Source of the DNA: Clostridiales bacterium
Lineage (GTDB): Bacteria > Bacillota > Clostridia > Caldicoprobacterales > DTU083
Assembly (NCBI GenBank): GCA_012839095.1
Contig: DUOA01000127.1
Coordinates: 1 to 64,000, forward strand
Length of the DNA stretch: 64,000 nucleotides
Direction: 5' to 3'
Below, piece by piece: positions 1 to 64,000 of the stretch. Numbering within the stretch: the first letter of the stretch is position 1; every line of letters starts with the position of its first letter. The notes below the pieces were generated by a model. That model made no database searches. It saw nothing but the letters and a program-made list of their open reading frames with translations, and was not told the origin of the DNA. The position numbers and the translations under genes were made by a program.

Positions 1-549
1 CTTCAATGCTTTCAGATATTCAATGCCCAGAATGGAGTTGCTTCCGGAGAGGGCTTTCTTTAGAACCTCATCGGGCAGTTTTTCGGATGAGGTTTTAGAA
101 TAGTCCATAATTCCATGGTATCGGGCTGCCGGATATGAAAAACCCTTTGCCAGATAACTTTTTAAAAGCATTCTATATTCTTCTGGCTCTGCGAGCAAAA
201 TAGCTGCAATCCGCTGGAGAGGTTCCAAGTCTCCTGTTTCACTCCCAAAACTTACATGGGTGGTTAAACCGGTATTATTAAGTGCCTGAATGCCTCCATA
301 AGCAAACAGCTCGGCAGTCTGAACGGCATAGACAAAGGGAAGCTCCAGCACCAGATCCACACCGCAGCGAACGGCAGTCTCCGCCCTGATCCATTTGTCG
401 GCGATGGCAGCTTCTCCCCTTTGGGTAAACTGACCGGACATTACAGCGACAGCATAATCTGCCTTTATTAGCTCCTTTGATTTTCTCAAATGGTAAAGAT
501 GCCCGAAATGAAAGGGGTTGTACTCTGCTATAATTCCCAGTACTCTCAT
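1..549 (-). CDS. tmcAL: tRNA(Met) cytidine acetate ligase, partial (3' end outside window)
   Basis: Reads leftward from an ATG at 549 with AAAGGAG just upstream and stays open for 183 codons to the window edge, so the C-terminal half is missing. The N-terminus has the nucleotidyltransferase signature GIIAEYNPFHFGHLYHL (residues 5-21), followed by VMSGQFTQRGEAA, both hallmarks of the YlbM/TmcAL family. This family activates acetate with ATP and places it on the wobble cytidine of elongator tRNA-Met. The divergent position next to pta-ackA fits an acetate-linked function and is common in Clostridia. Family identity is very likely; the exact activity is from family knowledge. Confidence 0.9.
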   Translation of the reverse strand, partial: MRVLGIIAEYNPFHFGHLYHLRKSKELIKADYAVAVMSGQFTQRGEAAIADKWIRAETAVRCGVDLVLELPFVYAVQTAELFAYGGIQALNNTGLTTHVSFGSETGDLEPLQRIAAILLAEPEEYRMLLKSYLAKGFSYPAARYHGIMDYSKTSSEKLPDEVLKKALSGSNSILGIEYLKALK

Positions 550-637
550 GCTTTTCTCCTTTGGGATAGTAGTTTTCCATTAAAGGTACAATATTGTCAG
601 ACGATAACCATGCTGAACGCAGTAAACAACTGTTAAT

Positions 638-666
638 ATTGTACTCATATTATGATTATGAGACAA
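638..666 (-). promoter_or_regulatory. Candidate sigma-A promoter for tmcAL
   Basis: On the minus strand, TTGTCT (666-661) is separated by 17 bases from TACAAT (643-638), about 90 bases before the tmcAL start. The spacer contains the palindrome CTCATA-N7-TATGAG. No other pair of boxes in this gap fits as well. Confidence 0.45.
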
Positions 667-742
667 GCATTATCTAAGTTTACCCGCCGGCTTTCTTTTG
701 GAGGATTTTGCCGATTAATGTAGAATTATATGTATTAGCTGT

Positions 743-771
743 TTGCTATTATCAATCCAAACAGTTATAAT
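743..771 (+). promoter_or_regulatory. Sigma-A promoter for pta-ackA
   Basis: TTGCTA (743-748), 17-base spacer, TATAAT (766-771). It lies about 47 bases upstream of the pta ATG and points the right way. Confidence 0.7.
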
Positions 772-818
772 AGATTGATAGAATACGTACAAACTGATGC
801 AGGAAAGGAGTTATATTA

Positions 819-1814
819 ATGAGTGTATTAGGAGAAATACGCAATAGAGCAGCGAAGCTGAATAAAACCATAGTCCTTCCCGAGGGAAGTGATGATCGCA
901 TAGTGGAAGCAGCTGCTATAGCAAACAAGGAGAGAATAGCCAGAATTATTCTGCTTGGCAATCCTGAGGAAACAGCAAAAAAGGCAGAAGCCAACGGCTG
1001 GGATCTGACCGGAGTAGAGGTGCTGGATCATCTTCAATCAGATAAAATGGAGTCTTACGTTAATGAGTTCACAGAGCTGAGAAAGAATAAGGGCATGACA
1101 GTGGAGAAAGCTGTTGAAATACTGAAGGATCCCCTCTATTTCGGGGTTATGATGGTGAAAATGGGTGATGCAGACGGGATGACTGCAGGTGCAGTTAACT
1201 CTACCAGTGATGTGCTTAGACCTGCGCTTCAGATTATCAAAACAGCACCGGGCATACCTGTAGTATCCAGTTGCTTTATTATTGAAATGCCGGATACAAG
1301 ATTTGGTGCCAATGGTGTATTCGTATATGGAGATTGCGGTGTCAATCCTGATCCCGATGCGGAACAGCTGGGAGCGATAGCGGTTTCCACTGCTCAGACC
1401 ATGAAACAGGTTGTCGGATACGAACCGGTTGTTGCATTGCTGTCATTCTCCACTAAGGGAAGTGCAGAGCATCCCAGAATTGACAAGGTCAGGGAAGCTG
1501 TTCGTATTGCACAGAAAATGGCACCGCATTTTCTGATAGACGGAGAATTGCAGGGAGATGCAGCCCTGGTTGAATCAGTTGCCAGAAGCAAGGCACCAGG
1601 CAGTAAGGTTGCAGGCAAAGCCAACGTGTTGGTTTTTCCTGATTTGGATTCAGGTAACATTGCTTACAAACTGACCCAGCGTCTGGCTGGTGCTGAAGCA
1701 GTCGGCCCTATTTGCCAGGGATTGGCCAAGCCTGTTAATGATTTATCCAGAGGCTGTAATGCAATGGATGTAGTGAATGCCGTTGCAGTAACTGTTCTTC
1801 AGTCAGAATTGTAG
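819..1814 (+). CDS. pta: Phosphate acetyltransferase
   Basis: Converts acetyl-CoA and phosphate to acetyl phosphate and CoA, the first step of ATP-yielding acetate formation. The 331-residue length matches the short, single-domain clostridial Pta. The family signature DADGMTAGAVNSTSDVLRPA is at about residues 117-136, and PEGSDDRIVEAA lies near the N-terminus. The ATG follows AGGAAAGGAG. It is 12 bases upstream of ackA and shares its promoter. The related phosphate butyryltransferase is less likely because the Pta signature is intact and ackA is adjacent. Confidence 0.96.
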   Translation: MSVLGEIRNRAAKLNKTIVLPEGSDDRIVEAAAIANKERIARIILLGNPEETAKKAEANGWDLTGVEVLDHLQSDKMESYVNEFTELRKNKGMTVEKAVEILKDPLYFGVMMVKMGDADGMTAGAVNSTSDVLRPALQIIKTAPGIPVVSSCFIIEMPDTRFGANGVFVYGDCGVNPDPDAEQLGAIAVSTAQTMKQVVGYEPVVALLSFSTKGSAEHPRIDKVREAVRIAQKMAPHFLIDGELQGDAALVESVARSKAPGSKVAGKANVLVFPDLDSGNIAYKLTQRLAGAEAVGPICQGLAKPVNDLSRGCNAMDVVNAVAVTVLQSEL

Positions 1815-1826
1815 GAGGTTTTTCGT

Positions 1827-3041
1827 ATGAAAGTGTTGGTAATCAATGCAGGGAGCTCCTCTCTGAAATATCAGCTGATCAATATGGAAGATGAAAGTGT
1901 CTTGGCCAAGGGGAATGCCGAGCGGATTGGAATTAATAACTCCTGTCTGAAACATACTGCAACAGGTATAGACAGTATTGAGCTTCAGGCAGAACTGCGG
2001 GATCATAAGGACGCGATAAAGCTGGTGATTGAGTCGCTTGTGCATCCTGAGTACGGGGTTATCAGGGACATGAGCGAAATAAAGGCAGTCGGTCATCGTG
2101 TGGTTCACGGGGGAGAAGCGTTCTCTCAATCGGTTCTCATTGACAATCAGGTTATGCAGGCCATTCAAAAGAACATTGAGCTGGCGCCTCTGCATAATCC
2201 GGCCAATATAATGGGGATTGAGGCTTGCCGGAGCATAATGCCGGATACGCCCATGACAGCTGTTTTTGATACAGCCTTCCATCAGACCATGCCTAAGAAG
2301 GCATTTTTGTATGCGGTTCCCTATCAGGCTTATGAAAAACACGGGGTACGCCGTTACGGCTTTCATGGAACTTCCCATAAATATGTGGCATTGCGAGCCG
2401 CTCAGCTGCTGAACAAACCAATAGAATCACTGAAAATTATTACCTGCCATTTGGGCAACGGCTCCAGTATTACTGCTGTGCTTAATGGAAAATCCGTCGA
2501 TACAAGTATGGGCTTTACTCCCCTGGAAGGGCTTCCCATGGGCACAAGGTCAGGCAACATCGATCCTGCCATCATTAGCTACATGATGGAAAAGGAGCAT
2601 CTGACCAGTGGAGAGGTGAATGAGACCCTGAACAAACGGTCAGGCGTACTTGGGTTGTCAGGTATCAGCAGTGATTTCCGCGATTTGGCCAAAGCGTCGG
2701 AAGATGGAGTGGAAAGAGCAAGAATTGCCCTGGATGTTTTCACTTACCAGGTTGAGAAGTTTATCGGTTCATATGCGGTTGCAATGGGCGGTGTGGACTG
2801 CATAGTTTTCACTGCAGGAATCGGAGAAAACACTCCCGCCATCCGGAAGGCATCCTGTTCCAATCTGAAGTTCTTAGGTTTTAAAATTGATGATGAAAAG
2901 AATGAAAGCATTCCTACAGCAAAGAAAGAGGGTATTATTACCACAGACGACTCCAGCGGTGTAGTTATGGTAATTCCAACAAATGAAGAGCTGATGATTG
3001 CCCGTGATACAATGGAGATAATCGGCTTGACAAATCCCTGA
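1827..3041 (+). CDS. ackA: Acetate kinase
   Basis: Transfers the phosphoryl group from acetyl phosphate to ADP, giving acetate and ATP. The protein has the usual size (404 residues) and the ASKHA-fold motifs: [13 protein letters not shown] (5-17), RVVHGGEAF, the catalytic region [32 protein letters not shown], and C-terminal [10 protein letters not shown] with the metal-binding Glu. A strong AGGAGG precedes the ATG. It is co-transcribed with pta, and the stop abuts the next frame. Confidence 0.97.
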
Positions 3042-3083
3042 GTGAAAACTATAATTAGAAATCGGAGTTACGAGGTGAGGTTC

Positions 3084-3617
3084 TTGATTGTCAATGTATC
3101 GGATATCCTGCAGGAAGCAGGCTCCGTCTTAAGCATTCAAAACAGCCTGAACCTTGGGAATATAACCTGGCAGGGTGAGCCTCTGCGGTTTAAAGAACCT
3201 CTGTCCATAACAGGGACTCTGACCAACAGCGGCGGAGCCCTGATTCTGAATGCGGACATCCGGGGAAAGATCATTCTTCAATGCGGTTCCTGTTTGGAGA
3301 GCTTTGAGAAGAATCTTGATTTTACCGTAAAGGCAAGGCTGGTAGGACCATCAAATAACACAGAACCGGATGATTTTGTATTCGAGGGAGTCGAAGTAGA
3401 CATTTCGGATATGGTCTGGGAGTTTTTGCTTCTGGAGATACCCATCCGAAGACGATGCAAAGATCCTTGCAAAGGGCTGTGTCCGGAATGTGGAGTTAAT
3501 TTGAATCGTGAAACCTGTCAATGCGCCGGTTCGGAAGAGAGTGATCAAAGCCTTGCACTCGACCAGCGATTGCAGGTGCTGAAGGATTACTTTTCCGCCG
3601 AGAGCAAGGAGGTGTAG
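3084..3617 (+). CDS. yceD: YceD/DUF177 family protein (YlbN)
   Basis: Small protein almost always encoded just before rpmF; in other bacteria the family is linked to 23S rRNA or ribosomal large-subunit maturation. I chose the TTG at 3084 because GAGGTG sits 6 bases before it and the resulting N-terminus (IVNVSDILQEAGS) matches how family members start; a GTG at 3042 would add 14 residues. Two CxxC pairs (CGSC near the middle, CPEC near the C-terminus) suggest metal binding. The stop is 3 bases before rpmF. Confidence 0.85.
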   Translation: MIVNVSDILQEAGSVLSIQNSLNLGNITWQGEPLRFKEPLSITGTLTNSGGALILNADIRGKIILQCGSCLESFEKNLDFTVKARLVGPSNNTEPDDFVFEGVEVDISDMVWEFLLLEIPIRRRCKDPCKGLCPECGVNLNRETCQCAGSEESDQSLALDQRLQVLKDYFSAESKEV

Positions 3618-3620
3618 AAA

Positions 3621-3800
3621 ATGGCAGTACCCAAGAAAAAAACATCCAAAGGAAGAAGAGACAGAAGAAGAGCGAATTGGAAGCTGAGCCTTCCCGGCGT
3701 TGTGGATTGCCCGCAATGCGGAGAGTCAAAGCTTAGTCATCGCGTATGCAAAAAATGCGGATATTATGATAAAAAACAGGTAATTGATGTAGCAGAATAA
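3621..3800 (+). CDS. rpmF: Ribosomal protein bL32, zinc-ribbon form
   Basis: 59-residue basic protein starting [19 protein letters not shown], a classic bL32 N-terminus. It keeps four cysteines as CPQC (30-33) and CKKC (44-47), so it is the zinc-binding form rather than the zinc-free paralogue. GGAGGTG precedes the ATG, 3 bases after yceD. A clear terminator follows. Confidence 0.97.
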
Positions 3801-3814
3801 TTTTGCAGCCAGAG

Positions 3815-3842
3815 GGGCATCTCTTAAGGAGATGTCCTTTTC
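3815..3842 (+). terminator. Intrinsic terminator after rpmF
   Basis: Nine-base stem GGGCATCTC / GAGATGTCC (3815-3823 with 3829-3837, one G-U pair), 5-base loop, then a T-rich run. It separates the pta-ackA-yceD-rpmF unit from fapR. Confidence 0.85.
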
Positions 3843-3884
3843 TGCTTTTAGTCAGTCTTTTTTTATGAAAGCACATAATAGGTA

Positions 3885-3913
3885 TTGCAAAACCGAACAA
3901 ACTCCTTTATACT
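3885..3913 (+). promoter_or_regulatory. Sigma-A promoter of the fapR-plsX-fab operon
   Basis: TTGCAA (3885-3890), 17-base spacer, TATACT (3908-3913). It lies 65 bases upstream of fapR and is followed at once by a FapR-like operator. Confidence 0.65.
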
Positions 3914-3917
3914 AGTT

Positions 3918-3934
3918 CTAACATCTGGTACTAA
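3918..3934 (+). promoter_or_regulatory. Candidate FapR operator
   Basis: The minus strand reads TTAGTACCAGATGTTAG, closely resembling the Bacillus FapR site remembered as TTAGTACCTAGTCTTAA. It begins 5 bases after the -10 box and would cover the transcription start, where FapR acts in Bacillus. This suggests FapR represses its own operon until malonyl-CoA or malonyl-ACP rises. Confidence 0.6.
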
Positions 3935-3978
3935 TAACAGATAGTACGATACTGCAATATTTTGTCTGAGGTGAAAAA

Positions 3979-4560
3979 ATGGCAAGAAACACCATGCCGA
4001 AAAAGGAAAGGCAGAATGCATTGGTTGAAGTCCTGAGGGAGGATCCATTCATTACCGACGAGGAACTCAGTGAAGCCTTTAATGTCAGCATACAAACCAT
4101 ACGTCTGGATCGGCTGGAGCTGGGCATTCCTGAACTGCGTGAGCGTATCCGCTCTGTAGCTTCAGAGAATCAGAACAAGCTCAGGACAATTGATGCCAGG
4201 GAAGTTATAGGTGAAATTGTAGATCTTGAGCTGGGTGCCAGCGGAATCTCTATTTTGCAGACCACTGAGGAAATGGTCTTTGAACGGACACAGATAGTAC
4301 GAGGCCACTATATCTTTGCTCAGGCTGAATCTCTGGCCATAGCCGTAATTGATGCAAAAGTTGCGCTGACCGGGGTAGCCAATATCAAATACAAGACACC
4401 AATTTTTGCCGGAGACAAACTGGTGGCTAAGGCACAGGTGGTTCGTACGAGAGGCAACAAGTACTTTGTATGGGTCTTTACCAAGGTTAGGCATCAGGAA
4501 GCTTTTAGGGGAAAATTTATACTGGTGAGCTTAGGAGAGGACAGGGAGGAGAAATCATGA
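3979..4560 (+). CDS. fapR: FapR, malonyl-CoA-responsive repressor of lipid synthesis
   Basis: 193-residue regulator with an N-terminal helix-turn-helix (about 24-60, including [20 protein letters not shown]) and a C-terminal hot-dog thioesterase-like domain that in the family binds malonyl-CoA/ACP without hydrolysis. GAGGTG precedes the ATG. Its TGA overlaps the plsX ATG by 4 bases (ATGA), so the two are translationally coupled. The preceding operator supports autoregulation. Confidence 0.93.
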
Positions 4561-5558
4561 GAATTATTGTTGACGGCATGGGAGGGGATCACGCGCCTGG
4601 TGAAATTGTTAAAGGCAGTCTGGAAGCCGTAAAGGAATATGGAATACACATTACTCTGACAGGCGACAGTCAAAGGCTGGAGCAGGAACTGAGGAACCTG
4701 AAGGCACCAATGGATTCCTTTACTATTGTCCATGCCTCCCAGCTAATTACCATGGAAGAAAGCCCGGTAGCTGCCATAAGAAGGAAAAAGGACAGTTCAA
4801 TGGTAAGAGCCATGGAAATGATCCGTGAAGATTCCAACAGCGTCCTGATCTCAGCAGGAAGCACCGGTGCCTTGCTGGCAGGCGGGTTGTTGAAGGTAGG
4901 CCGTATTAAGGGTATAGATCGCCCTGCCCTGACCTCACTGCTTCCTAATCGCAAAAACGGAACCCTTCTTCTGGATATGGGAGCCAATACTGAATGCAAG
5001 CCTGAAAATCTGCTGCAATTTGCCATTATGGGCAAGATTTATATGGAAAAGGTCCTTAGCAGAAAGAATCCGACTGTAGGTCTTCTTAATATTGGTACTG
5101 AAGAGACCAAGGGCAGTGAATTGTACAAATCCGCACATCAAATGATGAAGAAAGCAGAAAATTTGAACTTTATCGGAAATGTGGAAGCAAGAGATGTACC
5201 TGAGGGAGTTGTGGATATTCTGGTCTGCGACGGCTTTACCGGAAATATTGTGCTGAAATACACGGAAGGTTTGGCGCTGAGCCTGTTTGGCATGCTGAAA
5301 GAGTTAATGATGAAAAATACTATAAGCAAGCTGGCGGCTCTGATGCTCAAGCCCGGTCTGAGACAATTTAAAAAGACAATGGATTATGCAGAAGTCGGAG
5401 GAGCTCCATTGCTGGGCATAAAGGGAGGTATTATCAAAGCCCATGGCAGTTCCAATGCAACTGCTGTAAAGAACGCCATACGCCAGGGAAAACTCTTTCT
5501 TGAAAACAAAGTTCTGGAAAGCATACAGAGTTCGGTTACAGCAATCGGGGATGACTGA
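4557..5558 (+). CDS. plsX: Phosphate acyltransferase PlsX
   Basis: Makes acyl-phosphate from acyl-ACP, the first step of phosphatidic acid synthesis in the PlsX/PlsY pathway. The 333-residue length is normal. It begins [20 protein letters not shown], the PlsX signature, and contains [21 protein letters not shown] and [12 protein letters not shown]. The start overlaps the fapR stop. In many Firmicutes fabH follows plsX; here a 123-base gap leads directly to fabD. Confidence 0.96.
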
Positions 5559-5681
5559 CTATTGCCGGACATAAAAAGATGATAATACCTGCTCGGCAGG
5601 CTTTGAAGACGGCCCGACCCGGGCATCCAATGCTAAAAAGGCCTGTGATGCAGAACAAATCAGACAGAAAGGCTGGACTTT

Positions 5682-6626
5682 ATGAAAACTGCCTTTGTAT
5701 TTCCCGGACAAGGTGCCCAATACACAGGTATGGGAAAGGAATTATACAATAATTTTGAGCTTATAAGAAAAATATATGATGAAACCGACGACATACTGGG
5801 TGAAGGGTTTGTTAATCTCATTTTTAACGGAACGGATGAAGACTTAAAAAGGACGGAAAATGCTCAGCCAGGCATTCTGATGATGAGTACAGCTATCAGC
5901 GAACTATTGAAAAGCGAAGGCATTTTCCCCGTAATGACTGCGGGGCTCAGCCTGGGTGAGTACAGCGCTCTGGTATCAGCTAATTCCATCTCCTATACGG
6001 AGGCAGTTCCTCTTGTTAGAAGAAGAGGTCGTCTTATGGATGAAGCAGCACCCAATGGGAAGGGTACCATGACAGCCATTTTGGGTCTGGATGCAGACAA
6101 ACTGCTTAGCTGCTGTGAGCAGGCATCAGAGTACGGCACTGTATCAATTGCCAACTACAATTGCCCGGGGCAGCTGGTGATAACCGGTGAGGTTCAGGCT
6201 GTGGGCAAGGCATCTGAGTTAGCAAAGCAGGCTGGAGCAAGGCGGGTTGTGCCTCTTGCTGTAAGCGGGCCCTTTCACTCGCCTCTGCTTAAAGAAGCAG
6301 GCGAGGCTTTGGCTGAGCTTTTAGAAAAAGCCAATATTAAGCCGCCTGAAGTTCCTGTGATATCCAATGTAACCGCATTACCCACTGCAGGCACGGATGA
6401 GATACGCAGTCTGCTGGCCAGGCAGGTAAGCAGCCCCGTTCGCTGGGAGGAATCCATACGTTATATGCTTTCCCAAGGGGTGGATACCTTTATTGAGGTA
6501 GGGCCGGGCAGGACCTTAACCGGTTTTATGAAAAAAATTGACAAGACTGCAGCTGTTTATAATGTGGAAGATATGGCTTCTTTGGAAACTGTTTTGGAGC
6601 TGACAGATGCAGCATTGGAGGTGTAA
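5682..6626 (+). CDS. fabD: Malonyl-CoA:ACP transacylase
   Basis: Loads malonyl groups onto ACP for fatty-acid elongation. 314 residues with FPGQGAQ at 7-13, the nucleophile elbow GLSLGEYSAL with Ser90, and the catalytic His in SGPFHSPLL at about residue 201. The N-terminal frame and the spacing to fabG (2 bases) fit an operon. Confidence 0.96.
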   Translation: MKTAFVFPGQGAQYTGMGKELYNNFELIRKIYDETDDILGEGFVNLIFNGTDEDLKRTENAQPGILMMSTAISELLKSEGIFPVMTAGLSLGEYSALVSANSISYTEAVPLVRRRGRLMDEAAPNGKGTMTAILGLDADKLLSCCEQASEYGTVSIANYNCPGQLVITGEVQAVGKASELAKQAGARRVVPLAVSGPFHSPLLKEAGEALAELLEKANIKPPEVPVISNVTALPTAGTDEIRSLLARQVSSPVRWEESIRYMLSQGVDTFIEVGPGRTLTGFMKKIDKTAAVYNVEDMASLETVLELTDAALEV

Positions 6627-6628
6627 AG

Positions 6629-7372
6629 ATGAATCTAAGGGGAAAAACAGCTCTGATAACCGGTGCTTCTAGGGGAATTGGCAGGGCATGCGCCTTGAAG
6701 CTGGCGGAATCCGGAGCGGATATAGCTGTTAACTATTCCAGCAACAAAGTTCTGGCGGAAGAAGTTGTTAGGATGATACGGCAAATGGGGCGGCAGGCTG
6801 TAGCTGTACAGGCAGACGTATCCAGGCAGAAGGAAGCTGAGGCTATGGTGGAGACAGCCATTGATGCCTTAGGCGGCCTTGACATTCTGATAAACAATGC
6901 CGGCATAACCAGGGATGCACTGCTCATCCGAATGAAGGAAGAGGATTGGGTGGAGGTACTGAATACCAATTTAAGCAGTGTCTTTTTTACAACAAAAGCT
7001 GCTGTCAAATACATGATGAAAAAGCGCAGGGGAAGAATCATTAACATATCCTCGGTAATCGGTATGACAGGGAATGCAGGGCAGGCTAATTATTCTGCTT
7101 CCAAAGCCGGTATTGTAGGATTTTCCAAGTCGATAGCCAGGGAACTGGCTCAACGGAATATATTGGTCAATGTAATTGCGCCGGGTTTTATCGAGACGGA
7201 TATGACAAATATCCTGAGTGAGAAGCAAAAGGATGCAATTTTGTCCATGATTCCACTGGGGCGGTATGGCAAACCGGAGGATATAGCTAATCTGGCTGCA
7301 TTCCTGGCATCCGACGAAAGCGGCTATCTGACCGGACAGGTCATACCGGTTGACGGAGGAATGAATATGTAA
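6629..7372 (+). CDS. fabG: 3-oxoacyl-ACP reductase
   Basis: NADPH-dependent short-chain dehydrogenase reducing beta-ketoacyl-ACP. 247 residues with the cofactor motif TGASRGIG (11-18), NNAG (89-92), the catalytic Ser at 141/142 and YSASK with Tyr155 and Lys159. The C-terminus LTGQVIPVDGGMNM is typical of FabG. GGAGGTG at the fabD stop serves as its ribosome-binding site. Confidence 0.96.
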   Translation: MNLRGKTALITGASRGIGRACALKLAESGADIAVNYSSNKVLAEEVVRMIRQMGRQAVAVQADVSRQKEAEAMVETAIDALGGLDILINNAGITRDALLIRMKEEDWVEVLNTNLSSVFFTTKAAVKYMMKKRRGRIINISSVIGMTGNAGQANYSASKAGIVGFSKSIARELAQRNILVNVIAPGFIETDMTNILSEKQKDAILSMIPLGRYGKPEDIANLAAFLASDESGYLTGQVIPVDGGMNM

Positions 7373-7435
7373 TAATATGTTTAAGTGCTACATATTATTA
7401 GCAGAATACCATGATGCCGAGAGGAGGTGAATCAG

Positions 7436-7660
7436 GTGTTTGAAAAGGTGAGAGATATAATTGCTGAGCAGTTGGGAATAGAGGCAGGCGATATTAAAAT
7501 GGAATCTTCCTTTGTGGATGATTTGGGAGCAGACTCTTTGGATATCGTGGAGTTAATTATGGCACTGGAAGAGGAATTCAATATGGAAATTCCTGATGAA
7601 GAGGCAGAAAAGATATCCACTGTAGGCGATGTTGTGGAATATATCAAATCGCATTCTTAA
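7436..7660 (+). CDS. acpP: Acyl carrier protein
   Basis: Small acidic carrier for fatty-acid intermediates. With the GTG at 7436 the protein has 74 residues and starts [13 protein letters not shown] after Met. Ser34 in the conserved GADSLD motif takes the phosphopantetheine arm. I chose this start because GAGGAGGTGA (7421-7430) lies 5 bases upstream; a GTG at 7427 would fall inside the ribosome-binding site. A strong hairpin follows the stop. Confidence 0.95.
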
Positions 7661-7671
7661 TTTTTCATTCC

Positions 7672-7701
7672 GATCGGATTCCCATAGAAGGGAATCCGAT
7701 C
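7672..7701 (+). repeat. Perfect 12-base inverted repeat after acpP
   Basis: GATCGGATTCCC (7672-7683) and GGGAATCCGATC (7690-7701) form a perfect 12-bp stem with a 6-base loop. No T-run follows, so it is not a standard intrinsic terminator. It could be a processing site, mRNA stabiliser or weak attenuator between acpP and fabF. Confidence 0.75.
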
Positions 7702-7770
7702 ACATTATCACTAACAGGCACTTATATTTTTATTTTATCATGTTAAGAATTTGAACGTTTTTATAGACAT

Positions 7771-7787
7771 TTAGTAGAACATTTTAA
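7771..7787 (+). promoter_or_regulatory. Possible second FapR operator, upstream of fabF
   Basis: TTAGTAGAACATTTTAA matches the remembered FapR consensus TTAGTACCTAGTCTTAA at 11 of 17 positions. It lies 45 bases before fabF and just after a TATAGA element (7762-7767) that could be a -10 box, but no good -35 box is visible. Confidence 0.35.
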
Positions 7788-7831
7788 ATATCCTGCATAA
7801 TTCTGCTCCCAGACTAACAGGAGGTGCACAA

Positions 7832-9079
7832 ATGAACAGAAGAGTAGTAGTGACCGGAATGGGAGCCATCACACCGCTTGGTAATGATGTGGATTCATTC
7901 TGGAGTAATGTAAAAAATGGCAGCTGTGGAATAAAAAGAATTTCGCGTTTTGACACCGAACAATTTGATTCCAAAATTGCTGCAGAAGTTGCAGGCTTTG
8001 ATCCTCAGGATTATATGGATAAAAAGGAAGCCCGGCGAATGGATCGCTATACCCAATATGCTATGGCAGCTGCTGCAATGGCTGTCAGTCAGGCTGAATT
8101 GAATGTGGGAAGAATAAATTCCGAACGTTTCGGGGTGATACTCGGGACCGGCATTGGGGGCATAGAAACCCTGCAAAACCAGGCCGGTGTTTTGGCCGCC
8201 AAAGGCCCCGGCCGGATCAGTCCTTTTTTTGTACCCATGATGATTGGAAATATGGCAGCAGGTCAAATCTCCATCGCATATGGAGCAAAGGGACCCAATT
8301 CCACGGTTGTTACAGCCTGTGCTTCTGCAACCAATGCTATCGGGGAAGCCTTCAGGGCTGTTCGCAGTGGTTTTGCAGATGTGCTGATTACCGGCGGCAG
8401 TGAGGCCCCGATTACCCCTTTGGCTTTGGCAGGCTTTTGTGCTATGAGGGCACTATCCACCTGTGATAATCCTCAATCAGCCTGCAGGCCTTTTGACCTG
8501 AATCGAGACGGATTTGTTATGGGAGAAGGGGCCGGCATCCTGGTACTGGAAAGCTATGAGCATGCAATCAGACGTGGTGCGAATATTATTGCTGAGATTT
8601 CAGGCTATGGACTGACTGCTGATGCATACCATATTACTGCCCCGGCTCCCGGAGGCGAAGGGGGAGCACGGGCTATGAGGGATGCGTTGGCTGATGCAGG
8701 CACGGCAGCCGAGGAAGTTGACTATATCAATGCTCACGGTACTTCCACACCTTATAATGATAAATATGAAACTGCTGCAATAAAGTCCGTATTTGGAGCT
8801 CATGCCGATCAATTGGCTGTAAGTTCGACCAAATCCATGACCGGACATCTTCTGGGAGCTGCAGGCGGATTGGAGGCTATAATAATGATAAAATCCATCG
8901 AAGAACAATTTATCCCGCCTACAATTAATTATGAGACACCGGATCCTGAATGCGATCTGGATTATGTACCTAATAAGGGACGTCATGCCAACGTTGAAGT
9001 AGTCATGTCCAATTCTTTTGGATTTGGAGGACAGAATGCCTGTTTGGTAGCCAGAAAATTCTATGAACAGGCAGTCTGA
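7832..9079 (+). CDS. fabF: 3-oxoacyl-ACP synthase II
   Basis: Condenses malonyl-ACP with acyl-ACP in each elongation round. 415 residues with Cys163 in [14 protein letters not shown], His in [11 protein letters not shown] (about 304) and His in [13 protein letters not shown] (about 340), giving the Cys-His-His triad of FabB/FabF. GGAGGTG precedes the ATG. No FabH-type synthase is encoded in this cluster, so chain initiation must be handled elsewhere or by FabF. Confidence 0.96.
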
Positions 9080-9098
9080 ATATACTATTCGGTATGTA

Positions 9099-9119
9099 CC
9101 GTCCATCGTACTTGGACGG
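9099..9119 (+). repeat. Small inverted repeat after fabF
   Basis: CCGTCCA (9099-9105) and TGGACGG (9113-9119) form a 7-bp stem. It may assist 3'-end formation together with the terminator-like hairpin 14 bases downstream. Confidence 0.5.
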
Positions 9120-9132
9120 CGGAATTTGAGAA

Positions 9133-9176
9133 GGGCGCTGACTTGTCTGTCCGGCAGGTCAGTCGTCCTTTATTTT
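9133..9176 (+). terminator. Intrinsic terminator after fabF
   Basis: Long imperfect stem GGGCGCTGACTTG / CAGGTCAGTCGTCC around a 9-base loop, followed by CTTTATTTT. It closes the fatty-acid operon just before the rnc promoter. Confidence 0.7.
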
Positions 9177-9179
9177 CGA

Positions 9180-9208
9180 TTGATAAAAGGATGAAATCCG
9201 TTTATAAT
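9180..9208 (+). promoter_or_regulatory. Sigma-A promoter for rnc-smc-ftsY
   Basis: TTGATA (9180-9185), 17-base spacer, TATAAT (9203-9208). It lies 41 bases upstream of the rnc ATG. Confidence 0.75.
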
Positions 9209-9249
9209 GACACTAGTACATATACGCTTTAAGGAAGTGGCCGTTTAAT

Positions 9250-9945
9250 ATGGGAAAGTTAACAGGTTTGACGCCTTTGCCGGAAGTATTGGATTATGAC
9301 TTCCGGGACAATAAACTGCTTCAAACTGCCCTGACTCACAGTTCCTATGCCAATGAAGCAAAGGAAAAAACACAGTTCAACGAAAGGCTGGAGTTCCTGG
9401 GTGATTCTGTTTTGAGTCTGATTGTCAGTGACTTTCTGTATCGCACCTATCCTGATTTGTCAGAAGGTGAACTCAGCAAGGTGAGGGCAGGTGTTGTTTC
9501 CGAGGTTTCACTGGCACAGGCAGCCAGGAAGTTGAATCTGGGAGCATACATGCGATTGGGCAAGGGAGAGGAAAATATCGGAGGAAGGAATCGGGCTTCC
9601 GTTCTGGCCGATGCCGTGGAATCGATCATTGGTGCCATATACCTGGACGGCGGTTTGCAACAGGCAGGTCGTTTTGTTTTAAGACTGCTGACGCCGGCCA
9701 TTGAATCACAAATCGCCGGAAAAGGACGAAAGGACTACAAAACTGATCTTCAGGAGCTGCTGCAAAGCAGGTCGTCTCTGGAAATTACCTATCGGATTGT
9801 TGGGGAAACAGGTCCTGATCATGACAAATGGTTTACCGCTGCAGTATACCATGGAGACAAGCCTATCGGCCAGGGACAGGGCAAGAGCAAGAAGGAAGCT
9901 GAACAACAGGCGGCTCATGCTGCTTTGAGGAGCATGGACTTATAA
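9250..9945 (+). CDS. rnc: Ribonuclease III
   Basis: Double-strand-specific endoribonuclease for rRNA maturation and mRNA turnover. The 231-residue protein has the catalytic signature NERLEFLGDSVL (44-55), a second acidic cluster DAVESIIGAIYLDGG, and a C-terminal dsRNA-binding domain (about 155-228) ending KSKKEAEQQAAHAAL. It heads the conserved rnc-smc-ftsY block. Confidence 0.96.
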   Translation: MGKLTGLTPLPEVLDYDFRDNKLLQTALTHSSYANEAKEKTQFNERLEFLGDSVLSLIVSDFLYRTYPDLSEGELSKVRAGVVSEVSLAQAARKLNLGAYMRLGKGEENIGGRNRASVLADAVESIIGAIYLDGGLQQAGRFVLRLLTPAIESQIAGKGRKDYKTDLQELLQSRSSLEITYRIVGETGPDHDKWFTAAVYHGDKPIGQGQGKSKKEAEQQAAHAALRSMDL

Positions 9946-9988
9946 CACGGAAGAGAAATTCTGCCGTCTGTAAAATGAGGTGTGTGAT

Positions 9989-12900
9989 TTGCTGTTAAGG
10001 AAATTGGAGATATATGGTTTCAAATCCTTTGCTGACAGGGTATATATGAAATTTGACAAGGGCATAACCGCAATAGTCGGACCCAATGGCAGCGGAAAAA
10101 GCAATGTTGCCGATGCCGTGCGCTGGGTATTGGGTGAGCAAAGCGCCAAATCCCTGCGCGGCAGCAGGATGGAGGATATTATTTTTTCGGGAACACAGGT
10201 GAGAAAATCCCTGGGTTTTGCTGAGGTGTCTCTGACTCTGGACAACTCCGACGCCACCCTGCCTGTTGATTTTTCAGAGGTGACGATAACCCGCAGGGTC
10301 TTCCGATCCGGAGAGAGCGAGTATATGATTAATCGAAGTGCCTGCCGACTGAAGGATATTGTGGAGTTATTCATGGATACCGGTGTCGGAAAGGAAGGCT
10401 ATTCCATAATCGGACAAGGACGAATAGATGAAATCCTGAGTCATCGCTCTGAAGACAGAAGATATATTTTTGAAGAGGCTGCAGGTATAGTCAAGTACAA
10501 GGCCAGACGGGATGAGGCACAGAGAAAACTGGAAAAAACTCAGGATAACCTGATGCGGGCGGAAGACATTCTGTCTGAATTGGAGCAGCAGCTGCTGCCG
10601 CTGGAAGAGCAGGCTGAAGTAGCCAAACAATATCTTAAGCTCCGGGAGGAACTCAGACTCTATGAAATAAACCAGTTTCTTTATCAATACGATCGACATA
10701 ATAAACGAATTTCCGAACTTAAGGATCAAATCACACAGTTGGAGCGGGAAACTGAATCCCGAAAAGACAAACTCAATACAATGGAATCTGTTAAGGAGCG
10801 TTTGTATCATTCCCTTAGTGTCCTGCAGCAGGAAGCCGATATGGCAAAAAAGGAACGCTATGATTTACTGAACGCATCAGAAAAATTGAAAGGTGAACAA
10901 AACCTGAATCAGGAACGCATTAATCATTTTGAACGGGACAATGCGCGGCTGACAGAGGAGATACAACGAAAACAGCAGGATATTAAGCTGGCAGAGGCCC
11001 AATTGAAAACCTTGGATAACACAATCAGGGAGAAAAGTGATGAACTTGAAGGGGCAGGTATAAAAGCCCGTAGTCTCACTGAAAAATTGGACAAACTTAA
11101 TCTGGAAATATCCGAGCATCAAAAACATATTGAGGAAACCAAAAGCGACATTATTCATGTGCTGAATCGTATATCGGATTGCAGAAGTCAGTTGACCCGC
11201 TATCATACCATTGAAAGCAGCCTGAGAAACCGGCTAGAGAAAATAGCAGAACTGATTTCAGACAGAACAGAGGAAGAGAAATCCCTGCTCCAGTCGGAGA
11301 CAAGTATACATAATAAAATTATGTTAACTCAAAAGATGCTGGCTGAAAAGAAAGCAAGCAAAGCCGCTCTGGAAGACAGAATCACAAAAGGAAAGCAATC
11401 CCTGTCTTCCATGGATGGCCAGATTCAAAAAGAAAAACAGGTTCTGGAGGGAAAAGGTTCCCGATTGAAGCTACTTATAGATATGAAAAAGGGCTATGAG
11501 GGATTTAATAAAACTGTTAAGGAAATTCTGACTGCCTGCCAATCCAATCCATCCATTGCACATAAGGTATGCGGAGTGGTAGCTTCTCTGATTCAAGTTC
11601 CCAGGGAATATGAGACAGCAATAGAAACTGTCTTAGGGGCCAGCCTGCAGTATATTGTAACCCAGGATGAAGCTGATGCCAAATATCTGATTGAGTTTAT
11701 AAGGAAAAACAAATTCGGGCGCGCAACCTTTTTGCCAGTTACATCTGTTCAGGCCAGAAATCTGAGTCAAAAAGAACGGGCAGTCCTGAAAATGGATGGC
11801 TGCCTGGGCATTGCATCGGAGCTGGTTGAATGTGAACCGGAATACCGCAGTATTCTTAAAAATCTATTGGGACGGGTTGTGGTTGCAAGCGATATGGATG
11901 CTGCTATTAATATGGCCAGGCGATTTTCCTACACCTTTCGTATAGTAACGCTTTCCGGCGATACTATCAATACGGGAGGTTCCATGACAGGCGGCAGCCA
12001 TGCCGGCAGCGGAATCAGCATTTTGGGACGTAATCGGGAAATAAAGGATTTACAGGAAGAAATTACCGACCGAAAGGAAACGCTGGAAAAAACAGAAGAA
12101 AAACGTCAGCAGGTATTGACTGCATATCTTAAATACAAGGCTGATTTGGAAGCAGTGGAAAAGGAACTGCATGCACTGGAACACCAGCTTTCATCGGAAG
12201 AAGAAAGCAGAAATCGGATAGCAATTGACAGGACACAGCTGAGAAAAGATATATCTGTGCTTGAAAGTGAACGGATCCAGATTCTTAAGGATTTGGATGA
12301 GCTTAAGCTATCTATTTCAGATACCAATAAAGAACTAAATGAGTTGGAGAGTAAAACTACCGAAATCAACCAACTGTCCCAGGAATCCGAAGGCTTCCTC
12401 AGAGCGAAGACTGAGACCAGAGAGTCCTGCAGCAGGGAGCTTACTGATATCAGGATTCAGATAGCTGCCATGCAGCAGGAGATACAGGGATTCAGGGAGC
12501 AGGCCGGCAGAATCCATGAGGATATTATGCGCCATTCCAATGGAATTAAAGCCAGGGAGCAGCAAATCCAGGCAAATCAAAACCAGCTGGAAGCCGTCCG
12601 GAGACGGATTGAGAAAGAAAAGGCCTCAATTGCCCAACTGGAGAGCCAGGCAGCTCAGCTTCTGACAAAAATTGAAGAAACAGATAATATGCGTATTCAG
12701 AAAGAACAGAGAATGAATGATGTGGAAAAAGAAATCCGGGAATGGAACCGGACAACGGAAGAAATCATAAACAGGAAGCATCGTTTGGAGGTGCAGTGTT
12801 CGAGATATGAAGCGGAGCTGGAAAATTATCAGAACAATATATGGGAAGAATATGGCATTACATGGAACACGGCTGTTCAATACAAGTGTGACAGACTGAC

Positions 12901-13558
12901 TCCTGCCGCCGTCAGTCAGAAAATCCCGGATTTAAAACTCAAAATAGCTGAATTGGGAGATGTAAACGTTAATGCCATTGAGGAAAGCAAAAGGGTAAGA
13001 CAGCGATACCAATTCCTGAGTGAGCAGAAGAATGATCTGATCATGGCCAGGGAAAACCTGAAAAATGTGATTAGGGAGATTACCACAGCCATGAAGAAAA
13101 GATTCCAGGAAGAATTTGCTGCTATTAACAGACATTTTGGTGTTACTTTCAACAAGCTGTTTGGCGGCGGGCAGGCACAGCTTATATTGGAGGATCCCGA
13201 GGATGTATTGAATTGCGGAATTGATATCATTGCCCAGCCCCCGGGCAAGAAATTGCAGAGTCTTTCATTGCTGTCAGGAGGAGAGCGGGCGCTTACAGCG
13301 ATAGCTATTTTATTTGCTATACTTAAACACAAGCCAACACCTTTTTGCATACTGGATGAGATCGATGCTGCATTGGACGACAGCAATGTTTATCAGTTTG
13401 GCAGGTATATCAAGGAGTTTTCAAACAACACCCAGTTTGCCATCATTACACACAGGAAGGGTACCATGGAATTTTGTGATGTTCTGTATGGAATAGCCAT
13501 GGAAGAAAAGGGAGTATCCAGGCTGATTTCCGTAAAATTTGATGAAATGGTCAGCTAA
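9989..13558 (+). CDS. smc: Chromosome partition protein SMC
   Basis: ATPase of the SMC-ScpAB condensin complex. About 1189 residues: Walker A GPNGSGKSNV near the N-terminus, long coiled coil, hinge (about 510-650, with GGSMTGGSHAGSG), second coiled coil, and C-terminal signature LSGGERALTAIAILFA plus Walker B FCILDEIDAALDD. I prefer the TTG at 9989 because GAGGTG (9977-9982) is 6 bases upstream and the N-terminus LLRKLEIYGFKSFAD matches the family; a GTG at 9980 would lie inside that site. Confidence 0.96.
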   Translation: MLLRKLEIYGFKSFADRVYMKFDKGITAIVGPNGSGKSNVADAVRWVLGEQSAKSLRGSRMEDIIFSGTQVRKSLGFAEVSLTLDNSDATLPVDFSEVTITRRVFRSGESEYMINRSACRLKDIVELFMDTGVGKEGYSIIGQGRIDEILSHRSEDRRYIFEEAAGIVKYKARRDEAQRKLEKTQDNLMRAEDILSELEQQLLPLEEQAEVAKQYLKLREELRLYEINQFLYQYDRHNKRISELKDQITQLERETESRKDKLNTMESVKERLYHSLSVLQQEADMAKKERYDLLNASEKLKGEQNLNQERINHFERDNARLTEEIQRKQQDIKLAEAQLKTLDNTIREKSDELEGAGIKARSLTEKLDKLNLEISEHQKHIEETKSDIIHVLNRISDCRSQLTRYHTIESSLRNRLEKIAELISDRTEEEKSLLQSETSIHNKIMLTQKMLAEKKASKAALEDRITKGKQSLSSMDGQIQKEKQVLEGKGSRLKLLIDMKKGYEGFNKTVKEILTACQSNPSIAHKVCGVVASLIQVPREYETAIETVLGASLQYIVTQDEADAKYLIEFIRKNKFGRATFLPVTSVQARNLSQKERAVLKMDGCLGIASELVECEPEYRSILKNLLGRVVVASDMDAAINMARRFSYTFRIVTLSGDTINTGGSMTGGSHAGSGISILGRNREIKDLQEEITDRKETLEKTEEKRQQVLTAYLKYKADLEAVEKELHALEHQLSSEEESRNRIAIDRTQLRKDISVLESERIQILKDLDELKLSISDTNKELNELESKTTEINQLSQESEGFLRAKTETRESCSRELTDIRIQIAAMQQEIQGFREQAGRIHEDIMRHSNGIKAREQQIQANQNQLEAVRRRIEKEKASIAQLESQAAQLLTKIEETDNMRIQKEQRMNDVEKEIREWNRTTEEIINRKHRLEVQCSRYEAELENYQNNIWEEYGITWNTAVQYKCDRLTPAAVSQKIPDLKLKIAELGDVNVNAIEESKRVRQRYQFLSEQKNDLIMARENLKNVIREITTAMKKRFQEEFAAINRHFGVTFNKLFGGGQAQLILEDPEDVLNCGIDIIAQPPGKKLQSLSLLSGGERALTAIAILFAILKHKPTPFCILDEIDAALDDSNVYQFGRYIKEFSNNTQFAIITHRKGTMEFCDVLYGIAMEEKGVSRLISVKFDEMVS

Positions 13559-13601
13559 GAACAGCATAAAATAAAAAGATATACGCACAGGAGGAACTAT
13601 A

Positions 13602-14531
13602 GTGAAGGACCGTATGGAAAAGAAAGGTTTTTTTGCAAAGCTCAGGGATGGGTTGACTAAAACACGAAACAATATTACCAGCAGAGTGGATGAGTTGGTA
13701 AAATATTATCGTGAAATAGATGATGACTTTTTTGAGGAACTGGAAGAGACTTTGATTATGGCGGATGTAGGTATTCACACCACTGAGGAGATAATGAATT
13801 ATATCCGTGACAAGGTAAGGGAAGAGAAAATTGGAGACGTTTCCAGGATTAAGGATTTGCTGAAGGAGAAGATAATCTCTATCCTGGAGGAGGGATCACG
13901 GAAGCCTGAGCTGGCCGGCCCGACTGTGATGCTGGTTGTAGGGGTAAATGGAGTAGGCAAGACCACCACTATAGGTAAGCTGGCCAGTCGTTTCTGCAGG
14001 GAGGGCAAACAAGTGATAATTGCCGCTGCGGATACTTTCCGTGCAGCTGCAGGTGAGCAATTGGAGATTTGGAGCAAACGAGCAGGTGCGTCCATAATTC
14101 GTCATAAGGAAGGTGCCGATCCGGCAGCAGTGGTATTCGATGCCATTCAATCTGCCAAATCCAAAAAGGCCGATATCCTGCTTTGCGATACAGCCGGCAG
14201 GCTTCATAACAAAAAGAACCTGATGAATGAATTGGAAAAAATAAGCCGTATTATCGACAGGGAATTTCCTGAGGCACACAAGGAGGTGCTGCTTGTAGTG
14301 GATGCAACTACCGGGCAGAATGCCATAGCCCAGGCAGCACAGTTCAGAGAAAGCGTAGGTATTACAGGTATTGCTCTGACCAAGCTGGACGGGACTGCCA
14401 AAGGCGGTGTTGTTGTTGCGGTGAAATCCCGACTGAACATTCCCATATACTATATAGGTGTGGGAGAGCAGGAAGATGATCTCCATCCTTTTGACCCGGA
14501 GGACTTTGCATCAGCTTTGTTTGACAGTTGA
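13602..14531 (+). CDS. ftsY: Signal recognition particle receptor FtsY
   Basis: GTPase that docks ribosome-SRP complexes at the membrane. 309 residues: short helical N domain, P-loop GVNGVGKTTTIGKLA (about 107-121), DTAGRLHNKKNLM, TKLDGTAKGG. The acidic A domain of the E. coli protein is absent, as usual for Firmicutes. The GTG start follows CAGGAGGAAC. It lies next to smc and upstream of its partner ffh. Confidence 0.95.
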   Translation: MKDRMEKKGFFAKLRDGLTKTRNNITSRVDELVKYYREIDDDFFEELEETLIMADVGIHTTEEIMNYIRDKVREEKIGDVSRIKDLLKEKIISILEEGSRKPELAGPTVMLVVGVNGVGKTTTIGKLASRFCREGKQVIIAAADTFRAAAGEQLEIWSKRAGASIIRHKEGADPAAVVFDAIQSAKSKKADILLCDTAGRLHNKKNLMNELEKISRIIDREFPEAHKEVLLVVDATTGQNAIAQAAQFRESVGITGIALTKLDGTAKGGVVVAVKSRLNIPIYYIGVGEQEDDLHPFDPEDFASALFDS

Positions 14532-14576
14532 CGGGGATTAATCCGCCGCCTGAAAAAAATGCTATAATTAATGAAA

Positions 14577-14612
14577 AGCTCGTCAAGAAAAACACTTGAC
14601 GGCTTCTTTTTT
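14577..14612 (+). terminator. Intrinsic terminator after ftsY
   Basis: Stem CGTCAAG (14581-14587) / CTTGACG (14595-14601), extended by AAGC/GCTT across a one-base bulge, followed by CTTTTTT. A sequence TGCTATAAT (14560-14568) resembling an extended -10 lies just before it. Confidence 0.8.
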
Positions 14613-14646
14613 ATGGAGTATAATTGGAAGCTGTAAAGCATAAATA

Positions 14647-14676
14647 CTTGACACCCCGTTTATATTGCGGGTCAAG
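14647..14676 (+). repeat. Inverted repeat in the ylxM leader
   Basis: CTTGAC-A-CCC (14647-14656) pairs with GGG-TCAAG (14669-14676) around a T-rich loop. It ends 14 bases before the ylxM start, which lacks a strong Shine-Dalgarno site, so the hairpin could affect translation. Confidence 0.45.
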
Positions 14677-14690
14677 GCTGGTGTGATGCA

Positions 14691-15059
14691 TTGGATAAGT
14701 TTCAGGAAATGGCTCTGCTGCTGGATACCTACGGAGAGCTTCTTACTGACAAACAGAGAGATGTTATGGATCAGTATTATAACTATGATTTGTCTCTGCA
14801 GGAGATAGCAGAAAATGCAGGAATCAGCAAACAGGGTGTTCATGATTTGATCAGGCGGGCAGAACAAACCCTGGTAAAGGCTGATAAAAAACTGGGTTTT
14901 CAAAATCGCCTGTCCCGGTTACAAAACGGTCTGGAAACAGTAAGATATATACTGGAGGATCTGTCACGGGAGCTGCATGCATCAGAATCACAGGCGTCCA
15001 AGCTGGATGTCTGCCGGGAAGAGGTTGAAAAACTCATAAATACCTGTTTGGGAGGTTGA
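14691..15059 (+). CDS. ylxM: YlxM family DNA-binding protein, SRP-associated
   Basis: 122-residue protein with a sigma-70 region-4-like helix-turn-helix (about 17-62: LTDKQRDVMDQYY, LSLQEIAENAGISKQGVHD). YlxM is found next to ffh in Firmicutes, and in some species modulates SRP GTPase activity. The TTG start is chosen from alignment with family N-termini; the upstream GGTGTG is a weak ribosome-binding site. The stop is 4 bases before ffh. Confidence 0.88.
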   Translation: MDKFQEMALLLDTYGELLTDKQRDVMDQYYNYDLSLQEIAENAGISKQGVHDLIRRAEQTLVKADKKLGFQNRLSRLQNGLETVRYILEDLSRELHASESQASKLDVCREEVEKLINTCLGG

Positions 15060-15063
15060 CAGT

Positions 15064-16401
15064 TTGGCATTTGAGAGTCTGGCGGATAAATTGCAATCGG
15101 CGCTGAAGAAGCTGACCGGCAAGGGCCGACTTAACGAAAAAGACGTTAAGGAAGCCATGCGTGAGGTAAGATTGGCATTGCTGGAGGCAGATGTCAATTT
15201 CATGGTTGTCAGGGATCTGATAAAAAAGATCACCCAGCGGGCAGTAGGTTCGGAGATAATGGAAAGTCTTACTCCCGGCCAGCAGGTAATAAAGATTGTA
15301 AACGAAGAACTAACTGCATTAATGGGAGGCACCCAGAGCAAGGTGGTTATGGCATCCAAGCCGCCTACCATACTGATGCTGGTAGGTCTGCAGGGATCCG
15401 GGAAGACCACCCATGCCGGAAAGCTGGCCAATTATTTTAGAAAGCAGGGTAAGAATCCTTTGCTGGTTGCCTGCGATATCTATCGGCCGGCTGCCATAAA
15501 GCAGCTTCAGGTAGTAGGAGATAAGGTTGATACGCCTGTATTTGAACTCGGCCAGGAAGATCCGGTTCATATTGTCAGGAAGGCTCTGGAATACGCCAAA
15601 GAAAACCAGCATGACATGGTATTGGTGGATACGGCCGGACGTCTGCATATCAATGAAGAACTGATGAACGAGCTGATATCTATAAAATCTGCTGTACAGC
15701 CTCATGAAATATTGCTGGTAGTGGATGCCATGACAGGCCAGGATGCCGTAAATGTTGCGCAGGCCTTTAACGAACAGCTGGGCATCGATGGTTTGATTTT
15801 AACCAAACTGGACGGTGATACCCGGGGCGGTGCTGCACTTTCCGCCAGGGCTGTTACCGGCAAGCCTGTCAAATTTGTTGGTATGGGAGAGAAACTGGAC
15901 GATCTCGAGGTCTTTCATCCGGATCGTATGGCATCCCGAATCCTGGGCATGGGAGATGTGCTCACCATTATTGAAAAGGCTCAGGCCAGCATAGACTTAA
16001 AAAAGGCAGAAGAAATGGAGAGAAAACTCCGAACTCAGACCTTTACTCTGGACGATTACCTGGATCAGCTGGAGCAGATTAAGAGTATGGGTTCTATGCA
16101 GGATATCCTGGCTATGATACCGGGAATGAATTCAAGTAAGCTGGGCGGCCTTAAGATTGATGAAAAGCAGATTCCCCGGACTCAGGCAATAATTCAGTCA
16201 ATGACCCCCAGAGAGCGGCTTAATCCTTCCATTATCAATGCCAGCCGCAGAAAAAGGATTGCAGCAGGCAGCGGTACCCGCATCCAGGATGTAAATCAGC
16301 TTCTGAAATCATACGAGGAGTTGAAACGAATGATGAAACAGATGACCGACATGTCAAAGGGAAAGGGCAGAAGAGGAAGAATGAAGTTTCCTTTTATGTA
16401 A
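15064..16401 (+). CDS. ffh: Signal recognition particle protein Ffh
   Basis: SRP54-type GTPase that binds signal peptides as they leave the ribosome. 445 residues: N domain (1-90), G domain with GLQGSGKTTHAGKLA, DTAGRLHINEELM and TKLDGDTRGGAAL, then the methionine-rich M domain (about 300-445) carrying the SRP RNA-binding segment and ending GRMKFPFM. The TTG start follows GGGAGGTTGAC. The SRP RNA gene was not seen in this window. Confidence 0.96.
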   Translation: MAFESLADKLQSALKKLTGKGRLNEKDVKEAMREVRLALLEADVNFMVVRDLIKKITQRAVGSEIMESLTPGQQVIKIVNEELTALMGGTQSKVVMASKPPTILMLVGLQGSGKTTHAGKLANYFRKQGKNPLLVACDIYRPAAIKQLQVVGDKVDTPVFELGQEDPVHIVRKALEYAKENQHDMVLVDTAGRLHINEELMNELISIKSAVQPHEILLVVDAMTGQDAVNVAQAFNEQLGIDGLILTKLDGDTRGGAALSARAVTGKPVKFVGMGEKLDDLEVFHPDRMASRILGMGDVLTIIEKAQASIDLKKAEEMERKLRTQTFTLDDYLDQLEQIKSMGSMQDILAMIPGMNSSKLGGLKIDEKQIPRTQAIIQSMTPRERLNPSIINASRRKRIAAGSGTRIQDVNQLLKSYEELKRMMKQMTDMSKGKGRRGRMKFPFM

Positions 16402-16417
16402 TGATATAACAGGAGAT

Positions 16418-16438
16418 CAACTGATTAACAGTCAGTTG
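16418..16438 (+). repeat. Small hairpin upstream of rpsP
   Basis: CAACTGA (16418-16424) and TCAGTTG (16432-16438) form a perfect 7-bp stem with a 7-base loop. There is no T-run after it, so it is more likely leader or processing structure than a terminator. Confidence 0.5.
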
Positions 16439-16475
16439 GCATATATACTTTAATCGCAGCAGCGGAGGTGAAAAA

Positions 16476-16715
16476 ATGGTAAAAATAAGACTAAAGAGAA
16501 TGGGTGCAAAGAAAAATCCCTTTTACCGTTTGGTGGTAGCGGATTCCCGTTATCCAAGAGACGGAAGATTTCTTGAGGAGATAGGTTATTACAATCCCTG
16601 CACCAATCCTTCCGAGGTAAAGATTGATGCCGACAGAGCTAAAGATTGGCTGAAAAAGGGTGCGCAGCCCACTGATACCGTCAGGGCTCTTCTGAAAAAG
16701 AACGGCATATTATAG
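16476..16715 (+). CDS. rpsP: Ribosomal protein bS16
   Basis: 79 residues starting [20 protein letters not shown], the unmistakable bS16 N-terminus, with [16 protein letters not shown] and [19 protein letters not shown] precedes the ATG. First gene of the rpsP-khpA-rimM-trmD-rplS ribosome/tRNA unit. Confidence 0.98.
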
Positions 16716-16726
16716 GAGGCAATGCC

Positions 16727-16954
16727 ATGGTGGAATTGGTAGATTTTATTGCACGAGCATTGGTGGATGATCCCGACCAGGTCGATGTAAAAAGGGTGGA
16801 AGGTGACGATATCATCACCATTGAACTCAGGGTATCGCCTGATGATATGGGGAAGGTCATTGGCAAGCAAGGACGAATCGCCAAGGCCATTCGCAGCATT
16901 GTCAAGGCAGCATCCCTGAAGGAAAAGAAAAAAGTAACGGTAGAAATTATATGA
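16727..16954 (+). CDS. khpA: KH-domain RNA-binding protein KhpA (YlqC)
   Basis: 75-residue protein made of one type-II KH domain with the nucleic-acid loop GKVIGKQGRIAKAIR (about 45-59). In other Firmicutes KhpA pairs with KhpB (EloR) and affects cell elongation and RNA binding. It lies between rpsP and rimM, the standard position. Confidence 0.92.
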   Translation: MVELVDFIARALVDDPDQVDVKRVEGDDIITIELRVSPDDMGKVIGKQGRIAKAIRSIVKAASLKEKKKVTVEII

Positions 16955-16967
16955 GGCAGGAGTGCAA

Positions 16968-17489
16968 ATGCTTGATTACTTGTCCGTGGGCTTTGTACTA
17001 AGGCCCCATGGCCTTAAGGGCGAAATCAAGGTAAAGCCGCTTACTGATGAAGAGAGACGGTTTGATTCCCTTAAATACCTCTACCTGAAAGATGATGGTT
17101 ACAAAAAAATAGAAGTGACATCCAGGCGTTATGACAAGGGGTTTGTCTACCTGAAACTGAAGGGGTTTGAGAACAAGGAATCAGTAGAGCCCCTCCGAAA
17201 TCAGTATTTATGGATACCCAGAAATATGGCCAGAAAGCTGCCCGAGAACACCTATTATATAGCTGATCTCCTGGGCTGCCGTGTAGAAACCCGAACAGGA
17301 GAATACCTGGGTAAGATAGCCGACGTACTGGAAACCGGCAGCAATGATGTCTATATAGTGCAGGAGGGCCCCAGAGGAGAAATATTGATTCCCGCCCTGA
17401 AGAAGGTGGTTGTACTGGTGGATATATCAAACAGGCTGATTCAGGTGGATCTCACTGATATGGAAGGACTGCTGCCTGATGAAAATTGA
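16968..17489 (+). CDS. rimM: Ribosome maturation factor RimM
   Basis: Assists assembly of the 30S head near uS19. About 173 residues: N-terminal barrel with VGFVLRPHGLKGEIKVKPLT and C-terminal PRC-barrel with DLLGCRVETRTGEYLGKIADV. I chose the ATG at 16968 because AGGAG (16958-16962) is 5 bases upstream; the in-frame GTG at 16962 overlaps it. The 3' end overlaps trmD by 11 bases. Confidence 0.93.
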   Translation: MLDYLSVGFVLRPHGLKGEIKVKPLTDEERRFDSLKYLYLKDDGYKKIEVTSRRYDKGFVYLKLKGFENKESVEPLRNQYLWIPRNMARKLPENTYYIADLLGCRVETRTGEYLGKIADVLETGSNDVYIVQEGPRGEILIPALKKVVVLVDISNRLIQVDLTDMEGLLPDEN

Positions 17490-18219
17490 GATTCTTACTT
17501 TGTTTCCTGAAATGTTTGAGACCTTTAAGTCATCCAGTATTGTGGGACGGGCAGTTGAAAAAAAACTGATCTCCATACAGACGCACAACATAAGGGGTTT
17601 TTCTGATAACAAACATAAACAGGCAGATGATTATCCATACGGGGGCGGTGCAGGTATGGTATTGATGCCTCAGCCTGTATCAGATGCCTTCAGATATGTG
17701 TTTTCCCGCTATTCGGAAGAGCAAAAACCCATGGTAATCTATTTGTCACCTCAGGGAAAGGTGCTGACTCAGAAGTTAGCCCGGCAGCTTAGCAAGGAAA
17801 CGGCGCTGATACTGCTGTGCGGCCACTATGAGGGAATTGATCAAAGGGCAATCGATCGCTTTGTGGATATGGAAGTTTCCATTGGAGATTATGTACTTAC
17901 AGGCGGTGAGCTTCCCGCAATGGTTCTGACAGACTGTATTGTACGTTTGATTCCCGGTGTATTGGGCAGTTCCGAGTCCATCGTGGAGGAGTCCCACTCT
18001 GCCGGTTTATTGGAATACCCCCAGTATACCAGGCCTGCAGTGTATGATGGAGATGCAGTGCCGGAGGTATTGTTGTCGGGAAATCACAAGGAGATCGAAA
18101 AATGGCGCAGAATGCAGAGTCTGAAGAACACCCTGCAAAAGCGTCCGGATCTGTTGGATAAGGCTGTTTTGACAACAGAAGACTTGAGTATGCTGAAAGA
18201 GCTGAAGAATTCTTTATGA
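17479..18219 (+). CDS. trmD: tRNA (guanine-N1)-methyltransferase TrmD
   Basis: Methylates G37 next to the anticodon using SAM. 246 residues with the trefoil-knot SPOUT motifs: PYGGGAGMVLMPQP, LCGHYEGIDQRAID, EVSIGDYVLTGGELPA, and a C-terminal helical domain. Start inside the end of rimM, indicating translational coupling. Confidence 0.97.
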   Translation: MKIEILTLFPEMFETFKSSSIVGRAVEKKLISIQTHNIRGFSDNKHKQADDYPYGGGAGMVLMPQPVSDAFRYVFSRYSEEQKPMVIYLSPQGKVLTQKLARQLSKETALILLCGHYEGIDQRAIDRFVDMEVSIGDYVLTGGELPAMVLTDCIVRLIPGVLGSSESIVEESHSAGLLEYPQYTRPAVYDGDAVPEVLLSGNHKEIEKWRRMQSLKNTLQKRPDLLDKAVLTTEDLSMLKELKNSL

Positions 18220-18226
18220 TGCTCTA

Positions 18227-18255
18227 TTGCGCATAGAAATATCCAATGATATAAT
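18227..18255 (+). promoter_or_regulatory. Sigma-A promoter for rplS
   Basis: TTGCGC (18227-18232), 17-base spacer, TATAAT (18250-18255) preceded by TG one base upstream (extended -10). It gives rplS its own transcript with a leader of about 65 bases. Confidence 0.7.
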
Positions 18256-18328
18256 CAAGCTTATGAATTACGGGCGGTCCGCTTTCCTGTTTGGATATGA
18301 ACGCTTGCAAGAAGGAGGTTAAGAACCG

Positions 18329-18679
18329 ATGAATATTATTAAAACCTTGGAACAGGAACAATTAAGGAAGGATTTACCGGAGTTTTCCATTGGCGATACT
18401 GTCAGAGTTTTTGTAAAGGTAAAGGAAGGAACCCGGGAAAGGCTGCAGGCCTTTGAGGGAACCGTGCTCCAAAGAAATGGCGGAGGCATCAGCGAAACCT
18501 TTACCGTACGCAGAGTATCCTACGGAGTAGGAGTTGAAAGAACTTTCCCTCTCCATTCTCCCAGAATCAGTCATATTGAAGTTGTAAGAAAAGGTAAAGT
18601 ACGAAGAGCAAAGCTTTACTATCTGCGGGACAGAGTGGGCAAGGCTGCAAAAGTAAAAGAAAAACAGGTGAACAGATAA
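18329..18679 (+). CDS. rplS: Ribosomal protein bL19
   Basis: 116 residues with the bL19 pattern: [53 protein letters not shown] and the basic tail [24 protein letters not shown] precedes the ATG. Own promoter upstream and a perfect terminator downstream, so it can be expressed separately from trmD. Confidence 0.98.
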
Positions 18680-18686
18680 ATTTACG

Positions 18687-18715
18687 TATGGGACTGCCGA
18701 CAGTCCCATATTTTT
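18687..18715 (+). terminator. Intrinsic terminator after rplS
   Basis: Perfect 10-bp stem TATGGGACTG / CAGTCCCATA (18687-18696, 18701-18710), 4-base loop, then TTTTT. Confidence 0.95.
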
Positions 18716-18738
18716 ATTGGCGGAAAGGATAAAAGGGC

Positions 18739-19311
18739 ATGAGGCAAAGCAGAAAGAATAAAGAGATGATCTCATCCGCTGCAGATGCACAAAAAGCTAC
18801 ATTGAAGGAAGCCGGGGAATGGGTGCAGGCAATCGTCATTGCTGTGGTACTGGCTTTTCTGATCCGTACTTTTCTGTTTGAAATTATTTTGGTAGACGGC
18901 AGCTCCATGGAACCCACCCTATATGATGCAAATAGGATTTTCGTATATAAGCTTGCCTATCTGACAGGAAAGCCGCAGCATGGAGATGTTGTTATCTTCA
19001 AGACCCCTGAGAACATTAAGTACAACTATGTCAAGCGCCTAATCGGCCTCCCGGGCGATCGGGTACGCATTGAAGACGGAGTGGTTTATGTCAACGATCA
19101 GCCTCTGGATGAACCCTATACAGTAGCTCCGCCGTATAACGATTACATGGAAGTTACCGTACCGGAGAATGCGTTTTTTGTCCTGGGTGATAATCGTAAT
19201 GACAGCAAAGACAGCCGGGACTACCGCATAGGTTTTGTTCCCATGGACAACCTGGTAGGGAAGGCTGTCTGGCGTGTCTGGCCTTTGGACAACATATCAG
19301 CAATCCATTAG
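18739..19311 (+). CDS. lepB: Signal peptidase I
   Basis: Membrane serine protease that removes signal peptides. 190 residues: cytoplasmic N-terminus, one TM segment (about 31-51), catalytic Ser56 in GSSMEPTL, catalytic Lys99 in YVKRLIGLPGD, and box E GDNRNDSKDSRDYR. Type I Gram-positive form. The ATG follows AAAGGA. Confidence 0.95.
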   Translation: MRQSRKNKEMISSAADAQKATLKEAGEWVQAIVIAVVLAFLIRTFLFEIILVDGSSMEPTLYDANRIFVYKLAYLTGKPQHGDVVIFKTPENIKYNYVKRLIGLPGDRVRIEDGVVYVNDQPLDEPYTVAPPYNDYMEVTVPENAFFVLGDNRNDSKDSRDYRIGFVPMDNLVGKAVWRVWPLDNISAIH

Positions 19312-19329
19312 AAAGAGGTATCAGATAAA

Positions 19330-20172
19330 TTGAATATCAACTGGTATCCGGGCCATATGGCCAGGGCAAAGCGAATAATCAAAGAAAACCTGAGGCTGGT
19401 GGATATGGTCATAGAGCTTCTGGACGCCAGAATTCCAGCCAGCAGCACCAATCCTGACTTTCAAACCCTGTTTCAAAACAAAATTCGTGTGATAGTACTC
19501 AACAAAAGCGATTATGCAGATCCTCATAAGACTGAGACGTGGAAAGATAATTATGAAAAGCAGGGTATTCCTGTCCTTCCCATTAATTCACTGAATCAGA
19601 AGGATATTCGGCAGGCAAAAAAAGTTTTGTATGATTTGGCAGATAAAAAACAGAAGGAAATAAAGCAGCGCAGGGGAATCAATAAGACCATACGTGCAAT
19701 GGTTGCAGGGATCCCCAATGTGGGCAAATCAACCTTCATCAACAGCATATCGGGCAGGTTAAAGGCAAAAACCGGTGACCGGCCGGGTGTCACCCGAGAT
19801 AAGCAATGGGTAAAAATAAGCCCTTTTTTTGAACTGCTGGATACCCCCGGGCTTTTATGGCCTAAACTGAGTGAGGAGCATATAGGCCTGCATTTGGCTT
19901 ATACCGGTTCAATCAAGGAGGAGATCATGCAGCAGGAGGAAATAGCCTTTCGTTTTTTGGAAGAGATTGCAAAGCTCTATCCCCGGCATCTGATGGATCG
20001 TTACCAGCTGAAAGAACTCAATAAAAGGGGATATGAAATCCTGCAGGATATTTCAATTAACAGGGGATGGCTCGGGCCGGGAGGAATGCCGGACCTGACA
20101 AGAGCTGCCAAACAGGTGCTGGATGAATTTCAGTCAGGTCTGCTTGGCCGAATCACCCTGGAGCTGCCATAG
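19330..20172 (+). CDS. rbgA: Ribosome biogenesis GTPase RbgA (YlqF)
   Basis: Circularly permuted GTPase needed for late 50S assembly. 280 residues starting NINWYPGHMARAK after the initiator, with G4 LNKSD (about 58-62) before G1 GIPNVGKSTF (about 126-135) and G3 DTPG, the order expected for this permuted family. The TTG start matches the conserved N-terminus. Standard neighbour of rnhB. Confidence 0.95.
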   Translation: MNINWYPGHMARAKRIIKENLRLVDMVIELLDARIPASSTNPDFQTLFQNKIRVIVLNKSDYADPHKTETWKDNYEKQGIPVLPINSLNQKDIRQAKKVLYDLADKKQKEIKQRRGINKTIRAMVAGIPNVGKSTFINSISGRLKAKTGDRPGVTRDKQWVKISPFFELLDTPGLLWPKLSEEHIGLHLAYTGSIKEEIMQQEEIAFRFLEEIAKLYPRHLMDRYQLKELNKRGYEILQDISINRGWLGPGGMPDLTRAAKQVLDEFQSGLLGRITLELP

Positions 20173-20261
20173 TATTAGTGTAGCTTTTCATTTTAGAACG
20201 ACAGGAAGGAGAATGCAGAAGAATATCGAAATAGATAGGCAGGGGGGAGGAGACAATCCAT

Positions 20262-21032
20262 TTGAATATACATAGCAAAACCATTTCAGAGATTCGCAGT
20301 CTGCTAGAGGATCAGGAAACAGTACCGGAGCAACTGCTGGCAGCCATGAATAGGGACAGGCGGGCAGGTGTTAAAAAACTTCTTACAAGATATTACCGTC
20401 AGCAGGAATTCCTCAGAAGGAAACGTGAGAAAGCAGAAATGATGCTTATCGAAGAAAAAAATTTGTGGTCCCAGGGTTATTCTTTTCTTGGGGGCATAGA
20501 TGAGGCCGGCAGGGGACCACTGGCAGGACCGGTTGTTTCAGCCTGCGTAATTTTGCCTGAAGGTTTCTGTTTGGACGGAGTGGATGACTCCAAAAAACTG
20601 AGTTCTGAAAAAAGAGAAATACTATACGATATTATCTGTAAAAAGGCAGTTGCTGTGGGAATAGGTATTGCTGATCATAACCAAATAGACAAGGTGAATA
20701 TATACAATGCAACAGTTGAGTCCATGATTCAGGCTGTTAATGCATGCAGCCGGCAGCCGGATTATCTTCTGATTGATGCCATGCGTTTGAATAAAATTTC
20801 CCTGCCGCAGCTGTCCATTATCGGCGGAGATGCAAAATCCCAGTCCATAGCTGCTGCCTCTGTTGTAGCCAAAGTCACACGAGACAGAATTATGGACGGC
20901 TTTGCAAAGCTCTACCCTGAATATGGATTTGACAGACATAAGGGATACGGTACTAAAGAACACATATCAGCCATACGGACATATGGTTTATCTCCTATTC
21001 ACAGACAAAGTTTTTTAACTAAAATTCTCTGA
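20262..21032 (+). CDS. rnhB: Ribonuclease HII
   Basis: Removes RNA from RNA-DNA hybrids and single ribonucleotides from DNA. 256 residues: a 70-residue N-terminal extension typical of Bacillus-type RNase HII, then GIDEAGRGPLAGPVV with Asp80 and Glu81, DSKKLS, and the later acidic residue in LLIDAM. The TTG start follows GGGGGGAGGAG. Confidence 0.95.
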   Translation: MNIHSKTISEIRSLLEDQETVPEQLLAAMNRDRRAGVKKLLTRYYRQQEFLRRKREKAEMMLIEEKNLWSQGYSFLGGIDEAGRGPLAGPVVSACVILPEGFCLDGVDDSKKLSSEKREILYDIICKKAVAVGIGIADHNQIDKVNIYNATVESMIQAVNACSRQPDYLLIDAMRLNKISLPQLSIIGGDAKSQSIAAASVVAKVTRDRIMDGFAKLYPEYGFDRHKGYGTKEHISAIRTYGLSPIHRQSFLTKIL

Positions 21033-21068
21033 ATGAAATCTGCAAAAAGATAAGGGGGCGCATTCTGC

Positions 21069-22595
21069 ATGCTTGCCAAGGTAAAAAGCACCGGCCTTTT
21101 TGGGATCAATGGATATGTTATAGATATAGAGACGGACATATCAGGCGGCCTTCCCTCCTTTGACATAGTCGGCCTGGCTGACACAGCGGTTAAGGAATCC
21201 AGAGAACGGGTCCGTGCTGCCATAAGAAACAGCGGATTTGATTTTCCTGTTAAACGCATAACGGTCAATATGGCACCCGGCGATACCAAAAAGGAGGGCT
21301 CAGCCTATGATCTGCCCATTGCCATGAGCATATTAAGAGCCAGTGGGCAGGTGGATTGGAGCGATGATTTTCAGCCCCTTTTTTTAGGCGAGTTATCACT
21401 GGATGGAAGCATCCGCCCTGTCAGCGGAGTTCTGCCCATGCTTCTGTCCGTATCGGATAATGAACACGATGCCATTCTGCCCTCAGTTAACGGGCCGGAA
21501 GCTTGCCATGTTGAAGGCATGAAGATCTATACCTTTGATCATCTCACGGAATTGATTTCCGCTTTAAATGGAGCAGCAGAGCTTCAACCTGTAAAAAAAT
21601 CCAACGTACATCCCGTCAGTTCAGCGGAACCTGTTTACGAGGATTATGCCGATGTGAAGGGGCAGGAAGCAGCCAAGAGAGCACTGAAGATTGCCGCTGC
21701 CGGCGGCCACAACCTTCTGATGATTGGGAGTCCGGGAACAGGAAAAACTATGCTGGCCAGAAGACTGCCTTCCATTTTACCTGATCTTACCTATGCGGAA
21801 GCGATTGAAACCACCAAAATATACAGCGCAGCAGCTCTCCTGGATGCGTCTGAAGGTATGATACATACAAGGCCTTTTCGCACACCTCACCATACAATAT
21901 CAAACGTTGCACTGGTAGGCGGAGGAAGAGTTCCAAAACCAGGTGAAATAAGTCTTGCCCACAATGGTGTTCTTTTCCTGGATGAACTGCCGGAATTTAG
22001 AAGAGATGTTCTGGAAGTGCTGAGGCAGCCTTTGGAGGATGGAAGGATTACAGTATCCCGTGCACAGGGAACTGTTGTTTTTCCGGCAAAGTTCATGTTG
22101 GTAGGGAGCATGAACCCTTGTCCGTGCGGATACTATGGTGATGCATCACATGAGTGCAATTGTACGCCTTATCAGATCTCCCGATATCTGGATCGATTGT
22201 CCGGGCCTCTTTTGGATCGATTTGATATTCATTTGGAAGTCAGACCGGTCAGTTTCGAAAAACTGACCGGCAACCACAAAGGAGAGACATCTCAGGATAT
22301 GAAGAGGGAAGTGGACATCGCCCGGGCCATGCAGCTGGAGCGGTACAGCGATAAGAACATATACAGCAATGCTCAATTGCAGCCGAAACAATTGGAGGAA
22401 TTTTGCAGATTAACCCACAGCCAGAAAAAAATGATGAAGGATGCTTTCACAGCCATGTCTCTCAGTGCGAGGGCGTATGATCGTATCCTGCGGGTTGCCA
22501 GGACAATAGCTGATCTGGATGGAGAGGAGAATATTTTGGATCATCACCTGGCAGAAGCTATACAGTACCGAAGCCTGGACAGGCAATACTGGTAG
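21069..22595 (+). CDS. comM: YifB/ComM family Mg-chelatase-like AAA+ ATPase
   Basis: 508 residues: N-terminal Lon-protease-like domain (about 1-165, ending in a linker), AAA+ core with Walker A GSPGTGKTML (about 219-228) and Walker B FLDELPEF, a cysteine-rich NPCPCGYYGDASHECNC segment, and a C-terminal Mg-chelatase domain. In naturally competent species ComM is a branch-migration helicase for integrating DNA; elsewhere the role is less clear. Together with dprA and pilus genes it suggests DNA-uptake potential, but that is inference. Confidence 0.9.
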   Translation: MLAKVKSTGLFGINGYVIDIETDISGGLPSFDIVGLADTAVKESRERVRAAIRNSGFDFPVKRITVNMAPGDTKKEGSAYDLPIAMSILRASGQVDWSDDFQPLFLGELSLDGSIRPVSGVLPMLLSVSDNEHDAILPSVNGPEACHVEGMKIYTFDHLTELISALNGAAELQPVKKSNVHPVSSAEPVYEDYADVKGQEAAKRALKIAAAGGHNLLMIGSPGTGKTMLARRLPSILPDLTYAEAIETTKIYSAAALLDASEGMIHTRPFRTPHHTISNVALVGGGRVPKPGEISLAHNGVLFLDELPEFRRDVLEVLRQPLEDGRITVSRAQGTVVFPAKFMLVGSMNPCPCGYYGDASHECNCTPYQISRYLDRLSGPLLDRFDIHLEVRPVSFEKLTGNHKGETSQDMKREVDIARAMQLERYSDKNIYSNAQLQPKQLEEFCRLTHSQKKMMKDAFTAMSLSARAYDRILRVARTIADLDGEENILDHHLAEAIQYRSLDRQYW

Positions 22596-22650
22596 AGAAC
22601 TCTACTTTACAGGAGATATTACGGCACAGCCTGCCAAACGCAAAGAAGAA

Positions 22651-23367
22651 TTATTGATCAAGTTCCTTCTTCATTTCCTTCAGACTTTTTGCCTTTATTC
22701 GTGATACCTTGCGTTGATTTATACCCAGCCTGGCTGCTGCCTGTTCCTGGGTCATGTCACGGAAGAAGAGAAGATAGAGTACCTTTTTTTGAAGTTCATT
22801 CAGCTTGTTGATTGCCTGCGCTAAAACCAGCTTATCCTCAATAGGCAGCCTGAAGCTTTCAAGCTCCCTATTGGAAATCTTAGATAAGTCCAGTTCATCG
22901 AAGCTTATCAGACCGCCTTTCATAACTTCAACAACGGATTCTTCCCGCAAATTCAATTTTTCGGCTATTTCAGATATGCTGGGAACCTGTCCGGTTTTTT
23001 TCAGATAATTGTCCACTGCCTGCTCTACACGGTATTGAAGTCCTTTTATGCAGCCAGGGTTGTAATATGAAGCTTCTTTTCGTATGTAATGCCTCAGTTC
23101 ACCCATAATGCAATGACTGGCATAAGTAGAAAATTTTGCTCCTACATCAGGATCAAATCGATTAACCGCCTTAAGCAGGCCTTCCACTCCAACCTGATAC
23201 CAGTCAAATAGATTTTTATGACCGCCGTATAATCTGATGAAATAGTGTATTAAACCGCTGCCCGCCTCCACAATGTCGGTCAGCAGCTTGCTGCTGGGAT
23301 ACTTTCTATAGTTGGCTATGAGGTCATCCAAATCGAGATTCTTAGATGATGGATTTTTGATTTCCAT
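22651..23367 (-). CDS. SigB/SigF-like alternative sigma factor
   Basis: 238 residues on the minus strand. Region 2 reads NLFDWYQVGVEGLLKAVNRF and FSTYASHCIMGELRHYIR, typical of the SigB/F/G and WhiG group; a region-3 helix pair (EIAEKLNLREESVVEVMKGG) follows; region 4 is MTQEQAAARLGINQRKVSRIK. It does not match SigF or SigG well enough to assign them, and it lacks the region 1.1 of SigA. GGGGGTAAG precedes the ATG, with a near-consensus sigma-A promoter in front. No anti-sigma gene is adjacent; the only neighbour on this strand is a coiled-coil protein. Confidence 0.85.
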   Translation of the reverse strand: MEIKNPSSKNLDLDDLIANYRKYPSSKLLTDIVEAGSGLIHYFIRLYGGHKNLFDWYQVGVEGLLKAVNRFDPDVGAKFSTYASHCIMGELRHYIRKEASYYNPGCIKGLQYRVEQAVDNYLKKTGQVPSISEIAEKLNLREESVVEVMKGGLISFDELDLSKISNRELESFRLPIEDKLVLAQAINKLNELQKKVLYLLFFRDMTQEQAAARLGINQRKVSRIKAKSLKEMKKELDQ

Positions 23368-23399
23368 TATCTTACCCCCATTAATTACCAGCTAAGCCT

Positions 23400-23428
23400 A
23401 TTATATCATATAAAGGTATTTGTATCAA
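23400..23428 (-). promoter_or_regulatory. Sigma-A promoter for the SigB-like sigma gene
   Basis: On the minus strand TTGATA (23428-23423), 17-base spacer, TATAAT (23405-23400) preceded by TG one base upstream. It starts transcription about 25 bases before the sigma-factor ATG. Confidence 0.75.
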
Positions 23429-23460
23429 TTTTCAGCAGCCTGAGTAAGCCTGTTTTCAGA

Positions 23461-24408
23461 CTATCTATTCAACAGAAGTTCCTTCTTCCGGTAGTTTAGA
23501 GAATTTAGCTGATGCTGTGCCGCTGACTTGTTTTTCTCCAGTGCGGAAATTACACGCTGCAATGCTCCTGTCAGCCTGAGTGCCTGTTCTCTGTCGCTGC
23601 GGATTCGCTTTCTTACATTCCAATCCGTAAAGATATTGTCAAACCAAAAGTCAACAGCCCTGGTAGTTGGATCAATTCCTGTATATTCTGCTTTCAGGTT
23701 TTCATTTATATCCTGCAGTTCTCTTCTTAGTATGTTTAACTGGGATTGCAGACGGCTAAATTCGTCTTTTGCTTTGTCTACGTGCCCATATTTTGCCATA
23801 TGGGAGATTATGCCGCCTTTGAACCAAACATCATAGGTGGCCCAGCCGTCGGCTTTTCCCAAAATCTCAGTGATGCGCGTTGCGGTCTGCTTTGCTTGTC
23901 TGGCAGCAGCAATAGCTTCGTCTATTTCCTTTAGATGTCTGCAAGTCCGATTTATATTCTGATCCAGTTCATTGAATACGTACGTTCTTTCATCAGAAGG
24001 GTTTTGTCGGAGTTCAGATTCCCGTCTCTTTAGCTCTGCTTCATAAAGCTGCCTATCCCGGCGAAGGTCTGCAATTTTTTCACCCAATTCCATTCGTTCT
24101 TTATTTAATTCCTTAAGACGTTCCACTGCCTTGTCGTATTGCAGCCCGGCCTCATCCCTATAAGTGATGGCCTGTTTTAGTCTGGATTCATATTTTCCTG
24201 TCAGTTTGAGCAGTATAACAGATAATGATTGTCTTTCAAATTTTTCCGTATTAATGGATTCTGCTTCATATTTGGCTTTGAAATGTAAAACATTTCTTTC
24301 TGCTTCAGCTATTTGTTTATTAAGTGATTTGAGACGTTCTTCCATTGCGGGCATGCGATGTAAATTATTGCTGATTTCGATTAATCGCTCCTGTTTTATC
24401 TGGCCCAC
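23461..24408 (-). CDS. Unrecognised coiled-coil protein
   Basis: 315-residue protein I cannot name. Heptad-rich helices fill residues 1-150 and 205-245; a central non-coiled segment (about 185-205) reads GKADGWATYDVWFKGGIISH, followed later by YTGIDPTTRAVDFWFDNIFTD. No signal peptide or TM segment is visible, so it is probably cytoplasmic. It lies 93 bases upstream of a sigma-factor gene on the same strand, but the latter has its own promoter. The GTG start sits directly against AAAGGAGG with no spacer, which is poor; the true start may be an ATA codon 9 bases further on or another near-cognate codon. Confidence 0.7.
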   Translation of the reverse strand: MGQIKQERLIEISNNLHRMPAMEERLKSLNKQIAEAERNVLHFKAKYEAESINTEKFERQSLSVILLKLTGKYESRLKQAITYRDEAGLQYDKAVERLKELNKERMELGEKIADLRRDRQLYEAELKRRESELRQNPSDERTYVFNELDQNINRTCRHLKEIDEAIAAARQAKQTATRITEILGKADGWATYDVWFKGGIISHMAKYGHVDKAKDEFSRLQSQLNILRRELQDINENLKAEYTGIDPTTRAVDFWFDNIFTDWNVRKRIRSDREQALRLTGALQRVISALEKNKSAAQHQLNSLNYRKKELLLNR

Positions 24409-24519
24409 CCTCCTTTTTCACCTATATTTTTATTTATGAAATATGACCTGCTGTTTATATCAGTCAGCAGTTTAAGTGTAATGGAAAAAGCTTGGAATAT
24501 CAATAGAGAAAGTTATTTT

Positions 24520-24549
24520 TTGAAATTTCTTGAATTCCCATGGTACATA
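24520..24549 (+). promoter_or_regulatory. Weak candidate promoter for the gcv operon
   Basis: TTGAAA (24520-24525), 18-base spacer, TACATA (24544-24549), 39 bases before gcvT. No glycine-riboswitch-like sequence was recognised between 24409 and 24587. Confidence 0.35.
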
Positions 24550-24587
24550 TTGTAATATGGAGTTGAACAGGTGGAAGGAGGGATTTT

Positions 24588-25694
24588 ATGGAACAGCTTC
24601 AAAAAACGCCTCTTTACCCCATATATAAGCAATATGGAGCAAGAGTTGTTGATTTTGCAGGCTGGGCTCTGCCGATTCAATACGAGGGCATAATACCTGA
24701 GCATCACGCTGTCAGGGAAGCTGCCGGTTTATTTGATGTTTCCCATATGGGGGAAGTGGAGATCAAAGGTCGGGATTCGCTTTCTTTCCTGGACTATATT
24801 CTTACCAATCAGGTCAGCAGGCTGAAAAACGGACAAATCCAGTACGCCATTATGGCTAATCAGGATGGAGGCACCCTGGATGATGTTTTGGTTTATCGCT
24901 TCTCAGAACACCATTACTGGGTTATAGTCAATGCTGCTAATCGGGTTAAGGACATAAACTGGATGAAGCAGCAGACTGATAGGTTTGATGTTCAAGTCAG
25001 AGACATATCGGATCAAATTGCCCAATTGGCACTTCAGGGACCTAAAGCAGCTGAAATTTTGAAGGCCGCAGCCGGTGAGGCTGCAGAAGATATAAGGTTC
25101 CTGCGCTTTGTTGAATCTCTGCCGATTAACAGCATAAGCTGCCTTGTTTCCCGTACCGGTTACACCGGAGAGGATGGATTTGAGCTTTATGTTCAATGGG
25201 ATGATGCTGTCCAATTGTGGGATTTCCTAATGGAAACAGGCAGGAAGTTTGGATTGAAGCCTGCAGGGCTTGGCTGCAGAGATACCCTTCGTTTTGAAGC
25301 CTGTCTGCCCTTGTACGGTAATGAGCTGGATGAAGATATAACGCCTCTGGAAGCCGGTTTGGGCTGGACAGTTAAGCTGGAGAAACCTAATTTTATTGGA
25401 AAGGCTGCCCTCAAGCAGCAGCTTCGGCTGGGAATCCGGCGTAAACTGGCAGGTTTTGAGATGCTGGAACGCGGCATTCCCAGAAGCGGTTATGAGGTTC
25501 GAACGGGAGACAGACAAATAGGCCGTGTAACAACCGGTTACTTCGCTCCTACGCTGGGCAGGAATCTGGGACTGGCTTTGCTGGATGCCGAGCATGCTCA
25601 GACAGGCAATACCATTGACATCATGATACGTGGAAAGGCTGTTAAGGCAGTTATCGTTCAAATGCCTTTCTACACAAAAAAATATAAGAAATAG
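24588..25694 (+). CDS. gcvT: Glycine cleavage system T protein (aminomethyltransferase)
   Basis: Transfers the methylene group from lipoyl-bound aminomethyl to tetrahydrofolate, releasing ammonia. 368 residues with VDFAGWALPIQY, GLFDVSHMGEVEIKG, TGYTGEDGFELYV and GLGCRDTLRFEACLPLYG, all GcvT landmarks. GGAAGGAGGG precedes the ATG. First gene of gcvT-H-PA-PB. Confidence 0.97.
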   Translation: MEQLQKTPLYPIYKQYGARVVDFAGWALPIQYEGIIPEHHAVREAAGLFDVSHMGEVEIKGRDSLSFLDYILTNQVSRLKNGQIQYAIMANQDGGTLDDVLVYRFSEHHYWVIVNAANRVKDINWMKQQTDRFDVQVRDISDQIAQLALQGPKAAEILKAAAGEAAEDIRFLRFVESLPINSISCLVSRTGYTGEDGFELYVQWDDAVQLWDFLMETGRKFGLKPAGLGCRDTLRFEACLPLYGNELDEDITPLEAGLGWTVKLEKPNFIGKAALKQQLRLGIRRKLAGFEMLERGIPRSGYEVRTGDRQIGRVTTGYFAPTLGRNLGLALLDAEHAQTGNTIDIMIRGKAVKAVIVQMPFYTKKYKK

Positions 25695-25705
25695 GAGGAA
25701 TTATC

Positions 25706-26089
25706 ATGAGAATACCAGACGGGCTCTATTTTTCCAGGGAGCATGAATGGGTGAAGGTGGAAGGCGGCCTGGCAAGGGTTGGGATTACGGATTATGCACA
25801 GGATGAGCTGGGCGATGTAGTATATGTGGAGCTTCCGGAGCCTGAAAGCGCGTTTCAGGCAGGAGATACCTTCGGTGTCGTTGAATCGGTGAAAGCTGCA
25901 TCAGATTTATATGCACCTGTGAGCGGCAAAGTAGTGGATGTAAATGGTGAAGTAGCGGATGATCCCGGGCAAATTAATGAAGATGCTTACGGCAGCTGGC
26001 TGATTGTGTTGGAAATGTCTGACAGCAGTGAACTGGATGAACTTCTTTCTCCGGCAGATTATGAGAAATGGTGCGCCGAGGAGGGCTGA
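25706..26089 (+). CDS. gcvH: Glycine cleavage system H protein
   Basis: Lipoyl carrier of the complex. 127 residues with lipoylation Lys63 in VESVKAASDLYAPVSG and N-terminal HEWVKVEGGLARVGITDYA. Strong GGAGG upstream; 3 bases before gcvPA. Confidence 0.97.
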   Translation: MRIPDGLYFSREHEWVKVEGGLARVGITDYAQDELGDVVYVELPEPESAFQAGDTFGVVESVKAASDLYAPVSGKVVDVNGEVADDPGQINEDAYGSWLIVLEMSDSSELDELLSPADYEKWCAEEG

Positions 26090-26092
26090 TTA

Positions 26093-27436
26093 ATGTTTCC
26101 TTATTTGCCTGCTACACCGGAAGATGAGAAGATTATCCTGGAGCGTCTGGGTTTGAACGCGACAGAGGAGATATTCAGAGACATTCCTGAATCAGTAAGG
26201 CTGAAGAGAGACCTGAAACTGGATGACCCTAAATCTGAACTGGAAATGGGACTAATCCTGAAATCACTGAGCCGAAAAAATTGGAATGCGGATAGTGTGC
26301 CAATGTTTTTAGGGGCAGGTGTTTATGACCACTATATCCCTTCCACTGTGCGTTTTGCCATCAGCAGATCTGAGTTTTATACAGCATATACGCCATACCA
26401 GCCGGAGATTAGCCAGGGTACTCTGCAGGTAATTTTTGAGTATCAGACCATGATATGCAATTTAACGGAAATGGACGTTTCCAATGCTTCTCTGTACGAT
26501 GGGGCCAGCGCTGCAACTGAAGCAGCATTCATGGCTGCCGAAAGTACCCGGCGCAGACAGATACTGGTATCTGAAACCGTTCACCCCGATACCCGCAGGG
26601 TATTGTCTACGTACATGGGGCACAGAGGACTGGAGCTAATCACCATTCCAATGAAGGACGGCGTCACGGATTCAGAGAGAATGAGGGATGCAATCAGCGA
26701 CAAAACTGCTGCAGTACTTATTCAAACTCCAAACTTCCTGGGATATCTGGAAGAAATAACAGAAGTTGAGAAGCAGATACATAAAAACAAAGGATTGCTT
26801 ATTCTCTCTGTTGATCCCATTTCTCTGGGTTTGTTCAAGAGTCCGGGCGAATGGGGTGCCGATATTGCCATCGGCGACGGCCAAAGCTTGGGAAATTCCA
26901 TGTCATTTGGCGGTCCGGGGCTTGGCTTTATGGCATGCACCAAAGCACTGATGAGGAAAATGCCGGGCCGAATAGTAGGGCAGACCCGGGATATTGACGG
27001 AAACAGGGGCTTTGTATCTACTCTGCAGGCCAGGGAACAGCATATTCGAAGGGAAAAGGCCACGTCAAATATATGCTCCAATCAGGCATTGAATGCACTG
27101 GCTGCTACTGTGTATTTGACTACCATGGGTAAACATGGGCTGCAGGAAGCTGCACGGCACTGTTATGACAAAGCTCATTATGCAGCATCTTTGATAACTG
27201 AATCAGGAAAATATCAGTTGGCGTATAAAAAGCCCTTTTTCAAGGAATTTCCCATTATAAGCACAGTTACTGTTCATAAAATACAGAGCGGGCTGCTTCA
27301 AAAAGGAATGATTGGCGGTTATTCATTAAATCAGGACTATCCCGCACTGCAGAATGGAATCCTGTATTGTGTGACTGAAAAGAGAACAAAACAGGAAATC
27401 GACTGCCTGGTACAGGCTCTGGAGGAGATAGAATGA
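26093..27436 (+). CDS. gcvPA: Glycine dehydrogenase (decarboxylating) subunit 1
   Basis: Alpha subunit of the two-part P protein of Firmicutes and archaea. 447 residues starting [15 protein letters not shown], with [13 protein letters not shown] and [15 protein letters not shown]. It forms the PLP enzyme together with GcvPB, which carries the PLP lysine. The last 4 bases overlap gcvPB (ATGA). Confidence 0.96.
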
Positions 27437-28890
27437 GACAGTACAATAAACTGATATTTGAGTGTTCCAGTGCCGGAAGGAAGGCATACAGTCTTCCGCC
27501 TGCTGATGTGCCTTCATCTGAGCTTCCGCTTTCACTGATACGTTCTGAACACGCTGAACTGCCTGAAGTCAGCGAGGTGGATGTAATAAGGCATTATACA
27601 AATCTCTCCCAGAAGAACTATGCTGTGGATCTGGGAATCTATCCCCTGGGTTCCTGCACCATGAAATACAATCCCAAAATAAATGAAGAAGCAGCAAGAC
27701 TGCCGGGTTTTTCCGAAATTCATCCCTGCCAGCCTGCAGAGACAGTTCAGGGAGCCTTACAGTTGATGGCTGAGCTTGAAGAGATGCTTTGTGAGATCAC
27801 CGGTATGTCTGCTTTCACTATGCAGCCTTCTGCCGGAGCACAAGGTGAGACATTGGGTCTTATGATAATAAAGGCTTATCATAGGCAGCGGGGGGAAGAA
27901 AAGAGAAGAAAGATCATAATCCCCGACTCTGCCCATGGCACCAATCCTGCTACTGCAGGCATGCTTGGTATGGAAGTGGTGGAGGTTAAGTCTGATTCTG
28001 ACGGGGGAGTGGATCTTGATGATCTGAGAAAGGTCCTGAGCGATGAAATAGCAGGTCTGATGCTCACAAACCCCAGTACCTTGGGTTTATTTGAAACAAA
28101 CATTGTTGAAATCGCTGATATGGTGCATGAAGCAGGCGGCTTGCTGTACTACGACGGTGCCAACGCCAATGCCATTATGGGTATAACCCGTCCCGGTGAC
28201 ATGGGTTTTGATGTGCTGCATCTGAACCTTCACAAAACCTTTTCCACGCCCCATGGCGGAGGAGGTCCGGGTGCCGGTCCTGTCGGTGTTGCGCCGCATC
28301 TCGTCGATTTTCTGCCTGTACCTGTTATTATCAAAAAACAAGGTAATTATGAATTGGATTATGACAGGCCGTTGTCGGTAGGAAAGGTCAAGTCATTTTA
28401 CGGAAACTTTGGTGTCTTGGTACGTGCATACACCTATATAAAAACAATGGGGGCACAGGGATTGAAACGAGTGAGTGAAATGGCTGTGTTAAATGCCAAT
28501 TATATGAAGGAAGAGTTAAAGGAATTTTATGAACTGCCCTTTTCACAAACCTGTATGCATGAGTTTGTCTTAAGTCACTTGAAAAACAATCCCTACGGAA
28601 TCACTACTAAACAAATAGCCAAACGATTGCTTGATTTTGGCATGCATCCGCCTACCATCTATTTTCCTCTGATAGTTGAGGAAGCCCTGATGATAGAACC
28701 AACAGAAACGGAAAGCCTGGAATCCATAAATGAATATATCTCTGCATTAATCACAATAGCCCAGGAAGCGATAACAAATCCTGAAATTATTAAAACAGCA
28801 CCTCATACTACCCCGGTGAAGTTGTTGGATGAAGTTCAGGCAGCCAGAAATCCAATAGTAAAATGGCAGAAGGAAGAAAAAAAGGGCTGA
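27433..28890 (+). CDS. gcvPB: Glycine dehydrogenase (decarboxylating) subunit 2
   Basis: Catalytic half of the P protein: decarboxylates glycine and passes aminomethyl to GcvH. 485 residues with the PLP-binding Lys268 in [30 protein letters not shown] and [12 protein letters not shown]. No lipoamide dehydrogenase (gcvL) gene is adjacent, so that subunit must come from elsewhere. Confidence 0.97.
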
Positions 28891-29041
28891 AGGATCTTTT
28901 AATATTCTGACAAAGGCAGGATATTATCTTCCTAGTGGTATTTCATAGGTGAGTGAACCATTTGGACGAATGATTTCTTATACTCCCGCATAGGATGCAG
29001 TGTAGAATGACAGACCACAGTCAGAATAAGGAGCTAGGCAT

Positions 29042-30469
29042 ATGAAAATTCCAAACCTGGAACATCTTAGCTATCTTGCCTTATGTGCACTAAGCGATGG
29101 AGTTATTATAATCAACCGCTGCGGCCGGGTATTGTTTATGAACCAGGCCGCTCAACAACTAACCGGAAGTGAAATCAAGGAACCTGGCATTTCTTTGGAT
29201 GAAGTTTTTTTTGCCTATATGAAAGACAGCGGACAAAGGTATTCTCCTCCACTGGAGGGAAATATCGATACGCTTGTGCTGCCTGATTATCTGCTTCTGT
29301 CAAACATAAAAACTGCAGCAAAGATCTATATCAGCGGGAAGTTATCTTCATACAGCGATGCGGACGGTGCTTTCTGCGGATTTGTTCTGATGATTCAGGA
29401 TATATCCCATCTTAAGCAGAGAGAGATTGAAGCTGCATACAATTGCTTTAACGACTCACTTACAGAGCTGTATAATCGTTCTTTTTTTGAAGCCGAAATG
29501 AAACGCCTGAGCAGTAGCCGTATGCTGCCTCTGTCTGTCATTGTAGGGGATGCAAATGGATTGAAGCTGGTGAATGATGCCTTCGGTCACAGTGAGGGAG
29601 ATAAGCTGCTCAAGAGAATAGCTGATATTATGCGCTCGGTTTGCAGAAAGGAGGATATCCTTGCCAGGACAGGCGGTGATGAGTTCGCCATTCTCCTGCC
29701 CCAGGTAGGGGCGGACGGAGCAGAGCTTATTGTGAAGAGAATTCGTGAAACCTGCCGCCGGGTTGATTCATTCCCCATACCTGTGAGTATTTCACTTGGA
29801 GCCGCTACCAGGGAAAGTCCGGATACTGACATTTGGTCCATTTACAGGTTGGCAGAAGAAAGAATGTATCAAGCTAAGATGAAGGAAGGCCGCATAATAC
29901 GGAGCGAAATTATAGATTCCATTTGTAAATCCCTGGAGGATCATGCAGAAGAAACACAGGCGCACGGCAATCGCATAAAGGATTTGGCATTAAGACTGGC
30001 TGACCGAATCGGACTGAGTGAATATGAACGAAGCCAGCTGGAGTTATTGGCAATGATCCATGATATCGGCAAAATCGCAATCCCCCGTTCAATTCTGTCC
30101 AAGCCTGATAAGCTTGATCTTGACGAATGGTCAATTATACGAAAACATTCAGAAATTGGCTACCGCATTGCTGCCTATTCACCTGAGCTGGCTTTTCTGG
30201 CCGATGCTATCCTGAGTCATCACGAGCGCTGGGACGGGAAAGGTTATCCTCAGGGGCTCATTGGCAGGCAGATTCCTTTGGTTTCGAGAATCATAGCCAT
30301 AATTGATGCCTATGATATTCTGACCCATGGAAGGCCTTACAGAAAACCATCCGCGCCGGAAATAGCCCTGAAAGAAATAGAAGGCAATGCAGGAACCCAA
30401 TTCGATAACGAGCTGGTTACGCAATTTATTACAATGATGATAGAGGATGTTTTGGAGCAAGCCCTTTAA
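29042..30469 (+). CDS. PAS-GGDEF-HD-GYP cyclic-di-GMP turnover protein
   Basis: 475 residues without TM segments. N-terminal PAS-like sensor (about 8-130), GGDEF domain (about 140-290) with intact GGDEF at 211-215 and an inhibitory-site RxxD (RKED) five residues before it, then an HD-GYP domain with HDIGK (340-344), KHSEIGY, HHE (393-395) and GYP. Both the cyclase and the phosphodiesterase motifs are complete, so it could make and break c-di-GMP in response to a small ligand or redox signal at the PAS domain. GGAGCTAGG precedes the ATG. The pilus ATPase at 52128 has c-di-GMP-type repeats. Confidence 0.92.
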   Translation: MKIPNLEHLSYLALCALSDGVIIINRCGRVLFMNQAAQQLTGSEIKEPGISLDEVFFAYMKDSGQRYSPPLEGNIDTLVLPDYLLLSNIKTAAKIYISGKLSSYSDADGAFCGFVLMIQDISHLKQREIEAAYNCFNDSLTELYNRSFFEAEMKRLSSSRMLPLSVIVGDANGLKLVNDAFGHSEGDKLLKRIADIMRSVCRKEDILARTGGDEFAILLPQVGADGAELIVKRIRETCRRVDSFPIPVSISLGAATRESPDTDIWSIYRLAEERMYQAKMKEGRIIRSEIIDSICKSLEDHAEETQAHGNRIKDLALRLADRIGLSEYERSQLELLAMIHDIGKIAIPRSILSKPDKLDLDEWSIIRKHSEIGYRIAAYSPELAFLADAILSHHERWDGKGYPQGLIGRQIPLVSRIIAIIDAYDILTHGRPYRKPSAPEIALKEIEGNAGTQFDNELVTQFITMMIEDVLEQAL

Positions 30470-30513
30470 GCTTGTTTGCGTCTACATAAGATTTACAGGA
30501 GAGTGGGAATAAG

Positions 30514-31632
30514 GTGTCCGAAGATAAGCTGTACTGGATATGGCTGAGCAGTATACCAGGAATTGGAGCAAGACGTTTTTATAAGCTGATGGAATACTAT
30601 GAAAACCCGCAGCGTCTGTACTACGCTTCAGAAGTAGATTTGAAAGCCGCTGCCGGTATTCTGGGAGAAAAGACCGCAGATCAGCTGCTTAAGGCCAGAT
30701 GTGATGAAAATCTTGAAGTGGCCCGGACCCTGATGGAGAGTTCTGATTTGGAAATTCTGACTCTTCTCAGCCCCTCCTACCCGCCGCTCTTAAAATCCAT
30801 CTACGATCCTCCTCCTGTATTATACTGCAGGGGAAGGCCGCTGCTTTGCAAGCAGCATTCAATAGCTGTTGTAGGTTCACGTCGATCTTCGGAATACGGA
30901 AGGACAGCTGCAAGAAAAATATCCTGCAGGCTGGCGCAGGCAGGAGTGACTATTGTCAGCGGAATGGCACGGGGTATCGACACTATGGCGCATAAAGGAG
31001 CTCTGGAAGCAGAGGCTGGTTATACAATAGCTGTTCTGGGCAGCGGAGTGGATTACGTATACCCGGCTGAAAATGCAGCACTTTATCGTTCCATATGCGA
31101 TCAGGGCACAATAATGAGCGAATATCCACCGGGCACCATACCTTCCCCGGGTAATTTTCCTGCCAGGAATCGAATTGTGAGCGGATTGTCTCACGGAGTT
31201 CTGGTGGTGGAAGCCGGCACAAGAAGCGGTGCCCTTATAACCGTAGACTGTGCCCTGGAGCAGGGGAGAGAGGTGTATGCACTGCCGGGCAATATCAGCA
31301 GTCCATTCAGCCAGGGAACCAATAAGCTTTTAAAGGAAGGAGCGAAAATGATCACCTCTGCAGAGGATATATTGGAGGATTTGGAAGGTACACTCGCTTT
31401 TCCGTCCATGGCCATGCTTCAGTCCGAGCCTGAACGACAGGCTCCCGTTCTTGATTTTTTCGAATCCCTGGTGTATAATGCTTTGGAAGATGGGGAGAAG
31501 GGATTGGAAGAATTAATTCATATCACGCAGATGCCTGCAGGTCAATTAAATGGAGTCCTGACCCTCATGGAAATTAGGGGAATAATAAGACAATTGCCCG
31601 GCAAAATATTTATGAAGCAGTGGAAGACATAA
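30514..31632 (+). CDS. dprA: DNA-processing protein DprA
   Basis: Loads RecA onto incoming single-stranded DNA during transformation; conserved also in species not known to be competent. 372 residues: N-terminal helix-hairpin region (WLSSIPGIGARRFYKLMEYY), Rossmann-like core with SRRSSEYGRTAARK, SGMARGIDTMAHKGAL and VVEAGTRSGALIT, and a C-terminal winged helix. GTG start after AGGAGAGTGGG. Sits upstream of topA as in most Clostridia and Bacilli. Confidence 0.95.
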   Translation: MSEDKLYWIWLSSIPGIGARRFYKLMEYYENPQRLYYASEVDLKAAAGILGEKTADQLLKARCDENLEVARTLMESSDLEILTLLSPSYPPLLKSIYDPPPVLYCRGRPLLCKQHSIAVVGSRRSSEYGRTAARKISCRLAQAGVTIVSGMARGIDTMAHKGALEAEAGYTIAVLGSGVDYVYPAENAALYRSICDQGTIMSEYPPGTIPSPGNFPARNRIVSGLSHGVLVVEAGTRSGALITVDCALEQGREVYALPGNISSPFSQGTNKLLKEGAKMITSAEDILEDLEGTLAFPSMAMLQSEPERQAPVLDFFESLVYNALEDGEKGLEELIHITQMPAGQLNGVLTLMEIRGIIRQLPGKIFMKQWKT

Positions 31633-31647
31633 CATGGAGGATATTAA

Positions 31648-33795
31648 ATGGCACAAAAACTGGTCATAGTGGAATCACCTGCCAAAGCCAAGACCGTTAA
31701 AAAATTTTTAGGCAGAGGGTATACAGTTGAGGCATCCATGGGACATGTAAGAGATTTGCCTAAAAGTCAGCTGGGTGTTGATCCGGAAAATCAATTTGAA
31801 CCGAAATACATAACTATCAGAGGTAAAGGAGAGCTGCTGGCAAAACTGAGAAAGGCAGCAAAAGGGACAGACAAAATTTTTCTGGCAACCGACCCGGACA
31901 GAGAAGGCGAGGCCATATCGTGGCACTTGGCTCATGTTTTGAATATAGATGAAGATACACCATGCCGTATTGTATTTAACGAGATTACCGAACAGGCTGT
32001 CAAGAATGCGATAAAGAACCCCCGGACCATTAACCGGAATCTGGTGGACGCACAACAGGCACGCAGGATACTGGACAGGGTTGTAGGATATAAAATCAGT
32101 CCTCTGCTTTGGCGCAAGGTGCGTAAGGGGCTCAGTGCCGGACGGGTACAATCAGTTGCCACACGCATGATTTGTGACAGAGAAAAAGAAATTCAGGATT
32201 TCAAGCCAGAAGAGTACTGGACACTAAAGGGAGATTTTCTTCCTCTTTCACCGGAAAACCATGACACAACCCGCAAAAATGCAAAGAACAGTCAGTCAGG
32301 CAAGGAGGTTCAAGTCTTTGAAGCCTCCTTGTATGGATTGAAGGACAAAAAGCTGGAACCAAGGTCCAAAGAGGATATGGACCGGATTCTTGCTGATTTG
32401 GAAAAAGCTTCGTTCCGTGTGGTAAAGATACAAAAAGGCCAGAGGAAACGGAAGGCACCTCCGCCCTTTACCACCAGTACCCTGCAACAGGAAGCATCCA
32501 GAAAACTGGGATTCAGCACTAAGAAAACCATGCTGCTGGCCCAGCAGCTGTATGAGGGTGTGGATGTAAAGGGAGAGGGTTCCATTGCTTTGGTAACCTA
32601 TATCCGTACAGATTCCACCCGGGTTTCTTCTGATGCACAAAATGCCTGCAGGTTATTAATTGAGGAAAAATACGGCAGGGACTTCATTCCCGATAAACCA
32701 AATGTATTCAAAGGCAGAAAAAATGCACAGGATGCTCATGAAGCTATTCGTCCCACCTACCTGGAATGGAATCCCGACCGGCTGAAAGATTCGCTTAAAA
32801 GAGATCAACTACGCTTGTATCGTTTGATCTATGAACGTTTCCTGGCCAGTCAAATGAGTCCTGCTGTATATGATGTGATCACCATTCATATTTCAGCCGG
32901 CTACTACATTTTCCGCGCCAATGGCTCCAGGAAAGCATTTACCGGCTATACTGCTGTTTATATGGAAAGCAATGATGAAGGCAGCGATGAGAAGGATGTC
33001 AATCTGCCCCTCCTTAAGGAAGGACAGGAATTGCAGTTAAAGGAATGGAAACCGGAACAGCATTTTACTCAGCCGCCGCCGCGCTATACCGAAGCTTCCC
33101 TGGTGCGTGCTTTGGAAGAGAACGGAATTGGGAGACCGAGTACATATGCTCCTACCATATCCACTATATTGTCCCGCGGTTATATTGAGCGAGAGGCAAA
33201 ATCCCTGCTGCCGACAGAGCTTGGCATTATTGTTAATGAATTAATGATGGAATATTTCCCGAACATAATGGATTTACAGTTTACTGCTGATATGGAGCAA
33301 AAGTTGGATGCGGTGGAAGAGGGTAAAATAGACTGGCGTGATATTCTGAATGATTTTTACGGTCCATTTGAGCAGTATCTGGAGCATGCAGATAAATCCA
33401 TTGAAAAGATTGAAGTTCAGGACGAGGTATCCGATGTGGTTTGCGAAAACTGCGGCAGCAATATGGTAGTCAAGAGCGGACGCTACGGTAAGTTTCTGGC
33501 CTGTCCCAACTTTCCGGAATGCAGGAATACCAAGCCTATCGTGGAGGAAGTGGATGCAGACTGCCCCAAATGCGGCGGTTCAATTGTAGTGCGCAGATCC
33601 AAGCGGGGCAGAAAATTTTATGGCTGCGACAACTATCCCAATTGTGATTTTGTCTCCTGGGACCCGCTGGTTAAGGATAAATGTCCGGATTGCGGCAGTT
33701 ATATGACAAAAAAGAGCACTGCTGCCCAGACAAAAATAGTATGTTCTGATAAAAAATGCGGTTACTCCCGGATAGTAAATGAAGAAAAGGAATAA
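31648..33795 (+). CDS. topA: DNA topoisomerase I
   Basis: Type IA enzyme relaxing negative supercoils. 715 residues: Toprim domain LVIVESPAKAKTVKKFLG with acidic ATDPDREGEAISWHLA, active-site Tyr318 in TYIRTDSTRVSSDA, and three C-terminal zinc-ribbon modules with CxxC pairs (about 590-715). Complete. Confidence 0.98.
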   Translation: MAQKLVIVESPAKAKTVKKFLGRGYTVEASMGHVRDLPKSQLGVDPENQFEPKYITIRGKGELLAKLRKAAKGTDKIFLATDPDREGEAISWHLAHVLNIDEDTPCRIVFNEITEQAVKNAIKNPRTINRNLVDAQQARRILDRVVGYKISPLLWRKVRKGLSAGRVQSVATRMICDREKEIQDFKPEEYWTLKGDFLPLSPENHDTTRKNAKNSQSGKEVQVFEASLYGLKDKKLEPRSKEDMDRILADLEKASFRVVKIQKGQRKRKAPPPFTTSTLQQEASRKLGFSTKKTMLLAQQLYEGVDVKGEGSIALVTYIRTDSTRVSSDAQNACRLLIEEKYGRDFIPDKPNVFKGRKNAQDAHEAIRPTYLEWNPDRLKDSLKRDQLRLYRLIYERFLASQMSPAVYDVITIHISAGYYIFRANGSRKAFTGYTAVYMESNDEGSDEKDVNLPLLKEGQELQLKEWKPEQHFTQPPPRYTEASLVRALEENGIGRPSTYAPTISTILSRGYIEREAKSLLPTELGIIVNELMMEYFPNIMDLQFTADMEQKLDAVEEGKIDWRDILNDFYGPFEQYLEHADKSIEKIEVQDEVSDVVCENCGSNMVVKSGRYGKFLACPNFPECRNTKPIVEEVDADCPKCGGSIVVRRSKRGRKFYGCDNYPNCDFVSWDPLVKDKCPDCGSYMTKKSTAAQTKIVCSDKKCGYSRIVNEEKE

Positions 33796-33822
33796 CATGC
33801 CACTCTTAAAGGATGAAATATA

Positions 33823-35130
33823 ATGAAGGCGACGGTGATAGGTGCCGGGCTGGCCGGCTGCGAGGCTGCCTGGCAGCTGGCTGAACATGGAATAGAGGTC
33901 AGATTGTATGAAATGAGGCCCGGAAAGATGACGCCGGCCCATGAAACTGATAAATTGGCAGAGCTGGTATGCAGTAACTCGTTAAAGTCAGACAGCATGG
34001 ACAATGCTGCCGGGCTGCTGAAAGAAGAAATGCGCAGGATGAATTCCTTGATATTGGAAGCTGCAGACAGGAATCGTGTGCCCGCAGGAAGTGCTCTGGC
34101 AGTGGACAGGGAAGGTTTTTCAACCTATCTGACCAGGAAGATTGAGCAGCATCCCAATATCAGATTAATCCGGCAGGAAGTTACTGACATTCCTGATGAC
34201 AAGGATGAACCGATTATCGTAGCTACGGGTCCTCTGTCATCTTCATCCATTTCTGAAAGCATAGCCAGGTTAATCAGACAGGATTATTTATATTTTTATG
34301 ATGCAGCTGCCCCGATTGTTACCTATGAATCACTTAACTTGGAAAAAGTCTATCGTGCTTCCCGTTATGGAAGGGGAGAGGATGATTATATAAATTGCCC
34401 CTTGTCCAGGGACGAGTATTTGGTCTTTTATCATGAACTTATACATGCTGAGAGAGCTCAAATTAATGAGTTTGAAGACAGCAGAGTCTTTGAGGGCTGC
34501 ATGCCCATAGAAATCATGGCACGCCGAGGTGAGGATACCATTCGATTCGGACCGCTGAAGCCGGTAGGTCTGCCGGATCCCAGAACGGGGAAAGAACCGT
34601 ATGCCGTAGTCCAGCTGCGTCAGGATGATGCCAGGGGCACCCTCTATAATCTTGTCGGCTTTCAGACCAACTTGAAATTTGGGGAGCAGAAACGTGTTTT
34701 TTCATTGATTCCCGGGTTGGAACAGGCTGATTTTGTAAGATACGGAGTAATGCATAGAAATACCTATATCCATTCACCTAAGCTGCTCGATCAATTCTAC
34801 CGACTGAAAAACAATCCCAATATCTTTTTTGCCGGTCAGATTACCGGAGTTGAAGGGTACCTGGAATCTGCATCAAGCGGTTTGCTGGCTGGTTTTAACC
34901 TGGCCCGCGTCATTAAAGGAAAAGAACCGGTTGATTTTACAGATCAAACAGCCATCGGTGCTTTGGCACATTATATATCCGGCACAGTTACGAAGGATTT
35001 TCAGCCTATGAATATAAATTTTGGTATCATTGCACCGCTGGACAGAAAAATCCGCAAGAAAAAAGAACGAAATAGGGAACTGGCTGCAAGAGCTCTGGCA
35101 GTTGTGGAATCAGTACGAAAATATAAGTAA
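33823..35130 (+). CDS. trmFO: Folate-dependent tRNA U54 methyltransferase TrmFO
   Basis: Makes ribothymidine at U54 of tRNA using methylene-tetrahydrofolate and FAD. 435 residues with the FAD-binding VIGAGLAGCEAAWQLAEHG, RPGKMTPAHETDKLAELV, NSLKSD and GQITGVEGYLESASSG. Typical gidA-small family member. In Bacilli xerC often follows; here hslV does. Confidence 0.96.
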   Translation: MKATVIGAGLAGCEAAWQLAEHGIEVRLYEMRPGKMTPAHETDKLAELVCSNSLKSDSMDNAAGLLKEEMRRMNSLILEAADRNRVPAGSALAVDREGFSTYLTRKIEQHPNIRLIRQEVTDIPDDKDEPIIVATGPLSSSSISESIARLIRQDYLYFYDAAAPIVTYESLNLEKVYRASRYGRGEDDYINCPLSRDEYLVFYHELIHAERAQINEFEDSRVFEGCMPIEIMARRGEDTIRFGPLKPVGLPDPRTGKEPYAVVQLRQDDARGTLYNLVGFQTNLKFGEQKRVFSLIPGLEQADFVRYGVMHRNTYIHSPKLLDQFYRLKNNPNIFFAGQITGVEGYLESASSGLLAGFNLARVIKGKEPVDFTDQTAIGALAHYISGTVTKDFQPMNINFGIIAPLDRKIRKKKERNRELAARALAVVESVRKYK

Positions 35131-35178
35131 GGAACCAGCATCATTTTGTCAGAATATACAGAATTGACTCAAATAATG

Positions 35179-35207
35179 TTGAATTGTCTGTATTAATATG
35201 TTAAGAT
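35179..35207 (+). promoter_or_regulatory. Candidate promoter for hslV-hslU-codY
   Basis: TTGAAT (35179-35184), 17-base spacer, TAAGAT (35202-35207). A start near 35214 would exclude the upstream in-frame ATG at 35212, supporting the hslV start at 35242. Confidence 0.5.
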
Positions 35208-35241
35208 TACAATGATTTGTGAAAAAAAAGGAGAAAACTGC

Positions 35242-35772
35242 ATGTTAAGAGGGACTACTATAGTTGCAGTGAGAAGAAATGGAAGTGGAGCCATTGCGGG
35301 TGACGGCCAGGTTACTCTGGGGCAGGCAACCATAATGAAACAAAAGGCACGAAAGGTGCGCCGTCTCTATCATGACAGAGTTCTTACAGGCTTTGCCGGT
35401 TCAGTTGCTGATGCATTTACGCTTAATGAAAGATTTGAAGCAAAACTGGAAGAATACAATGGAAATCTGCAGCGTGCTGCTGTTGAACTGGCAAGGGAGT
35501 GGCGATCCGATAAGGTCCTGCAGAAACTGGAAGCCATGTTGATTGCCATGGACAGGAATAATCTTCTTATGATATCCGGTACTGGTGAGGTAATTGAGCC
35601 CGATGATGACGTAACTGCCATCGGCTCAGGAGGAATGTATGCCATGGCAGCAGCCAAGGCATTGATTGCTCATACTGATATGAAAGCAGCCGATATCGTA
35701 AAAGAGGCATTGACGATCGCCTCTTCTATTTGTGTATATACCAATGATAATATACATGTGGAAGAAATTTAA
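35242..35772 (+). CDS. hslV: ATP-dependent protease peptidase subunit HslV
   Basis: Proteasome-like threonine protease forming a complex with HslU. 176 residues from the ATG at 35242, chosen because AAAAGGAG lies 8 bases upstream. The N-terminus is [14 protein letters not shown]: in HslV the mature protein begins with the catalytic Thr of TTIVAV, so here four residues would have to be removed. ITSGDG-type loop appears as [10 protein letters not shown]. The stop is 17 bases before hslU. Confidence 0.95.
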
Positions 35773-35789
35773 AGGGGAGGAAGAAAATA

Positions 35790-37181
35790 ATGGATCTGAC
35801 CCCTAAGGCAGTTGTCCGCGAGTTGGACCGCTATATCATAGGACAGGCGGACGCCAAGCGTTCTGTAGCAATTGCTCTACGCAACCGTTACCGCAGAAGC
35901 TTGCTGGATGAAAAACTCAGAGAAGAAATTACACCTAAGAATATTATAATGATAGGACCAACCGGAGTTGGAAAAACGGAAATTGCCCGTCGTCTTGCCA
36001 AACTCGCCCGTGCTCCTTTTGTCAAAGTTGAGGCCACCAAATTCACTGAGGTAGGATACGTAGGGCGGGATGTGGAATCCATTATCCGGGATCTGGTCGA
36101 ATCATCGATTCGTATGGTAAAAAATGAAAAGGTGGAAAGTGTAAAAGAAAAGGCAGCTTTAGCTGCTGAAGAACGACTGTTGGATGTATTGCTGCCTGCC
36201 GGGAAAAAGAAAATATCCAGTCCTTTTGGATTTTTTCAGGATTCTTCCGATGAGCCGGTGGATGGTGAAATTATATCCGCTGAGTCCAGAGAAGAAGCGC
36301 CTCACAGTACCAGAGAAAAATTTCGTCAAAGACTACGCGCCGGAAAACTGGAGGATTCGCTGGTGGAAATTGAGGTGGACGAAAGCAGATATCCCGGTGC
36401 CGGCCTTATTGCCGGAATGGGCAGTGAGGAAATGATGATTCAGATTCAGGATGTCTTCGGCAACCTCTTCCCCAAAAAAACAAAAACAAAAAAGGTAAGT
36501 ATCAAAGAAGCGCGCAGGTTGTTTGAGCAGGAAGAGGCTCAGAAAATAATTGATATGGATGAAGTGATAGACGAGGCTGTCCGTCTGGCGGAACACAGCG
36601 GCATTGTCTTCATCGATGAAATTGACAAGATAGCAGGAAAGGAAATGGCACATGGCCCGGATGTGTCAAGAGAAGGAGTACAGCGTGATATCCTTCCAAT
36701 AGTTGAGGGAACCGTTGTGATGACCAAGTATGGTCCGGTTCGGACGGATTATATATTATTCATTGCAGCAGGCGCATTCCATGTTTCCAAGATATCCGAT
36801 TTGATTCCGGAGCTGCAGGGGAGGTTTCCCATACGAGTGGAGCTGCAAAGCTTATCGGAAGATGATTTTCGGCAGATTCTGGTACAGCCCGAAAATGCCA
36901 TAATAAAACAGCATATTGCACTAATGGCAACAGAAGGAGTCGAGCTGGTATTTACCGATGATGCAATTGAAGAGATTGCAAGAATCGCCTGTATCATGAA
37001 TCAGAACAGTGAAAATATAGGGGCCAGAAGGCTTCATACCGTAATGGAGAAGCTGATTGAGGAGTTGTCCTTTTATGCTGATGAGCTGCATGGACAGACC
37101 ATAACAATCAACCGGGCTTTTGTGAAACAGAAGCTGAATGATGTCATAAAAGAAACGGATTTACACAAATATATACTGTAA
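35790..37181 (+). CDS. hslU: ATP-dependent protease ATPase subunit HslU
   Basis: AAA+ unfoldase that feeds HslV. 463 residues: Walker [16 protein letters not shown] (about 57-71), I domain (about 110-245), Walker [13 protein letters not shown], and the C-terminal YIL tail that docks into HslV (ends DLHKYIL). GGGGAGG precedes the ATG. Confidence 0.97.
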
Positions 37182-37215
37182 TTGAAATGAACAGAAGATG
37201 AGGAGTGACGTGCCA

Positions 37216-37962
37216 GTGTCCAAAGTATTATTGGAGAACACAAGAAAACTGAACAAAATTCTGCAGGCTTCCGGTCCGGATGGAGTTGTGTTTTCGGATC
37301 TTACCAATATATTAAGCCAGATATTGGACTGCAATGTCTTTGTTGTCAGCAGAAAAGGCCGGATCCTGGGTATGACCCTGACCGATAAAAACAGCAGCCT
37401 GCCTTTTGCCGAAGGTAATACAGGGGAGACAAGGTTTTCGGATCAATACAATGAAGATTTACTGAAGTACAACGAAACCCAGGTTAATATTAACGCAGAC
37501 GGAGAAGCGAGAGTTTTTGTAACTATAATCCCAGTTAGATCCGGTGCAGAGAGATTAGGTACTTTGGTTTTCGAATGCTTTGGGAAGGAAATGACTACGG
37601 AAAGCATGGTCCTGGCGGAATACAGCGCCACCGTTGTCGGAATGGAAATCATGCGATCCAAGACTGAGGAGATTGAAGAACAGGTTCGTAAAAAAGCTGT
37701 GGTACAGATGGCCATCGGCACCTTATCATATTCCGAGCTGGAAGCTGTAGAGCATATTTTCAACGAACTGGATGGCAGCGAAGGTTTACTGGTAGCCAGC
37801 AAAATCGCGGACCGGGTAGGAATTACCCGCTCGGTTATTGTCAATGCTCTGCGTAAGTTTGAAAGTGCCGGTGTTATTGAATCACGTTCTCTGGGTATGA
37901 AGGGCACTCACATAAGAATATTGAATGATGAACTGCTGCCTGAGCTGGAAAAAGTAAAATAA
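37216..37962 (+). CDS. codY: Global nutrient-responsive regulator CodY
   Basis: GTP- and branched-chain-amino-acid-sensing repressor of Firmicutes. About 248 residues: N-terminal GAF domain (1-150), linker helix, C-terminal winged helix with [21 protein letters not shown] prefer the GTG at 37216 since [16 protein letters not shown] matches family N-termini and GAGGAG lies 10 bases upstream; ATG 37198 or GTG 37210 would add up to 6 residues. Position after hslVU is the classic arrangement. Confidence 0.95.
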
Positions 37963-37994
37963 AGAGCCGGCATACAAGGGAGAGAGTGTTTTGC

Positions 37995-38435
37995 ATGGTG
38001 AATGAAATGAATCGGATCAAGGAGATGATCAGGGCCAAAGGTTATAAGCTGACACCTCAGCGACGTGCTACCCTGGATGTAATATTGCGCAATGAGGGAA
38101 AACACATGAGTACTGAGGAGGTTTTCCAGGAGGTTAAAAAAACCTGTCCTGAAATTGGTCTGGCCACGGTATACAGGACTATGCTTCTCCTGGAGGAAGC
38201 ACAGATTCTTCAAAGGCACAACTTTGACGATGGAAAAAACAGATATGAGTTGAAACATCCCGATGAAGATCATCACCATTTAATATGCAAAAAGTGTGGT
38301 AAAGTAATAGAGGTAGAAGATGATTTGTTAGAGGATCTGGAAAGTAAAATCCAGGAAAAATATTCATTCCGGATTGAGGAACACAAGGTACAGTTTACCG
38401 GCCTTTGTACAGAGTGTATTGATGGTATTATTTAA
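37995..38435 (+). CDS. Fur-family metal/peroxide-responsive regulator
   Basis: 146 residues: N-terminal winged helix (LTPQRRATLDVILRNE, SAEEV-like region, GLATVYRTMLLLEE), metal site DEDHHHLICKKCGKVIE and C-terminal CTEC, giving the two CxxC pairs of the structural zinc site. From sequence alone Fur, PerR and Zur cannot be separated. The ATG at 37995 is preferred; a GTG at 37986 lies in the ribosome-binding site. Terminator downstream. Confidence 0.9.
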   Translation: MVNEMNRIKEMIRAKGYKLTPQRRATLDVILRNEGKHMSTEEVFQEVKKTCPEIGLATVYRTMLLLEEAQILQRHNFDDGKNRYELKHPDEDHHHLICKKCGKVIEVEDDLLEDLESKIQEKYSFRIEEHKVQFTGLCTECIDGII

Positions 38436-38533
38436 AAACCTATCCACTTCAGTTTAATAGAAAGCAGTATCTGTCAGCAATATTGCATTTGAAAGCAGAA
38501 TCAATATTGAGCAGCTGCAAGCTGTATCCTGGT

Positions 38534-38556
38534 AAGGACGGTTATCCGTCCTTTTT
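38534..38556 (+). terminator. Intrinsic terminator after the Fur-family gene
   Basis: Perfect 8-bp stem AAGGACGG / CCGTCCTT (38534-38541, 38546-38553), 4-base loop, then a T-run. Confidence 0.92.
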
Positions 38557-38630
38557 ATTTGTATTGTCTGGCAGAATATTCAAGGTCAGAGTGAACATAC
38601 TATTATTATACTTTGAGAGGATGATATTTC

Positions 38631-41048
38631 ATGAAAGGTATAATAATGGCAGGTGGTGAAGGTTCGCGCCTTCGCCCTCTGACTTGTGATCTGCCCAAGC
38701 CCATGGTTCCGGTGATGAATAAACCGGTCATGGCATATAGTATTGAGCTTCTTAAAAAATATGGGATTAATGAGATCGGGGTAACCCTGCAGTATCGTCC
38801 GGAACAGATAATGGACTACTTTCAGGATGGTTCCGATTATGGTGTAAAGCTGCACTACTATATCGAGGATACTCCCCTGGGCACGGCAGGCAGCGTAAAG
38901 AATGCCGGCAGTTTTCTGGATCAACCTTTTGTTGTTATCAGCGGAGATGCTTTGACAGATATCAATCTGGAGAGAGCTGTGACATTTCACAGGAAAAGAA
39001 ATTCTTTTGCCACATTGATTTTGAAACGAGTGGAAGTACCTTTGGAATATGGAGTGGTAGTAACCAATGGTACCAACCAGATTACCCGATTCCTGGAAAA
39101 ACCCAATTGGGGTGAAGTGTTCAGTGATACAGTCAATACCGGCATATATATCCTGGAACCTGAAGTGCTGGATTACTTTGAATCAGGCCAGAAGTTTGAT
39201 TTCAGCCAGGATCTCTTTCCAATGCTTCTCAGGGATAGAAAGCCAATGTATGGCTATATAGCGGAAGGATATTGGTGTGACATTGGAAATTCGAAAACCT
39301 ATCTGACTGCCCATTATGATATGCTGGCAGGGCGGGTAGCTCATGGTTTCGACGGTGCAGAAAGAGAGAAAGGTGTTTTTCTTGGCAAAGGAGTCAAAAT
39401 AGACAAGGATGCGATTATAGAAGGGCCCTGCTTAATAGGGGATTACAGCAATGTGGAGAAGGGAGCTGTAATCGGCCCTTATACGGTGATAGGAGCAAAC
39501 TGCAATATTAGAAAGGATGCTACCATTAAGCGCAGTGTTCTCTGGAACCATGTTGAACTGGGAAAAGGAGCGCAAATACGCGGCGCTACACTTTGTACCA
39601 AAGTAGAAACAGAGGAACGGGTTTCGATTTATGAAGGGGCGGTTGTCGGAGATGGATGCGAGCTCCTGCAAGGAGCTGTAATCAAACCGCAGGTAAAAAT
39701 ATGGCCGGACAAAACAGTGGAAGAAGGATGTATTGTACAAACCAATATTATTTGGGGCAGCAGGTCCGGTCGTTCTCTCTTTGGTAAGGACGGCATCAGC
39801 GGTTCTGTTAATGTGGAGCTATCTCCTCAAATTATGTCCAGAATCGGTGCAGCCTTTGGTGCCTTTCTAAATCCTGGTAAAAGAGCAGCTGTTTGCTGTG
39901 ATAACCTTCCCGGCAATGCCATGCTGAAGCACGGCATGATATCCGGATTGCTATCAGCCGGAATTGAGGTATTTGATTTGGGTCAGCTGACGACACCTGT
40001 TCTTCGCTATGCGGTTAAACAACTTGCGTTGGATGCCGGCATACATATTTTTGCTTCGAAAAATAAGGAGGGGAATGCCAGGATTCATTTTGTGGATTCT
40101 GCTGGCAGCACTCTGTCTCCTGCTGAGGAACGAAAAATAGAAAACATTTATATTCGTGATGACTTCAAAAGGCAGAACCATCAGGACATTAAACGCGTCA
40201 ATACCTTATATGACATACCACTTTTTTACATACGCTCACTGATAGATGAAGTAAGAGCGGAAGATATTCGCAGAAAAAAGTACAGAATATTGGTCTCCAC
40301 AAGCGGCAGCAGACTGGGCAGTTATCTCCTGCACAGGCTGCTTGAAGAGCTGGGGTGTGATGTGATAAAGTGCAGGGGTGAGATAGACAAGGAAAGCAAG
40401 ACAGGTGAATATGACCTGAGCTGCATATTGGATGCAAACGGTGAGACTATTGCCCTGTCAGACGAAAATGGAAATAAGATCAGCAGAGAAGAGCATAATG
40501 CACTTATCAGCTTAATTTACCTGAAGAGCAAGCCGCAAGGGAAAATAGCCGTACCATATACAGCCCCGGGAGTCATTGACAAACTGGCCCAATACTATGA
40601 TTGTGATGTAGTGCGTACAAAATCCAGCAAACAAGCCATTATGAAGGAAACTATGGGAACGGATCTGTTTTTATTGTACTTTGACGGCATTGCCTTTCTG
40701 GCTAAGTTATTGGATAGGATGGCTGTGGATAATGTCAGTCTGTCCGATTTAATTGAAGAAATTCCCAAGTTCCACATGAAGGAGATAGAAATTCCCTGTC
40801 CCTGGAACAAGAAGGGCATGGTTATGCGTTCCCTGATAGAGGATGAGATGAACAGCAGGGGTAGAATAGAGTTGTTTGAAGGGATACGTATCAATCGTGA
40901 CAAGGGATGGGCTTTGATACTCCCTGATTCTGACGAGCCTGTATGCAGAGTATACAGCGAAGGTTATAATGAGGAGTATGCGGAAGAACTGGCTGCCTAT
41001 TATGAGAAGCGAATCAGGGAAATCCAGTCAACTGAAGGTTTGAGTTGA
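38631..41048 (+). CDS. Mannose-1-phosphate guanylyltransferase-like protein fused to a degenerate phosphomannomutase domain
   Basis: 805 residues. Nucleotidyltransferase domain (1-235) with [20 protein letters not shown], left-handed beta-helix hexapeptide repeats (about 245-370), then a phosphoglucomutase/phosphomannomutase-like region (about 385-800). The front domain should make a nucleotide sugar (GDP-mannose, or UDP/dTDP-glucose). In the mutase part the catalytic loop TASHNP is replaced by FASKNK (474-479; the Ser476 remains), and the Mg loop DGDGDR is DANGET (601-606), losing two acids and the Arg. The mutase is probably inactive or regulatory. Such fusions occur in Clostridia and cyanobacteria. 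Confidence 0.85.
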
Positions 41049-41058
41049 CTTTAGCCGC

Positions 41059-41087
41059 TTGCAGACCCATGTGAATTAAAGTATAAT
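41059..41087 (+). promoter_or_regulatory. Sigma-A promoter for RNase J
   Basis: TTGCAG (41059-41064), 17-base spacer, TATAAT (41082-41087), 67 bases before the start codon. Confidence 0.7.
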
Positions 41088-41153
41088 GGAAATATTGGAG
41101 TTGAGCGGATATTTTACCAATGTGTATAGATTAAAAGGAGGAGAAATTCGTTA

Positions 41154-42815
41154 GTGTCATCAAAAACTAAAACTTTAAAAATAATTCCCCTGGGCGGGCT
41201 GGGTGAAATAGGCAAAAATATGATGGTGGTAGAGTATGCAGACGATATCATCATCATTGATTGCGGCGTCAGCTTTCCTGAGGATGAAATGCTGGGAATC
41301 GACCTTGTGATCCCGGATATCTCCTATTTGCAGAAAAATAAGGAGAAAATAAGAGCAATAGTATTAACCCACGGGCACGAGGACCATATCGGAGCATTAC
41401 CTTATGTATTAAAGGAGATTAATGTACCGGTGTACGGTACCAAGCTTACATTAGGCCTCGTTAGGAATAAATTGGAAGAACATCGTGTTGATGCTTCCTT
41501 GCAGGTAGTAAAGGCAAAGGATGTAGTAAGGTTTGGGAAAATGAAGGTTGAATTCATCAATACCAGCCACAGTATAGCCGATTCCGTTGCCGTTGCCATA
41601 CATTCCCCTGCTGGTATCATTATTCATACCAGCGACTTCAAAGTTGATTTTACCCCAATAGACGGACAGGTAATTGACCTGGCCCGATTTGCCGGCCTGG
41701 GGGAACAGGGCGTCTTAGCCCTGTTTGCAGACAGCACCAATGTTGAGCGCCCCGGTTACACCATGTCGGAAAAAACGGTGGGTGAAACCTTTGAAAGAAT
41801 GTTTGAAGATGCAAAAGGAAGGATCATAATCGCCTCATTTGCGTCCAATATACATCGTATACAGCAGGTTATCAATGCAGCAGCCAAATACAACAGAAAA
41901 CTGTGTGTATCCGGCAGAAGCATGGTTAATGTGGTTAACGTAGCCACCGAGCTGGGATATTTGTCTCTGCCGGACAACATGCTGGTGGATATCGATAATA
42001 TCAGCGATTATCCCGATGAACGGGTTGTGGTACTGACGACCGGCAGCCAGGGAGAACCCATGTCAGCACTGGCCAGAATGGCATCTTCAGAGCACCGAAA
42101 GCTGGATATAAAACCGGATGATTTGGTTATCATATCCGCTACCGCAATACCCGGAAACGAGAAACTGGTATCCAAGATTATCAATCAGTTATTCAAGAAA
42201 GGTGCCAATGTAATTTATGAGGGACTCATGGAAACCCATGTATCCGGCCATGCCTGTCAGGAAGAGTTAAAGCTCATTCATAGTCTGGTAAAGCCCAAAT
42301 TTTTTATCCCTGTTCACGGGGAGTATCGTCATTTGAAACAGCACGCCAGGCTGGCAGAATCCCTGGGCATGCCCAGAGAAAATATACTGATTGCCGATCT
42401 GGGAAACGTAATCGAGCTTACTCCGGATTCATGCAGGATCAGCGATACGGTAACGGCCGGAAAGGTGCTGGTGGACGGCCTTGGCATAGGCGATGTAGGC
42501 AATATTGTTCTACGTGACAGAAAGCATCTGTCTCAGGATGGTTTAATGGTAGTGGTGGTTACGGTGTCCAGGGATAACTTCAGCATTATCTCCGGCCCTG
42601 ATATCATTTCCCGTGGGTTTGTATATGTACGTGAATCAGAAGAGTTGATGGATGATGCCAAAGAAGTAGTTATCAGAGTTATGGAAGAGTGCGAGGAAAG
42701 GAACATCACCGACTGGGGCACCATTAAGCTCAATGTCCGAAGCGCATTGCGTGACTTTCTGTATGAGCGCACCAAACGTAAACCGATGATACTTCCCGTT
42801 ATTATGGAGATATAG
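41154..42815 (+). CDS. rnjA: Ribonuclease J
   Basis: Metallo-beta-lactamase/beta-CASP nuclease with 5'-exo and endonuclease activity in RNA decay. 553 residues: LGEIGKNMMVVEY, zinc motif LTHGHEDHIGALPYVL (about 73-88), later SHSIADS and HTSDFKVD, beta-CASP motif, and IPVHGEYRHLKQHA. The GTG start follows AAAGGAGGAG. Only one RNase J gene is in this window, so J1 versus J2 cannot be decided. Confidence 0.95.
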   Translation: MSSKTKTLKIIPLGGLGEIGKNMMVVEYADDIIIIDCGVSFPEDEMLGIDLVIPDISYLQKNKEKIRAIVLTHGHEDHIGALPYVLKEINVPVYGTKLTLGLVRNKLEEHRVDASLQVVKAKDVVRFGKMKVEFINTSHSIADSVAVAIHSPAGIIIHTSDFKVDFTPIDGQVIDLARFAGLGEQGVLALFADSTNVERPGYTMSEKTVGETFERMFEDAKGRIIIASFASNIHRIQQVINAAAKYNRKLCVSGRSMVNVVNVATELGYLSLPDNMLVDIDNISDYPDERVVVLTTGSQGEPMSALARMASSEHRKLDIKPDDLVIISATAIPGNEKLVSKIINQLFKKGANVIYEGLMETHVSGHACQEELKLIHSLVKPKFFIPVHGEYRHLKQHARLAESLGMPRENILIADLGNVIELTPDSCRISDTVTAGKVLVDGLGIGDVGNIVLRDRKHLSQDGLMVVVVTVSRDNFSIISGPDIISRGFVYVRESEELMDDAKEVVIRVMEECEERNITDWGTIKLNVRSALRDFLYERTKRKPMILPVIMEI

Positions 42816-42886
42816 CTGGAATTTATTAATATGGCATGTCAGCCGATAGAGGAAAGTAAGCGTATGGAGTTTCGTCTGCTTTTATC

Positions 42887-42915
42887 TTGCCAAACTTTAA
42901 GCCGGGCTATATAAT
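42887..42915 (+). promoter_or_regulatory. Sigma-A promoter for mltG
   Basis: TTGCCA (42887-42892), 17-base spacer, TATAAT (42910-42915), 46 bases before the mltG ATG. Confidence 0.7.
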
Positions 42916-42961
42916 GTAACTAGATTAAACCTAAAAAAGCTACCATCCTGGGAGGTATTTC

Positions 42962-44131
42962 ATGGCTGAAACTACAGCAGCGAGGAGTAAGAAAACCGTA
43001 CAATCAGATAAACATAAATTCAGATTACATCCTGTATTGAAAAAAATGCTGAGACAGCTTCTTGTTTTTTTAGTTAGTCTTTCTATAGTGTCAGGCTCTA
43101 TTTATTTGGCTGTACAGACAGTTTACAGCAAGTTTTTTAAGCCGGTGGATCCTGAGAATGATACCAAGATTACCATCGAAGTGCCCATGGGCACTTCGAT
43201 AAACGGCATTGCCAAGATATTATACGAAAACAATCTGATTCGAAACACAGGTGCATTTAAGCTTATGGTTGATCTCTCCAATAAAGCCAATAAAATGCAG
43301 GCAGGAAAATACGAATTATCACAGAACATGACCCTGCAGGAGATGATTGACGAGCTGATGACCGGCAGGGTTTCAGTTTCCACTATACTTGTTACAATCA
43401 GAGAAGGCGAAGATATAAGGAAGATTGCATCCCGTCTCGTAAACGAGTATAAGATGAATTTTACAGTGGAACAGTTTATTGCAGAGGCCAAAAAAATTGA
43501 CAAGTATGCGGAGGATTATCCCTTTCTCAACAATATACCTGAAGAAAGAAAGGCCTTGAAATTTCCAATGGAAGGTTATTTGTTTCCTGACACCTATGAT
43601 TTCTATGCGGATTCAAGTCCCGAACGGATTATTCGCACCATGCTGAGTGAATTTGACGCCAACTTTACCTTGGAAATGCGCGAATTGGCCGAAGAGAAGG
43701 GAATGAGCATGGATGAAGTTGTAACCCTGGCATCCATTATTCAGAATGAAGCTAAGAGCGAGGAGTTTACCAAGGTATCGGCTGTTTTTCATAATCGCTT
43801 GAACATTAAAATGAATCTGGAATCCTGTGCAACGGTAAATTATGTTTTGGAGGACAGGGAGGTTAATCAAGTTACTATTACAGTAGAAGATACTAAAATA
43901 GATTCTCCTTACAACACCTATCGAAATCCAGGGCTGCCCATAGGTCCCATTTCCTCCCCCGGCAAAGCAGCATTGGAAGCAGCTTTGCAGCCCTATGCTG
44001 AATTTATGGAACCTAACGAGGCCATGCTGTTTTTTGTATTGATGGATCCCGAAATTGGTCATCATGCATTTAACAGCACCTATGAAGGGCATGTAAAGGA
44101 TAAGAAAAAATATGAGGTTAACTGGAATTAA
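42962..44131 (+). CDS. mltG: Endolytic transglycosylase MltG (YceG-like, YrrL)
   Basis: Membrane enzyme that cuts nascent peptidoglycan strands. 389 residues: basic cytoplasmic start, one TM segment (about 33-54), LysM-like region (MGTSINGIAKILYENNLI), and a catalytic domain with ASIIQNEAKSEEFTKVSAVF where Glu263 is the predicted catalytic residue, plus SPYNTYRNPGLPIGPISSPG. GGGAGG upstream of the ATG. Confidence 0.95.
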   Translation: MAETTAARSKKTVQSDKHKFRLHPVLKKMLRQLLVFLVSLSIVSGSIYLAVQTVYSKFFKPVDPENDTKITIEVPMGTSINGIAKILYENNLIRNTGAFKLMVDLSNKANKMQAGKYELSQNMTLQEMIDELMTGRVSVSTILVTIREGEDIRKIASRLVNEYKMNFTVEQFIAEAKKIDKYAEDYPFLNNIPEERKALKFPMEGYLFPDTYDFYADSSPERIIRTMLSEFDANFTLEMRELAEEKGMSMDEVVTLASIIQNEAKSEEFTKVSAVFHNRLNIKMNLESCATVNYVLEDREVNQVTITVEDTKIDSPYNTYRNPGLPIGPISSPGKAALEAALQPYAEFMEPNEAMLFFVLMDPEIGHHAFNSTYEGHVKDKKKYEVNWN

Positions 44132-44160
44132 CAGTAATTTCATATTTAGGCCGACAGCAG

Positions 44161-44190
44161 GCTCACTTTTCAAGTGAGCTTTCTCTTTTT
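44161..44190 (+). terminator. Intrinsic terminator between mltG and trmR
   Basis: Perfect 8-bp stem GCTCACTT / AAGTGAGC (44161-44168, 44172-44179), 3-base loop, followed by a T-rich run to 44190. Confidence 0.85.
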
Positions 44191-44206
44191 AGTGAGGTGC
44201 AGATAG

Positions 44207-44869
44207 ATGGAATATATAAACAAAAAATATATAGATGAGTATCTTGCTGATTTGATTGATTTTCCTGAGACGCCGGTTATGGCAGAAATACGGAAAGCTG
44301 CAGAAGAAAAGAACTATCCCATACTCAGACCCCTTGCTGCTTCCCTTCTTAATATCATGGTGCGCATGAAAAATCCGTATTCGGTATTGGAAATCGGCAC
44401 CTCCATCGGCTATTCGGGGATGGTGATATTGGGGGCTATGGAAGCCAAAGGACGTCTGACTACAGTGGATTCGGATGAAGATGTACTTCGCCTGGCTAAG
44501 GAAAACTTCAGAAAACAAGGTGTATCGGATCGGGTACTGCTGATATGCGGAGACGGAAGGGATGTTCTGCATCATTTGGAGGACGCCTTTGACATGATTT
44601 TTTTAGACGGCCCCAAAGCCCAGTATCTGCTCTATCTGCCTGACTGTATCAGGCTGCTGAAGAATAATGGTATACTAATTTGTGATAATGTTTTATTTTA
44701 CGGCATGGTAGCGAAGGACAGCCTGATTCAAAAAAGAAAGATAACAATTGTGAAACGGCTGCGAAAGTTCCTTCGTATTCTTACTGAGCATCCCATACTG
44801 GATACCACCATTATTCCAATAGGGGACGGAATTTCAGTCAGTATTAAAAAGGGCAGCGATATGATGTAA
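44207..44869 (+). CDS. trmR: tRNA 5-hydroxyuridine methyltransferase TrmR (O-methyltransferase family 3)
   Basis: 220 residues with SAM-binding VLEIGTSIGYSGMV, acidic SAM ribose-binding TTVDSDEDVL and FLDGPKAQYLLYLP. Similar to Bacillus YrrM/TrmR, which methylates 5-hydroxyuridine at the wobble position to 5-methoxyuridine. The next gene is the U32-family hydroxylase that makes the substrate, supporting this over a caffeoyl-CoA-type methyltransferase. Confidence 0.85.
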   Translation: MEYINKKYIDEYLADLIDFPETPVMAEIRKAAEEKNYPILRPLAASLLNIMVRMKNPYSVLEIGTSIGYSGMVILGAMEAKGRLTTVDSDEDVLRLAKENFRKQGVSDRVLLICGDGRDVLHHLEDAFDMIFLDGPKAQYLLYLPDCIRLLKNNGILICDNVLFYGMVAKDSLIQKRKITIVKRLRKFLRILTEHPILDTTIIPIGDGISVSIKKGSDMM

Positions 44870-44917
44870 AGATAAATTTAGGGCTATAAAGAACTATTAC
44901 TACAGGGAGGCAGAAAA

Positions 44918-46147
44918 ATGAGAAACAAACCGGAGCTTCTGGCACCTGCCGGAAACCTGGAAAAGTTAAAAACGGCTATTGCTTATGGTGCGGATGCGGT
45001 GTATTTAGGAGGCCGGCAGTTTGGCTTGCGTGCCTTTGCAGACAATTTCAGTCTGGAAGAAATAAAAGAGGGCATAGACTACGCTCATAGTATGCATAGG
45101 AAAGTTTATGTCACTATGAACATATTTGCCCGCAATGATGACTTTATCGGAATGAAAGAGTATATAAAATCTCTCAGGCAATTAGGTGTAGATGCGGTTA
45201 TCCTATCTGATCCGGGAATTCTTGACCTGATCAGGGAAACGGAACCCGATTTGGAAATTCACTTGAGCACCCAGGCAAACAATACCAATTACCGAAGCGC
45301 CATATTCTGGCACAAACTTGGGGTTAAGCGCATTATCCTGGCCAGGGAGCTGTCATTGAAGGAAATCCGTCAGATTCGGGATAATGTTCCCGATAGTCTG
45401 GAATTGGAAGCTTTTGTTCATGGTGCCATGTGCATGTCCTACTCCGGCAGGTGCACCATCAGCAATTATCTGTCCGGACGGGATGCAAACCGGGGAGAAT
45501 GTACGCAGCCCTGCCGCTGGCGTTACTTTGTGGTAGAGGAGACAAGACAGGGAGAATACATGCCAATATTGGAAGATGAGCAGGGTACCTACCTGTTCAA
45601 TTCCAAGGATCTTTGCATGCTTGAATATATCCCGCAATTGGTGGAAGCAGGCCTGTCCAGCCTGAAAATTGAGGGCAGGATGAAGTCCCTGTATTATGTG
45701 GCAAGTACTGTGGCACCTTACCGCAAGGAATTGAATCGGTATTATAAGGACCCTGAGAACTACCGATTTGATCCCAACAGCATGTCAGAGTTAAAAAAAG
45801 CCAGTCACAGACCCTTTACCACCGGTTTCTATTTTGGAAAACCCGGCAGCGATTCCAAACAATATGAAAGCAGCGGCTATATCAGAGGGTATGATTTTGT
45901 AGCCATACTGCTGGAAAATCATTGTGATGATGAAATGATTCTGGTGGAACAGAGAAATAATTTTAAACTAGGGGATAGGTTGGAAATCATGCAGCCAGGA
46001 GAAGAGTTCATTGATTATGTAGTTACTGAATTGTACGATGAGGACAGTAACCCTGTCACAGAAGCGCCGCACCCGCAGCAACGGCTCTTTATGCCATATA
46101 GGGGAAGCCTAAAACCCTTTTCATTGTTCAGGCGGAAAAAGGGATAA
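44918..46147 (+). CDS. trhP: Peptidase-U32-family tRNA uridine hydroxylation protein TrhP
   Basis: 409 residues, starts ELLAPAGNLEKLKTAIAYGAD after MRNKP, TIM-barrel U32 fold. The cysteine cluster GAMCMSYSGRCTISNYL and RGECTQPCRW (about 168-205) fits the iron-sulphur site of the U32 family. In Bacillus the equivalent proteins (YrrN/YrrO) use prephenate to form 5-hydroxyuridine at tRNA position 34. Only one subunit-type gene is present here, unlike the Bacillus pair. Confidence 0.88.
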   Translation: MRNKPELLAPAGNLEKLKTAIAYGADAVYLGGRQFGLRAFADNFSLEEIKEGIDYAHSMHRKVYVTMNIFARNDDFIGMKEYIKSLRQLGVDAVILSDPGILDLIRETEPDLEIHLSTQANNTNYRSAIFWHKLGVKRIILARELSLKEIRQIRDNVPDSLELEAFVHGAMCMSYSGRCTISNYLSGRDANRGECTQPCRWRYFVVEETRQGEYMPILEDEQGTYLFNSKDLCMLEYIPQLVEAGLSSLKIEGRMKSLYYVASTVAPYRKELNRYYKDPENYRFDPNSMSELKKASHRPFTTGFYFGKPGSDSKQYESSGYIRGYDFVAILLENHCDDEMILVEQRNNFKLGDRLEIMQPGEEFIDYVVTELYDEDSNPVTEAPHPQQRLFMPYRGSLKPFSLFRRKKG

Positions 46148-46202
46148 GGAAAAGCACAATTTTTGCCTTTTACCACTAGCATCCTTTTTCTCAACCTATA
46201 AT

Positions 46203-46231
46203 GCACATTTTGATGTACACCTTCATATATT
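46203..46231 (+). promoter_or_regulatory. Possible SigE-type sporulation promoter for sigK
   Basis: GCACATT (46203-46209), 14-base spacer, CATATATT (46224-46231). This loosely fits the mother-cell SigE pattern (TCATATT / CATACAAT), and sigK is transcribed by SigE RNA polymerase in Bacillus. No sigma-A pair is seen in this gap. Confidence 0.35.
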
Positions 46232-46261
46232 AAAGAGCGGGTACTTTTTGGAGGTGACATC

Positions 46262-46999
46262 ATGGAAGCCATCACCGGAAGTCTTTTGGCACTGATAAAA
46301 TTATTGTTTTTTATTGCCCATGTTACCGGCAGTAATTCATTTCCCAAGCCTTTGAGCCCGGAAGAAGAAGAATATCATCTTATCAGGTATTCTCAGGGCA
46401 ACGAAGAATCACGAAATATTTTGATTGAACATAATCTGAGGCTGGTTGCTCATATCGTTAAAAAGTACAACAGCACCGGCAGAGATGTGGATGATCTGAT
46501 TTCCATAGGGACAATTGGATTAATAAAAGCGATTTCTACCTACAATATGGAAAAAAAAACACGACTGGCTACTTATGCAGCCCGCTGTATAGAAAATGAA
46601 ATTCTGATGACCATTCGTGCTTCCAGAAAGACAAAGAGCGAAGTCTCCTTACAGGATCCTATCGGAGTAGACAAGGAAGGCAATGAAATAACACTGATTG
46701 ATATATTAGGCAGCCATCCTGATACGGTGACAGATCAGGTAGAGCTTAAGCTGCTGACAGTAAAACTATACAAAAAAATGCAGACTGTATTAAAAAAAAG
46801 AGAACAGATTGTATTGGAGATGCGGTATGGACTTACTAATGGCAAAACAAGAACACAAAGGGAAATTGCGCAATTGCTGGGGATATCCCGCTCCTATGTG
46901 TCACGGATTGAAAAAAGAGCAATCATGAAACTGGCGAAGGAAATGGATCCAAATTTCACAATGTCGAATGAAAATGTCTCAAATGAGGAGGTAAATTAA
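46262..46999 (+). CDS. sigK: Late mother-cell sporulation sigma factor SigK
   Basis: 245 residues with an N-terminal hydrophobic pro-sequence (about 1-20, LLALIKLLFFIAHV) of the kind removed by a membrane protease, then NLRLVAHIVKKYN, DLISIGTIGLIKAI, RLATYAARCIENEILM, DPIGVDKEGNEI, and region 4 TQREIAQLLGISRSYVSRIE. The match to Bacillus SigK is strong over its whole length, and SigE is less likely because of the start and the DPIG segment. The gene is uninterrupted: there is no skin-type insertion. Confidence 0.94.
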   Translation: MEAITGSLLALIKLLFFIAHVTGSNSFPKPLSPEEEEYHLIRYSQGNEESRNILIEHNLRLVAHIVKKYNSTGRDVDDLISIGTIGLIKAISTYNMEKKTRLATYAARCIENEILMTIRASRKTKSEVSLQDPIGVDKEGNEITLIDILGSHPDTVTDQVELKLLTVKLYKKMQTVLKKREQIVLEMRYGLTNGKTRTQREIAQLLGISRSYVSRIEKRAIMKLAKEMDPNFTMSNENVSNEEVN

Positions 47000-47076
47000 G
47001 CCGCTGCTGCCGTCTTAATGTCATTTCATTATTCTGGAATATATGGAATAATTAATAATTAACTCCGGTAACTCCA

Positions 47077-47105
47077 TTGACATTCATCATATATTTCTAT
47101 ATTAT
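47077..47105 (+). promoter_or_regulatory. Sigma-A promoter for yqeG-aroE
   Basis: Perfect -35 TTGACA (47077-47082), 17-base spacer, TATTAT (47100-47105). It may also drive the genes downstream of aroE, since no other promoter was found before 52128. Confidence 0.72.
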
Positions 47106-47144
47106 ATAAACGATAAGCAAAGATTGAAGCAAAGGAAGATCATA

Positions 47145-47660
47145 TTGCACAACATGCTGAAGCCTAACCTGACTGTCGGTTCTATATTTGATATTGATCT
47201 CCAATCTCTGATGGAAAAGGGGTATAAATATATTATTATAGATGTTGACAATACGATAACTGCCTGGAATCATTATAAAATCAGTCAAAGGCTTAGAAAC
47301 TGGGTATTCAAGGCTAAAGAAACAGGTTTTAGCATCTGTCTTTTGTCCAACAATAATCAAGCGAAGGTACAAAAATTTGCTTCGGAACTGAGTGTCATGG
47401 CTGCACCTGTCGGGGGAAAACCTCGTTTACGATCTTTTAAGAGTGCTCTGACTGCTCTAAGAGGCGGCACGCACAACACATTGGTCATAGGAGATCAAAT
47501 TTTCACTGATATTCTGGGCGGAAACCGGGCAGGGCTTTTTACCATTCTGGTCGATCCTATTGACAATAAAGAATTCATAGGAACAAAGTTTACCAGGCTG
47601 ATGGAACGTATAGTAGCAGGAAGGAGGCCCATATGCAAATCACACCGGCAACCAAGGTAG
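47145..47660 (+). CDS. yqeG: YqeG-family HAD-type phosphatase
   Basis: 171 residues with HAD motifs: DVDNTITAW (motif I), LLSNNN (motif II), conserved Lys in KPRLRSFKSAL and IGDQIFTDILGGNRAG. Related to the Gep4 phosphatidylglycerophosphate phosphatases; a role in phosphatidylglycerol synthesis is plausible but not shown. The TTG at 47145 is preferred (AAAGGAAG 6 bases upstream, LKPNLTV start); a TTG at 47124 would add 7 residues. It overlaps aroE by 28 bases. Confidence 0.88.
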   Translation: MHNMLKPNLTVGSIFDIDLQSLMEKGYKYIIIDVDNTITAWNHYKISQRLRNWVFKAKETGFSICLLSNNNQAKVQKFASELSVMAAPVGGKPRLRSFKSALTALRGGTHNTLVIGDQIFTDILGGNRAGLFTILVDPIDNKEFIGTKFTRLMERIVAGRRPICKSHRQPR

Positions 47661-48475
47661 TCGGTCTCATTGGGCATCCGGTGGCTCACAGTCTGTCACC
47701 TGTTTTGCACAATCATCTTTACCAATCATTGGGACTTGATATGGTGTATCATGCCTTTGATGTATTGCCTGATCAGGTGGAAGCTGCTGCAGCCGGGCTG
47801 AAAGCCCTTGGATTCACTGGCTTTAATGTTACCGTTCCCCATAAGGAAGTGGTATATAATCTTCTGGATTGGATTGATGAAGAGGCCGAAATAGTTGGTG
47901 CTGTCAATACCGTGAAGATTGAAAACGGACGATTGGAGGGGTATAATACCGACGGGCAGGGGTTCATTCAGTCATTGCATGCATCGGGTTTTTCTGTCAG
48001 CAATAAAAAAGTAGTTATGCTCGGCGCAGGCGGGGCCGCCAGGGCCATTGGAATATCTGTCTCTAAAGAAGAACCGGAAGAAATCTGTATTATAAACCGA
48101 ACTTTCAGCAGGGCTGATAGACTGGCATACTTAATCAACAACCACAAAGGAAGAAGAATTGCCAGAGCCGCTTCAGTTATACCGGCAAATACTGATTTTA
48201 TTATTAACACAACCTGTCTGGGTATGTGGCCTGATACAGTTGGAAATCCAATACAGGGATACAGCTTATCAAGTCACATGGTAGTTTGTGATATAGTTTA
48301 CAATCCCAGGCAGACAGCAATGCTAAAGTATGCAGAGAAACATGGCTGCAGGGTCTGTGACGGGATGGGAATGCTGATAGGACAGGGAATCAAAGCAGTT
48401 GAAATATGGCTGGATACTTCTCTTTCCAAGGATTCCTGGCAGCTCATGTCCAAGGCAGCCTATAATCATAAGTAA
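47633..48475 (+). CDS. aroE: Shikimate dehydrogenase
   Basis: NADPH-dependent step four of the shikimate pathway. 280 residues with GLIGHPVAHSLSPVLHN, NVTVPHKE containing the catalytic Lys, NTDGQGF, Rossmann motif VVMLGAGGAARAIGI and GMGMLIGQG. GGAAGGAGG lies in the end of yqeG. In most Clostridia this locus continues directly to pilB; here three other genes intervene. Confidence 0.95.
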   Translation: MQITPATKVVGLIGHPVAHSLSPVLHNHLYQSLGLDMVYHAFDVLPDQVEAAAAGLKALGFTGFNVTVPHKEVVYNLLDWIDEEAEIVGAVNTVKIENGRLEGYNTDGQGFIQSLHASGFSVSNKKVVMLGAGGAARAIGISVSKEEPEEICIINRTFSRADRLAYLINNHKGRRIARAASVIPANTDFIINTTCLGMWPDTVGNPIQGYSLSSHMVVCDIVYNPRQTAMLKYAEKHGCRVCDGMGMLIGQGIKAVEIWLDTSLSKDSWQLMSKAAYNHK

Positions 48476-48503
48476 GTATCATATTCAAAAGGAGGTCATC
48501 TGT

Positions 48504-50027
48504 TTGGCAGAGCGGCTGATTGAGCTACTAACGACAATGCTGGGGCCGTTTGTTTTTGAGTTTTCCCTGGGGCTCCTGCTCATTTTATGGATTGCACTTT
48601 ACATTTACTTCCATGTTATTATTTTGAGGCCTGTTTACATAAATTTAAAGCAGTTTACTGAGCTTTTATCCGGGCTTGATGATTATAGCAATGAAAACCA
48701 TCCAAGGATAGAAGAATATATCTACAGCCAAAAAGATATAACATTCCTGCGTGATTTATGGAATGAATTCAAAGAAAAGCACAATGATACATCCAATGTA
48801 GACCAATGTTTCAATAAACATACTATGGTAACTGCTCCTGCCAGGAGGAACCAGGCTAAATCATTACCGGCCTTTTTTTTGACCGTAGGGCTGACATTAT
48901 CATTATTTTGCCTGCTTCTTCGTTTTCCAGCAGCGCAGCCAGTCTCAGACTTTACCAGTCTTTTGTACACTGCAGTCAGCGAAGTAATCGTAATTGCCTT
49001 GTTTTCCATTTTGCTTTCCTTTATAACGGCTATCGTCAACAGGTATATGTTTAGCAAAGCAGATGCATGGGTATATGAAATTAACAAACTGTTGAAGCGA
49101 AAACTGCCTTTATCTGATGAGGAAAGTGAGTTTGACAAAATGGCAGCAGCAATAGACAATATGGCCAGCAGTTTGTCCTCATATGCACAATATCAGGCAG
49201 ATATTCAGCGTAACGGTATGAACCAGCTGGTTGATGTCTTTCTTGAGAAGCTGCATAGTGAAATGGACGGGCAAATGCAAGTCCTGGGTGAGTCCTTGCA
49301 GAGTGTTTCTGAAACGCAGATGCAGCTGGCATCCCAAACAGGAGTATTTATAAATGAATTGATTAAGGGAACAAGAAACCAAATGCAGGTAAACGAGGTG
49401 ACTGATTCCATTGTTTCTTCAATAGCAAGATATCATGAGCAAATCTCCAGCAGCAGTCAAAGTCTGGCAGGCAGCCTGGAGGACCTGCATATGATATCCC
49501 AAACTCTTAACAACATGATCACTTTCAGCAGTGATGCACTCATGACTGTTAAGCAGGAAAGGGAGAGCCTGAAAGATGAATACGGGAAATACATTCAGGA
49601 GATGATTGATTTAATACAAAAATACCGGCAAAGTGCAGCTGATGAAGTAATACAGGCCATAAACAGATTTACCGATGTTTCCGAGCAATACTTCAATAAG
49701 CTGGAAGACACGGTTAACAGGTCAATGCATGAATGGATTAATACAAATCAGTCTGCAGTGAAGCATTTTGAGGAAAAAACCCAGGATTTTTACAGTGTAT
49801 CGAAGGAAGTTTCTCAGCTCCTGGGAGAGATGAACAACAGTCTGAGGGAAACTATGAAGGAATTCACTCAGGCGATTGAGAAGGGAACGATAAATACAAT
49901 AACAGAGTTTGACGAAGGTCTTACGGATATTACCAAGAGACTGAGCCATACAATAACGGAAATTAGAGACTCAATAGATGAGATTCCTGCTGTTATTAAT
50001 ATGCTGAAAGAAGTTAACAGTGAGTAA
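48504..50027 (+). CDS. MotA/ZorA-like membrane protein with long helical tail
   Basis: 507 residues from the TTG at 48504, chosen because AAAGGAGG (48488-48495) precedes it; an upstream ATG at 48399 would lie inside aroE. Three TM segments (about 14-41, 121-141, 155-182), with LPAFFLTVGLTLSLF resembling the MotA/TolQ/ExbB core, then about 325 residues predicted as helical, rich in Gln/Glu/Ser and without strong domains. This topology matches ZorA of the Zorya phage-defence system, where the tail extends into the cytoplasm. Family assignment rests on topology and gene order rather than on strong motif matches; a flagellar MotA is unlikely because of the tail and the missing fourth TM. Confidence 0.6.
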   Translation: MAERLIELLTTMLGPFVFEFSLGLLLILWIALYIYFHVIILRPVYINLKQFTELLSGLDDYSNENHPRIEEYIYSQKDITFLRDLWNEFKEKHNDTSNVDQCFNKHTMVTAPARRNQAKSLPAFFLTVGLTLSLFCLLLRFPAAQPVSDFTSLLYTAVSEVIVIALFSILLSFITAIVNRYMFSKADAWVYEINKLLKRKLPLSDEESEFDKMAAAIDNMASSLSSYAQYQADIQRNGMNQLVDVFLEKLHSEMDGQMQVLGESLQSVSETQMQLASQTGVFINELIKGTRNQMQVNEVTDSIVSSIARYHEQISSSSQSLAGSLEDLHMISQTLNNMITFSSDALMTVKQERESLKDEYGKYIQEMIDLIQKYRQSAADEVIQAINRFTDVSEQYFNKLEDTVNRSMHEWINTNQSAVKHFEEKTQDFYSVSKEVSQLLGEMNNSLRETMKEFTQAIEKGTINTITEFDEGLTDITKRLSHTITEIRDSIDEIPAVINMLKEVNSE

Positions 50028-50063
50028 ACCTGCAATTTAAAATAAGAGAGGAAAAGAAGAAGG

Positions 50064-50888
50064 ATGAGAATAATGCAAAGAGAGAGTTTCATATGGAATC
50101 CTTTCAACATAATAACAGCTATTTTTCTCTTCTTCATGATAATGTGTCTTTTATTTTTATCAGCATATAATTCAGCACAATTAATGGCGGAGGGCTCAAC
50201 TGAAGAACCGATCAACCCGGATAATGAGCTGCTTACCATGAAAGAAATTCTTGCTGAAAAAGCACTCCTCAATAAACGGGAGTCCAGTTTAAACGAAAAG
50301 GAGGAAAGACTAAAAAAACAGGAAGAACGTTTGACTGATCAGGAAGCCTCATTAAACAAACTGATGGAGGTTCGTACAAAAATAATAAGGCAGCTGGTTG
50401 ATACATTCTCTCAATCCAATTTAATATTGGAAATAGATAAGCAAACCGGTGCAATCCGATTTAGTGACGGAATCTTTTTTGATGCCAGCCGGGATGTCAT
50501 AAATGAAAATGGTGCAGAGTATTTGAATGAGTTTATACCCGCTTATTTCTCCATTCTGCTCAATGATGATAATCGGGAGTTTATCGCAGAGATTATTATT
50601 GAAGGACATACAGACGATGTGGGGAGCTACCTCAGCAATCTGGAACTGTCTCAAAACAGAGCTCTGGCAGTTGCCAGATTTATACTCCATGATGATTTTC
50701 CTGAGTTTGAACATAAGGATATCATTCATAAATATTTAACAGCCAATGGAAGATCGTACAGCCAGCCTATAATGACTAATGGGGTAATTAACAGGGATAA
50801 GTCCAGGAGAGTGGAATTCAAGTTTCGCCTGAAGGACGAGGAAACCATAAAGGAAATGCAACAGATATTTGAAAGGACCAATAGGTGA
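50064..50888 (+). CDS. MotB/ZorB-like OmpA-domain membrane protein
   Basis: 274 residues: short cytoplasmic start, one TM segment (about 14-36), periplasm-side coiled coil (about 55-105), and a C-terminal OmpA/MotB peptidoglycan-binding domain with IIIEGHTDDVGSYLSNLELS and QNRALAVARF (about 177-210). The TM start reads WNPFNIITAIFLFFM: compared with MotB/ZorB (W...ADxMTA) the proton-carrying Asp is Asn15, and no other acidic residue lies in the TM. Start ATG 50064; ATG 50073 is equally possible. It should pair with the upstream protein. The 3' end overlaps the next gene by 4 bases. Confidence 0.72.
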   Translation: MRIMQRESFIWNPFNIITAIFLFFMIMCLLFLSAYNSAQLMAEGSTEEPINPDNELLTMKEILAEKALLNKRESSLNEKEERLKKQEERLTDQEASLNKLMEVRTKIIRQLVDTFSQSNLILEIDKQTGAIRFSDGIFFDASRDVINENGAEYLNEFIPAYFSILLNDDNREFIAEIIIEGHTDDVGSYLSNLELSQNRALAVARFILHDDFPEFEHKDIIHKYLTANGRSYSQPIMTNGVINRDKSRRVEFKFRLKDEETIKEMQQIFERTNR

Positions 50889-52093
50889 TGGGATACGCTA
50901 TAGCTTTTCCAGTACTTAAGTTTAACAAGACAGCGGAATATATCCGAAAAATGCATCCTTATACGAAAGAAATCCCCTTGATGGATATGAAGGATGAGGT
51001 GCAGGAATTGCTCAGCCAAATCGACCGGCTGGATGAAAACAAAATGGCTGATTATGTCTTGTCTCTCCCAAACAGCGACTTGGTACTGATTTTTCATGCA
51101 CTGTTATATGATATATCTTCATTACAAAGAGAAAGGCTTTTATTCATTCTGTCACAAAGGATGAAAAAGCGTTTTTTTCATTATAATTGGATCATGCTGC
51201 AGGAGCATTATACCAATGCTTCTCTTATAGAGTCTTTCATTCTGCTTATGAAGTTTATGAAGGAAAAATATCCAATTGAATATAATCGTTCTTTGGCCAG
51301 TAAATTATCATTTCCCAGAGGTGATTTGGTAAATCAGGCCTTAATGGTATTGGATGAAGAACAATGCACATTGAGTGATTTTTTAAAGCGATACAGCTTC
51401 ATTGAAGGCAGCGCTCTTTCCGGAGCATTGTTGGAGACGTATTTTTTACAATGCAGCAAAGAAGGATTTCACAAGAATGCAGATTTATTTATAAAGTGGA
51501 TCAATACTTTAGACAGCATGCCTTATTCACAAATAATTCATTATCTGGATGTTATGAGCATTCTGGATTTCGTGGAAGATATTAACAATTATCTGATTGA
51601 GATTATTGGATTACCGGGGCAGAGCGAGCATTGGAACAAAATAGAAAAAAGATTTCAGACAAAATTCCTGAAATGGATAAAATTCAAGGATTTGGGAAAA
51701 TATCTGGGGTTAAATACAGAAAAATTTGTTTTTTGGAATGATTATTATCATTATGTAGAGAAAGTTGAGTGTTATCCGGAACTGGGCATTTTGTTTTTGC
51801 ACCTGCCCGGTCATGTGGTAGTTGACTTAAAGGAGAACAGCAGTACTTCCTATCTTTATAAAAATAACATCTTTCATGCAGCTTACGAACAATTTGATAC
51901 TGCCGGCGGATTTGAAGGGAAAAGCAGCTGGCCGTTGGAATCAGAGGAAAGCATTGAGCCGATTAAGAATGCTATACTGGAAAATAATCATTCTGAAATA
52001 TACGAGCTGATATATGAAGGAATGGGCAAACTGTATATTCGTGACTATCTGGAATCATATTGTCAGAATAAGAGCATAAAATTAATTTACTGA
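50885..52093 (+). CDS. ZorC-like protein with possible EH-signature domain
   Basis: 402-residue soluble protein, no TM or signal peptide. The front two thirds are helical and unrecognised. Near the C-terminus (about 283-335) it reads FVFWNDYYHYVEK and LPGHVVVDLKENSSTSYLYK followed by FHAAY, which looks like the EH-signature domain (conserved Glu and His) that marks ZorC. ZorC normally works with ZorAB and a helicase-nuclease. The GTG start overlaps the previous stop (ATG 50888 is an alternative), so the gene is coupled to the ZorB-like gene. The relation to ZorC is my recall of the domain pattern and needs a profile search. Confidence 0.5.
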   Translation: MMGYAIAFPVLKFNKTAEYIRKMHPYTKEIPLMDMKDEVQELLSQIDRLDENKMADYVLSLPNSDLVLIFHALLYDISSLQRERLLFILSQRMKKRFFHYNWIMLQEHYTNASLIESFILLMKFMKEKYPIEYNRSLASKLSFPRGDLVNQALMVLDEEQCTLSDFLKRYSFIEGSALSGALLETYFLQCSKEGFHKNADLFIKWINTLDSMPYSQIIHYLDVMSILDFVEDINNYLIEIIGLPGQSEHWNKIEKRFQTKFLKWIKFKDLGKYLGLNTEKFVFWNDYYHYVEKVECYPELGILFLHLPGHVVVDLKENSSTSYLYKNNIFHAAYEQFDTAGGFEGKSSWPLESEESIEPIKNAILENNHSEIYELIYEGMGKLYIRDYLESYCQNKSIKLIY

Positions 52094-52127
52094 TTATACA
52101 GATGTACGGCAAAAAAGGAGGGGTTGA

Positions 52128-53810
52128 ATGGTTAATCGCAGCAAAAGAGGCTTAGGTGAGATCCTTTTAGAGTCCGGGATTATCACATCCAGCCAGCTGG
52201 AAGAAGCATTAATAAAGCAAAAAACAAGCGGAAAAAGACTGGGAGAGATTCTGATTGCCGAAGGCATCATCAATGAAAAACAATTAATAGAAGCACTTGA
52301 ATATCAGTTGAAGATACCCTATTTCGATTTTACAACCGAGTCCATTCAACCGGAGATTCCCAGACTTATCAGTGAAAGTTTGGCCAGGAGGCATATGCTT
52401 ATACCCATCAGCAGGGAAGGCAAACAACTGACGGTAGCAATGGTAGATCCGCTTAACCTATACGCCATCGATGATGTTAATATTGCTACCGGGCTTCAAG
52501 TGAAACCTGCTCTGGCATTACGCAGTCATATAGAAAGCGCCATTGATCGCTATTACGGCAAGGAGAGTGCAGAAAAAGCCGTAGAGGATTTTACGCGGGA
52601 GATTGGAATAGAACAGATCAACGAAATAGAAGAAAATATACTCAGTGAGATTAATAATGCCCCAGTAGTCAGGCTGGTGGATTCCATAATACAGCATGCA
52701 GTTCGTGCAAGGGCAAGCGACATTCATATAGAGCCTTTTGAAAAGAATATACGGATTAGATTTCGTATTGACGGTGAACTGCAGGAAATAATGACTTCCT
52801 CAAAAACCACTCATTCTGCCATTGTAACACGTATCAAAATCATTGGCAGAATGGACATTGCGGAAAAAAGAATTCCTCAGGATGGACGTGTAGAACTCCA
52901 GGTAGACAATAAGGATGTGGACTTACGAATTTCAGTTCTGCCTACTGTCTATGGAGAAAAGATTGTAATACGCTTATTGGATCGCAGCAGCACGATTATG
53001 ACCAAAACCCAATTGGGCTTTAGTGAAACCAATATCAGGATGTTTGACAAACTGATCCAAAGCCCAAACGGAATTATTTTGGTTACCGGTCCTACCGGAA
53101 GCGGAAAAACTACAACCCTGTATGCTGTTTTGCAGGAATTGAATAAAATTAACAGAAATATAATCACAGTGGAAGATCCGGTGGAATATCGATTGGACGG
53201 GGTAAATCAGGTGTCAGTAAATGTCAAAGCCGGACTGACTTTTGCCAACGGACTACGCTCCATTCTGCGCCAGGACCCGGATATTATAATGATTGGAGAG
53301 ATACGTGATGCGGAAACAGCTGAGATATCAGTACGTGCAGCAATCACAGGCCATCTGGTTTTAAGTACAATGCATACCAACGATTCGGCGTCCACTGTTT
53401 CAAGGCTGGTTGAAATGGGTATTGAACCTTATCTTGTGTCCTCATCAGTTGTAGGTGTAGTAGCCCAACGATTGGTAAAAAAGATTTGCAGTAATTGTAA
53501 AGTGGAGTATGAGCCATTATCTTCGGAGAAAGATTTGCTGAATAAGCCTGATTTAGATGTATTGTATAAAGGAGAAGGATGCAGTTTATGCAATAATACA
53601 GGATATAGAGGAAGAACCGCTATACATGAAGTAATGCTTATGACGAGGGAGATTCGTGAGATGGTAGACAGAAGAGCTTCGATTGATGCTATCAGAGCCG
53701 CTTCTGCCAAGTACGGTACGATTACTCTTAGAGACAGCTGCAGTCAGTTGGTTTGGGAAGGAATTACAACTACGGATGAAATGTTGAAGGTGACATATAG
53801 TATAGAATAG
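52128..53810 (+). CDS. pilB: Type IV pilus assembly ATPase PilB
   Basis: Hexameric motor that drives pilus extension. 560 residues: N-terminal MshEN domain with two tandem 24-residue repeats (GLGEILLESGIITSSQ.. and RLGEILIAEGIINEKQ..) separated by five residues, a pattern that binds c-di-GMP in related ATPases; then GspE core with Walker A GPTGSGKTTT (about 321-330), Asp box, Walker B IMIGEIRDAETAEI and the tetra-cysteine zinc motif CSNC...CSLC. AAAAGGAGGGG precedes the ATG. Confidence 0.96.
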   Translation: MVNRSKRGLGEILLESGIITSSQLEEALIKQKTSGKRLGEILIAEGIINEKQLIEALEYQLKIPYFDFTTESIQPEIPRLISESLARRHMLIPISREGKQLTVAMVDPLNLYAIDDVNIATGLQVKPALALRSHIESAIDRYYGKESAEKAVEDFTREIGIEQINEIEENILSEINNAPVVRLVDSIIQHAVRARASDIHIEPFEKNIRIRFRIDGELQEIMTSSKTTHSAIVTRIKIIGRMDIAEKRIPQDGRVELQVDNKDVDLRISVLPTVYGEKIVIRLLDRSSTIMTKTQLGFSETNIRMFDKLIQSPNGIILVTGPTGSGKTTTLYAVLQELNKINRNIITVEDPVEYRLDGVNQVSVNVKAGLTFANGLRSILRQDPDIIMIGEIRDAETAEISVRAAITGHLVLSTMHTNDSASTVSRLVEMGIEPYLVSSSVVGVVAQRLVKKICSNCKVEYEPLSSEKDLLNKPDLDVLYKGEGCSLCNNTGYRGRTAIHEVMLMTREIREMVDRRASIDAIRAASAKYGTITLRDSCSQLVWEGITTTDEMLKVTYSIE

Positions 53811-53823
53811 GTGTTGGATTATA

Positions 53824-54885
53824 ATGGTAAGCATAAATGATCTACTGGCGGATGCAGTAAATTCAAAGGCTTCAGACGTTCACCTTACAGTGGGTGTACC
53901 TCCTATCATTCGAATAAACGGTATTCTGCATCCATATAATGACACAATACTAACATCGGATGATACAAAACATTATATACTTCAGGTACTCAATGAACAT
54001 GAACGGGAACAGTTGGACAAATATGGTGAATGGGATTTATCCTTCTTCCTGCCCGGAGTGGCGCGCTTCCGGGTTAATGCTTACAAGCAGCGCGGCAGTT
54101 ATGCCATGGCTATCAGAATAGTCAGCATCGACCCGCCAACTTTGGACGAGCTTGGTTTCCCGGATAGTCTGAAGGAACTGTCAATGAAACCAAGAGGGCT
54201 GATTCTGGTGACAGGACCTACCGGGAGCGGCAAATCCACTACCCTGGCTGCCATGGTGGATCACATTAACAGAAACAGGCGATGCCACATTATTACCCTG
54301 GAAGATCCAATTGAATACTTACATAAGCACAATAAGAGTATTGTTAACCAAAGAGAAATCGGCAGTGACAGCAAGACTTTTGCCAATGGACTTCGTGCTG
54401 CCCTTCGTGAAGATCCTGATGTTATTCTGGTAGGAGAAATGAGGGACATGGAAACAATTTCCACCGCAATTACAGCGGCTGAAACCGGACATCTGGTCAT
54501 GTCTACCCTCCATACCATGAGTGCTGATCAAACGGTAGATCGTATCATAGATACATTTCCCGGGCATCAGCAGGCACAGATCAGGACTCAGCTTTCTTTT
54601 GTAATTGAAGGCATTATAGCCCAGCAGCTGCTCCCTCTCAGGAACAATAAAGGCAGAGTAGCAGCGTTGGAAATACTTTTGGCCAACAACGCCATACGTA
54701 ATTTAATTCGTGAGGGAAGAACACATCAAATACAAACAGCTATTCAGACCGGACTAAGGACTGGTATGAGCACCATGGATTATTCCCTAGCAAATTTGGT
54801 ACGCAGGAATTTAATTACATTGGAAGTTGCCATGGAACGTGCAATGGATACAGAGATGCTGAAACAGCATTTGAGAACCGGCTGA
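53824..54885 (+). CDS. pilT: Type IV pilus retraction ATPase PilT
   Basis: 353 residues, lacking the zinc motif of PilB, with ASDVHLTVGVPP at the N-terminus, Walker A GPTGSGKSTT (about 131-140), ALREDPDVILVGEMRD and HTMSADQTVDRIIDTFP, all PilT landmarks. Its presence suggests retractable pili and possibly twitching or DNA uptake. Start 13 bases after pilB. Confidence 0.96.
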   Translation: MVSINDLLADAVNSKASDVHLTVGVPPIIRINGILHPYNDTILTSDDTKHYILQVLNEHEREQLDKYGEWDLSFFLPGVARFRVNAYKQRGSYAMAIRIVSIDPPTLDELGFPDSLKELSMKPRGLILVTGPTGSGKSTTLAAMVDHINRNRRCHIITLEDPIEYLHKHNKSIVNQREIGSDSKTFANGLRAALREDPDVILVGEMRDMETISTAITAAETGHLVMSTLHTMSADQTVDRIIDTFPGHQQAQIRTQLSFVIEGIIAQQLLPLRNNKGRVAALEILLANNAIRNLIREGRTHQIQTAIQTGLRTGMSTMDYSLANLVRRNLITLEVAMERAMDTEMLKQHLRTG

Positions 54886-54927
54886 TAAAGATCAAACCGA
54901 TGCAGTTATGTCGAAAGGGGGATGAAT

Positions 54928-56133
54928 ATGCCTTTATTTGAATACAAGGCAATCAGTCAAACCGGTGAAAGCATAACCGGGCGGTACAATGCAAAAACAC
55001 GTAATGAAATTATGGAAATGCTTCGTAGTAAAAACTATCATCCCGTCCAGGTAAAGGAAGTTGGAGGAAGCAAGGATCTCAGTACGCTGAGTGTATTCAA
55101 CAAAGTCAAAATTAAAGATATAGCTGTATTTGCAAGACAGTTTCACGCAATGCTGAATGCCGGTGTGACCATTATTCAGTGTCTGGATATTTTAAGACAG
55201 CAAACTGAAAAACAAACATTTAAGAATGTTATAGAAAAGGTTTACGAATCAGTCCAAAAAGGCTCAACCCTATCCGAGTCGATGAAGGAACACCGACAAA
55301 CCTTTCCTGAACTGTTTGTCAATATGGTAGAAGCAGGAGAAGCCAGCGGAAACCTGGATAGTATCATGGATAGAATGGCTGTTCATTACGAAAAGGAAAC
55401 CAAGATACAGAACAAAATTAGAGGTGCAATGACCTATCCTATTATCCTTGCAGTGGTTTCTGTTGTTGTTGTTGTGTTCATGTTAGTAGCTATCCTTCCT
55501 ACCTTTCTCAGCATGTTTGAAGGCAGCGGTTTGGCTTTACCCGGGCCCACCAAATTTTTACTTTCCATTAGCAATGGGATCAGACAGTATTGGTATATAA
55601 TTTTGATGGTCATAATTGCTGTAGTATATCTGATTCACAGATACATCAATACAGAGGAAGGGAGGAAACAATTTGACCGGTTGAAGCTGAAAATGCCGGT
55701 AGTCAACAACATGGTGATCAAGGTAGCCACCTCAAGATTTACCCGTACATTAGCAACTCTGCTGGCCAGTGGCATCCCTTTGCTGCCTTCAATGGATATA
55801 GTGTCCAAAATCGTAGGAAATCGGATTATTTCTGATGGCATATTAGGTGTTAAAGAAGATCTGAGAAAAGGCTATGATTTGGCAGGGCCTATCCGTCGAC
55901 TGGGAATATTCCCGCCTATAGTAGACTCCATGATTCGAATAGGCGAAGAATCCGGTTCATTGGAGGAAGTGCTGCAGAGGACAGCAGATTTTTATGATGA
56001 GGAAGTAGATGTGGCAATACAAAAAATGACATCCATGCTGGAACCTCTCATGCTGGTTGTTATGGCAATTGTTATCGGCTTTCTGGTAGTAGCAATGTAC
56101 CTACCCATGATTGACATGATGCAGACGATATAA
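54928..56133 (+). CDS. pilC: Type IV pilus inner-membrane platform protein PilC
   Basis: About 401 residues with two GspF domains (about 60-190 and 265-390) and three TM segments (about 168-190, 218-240, 370-394). Starts PLFEYKAISQTGE after Met. The ATG at 54928 is preferred, since AAAGGGGG ends 6 bases before it and would abut ATG 54922. Links the PilB/PilT motors to the pilus base. Confidence 0.95.
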   Translation: MPLFEYKAISQTGESITGRYNAKTRNEIMEMLRSKNYHPVQVKEVGGSKDLSTLSVFNKVKIKDIAVFARQFHAMLNAGVTIIQCLDILRQQTEKQTFKNVIEKVYESVQKGSTLSESMKEHRQTFPELFVNMVEAGEASGNLDSIMDRMAVHYEKETKIQNKIRGAMTYPIILAVVSVVVVVFMLVAILPTFLSMFEGSGLALPGPTKFLLSISNGIRQYWYIILMVIIAVVYLIHRYINTEEGRKQFDRLKLKMPVVNNMVIKVATSRFTRTLATLLASGIPLLPSMDIVSKIVGNRIISDGILGVKEDLRKGYDLAGPIRRLGIFPPIVDSMIRIGEESGSLEEVLQRTADFYDEEVDVAIQKMTSMLEPLMLVVMAIVIGFLVVAMYLPMIDMMQTI

Positions 56134-56154
56134 ATTAGAAATGAGGTGATCCCA

Positions 56155-57213
56155 TTGGCTAAATACCTGATTTCTCTGGATCTGGGCAGCCAAAATATAC
56201 AAATAATATATGGCAGATACAATAAAGGGAATATAGAAATACGAAACGCAGTTACTGCCCCAATACCGGAGGAAGTGTACAAGGATGGAAGAATTGAGGA
56301 TCTTGATATGATGAAGCAATCCATCCGGGATTTGATTACCGCAAACAAGATCAAGGAAAAAAGGACAGCACTAACGATACAAAGTACATCCATCATTACC
56401 AGAGACATTATGCTGCCGGCAACTGAGCGTCAGCATTTGGATAACATGGTAAAATATGAGATCGAGCAGTATCTGCCCATTGTAGCAACAGAGTATATCA
56501 TAGATTATTCTGTATTGGACGAGATTGATGAAGATGGAATAAGAAAATACAGGATACATGTAGCTGCAATTCCAAAAAATATGGTCGAACAATACTTGTC
56601 TCTGGTAAAGGGAATAGGGTTGAAGCCTATAGCTCTGGACATTCACTCCAACGCCGCAGCCAAGCTTTTTTCCCAAAACGCATCCATAAATGGAGAGGAT
56701 TTGGACATCAGCAAGACTTTAGCCTATATTGATTTTGGATATCGAAGCATCAGTATTCATATACTATCAAAAGGAAAGCTGGAATTCAGCCGAATGATCA
56801 ATTTAGGCGCGAGGGAAATGGATGAAGAAATATCTATTACCTGTAATTTATCACTGAGCCAGGCTGAAAAGAAAAAGATTCAGGAAGCAGATCTGAATCC
56901 TGAGGATTACAATGAACTAATGGCAGATTCTTTTCATGATATTATTCGTTCTCAGACAGATATCTGGCTGGCCGAAATTCAGAAGGTTTTTCAGTATTAC
57001 ATCAGCAGAACAACCGGTAATCATATTGAAGGTATTTATCTATATGGAGGCGGTTCCAGGCTTAAGGGTCTGGATAAATATGTTGAGCAGGCATTGAACC
57101 TTCGTACCAGAAACATTGATAATCTTGCTATTATCAAAACAGCGGTGAGCACTTCTTATTTCAACCCCAGGGACTATATTAATGCATTGGGGGCGCTGAT
57201 ACGATATGAGTAA
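56155..57213 (+). CDS. pilM: PilM, actin-like pilus alignment protein
   Basis: 352 residues of the FtsA/PilM fold: phosphate-1 motif LISLDLGSQNIQI, LAYIDFGYRSISIHI and GIYLYGGGSRLKGLDKYV. TTG 56155 is chosen because GAGGTG is 6 bases upstream; the GTG at 56146 overlaps that site. PilM binds the PilN N-terminus at the cytoplasmic face. The end overlaps pilN by 8 bases. A second PilM-like gene starts at 63113. Confidence 0.93.
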   Translation: MAKYLISLDLGSQNIQIIYGRYNKGNIEIRNAVTAPIPEEVYKDGRIEDLDMMKQSIRDLITANKIKEKRTALTIQSTSIITRDIMLPATERQHLDNMVKYEIEQYLPIVATEYIIDYSVLDEIDEDGIRKYRIHVAAIPKNMVEQYLSLVKGIGLKPIALDIHSNAAAKLFSQNASINGEDLDISKTLAYIDFGYRSISIHILSKGKLEFSRMINLGAREMDEEISITCNLSLSQAEKKKIQEADLNPEDYNELMADSFHDIIRSQTDIWLAEIQKVFQYYISRTTGNHIEGIYLYGGGSRLKGLDKYVEQALNLRTRNIDNLAIIKTAVSTSYFNPRDYINALGALIRYE

Positions 57214-57802
57214 CATTAATCTGCAAAAACAGGATTTTAACTTTTTTTCCCATGAGATTTACTCCAAGCGCTCAACAAGAAAAAGAAGTATACAGCTTGG
57301 AGTTATGGTACTAATATTTTTGATGCTGATAGCGGGTGTTTATTTTTACTTTGAGTATGCTATTCATTCTGCTCAGGAACAAATCGATTCCCTTGATGAA
57401 TTTCTGGCATCGGAAGAAGTTGATGCGAATCGGAGACTGGTTGCAGAGAAAAAACAGGAAATCAATGAACTGAAAAGACACTCTGCTGCTTTGAAATCCT
57501 TCCTTGAGAATATTCAGAGAAAGGACATCATAGGAATCGAATACATTAATCAGCTTACCTCTGCCATCCCTCAAGGCTTGTTTTTTGAAAGCATAACCCT
57601 GACTACGGAACAGATACATATACAGGGAAAATCGCCGAATAGGCAGATTATTGCGGAATACCTGAACAATATGCAGGCTTTGGAGCTCTTTCAGGATGTC
57701 CATGTACCAAGTATAACTACCATTTCCGAAGAAGAGGATAACGAGCAGAGTGAATACTCCTTTGTCATGACCTGTATCTTAAAGGATGTGATGGAAGAAT
57801 GA
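57206..57802 (+). CDS. pilN: PilN-like pilus alignment protein
   Basis: 198 residues: cytoplasmic N-terminus with NLQKQDFNFFS (PilM-binding-like), one TM segment (about 29-50), coiled coil, and an alpha/beta domain with ITLTTEQIHIQGKSPNRQII. Overlaps pilM and pilO, showing an operon. Assignment is by order and topology. Confidence 0.82.
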   Translation: MSNINLQKQDFNFFSHEIYSKRSTRKRSIQLGVMVLIFLMLIAGVYFYFEYAIHSAQEQIDSLDEFLASEEVDANRRLVAEKKQEINELKRHSAALKSFLENIQRKDIIGIEYINQLTSAIPQGLFFESITLTTEQIHIQGKSPNRQIIAEYLNNMQALELFQDVHVPSITTISEEEDNEQSEYSFVMTCILKDVMEE

Positions 57803-58590
57803 AACTAACAAAGAGAGAGGCCTTCCTGCTGAAGTTAGTCAGTTTTGTAGCTTTACTGGTTCTATCCTACTATTTTATAATAGCACCACAACTGGAAAGA
57901 TTAGCTGAGACTGAACAGAATCTGGCATTAAAATCTTCGGAAGTTGAGACGATTGAATCAGAGATACAAAGTCTTCCCCTACTAGAGGAGGAAATTGCAT
58001 CACTGCAAGAAGAAATCAGGGTTTCAACAAAAACCTTTTACCCTGAACTGCGGCAGAAGAAGCTTATTGTTATTCTGGATGAACAGCTTAAACAGTCCGG
58101 AACAGCAGCGGATTCTTTGACGTTTTCCCAGGTAAATTCTGAAGAAAGTACTGAAGATCTTGGAACAGATAATGAACAAACCGAAAATTCAGATGTCAAT
58201 TCCAATGGAGAGCCTGTAAAGACAGTTCTTCAGTCCATATCAATTCAAGTCCCATTTACCGGCAGTTATGAGCAAATAATTGATTTGATAAGGAGACTGG
58301 AAGACATGAATCGTACTTTCGTCATTAACAGCCTTCAGCTGTCCCAAGGTACAGACGGCACAATCAGCGGAACAATTAATCTGGATTTTTATTCATTGAA
58401 AAAACTGTTCCCTGATCCACAGGATGAGGATTATCTTAGCTGGCCATACAATACACCTAAAGGTATAGACAATCCTTTCCGGTTCATAGAAAGTGAAGAA
58501 TCGGTATCTGAAGATGACTTGGAAACAACAGCACCGGAGGGGACAGAATCTCTGCCCGAGTCAGAGAATCAGGATGAGGAACAACCATAA
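57799..58590 (+). CDS. pilO: PilO-like pilus alignment protein
   Basis: 263 residues: TM segment (about 10-30), coiled coil (40-85), PilO-like ferredoxin-fold domain (about 140-200, PFTGSYEQIIDLIRRLEDMNR), then an unusually acidic tail of about 45 residues rich in Glu and Ser. Overlaps pilN by 4 bases. Forms the inner-membrane alignment complex with PilN and PilM. Confidence 0.82.
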   Translation: MKLTKREAFLLKLVSFVALLVLSYYFIIAPQLERLAETEQNLALKSSEVETIESEIQSLPLLEEEIASLQEEIRVSTKTFYPELRQKKLIVILDEQLKQSGTAADSLTFSQVNSEESTEDLGTDNEQTENSDVNSNGEPVKTVLQSISIQVPFTGSYEQIIDLIRRLEDMNRTFVINSLQLSQGTDGTISGTINLDFYSLKKLFPDPQDEDYLSWPYNTPKGIDNPFRFIESEESVSEDDLETTAPEGTESLPESENQDEEQP

Positions 58591-58606
58591 AATGAAGGGG
58601 ATTTAA

Positions 58607-59377
58607 ATGGAATTTGTTCTTATAGCGCTCGTATCTATAGCAGGATTGCTGATGGGCAGTTTTTTCAATGTATGCATCTATCGTGTTCCGAGAGACCAAT
58701 CCATAGTAAAACCTGCTTCCCGATGTACCTCCTGCGGCACAAGATTAGCCTGGCGTGATTTAATGCCTGTAATCAGCTGGGTTAGTCTGGGAGGGAAATG
58801 TCGTTACTGCAAGAGTCCTATATCTTATAGATACACTTTAGTTGAATTGCTTACCGGTTTGATATTTGTAGTTCTGTATCTGAAATTTGGAATAAGCGGC
58901 AGCTTTTTAACGTATGCAATACTTTGTTCGATATTAATTATTGCTACCCTTATCGATTTGGACTTTCAGATCATACCGGACGGACTGGTACTTACAGGGG
59001 CAATATTCGCTTTATTGCTGATACCGGCCGGTCTGTCTGTTCACTGGAAAGATGCATTGCTGGGGATGCTGGCAGGAGGAGGCACATTTTTGCTGATTGC
59101 GCTTCTTTCCTCGTGGATTCTCAAAAAAGAAGGTATGGGCGGCGGTGATATCAAACTAATGGGCATGATAGGCCTGTTTATCGGATGGAAATTAACAGCT
59201 TTATCCATCCTCTTATCAATATATGCAGGCGGAATAATTGGCGGATTACTGATGCTGCTCAGAAAGAAGAAACGCGGCGATGCCATACCATACGGCCCAT
59301 TTATTGCTGCAGGCACGGTTATTGCCATTCTTTACGGAAACGATTTGATTCAATGGTATATCCTGACGTTTTTGTAA
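58607..59377 (+). CDS. pilD: Prepilin peptidase PilD
   Basis: 256-residue membrane aspartic protease that cleaves and N-methylates prepilins. N-terminal methylase segment with CTSCG and CRYCKSP zinc cysteines, catalytic Asp in LIDLDFQIIPDG and GxGD motif MGGGDIKLMG. About seven TM helices. GAAGGGGA precedes the ATG. A terminator follows. Confidence 0.95.
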   Translation: MEFVLIALVSIAGLLMGSFFNVCIYRVPRDQSIVKPASRCTSCGTRLAWRDLMPVISWVSLGGKCRYCKSPISYRYTLVELLTGLIFVVLYLKFGISGSFLTYAILCSILIIATLIDLDFQIIPDGLVLTGAIFALLLIPAGLSVHWKDALLGMLAGGGTFLLIALLSSWILKKEGMGGGDIKLMGMIGLFIGWKLTALSILLSIYAGGIIGGLLMLLRKKKRGDAIPYGPFIAAGTVIAILYGNDLIQWYILTFL

Positions 59378-59406
59378 CAGCTAACCAAATACATAATACG
59401 AACTAG

Positions 59407-59433
59407 AGGAAGAGCCTGTCTCTTCCTTTTATT
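59407..59433 (+). terminator. Intrinsic terminator after pilD
   Basis: Perfect 8-bp stem AGGAAGAG / CTCTTCCT (59407-59414, 59420-59427), 5-base loop, then TTTTATTATT. It splits the motor genes from the pilin genes. Confidence 0.85.
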
Positions 59434-59487
59434 ATTAACCTGATTGTGAAATATGCTGTAGACAATTTGGAAAAGGTTAAAATATTA

Positions 59488-59516
59488 TTGAAATATGTGG
59501 AAGTTTATAATATAAT
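59488..59516 (+). promoter_or_regulatory. Sigma-A promoter for the prepilin gene group
   Basis: TTGAAA (59488-59493), 17-base spacer, TATAAT (59511-59516); a second overlapping TATAAT starts at 59506. It lies 57 bases before the first prepilin gene. Confidence 0.72.
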
Positions 59517-59572
59517 TGACTCAAATATTGGCTTATTATCCAAATATAGCCTTTCACAAAGGGGGGGTGGGC

Positions 59573-60058
59573 ATGCATCTATCATTAAAGAGAAATAAAG
59601 GCCTGACGCTGATAGAGTTACTGCTAGTCCTTTCCCTTCTCAGTGTGCTTTCCTTAATGACAATACCCAATCTTCTCCGCTCAAACAACCGATGGATTCT
59701 GCGAAGCACGGCATATATGATAGCCAATGATATAAGAAGGATTCAAAGGATGTCAGTACAGGAGTGCACACAATACAATTTTGAACTGCAGACAAAACAG
59801 TTCTATTATATACTTAGAAATAACGATCCGACCCATCACAACATTAAAAAGGTTCAACTAAACCCGAAAATCACTTCTATAACATCTACACTTTATAATC
59901 CTGGATATGCCGGGCCCAAAGAAGGATACCGTATCCTTAGGTTTTCCTATCTGGGCAGTCCCAATCAAGCAGGAGAGATCGTACTGGAAACGGGAAACGG
60001 CGACAATATCCGTTTGACTGTTGACGTTGCCACCGGAAGGGTTAAGGTGTATGATTAG
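59573..60058 (+). CDS. Prepilin-like protein 1 (GspH/minor-pilin type)
   Basis: 161 residues from the ATG at 59573, chosen because GGGGGGGTGGG precedes it. The class-III signal KRNKG/LTLIELL has cleavage after Gly10, Glu at +5, and a hydrophobic helix to about residue 32. The mature body is about 150 residues. The +1 residue is Leu rather than Phe. Overlaps the next gene by 8 bases. Confidence 0.85.
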   Translation: MHLSLKRNKGLTLIELLLVLSLLSVLSLMTIPNLLRSNNRWILRSTAYMIANDIRRIQRMSVQECTQYNFELQTKQFYYILRNNDPTHHNIKKVQLNPKITSITSTLYNPGYAGPKEGYRILRFSYLGSPNQAGEIVLETGNGDNIRLTVDVATGRVKVYD

Positions 60059-60869
60059 GAAAGGCAGGTCGGAAGGTTTTTCTCTCATGGAACTGGTATT
60101 GTCGCTGGGTATCATGGCTATTCTGATTTCCTCTTTTTTCGGCATTATGACCAGTTTTGCAAAAAGCAATCAAATAAGTTATTTGTATCTGACAACCGGA
60201 ATCAATGCAGGTAATATATATGAAAAGGCAAAATCCATGTCTGTCTATGAACTGTCAGCATTTACATCAAACAATATAATGTATGAAAACAATATAAAAT
60301 ATGTTGTAGAAGCAGACTGGTATACCAATGATTCGTCAGCCAACCAAATCGTAATAGTTGTGCATCAGGATTCCTCACATGGGTTTTTATGCTATGCCTT
60401 CGGAGATTCCATACATAACTTATTCACTATGAGCGGGCAGGGAAGTCTGGAAATCCGGCTTATACCTGGTGATAAACATACAACCATTGCCTTTTCAGAT
60501 GAATTGGGCAATACGGCTGAATATTCTTTTGTAACAAGCAAGGCTGCTCAGATATTAAGAGTACTTACCAATAAAATGAATGCTGAGCAAAGAATACATA
60601 TAGATATGGCTCAATTGCCCGAAAACAATTGGAATCTGCACATATATGAACATCCTTTTGCAGGTAATATATCCATAAATGTGGACAGCCTGATAATTTA
60701 TACAAAACAGCTCAATAAACCAATACAGGTAGATAATCTGACTCTTACCTCCACAAAATCAAAAACAGGACTCAAAATACCAGTGTATATGCAAGTGAGA
60801 GCATATCAGGAAGACAGGGATTATCATCCGATTTCCCAGCGGTTTGGAGTCTTTCTGATTAGTCCATAG
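60051..60869 (+). CDS. Prepilin-like protein 2
   Basis: 272 residues from ATG 60051. Class-III signal RSEG/FSLMELVLSLGIM (cleavage after Gly9, Glu at +5). The body is large for a pilin, with beta-rich segments; I do not recognise its subclass (PulG/PulJ-like is possible). Starts inside the stop region of the previous gene. Confidence 0.82.
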   Translation: MIRKGRSEGFSLMELVLSLGIMAILISSFFGIMTSFAKSNQISYLYLTTGINAGNIYEKAKSMSVYELSAFTSNNIMYENNIKYVVEADWYTNDSSANQIVIVVHQDSSHGFLCYAFGDSIHNLFTMSGQGSLEIRLIPGDKHTTIAFSDELGNTAEYSFVTSKAAQILRVLTNKMNAEQRIHIDMAQLPENNWNLHIYEHPFAGNISINVDSLIIYTKQLNKPIQVDNLTLTSTKSKTGLKIPVYMQVRAYQEDRDYHPISQRFGVFLISP

Positions 60870-60888
60870 TGCACGGGGGGTAGAAAAA

Positions 60889-61326
60889 TTGCAGAAAAAT
60901 AAAGGTTTTACTCTGCTTGAGTGTTTAATAACACTCAGCTTGGTTTCCATTGTTATCGTTATAGCATTGAACATCTATCTGACGGGATACAAATTGTACA
61001 GAAGACAAGAATACAAGACAGAGGTAGAAGAGAATATCAGGGTGATTTTGAATAGAATTTCAGAAACCTTGCGCAGAACGGATCACCCTGCTGAAATGGT
61101 TTCCGTGTCCGGCAAAATGCTCATAATCGGATCTGCCAGATATTATTTGACTTCTGACAGTCTGCAGGAGCGAATCGGTCAGGGAACAAACAACTTAGGC
61201 CGATATATTCATTCCTTTGATCCTTGTCTGGAGAACAATTGTCTCATAGTGCGTATTGCAGGAATGGGATTTCAAGGTGAGCCTCCTTTTGTGGTAGAAC
61301 AAATCTTTTATATTGGAGGTGAGTAG
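60889..61326 (+). CDS. Prepilin-like protein 3
   Basis: 145 residues from a TTG at 60889, after GGGGGG. Class-III signal MQKNKG/FTLLECLITL, Glu at +5, hydrophobic helix to about residue 30. Small body with several Cys (PCLENNC) that may form a disulphide. The stop abuts the next start. Confidence 0.85.
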   Translation: MQKNKGFTLLECLITLSLVSIVIVIALNIYLTGYKLYRRQEYKTEVEENIRVILNRISETLRRTDHPAEMVSVSGKMLIIGSARYYLTSDSLQERIGQGTNNLGRYIHSFDPCLENNCLIVRIAGMGFQGEPPFVVEQIFYIGGE

Positions 61327-63102
61327 TTGAGGGGTTCGGTGTTGATACTTACATTATACATTATGATGGCCATGTCATTTCTGATAATAACAGTTTTTTC
61401 AATGGCAGGGACTCATTTAATCATCACAAAAAGCGATAATTTGCATCAACAGGCTTATTATCTGGCGGAGACCGGATTGTTTTTGGCACAAAGTGAACTC
61501 CAGCAGATAGTTGCAAGAGCCTATGAAGATTGCATGGCGGAATTTCAATGGGACCCCTTGCAGCAGCCCCTGAACAGCTTACAGGAATGTGCAGAAAAAC
61601 ATGTAGCTGTTAAAATAGATCCAATCATCAATAAAAGGCTGCTGGAACTGGGTTATTTGTTTCAATTCCCTGAGCCTGATCTGCCTGTTGATCTGCCTGA
61701 TGCTAAAATAGATGTCAGGATTCGATTTGTGGACCTATATAAGAACCCTTCCAGGCTGTTGATTTCTTCCCGTGGAATCATCGGCGGAATCCGCAGAAGA
61801 ATCGATGCAGAAGTCCACATAAATAAGATCAGCGGCATTAACAGCAGTCTGCTATTTGAAAAAGTACTCTATACCGGAGACGACTTGCTGGTAAGCAATG
61901 GAGGAAGGTTACTGTCTCTTGGTGCTGTTCATATTCAGGGGAGCATTCAGGTTTCGGACAACAGTTTACTTGAAATAAGAAGACAGTCGGCTATCCGGGA
62001 TGAAGTAAGGCTGATTAACTCCAGTCAGGCATTTTTTGCGGAAGATATGGTCTGTGATGGAATAAGTGTGGAAGGTGAGCCGGATTCTTTTATCGAATGT
62101 CTGGGGAATGTATATTGTCATGAGGTAGTTTACGCCCATGGTACGAATAATATGATTGATATTCATGAAAGTTTGTACATCTGCCCTGAAGAAGAATTCG
62201 CTTCTGCAGGCGTAAAGGCAGGAGGCGGCGCAAGGATTACACTTATGGATAAAGTATTCATCAATGGAACATTGCACTATGAAACTGAAAAAAGTCATCT
62301 GTTCGGAATGGAGGAACTGCCTGTTTTTGGTGGAGTATATCACAGCTGTGAAAGTATTGGCGGATTTAACAGTACTTTTTATTTTCCTGATACAGCTCCG
62401 GATGATGCCAGACGTTTTTTTGAGCCGGAATTTGCCGGCCTCAGCAGAACAGAGCAGGCGCTCATGATATATGAATATTTGAATGCTTCCCCCGATACAA
62501 TAATGGATCAAGAATCTTATGAACATCACTTGGCAGGAGTTGACTGTGACAGCATTCACCTTACTATGACCGACCCTGTGACCGGCTATACATCAGGTTT
62601 GATTTTTGCCGGCAGCAAGGTTAGCAGAACACTTCACATGGAGCAGCCTGATGCCTTTTTTGCATCCATTCTCAGGAAGATGAAACAGCAAACCGGCTGG
62701 GATTTTTCTTCCCAACTTAATGCAGGAATATCTGTATCAGAAAGCAATGTTATGATAGAGGGGGATTTTTTATCTGTTTTGAACCACAATCAGCCAATAA
62801 TCTGCGTTGTCCCGGAGGAAAGAGACTTATATCTCCAATCCGGAGCATTCAGCGGAATAATAATCACAAACGGTTCAATTCATGTACCTCAGGATACGGA
62901 GGTTGAATTGACAGGTCTAATGATAGCCGGAGAAAACATATTTGTCGAGGGTGGTCTTACCTTGCGGGAAGATACAGGTATACTTTACCAACTGCTTGAT
63001 CAGCAAGACCTTTCTTTGAGACGATTTTTTCGTATTGAACCTGAAAAACCATTGTTTGAAATCAGATCATGTCGCGAAGTATTATTTAATGCACAGTGGT
63101 GA
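61327..63102 (+). CDS. Large PilX-like surface protein with beta-helix-type repeats
   Basis: 591 residues from TTG 61327. N-terminal hydrophobic segment RGSVLILTLYIMMAMSFLII resembles PilX/PulK proteins but has no prepilin Gly-Phe cleavage site. A second part (about 175-300) has short repeated strands such as GAVHIQGSIQVSDNS and FIECLGNVYCHEVVY, typical of a right-handed beta-helix, and similar repeats return near 505-560 (SGAFSGIIITNGSIHV, GLMIAGENIFVEGG). Likely exported and connected with the pilus; exact role unknown. Confidence 0.7.
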   Translation: MRGSVLILTLYIMMAMSFLIITVFSMAGTHLIITKSDNLHQQAYYLAETGLFLAQSELQQIVARAYEDCMAEFQWDPLQQPLNSLQECAEKHVAVKIDPIINKRLLELGYLFQFPEPDLPVDLPDAKIDVRIRFVDLYKNPSRLLISSRGIIGGIRRRIDAEVHINKISGINSSLLFEKVLYTGDDLLVSNGGRLLSLGAVHIQGSIQVSDNSLLEIRRQSAIRDEVRLINSSQAFFAEDMVCDGISVEGEPDSFIECLGNVYCHEVVYAHGTNNMIDIHESLYICPEEEFASAGVKAGGGARITLMDKVFINGTLHYETEKSHLFGMEELPVFGGVYHSCESIGGFNSTFYFPDTAPDDARRFFEPEFAGLSRTEQALMIYEYLNASPDTIMDQESYEHHLAGVDCDSIHLTMTDPVTGYTSGLIFAGSKVSRTLHMEQPDAFFASILRKMKQQTGWDFSSQLNAGISVSESNVMIEGDFLSVLNHNQPIICVVPEERDLYLQSGAFSGIIITNGSIHVPQDTEVELTGLMIAGENIFVEGGLTLREDTGILYQLLDQQDLSLRRFFRIEPEKPLFEIRSCREVLFNAQW

Positions 63103-63112
63103 GGTGATTCAG

Positions 63113-64000
63113 TTGTTTTACCCAGGCAATCGGATTCTGTCGGTGGATATGGGCAGCCACACGTATAAATATATAGAAGCAAAAATGAAACCTGACATTA
63201 AGATACTTCGTTATGGCTTTGTTGAAAAAGAACAGCTGTTTCAGGCAGATAAGCCTGCCCGGGAATGGAGAAAGCTGGGCTGCCGTACCAGAGATACCAT
63301 TCTTTCTTACAAGCACCAGTCAATGATAATGCGTGAATTTACTCTGACTGCTCGTGATTCATTCCAGTTCCGGAACAAATTACAGGAGGAAATAAAACAA
63401 TATCAGATTGATCTAAAGGATGAGTTTGATTTTGACTGCTTAATGCAGTTTGTTGACAAGGATACCGGGCTTTATCAGGCTACAACCGCAGGAATCTCCA
63501 GAGGAGTAAATCGCGATTACATAAACAAAGCTTACTGTCTGGGTCTGAGGCCTAAAGCAGTTGATTTTCAGGTGTCTGCCGGATTTAGGTTAATCAACAG
63601 GGCTCTTGAACATTCAGAAGCAGGATCCTTTCCATATCTGATGCTGGATCTGGGATATGAAAGCACAATGGTGGGTATAGCAGATAAAGATAATATATTT
63701 GCTTTAAAGACCGTTCCGGCAGGATGTCGCTTAATTGCCGAGTCTGCATCTGAAAATGAGTATTATTACGATCAGCTCTCCATGCTCTGTATTGAAATGA
63801 TTAACTTCTATATGACACGGCATCATAAGGAATTGATGCAAGGCATCTTTTTTGGCGGAGGCAGCTGCTTTCCTGCTGTTTCTGCCTTTCTTAGGGAACA
63901 GATTCCACTATATTGGAATGATTTGAATAATTACATCGCTTATTTACCGGAAATTCCCGATGATATGGATTTAAATCTGTATGCTAACTGTCTGGGATCC
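63113..64000 (+). CDS. Second PilM-like protein, partial (3' end outside window)
   Basis: Open for 296 codons to the right edge from TTG 63113, with GAGGTG 6 bases upstream. It resembles the first PilM: phosphate-1-like ILSVDMGSHTYKYIEAK, YLMLDLGYESTMVGI and GIFFGGGSCFPAVSAFL. Sequence identity to the first PilM is low, so it is not a recent duplicate. Probably pairs with another PilN/PilO-like set beyond the window. Confidence 0.75.
   Translation, partial: MFYPGNRILSVDMGSHTYKYIEAKMKPDIKILRYGFVEKEQLFQADKPAREWRKLGCRTRDTILSYKHQSMIMREFTLTARDSFQFRNKLQEEIKQYQIDLKDEFDFDCLMQFVDKDTGLYQATTAGISRGVNRDYINKAYCLGLRPKAVDFQVSAGFRLINRALEHSEAGSFPYLMLDLGYESTMVGIADKDNIFALKTVPAGCRLIAESASENEYYYDQLSMLCIEMINFYMTRHHKELMQGIFFGGGSCFPAVSAFLREQIPLYWNDLNNYIAYLPEIPDDMDLNLYANCLGS

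What the first reader, a model, noticed from the sequence alone, without database searches (positions are those of the whole stretch)
48504..52093. Zorya-like three-gene module (ZorA/ZorB/ZorC-type) in a core chromosomal locus
Seen: three coupled genes coding for a three-TM MotA-type protein with about 325 helical residues as a tail, an OmpA-domain MotB-type protein, and a soluble protein with an EH-signature-like C-terminus. Known: ZorA, ZorB and ZorC of the Zorya phage-defence system have this topology and order. Inference: this may be a Zorya variant or a related envelope-sensing stator used for another purpose. The divergence is large enough that standard annotation would call all three hypothetical.
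Basis: partly seen in the sequence, partly recalled or inferred. Interest (0 to 1): 0.85.

Follow-up and report, generated by a model that had tools for sequence, protein, structure and literature searches.

The report
Motor-dead Zorya relative beside pilus genes
Three genes related to the anti-phage Zorya machine sit in a fixed chromosomal place beside type IV pilus genes; they have lost the ion-motor, effector-signature and nuclease features that Zorya needs but are still under selection, so a defence machine seems to have been reused, probably to serve the pilus.

Summary
Window 48504-52093 encodes homologues of ZorA, ZorB and ZorC of type I Zorya, shown by profile searches, fold matches to solved ZorA and ZorC, and trees that include complete ZorABCD loci. 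It is not a working Zorya. There is no ZorD. The essential ZorB membrane Asp is Asn in all 5 orthologues (Asp in 25 of 25 comparators). The ZorA Thr/Ser ion ring is altered. The Glu and His of ZorC's EH signature are replaced in all 6 orthologues, and the protein has turned acidic. Peptidoglycan-binding residues of ZorB are kept. The genes evolve at the rate of pilN and occur only in the order aroE-A-B-C-pilB-pilT-pilC in 6 MAGs of 5 genera (one has lost zorB). Six further genomes in four other families carry a ZorA-ZorC pair with no ZorB or ZorD; in three of them it adjoins type IV pilus genes (twice inside a pil cluster, once next to a prepilin-like gene). Best reading: a type I Zorya complex stripped of its motor and nuclease and reused as a membrane scaffold or sensor for the type IV pilus machine. 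The pilus role is inferred, not shown.

The parts
47633..48475 (+). aroE, upstream boundary of the module (28 bp before zorA)
   Evidence: Pfam Shikimate_dh_N 3.5e-30; in G001 and G005 aroE is followed directly by pilB
48504..50027 (+). ZorA-like: 3 membrane helices plus about 325-residue helical tail
   Evidence: profile hit to solved ZorA 8qyk/8qyy; Foldseek 8qyk E 4.3e-5, prob 1.00; TTG start with RBS
48900..48902 (+). ZorA Ser133 codon at the place of E. coli ZorA Thr147 (ion ring); S,S,S,A,S in orthologues
48996..48998 (+). ZorA Ala165 codon at the place of E. coli ZorA Ser184 (ion ring); A,A,A,A,F in orthologues
50064..50888 (+). ZorB-like: one membrane helix plus OmpA-type peptidoglycan-binding domain
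   Evidence: PADLOC ZorB1 1e-62; solved ZorB 8qyd_F 3.5e-12
50106..50108 (+). ZorB Asn15 codon (AAC) in place of the essential channel Asp (D24/D26)
   Evidence: D24N abolishes Zorya defence (PMC11890865)
50885..52093 (+). ZorC-like soluble protein (start GTG 50885 or, more likely, ATG 50888)
   Evidence: A3 profile vs true ZorC: hmmsearch 3e-24, hhalign 6e-18; AF2 pLDDT 86, top PDB hit ZorC 8r68
51824..51826 (+). ZorC Asp314 codon in place of the EH-signature Glu (E. coli E400)
52013..52015 (+). ZorC Tyr377 codon in place of the EH-signature His
52128..53810 (+). pilB (extension ATPase), downstream boundary, 34 bp after zorC; first gene of the type IV pilus cluster
   Evidence: T2SSE 8.5e-138, MshEN 1.7e-23
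53824..59377 (+). pilT, pilC, pilM, pilN, pilO, pilD: type IV pilus genes on the same strand
   Evidence: Pfam T2SSE, T2SSF, PilM_2, PilN, Peptidase_A24; pilO assigned by position

Best explanation
The module is a type I Zorya complex that lost its defence parts and was kept for a new job beside the type IV pilus machine. Shown by sequence: homology to ZorA, ZorB and ZorC; no ZorD; loss of the ZorB channel Asp, of the ZorA Thr/Ser ring and of the ZorC Glu/His; retained peptidoglycan-binding residues; purifying selection; fixed position before pilB. Inferred: ZorA still forms a membrane ring with a long cytoplasmic rod, ZorB pins it to the cell wall without conducting ions, and the ZorC-like helical protein docks on the conserved tip of the rod. 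The complex would then anchor, position or gate the pilus assembly ATPases (PilB/PilT) relative to the wall. In other clostridial families the wall-binding ZorB has also gone and only the ZorA-ZorC pair remains.
For: Homology. Asp to Asn in 5 of 5 orthologues against Asp in 25 of 25 comparators (alignment; N-termini). ZorA GTF and T/S-S ring motifs intact in 12 of 12 stator A proteins, changed in all 11 orthologues and AC relatives. EH Glu and His invariant in 9 true ZorC, replaced in 6 of 6 orthologues and 6 of 6 AC relatives. Charge: true ZorC pI 7.1-9.4, orthologues 5.1-5.6. No ZorD in G000; hits in relatives cover only a generic SNF2 domain and occur in non-carriers too. Synteny in 6 genomes of 5 genera; upstream-gene tree places non-carrier G001 among carriers, so that lack is a loss. 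G001 also lacks PilM. pN/pS 0.34-0.41 against 0.38 for pilN. Relatives outside the family are ZorA-ZorC pairs without ZorB; three of six lie beside type IV pilus genes in different arrangements. No excess of terminator-like sites between aroE and pilB.
Against: Adjacency is not function; aroE is equally close. G005 keeps pilMNO but lacks the module, so it is not essential for this pilus. L128 and L129 carry the pair next to zinc-uptake genes, and L130 shows no pilus gene on its short contig. Most genomes are MAGs. The G001 coupling (loss with pilM) is a single case. No contact between these proteins and Pil proteins has been tested. The Foldseek match of ZorC is weak overall (E 0.018, TM 0.36), although it is the top hit.
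Confidence: 0.58

Rival explanations
1. It is still an anti-phage defence system: a divergent Zorya that works without ion flow and recruits an unlinked nuclease, perhaps guarding the pilus as a phage entry route.
For: All three proteins are Zorya homologues. Patchy loss within the family (G001, G005) looks like defence-gene turnover. Generic SNF2 helicases exist in some carriers.
Against: D24N and loss of any type I component abolish defence in tested systems (PMC11890865). G000 has no ZorD-like protein. EH Glu/His lost and protein acidic. Fixed locus, no defence island, no mobile-element genes beside it.
Confidence: 0.17
2. It is an envelope scaffold or sensor with a housekeeping role unrelated to pili; the place beside pilB is historical.
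For: The ZorA-ZorC pair occurs away from pil genes in L128, L129 and L130. aroE is just as close. G005 has the pilus cluster without the module.
Against: Independent pil-adjacent arrangements in families f31 and f74, and next to a prepilin-like gene in f84; loss together with pilM in G001.
Confidence: 0.2
3. It is a decaying Zorya remnant on its way out, with no present function.
For: Loss of hallmark residues, loss of zorB in G002, losses in G001 and G005.
Against: Intact ORFs across 5 genera at about 50% identity, with many invariant motifs; pN/pS as for pilN; parallel survival of the A-C pair in other families. The one broken zorA (L010) lies on a contig where rnj and aroE are split too, so assembly error is likely.
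Confidence: 0.05

Closest known systems
Zorya type I (ZorABCD)
   Same: Homologous ZorA, ZorB and ZorC in the same order; three-TM ZorA with long helical tail; OmpA-type ZorB with the peptidoglycan-binding residues kept.
   Different: No ZorD; channel Asp to Asn; ZorA polar ring changed; EH Glu/His gone; ZorC acidic; vertically kept at a pilus locus instead of a defence island.
MotAB/ExbBD/TolQR stator family
   Same: ZorA membrane core has the MotA/ExbB fold; ZorB has the MotB layout.
   Different: The residues that carry ions in working members are replaced; the AC relatives have no B subunit at all.
Type IVa pilus assembly complex of monoderms (PilB, PilC, PilM, PilN, PilO, PilT)
   Same: Encoded in the same cluster and on the same strand.
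   Different: No pilus component known to me resembles ZorA, ZorB or ZorC. How monoderm pilus machines attach to the wall is open; a PilO role is speculation in PMC6916266.
Clostridial MotA-like + OmpA + TPR modules (L059, L060, L063 and others)
   Same: Chromosomal ZorA-like and ZorB-like pair plus a third soluble protein.
   Different: Channel Asp and ring intact; the third gene is a TPR-like protein, not ZorC; separate clade in the ZorB tree.

Membership tests
Zorya type I | ZorA: MotA-type membrane core with long cytoplasmic tail | tested here: met
Zorya type I | ZorB: MotB-type with peptidoglycan-binding domain and its key residues | tested here: met
   (1e-62); H182, D184, L195, R199 invariant in 5 orthologues at the spacing of H186, D188, L199, R203
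Zorya type I | ZorB membrane Asp needed for ion flow and defence | tested here: not met
   Asn15 in 5 of 5, no acidic residue inside the helix
Zorya type I | ZorA Thr/Ser polar ring around the Asp | tested here: not met
   T147 to S/A, S184 to A/F
Zorya type I | ZorC with EH-signature Glu and His | tested here: not met
   homologous to ZorC but Glu to Asp, His to Tyr/Phe in all 6
Zorya type I | ZorD helicase-nuclease in the locus | tested here: not met
   absent from all carriers' loci and from G000
Zorya type I | Mobile, defence-island type distribution | tested here: not met
   same locus in 6 genomes of 5 genera
Zorya type I | Protects against phages | not testable with these tools
   needs plating assays
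Ion-driven 5:2 stator | Acidic ion-carrying residue in the B-subunit helix | tested here: not met
Ion-driven 5:2 stator | A5B2 assembly | not tested
Type IV pilus accessory protein | Encoded in pilus gene clusters in independent lineages | tested here: met
   f1, f31, f74; f84 next to a prepilin-like ORF only; not in f27
Type IV pilus accessory protein | Presence tracks the pilus assembly genes | tested here: inconclusive
   all 6 carriers have PilM and G001 lacks both, but G005 has PilM without the module

The most novel reading that the evidence does not exclude
A family of motorless ZorA-ZorC complexes, with ZorB as an optional wall anchor, is a previously unrecognised component of clostridial type IV pilus machines and arose by stepwise stripping of a phage-defence motor: working Zorya, then motor-dead A-B-C, then A-C alone.
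Probability: 0.42. Interest if true: 0.86.

Novelty: new variant of a known kind. Interest (0 to 1): 0.75.

Why it matters
It would be a clear case of a defence machine turned to housekeeping, with an intermediate stage (motor-dead A-B-C) and an end stage (A-C only) both alive today. It warns that profile hits such as ZorB1 at 1e-62 do not make a defence system. It separates Zorya's scaffold function (rod tip and ZorC) from its motor, and offers a candidate for the open question of how pilus machines in single-membrane bacteria are held in the cell wall (posed in PMC6916266).

Tried and rejected
Intact Zorya I: rejected on Asp, ring, EH and ZorD. ZorD elsewhere in the genome: none in G000; hits in relatives are generic SNF2 domains also found in non-carriers. 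ZorB moved elsewhere in G002: not found. Decay: rejected on codon statistics and conservation. Broken zorA in L010: likely assembly error, since rnj and aroE are split on the same contig. Plasmid searches gave no ZorC and two distant OmpA hits. The solved-structure search with the C profile gave nothing; fold comparison was needed. The single-protein genome-contig scan found nothing; the alignment scan recovered only the same family. The pilBTC tree was unresolved inside the family.

Full report
Observation. Three co-directional ORFs lie at 48504-50027, 50064-50888 and 50885/50888-52093, between aroE (47633-48475) and pilB (52128). The first has three hydrophobic segments and a helical tail of about 325 residues. 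The second has one membrane helix and an OmpA domain. The third is soluble, with only a sub-threshold Pfam EH_Signature match (E 0.005). PADLOC scores the second as ZorB1 at 1e-62 but the first only through its coiled coil, and the third not at all.

Homology. Orthologues were found in five more genomes of the same family, and alignments of five ZorA, five ZorB and six ZorC were built. The ZorA profile finds the membrane core of solved E. coli ZorA and the model's best PDB matches are ZorA chains (E 4e-5, prob 1.00). The ZorB profile finds solved ZorB (3.5e-12). The ZorC profile finds no PDB sequence, but it matches ZorC of complete ZorABCD loci fetched from other Firmicutes (3e-24, 6e-23, 3e-11), aligns with a profile of nine true ZorC at E 6e-18, and the AF2 model (pLDDT 86) has ZorC 8r68 as its top PDB hit (prob 1.00, though E 0.018 and TM 0.36). 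The reference locus L089 is a bona fide Zorya I by PADLOC (ZorC1 7.7e-15, ZorD1 1213 bits).

Lost hallmarks. (a) The essential ZorB Asp (D24 in Zorya I; D24N abolishes defence, PMC11890865) falls on Asn15, in the motif WNxxN, in all five orthologues. All 25 comparators with a membrane helix keep Asp: 17 in the alignment, eight read from the N-termini printed. The alignment needs a one-residue gap here, but no acidic residue lies inside the helix of any orthologue, so the conclusion does not depend on the gap. (b) The ZorA ring: T147 and S184 of E. coli ZorA were located by counting in the alignment. The matching Thr and Ser are invariant in 12 stator A proteins; the orthologues have S,S,S,A,S and A,A,A,A,F. 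The lone Ala at the first site is in G002, the genome that has also lost zorB. (c) ZorC: Glu, His and a following Trp are invariant in nine true ZorC (E327, H374, W378); the orthologues have Asp, Tyr/Phe and no Trp. Their pI is 5.1-5.6 against 7.1-9.4, which argues against retained DNA binding. (d) ZorD is absent from every carrier locus, and G000 has no ZorD-like protein. By contrast H182, D184, L195 and R199 of ZorB, matching residues needed for peptidoglycan binding in Zorya I, are invariant. That the ion-site residues are losses follows because the wider MotA/MotB family has them. For the ZorC Glu/His the direction is not rooted by my tree.

Locus and selection. All six carriers share yqeG-aroE-zorA-(zorB)-zorC-pilB-pilT-pilC, continuing to pilM-N-O where the contig reaches. 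G001 and G005 are natural empty sites with aroE next to pilB. A tree of upstream genes puts G001 with G002 and G003 (97/98), so its empty site is a loss; G005 groups with G011/G012 at 83/90. G001 has also lost PilM and its pilBTC are divergent. Codon-position differences and pN/pS (0.41, 0.34, 0.37 for A, B, C; 0.38 for pilN; 0.30 for aroE; synonymous sites near saturation, so these are upper bounds) show purifying selection. No promoter or terminator excess was seen. Named relatives are Clostridiales MAGs, mostly with anaerobic-digester style isolate names, and UBA5454.

Wider family. A class-level search with the ZorC profile (391 genomes) found six further relatives in four other families (one further weak hit, G095, is a protein of about 1,450 residues in an ordinary gene cluster and was set aside). 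Each sits directly downstream of a ZorA-like gene with no ZorB and no ZorD, and none of these genomes appears among the ZorB hits of the equal-sized class search. Three adjoin pilus genes: L125 (pilD-A-C-pilT-pilB), L126 (pilC-M-N-O-pilins-A-C-pilD-pilB-pilT) and L127 (next to a prepilin-like ORF, N_methyl 5.8e-10). L128 and L129 sit by zinc-uptake genes, and L130 has no pilus gene on a 10-kb contig. The ZorC-like proteins of both groups form one side of a fully supported branch against true ZorC (100/100; some long branches) and are close by profile comparison (5e-36), as are the ZorA-like proteins (8e-31). The AC group has also lost the Glu/His and the ZorA ring motifs. ZorA and ZorC are therefore the constant core and ZorB is dispensable. 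The ZorA tail tip (EFxxxxxxGTxxTxxxFDxGLxEITxRLSxTIxEIRDSIDxLP) is the best-kept part shared with true ZorA, which suggests a retained tip-ZorC contact (inference).

Mechanism. The simplest reading is a Zorya-derived scaffold without a motor. A ZorA ring and rod in the membrane, pinned to the wall by ZorB where present, would hold a ZorC-like helical protein at the pilus base to anchor, place or gate the machine. Complex formation, pilus contact and effect are inferred. In Zorya, ZorB-wall binding is thought to pass a signal down ZorA to ZorC and ZorD (PMC12904381), so a wall-to-cytoplasm signal without rotation is plausible. How pilus machines of monoderms attach to the wall is treated as open in PMC6916266.

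Limits. MAG data; few carriers; one case of loss together with pilM; no experiment. Literature searches in the held library found no report of Zorya reuse at pilus loci, but many subscription papers are not held, including the structural paper on E. coli ZorC. The identity of E400 as the EH Glu rests on my count in the 8r68 alignment and on my own knowledge.

Noticed in passing
L059, L060, L063, L066, L068, L069, L070: A common clostridial three-gene module: MotA/ZorA-like protein (480-514 aa), OmpA protein (310-345 aa) with intact channel Asp (WPSFTDVMS) and a TPR-like protein of about 300-330 aa. Function unknown; it forms its own clade in the ZorB tree.
   Followed up: partly
L052, L054, L055: Two-gene ZorA-ZorB pairs with intact Asp and no Zorya C or D genes recognised beside them.
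   Followed up: no
L123 and L124 (IMG/VR contigs): A ZorA-ZorB pair with intact motor motifs, flanked by recombinase-like genes in L123, in sequences classed as viral; looks like mobile element cargo.
   Followed up: no
L009 (G002), between 10929 and 10968: zorB is cleanly missing, with 38 bp between zorA and zorC, while both neighbours stay intact; no zorB elsewhere in the genome.
   Followed up: yes
L111 (G001): Pilus cluster without pilMNO, no PilM anywhere in the genome and fast-diverging pilBTC, in a genome that also lacks zorABC.
   Followed up: partly
L128 and L129: ZorA-ZorC pair next to zinc-uptake-type ABC transporter genes, a Fur-family regulator and a peptide-release-factor-3-like gene in two genera of another family; role there unknown.
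   Followed up: no
window 63287-63745: A second, weakly PilM-like stretch downstream of the minor pilin genes, hinting at a second set of pilus assembly genes.
   Followed up: no
L117 (G003:C36): A second, divergent pilB (45% identity) with its own pilC-like and pilM-like genes in a carrier genome.
   Followed up: no
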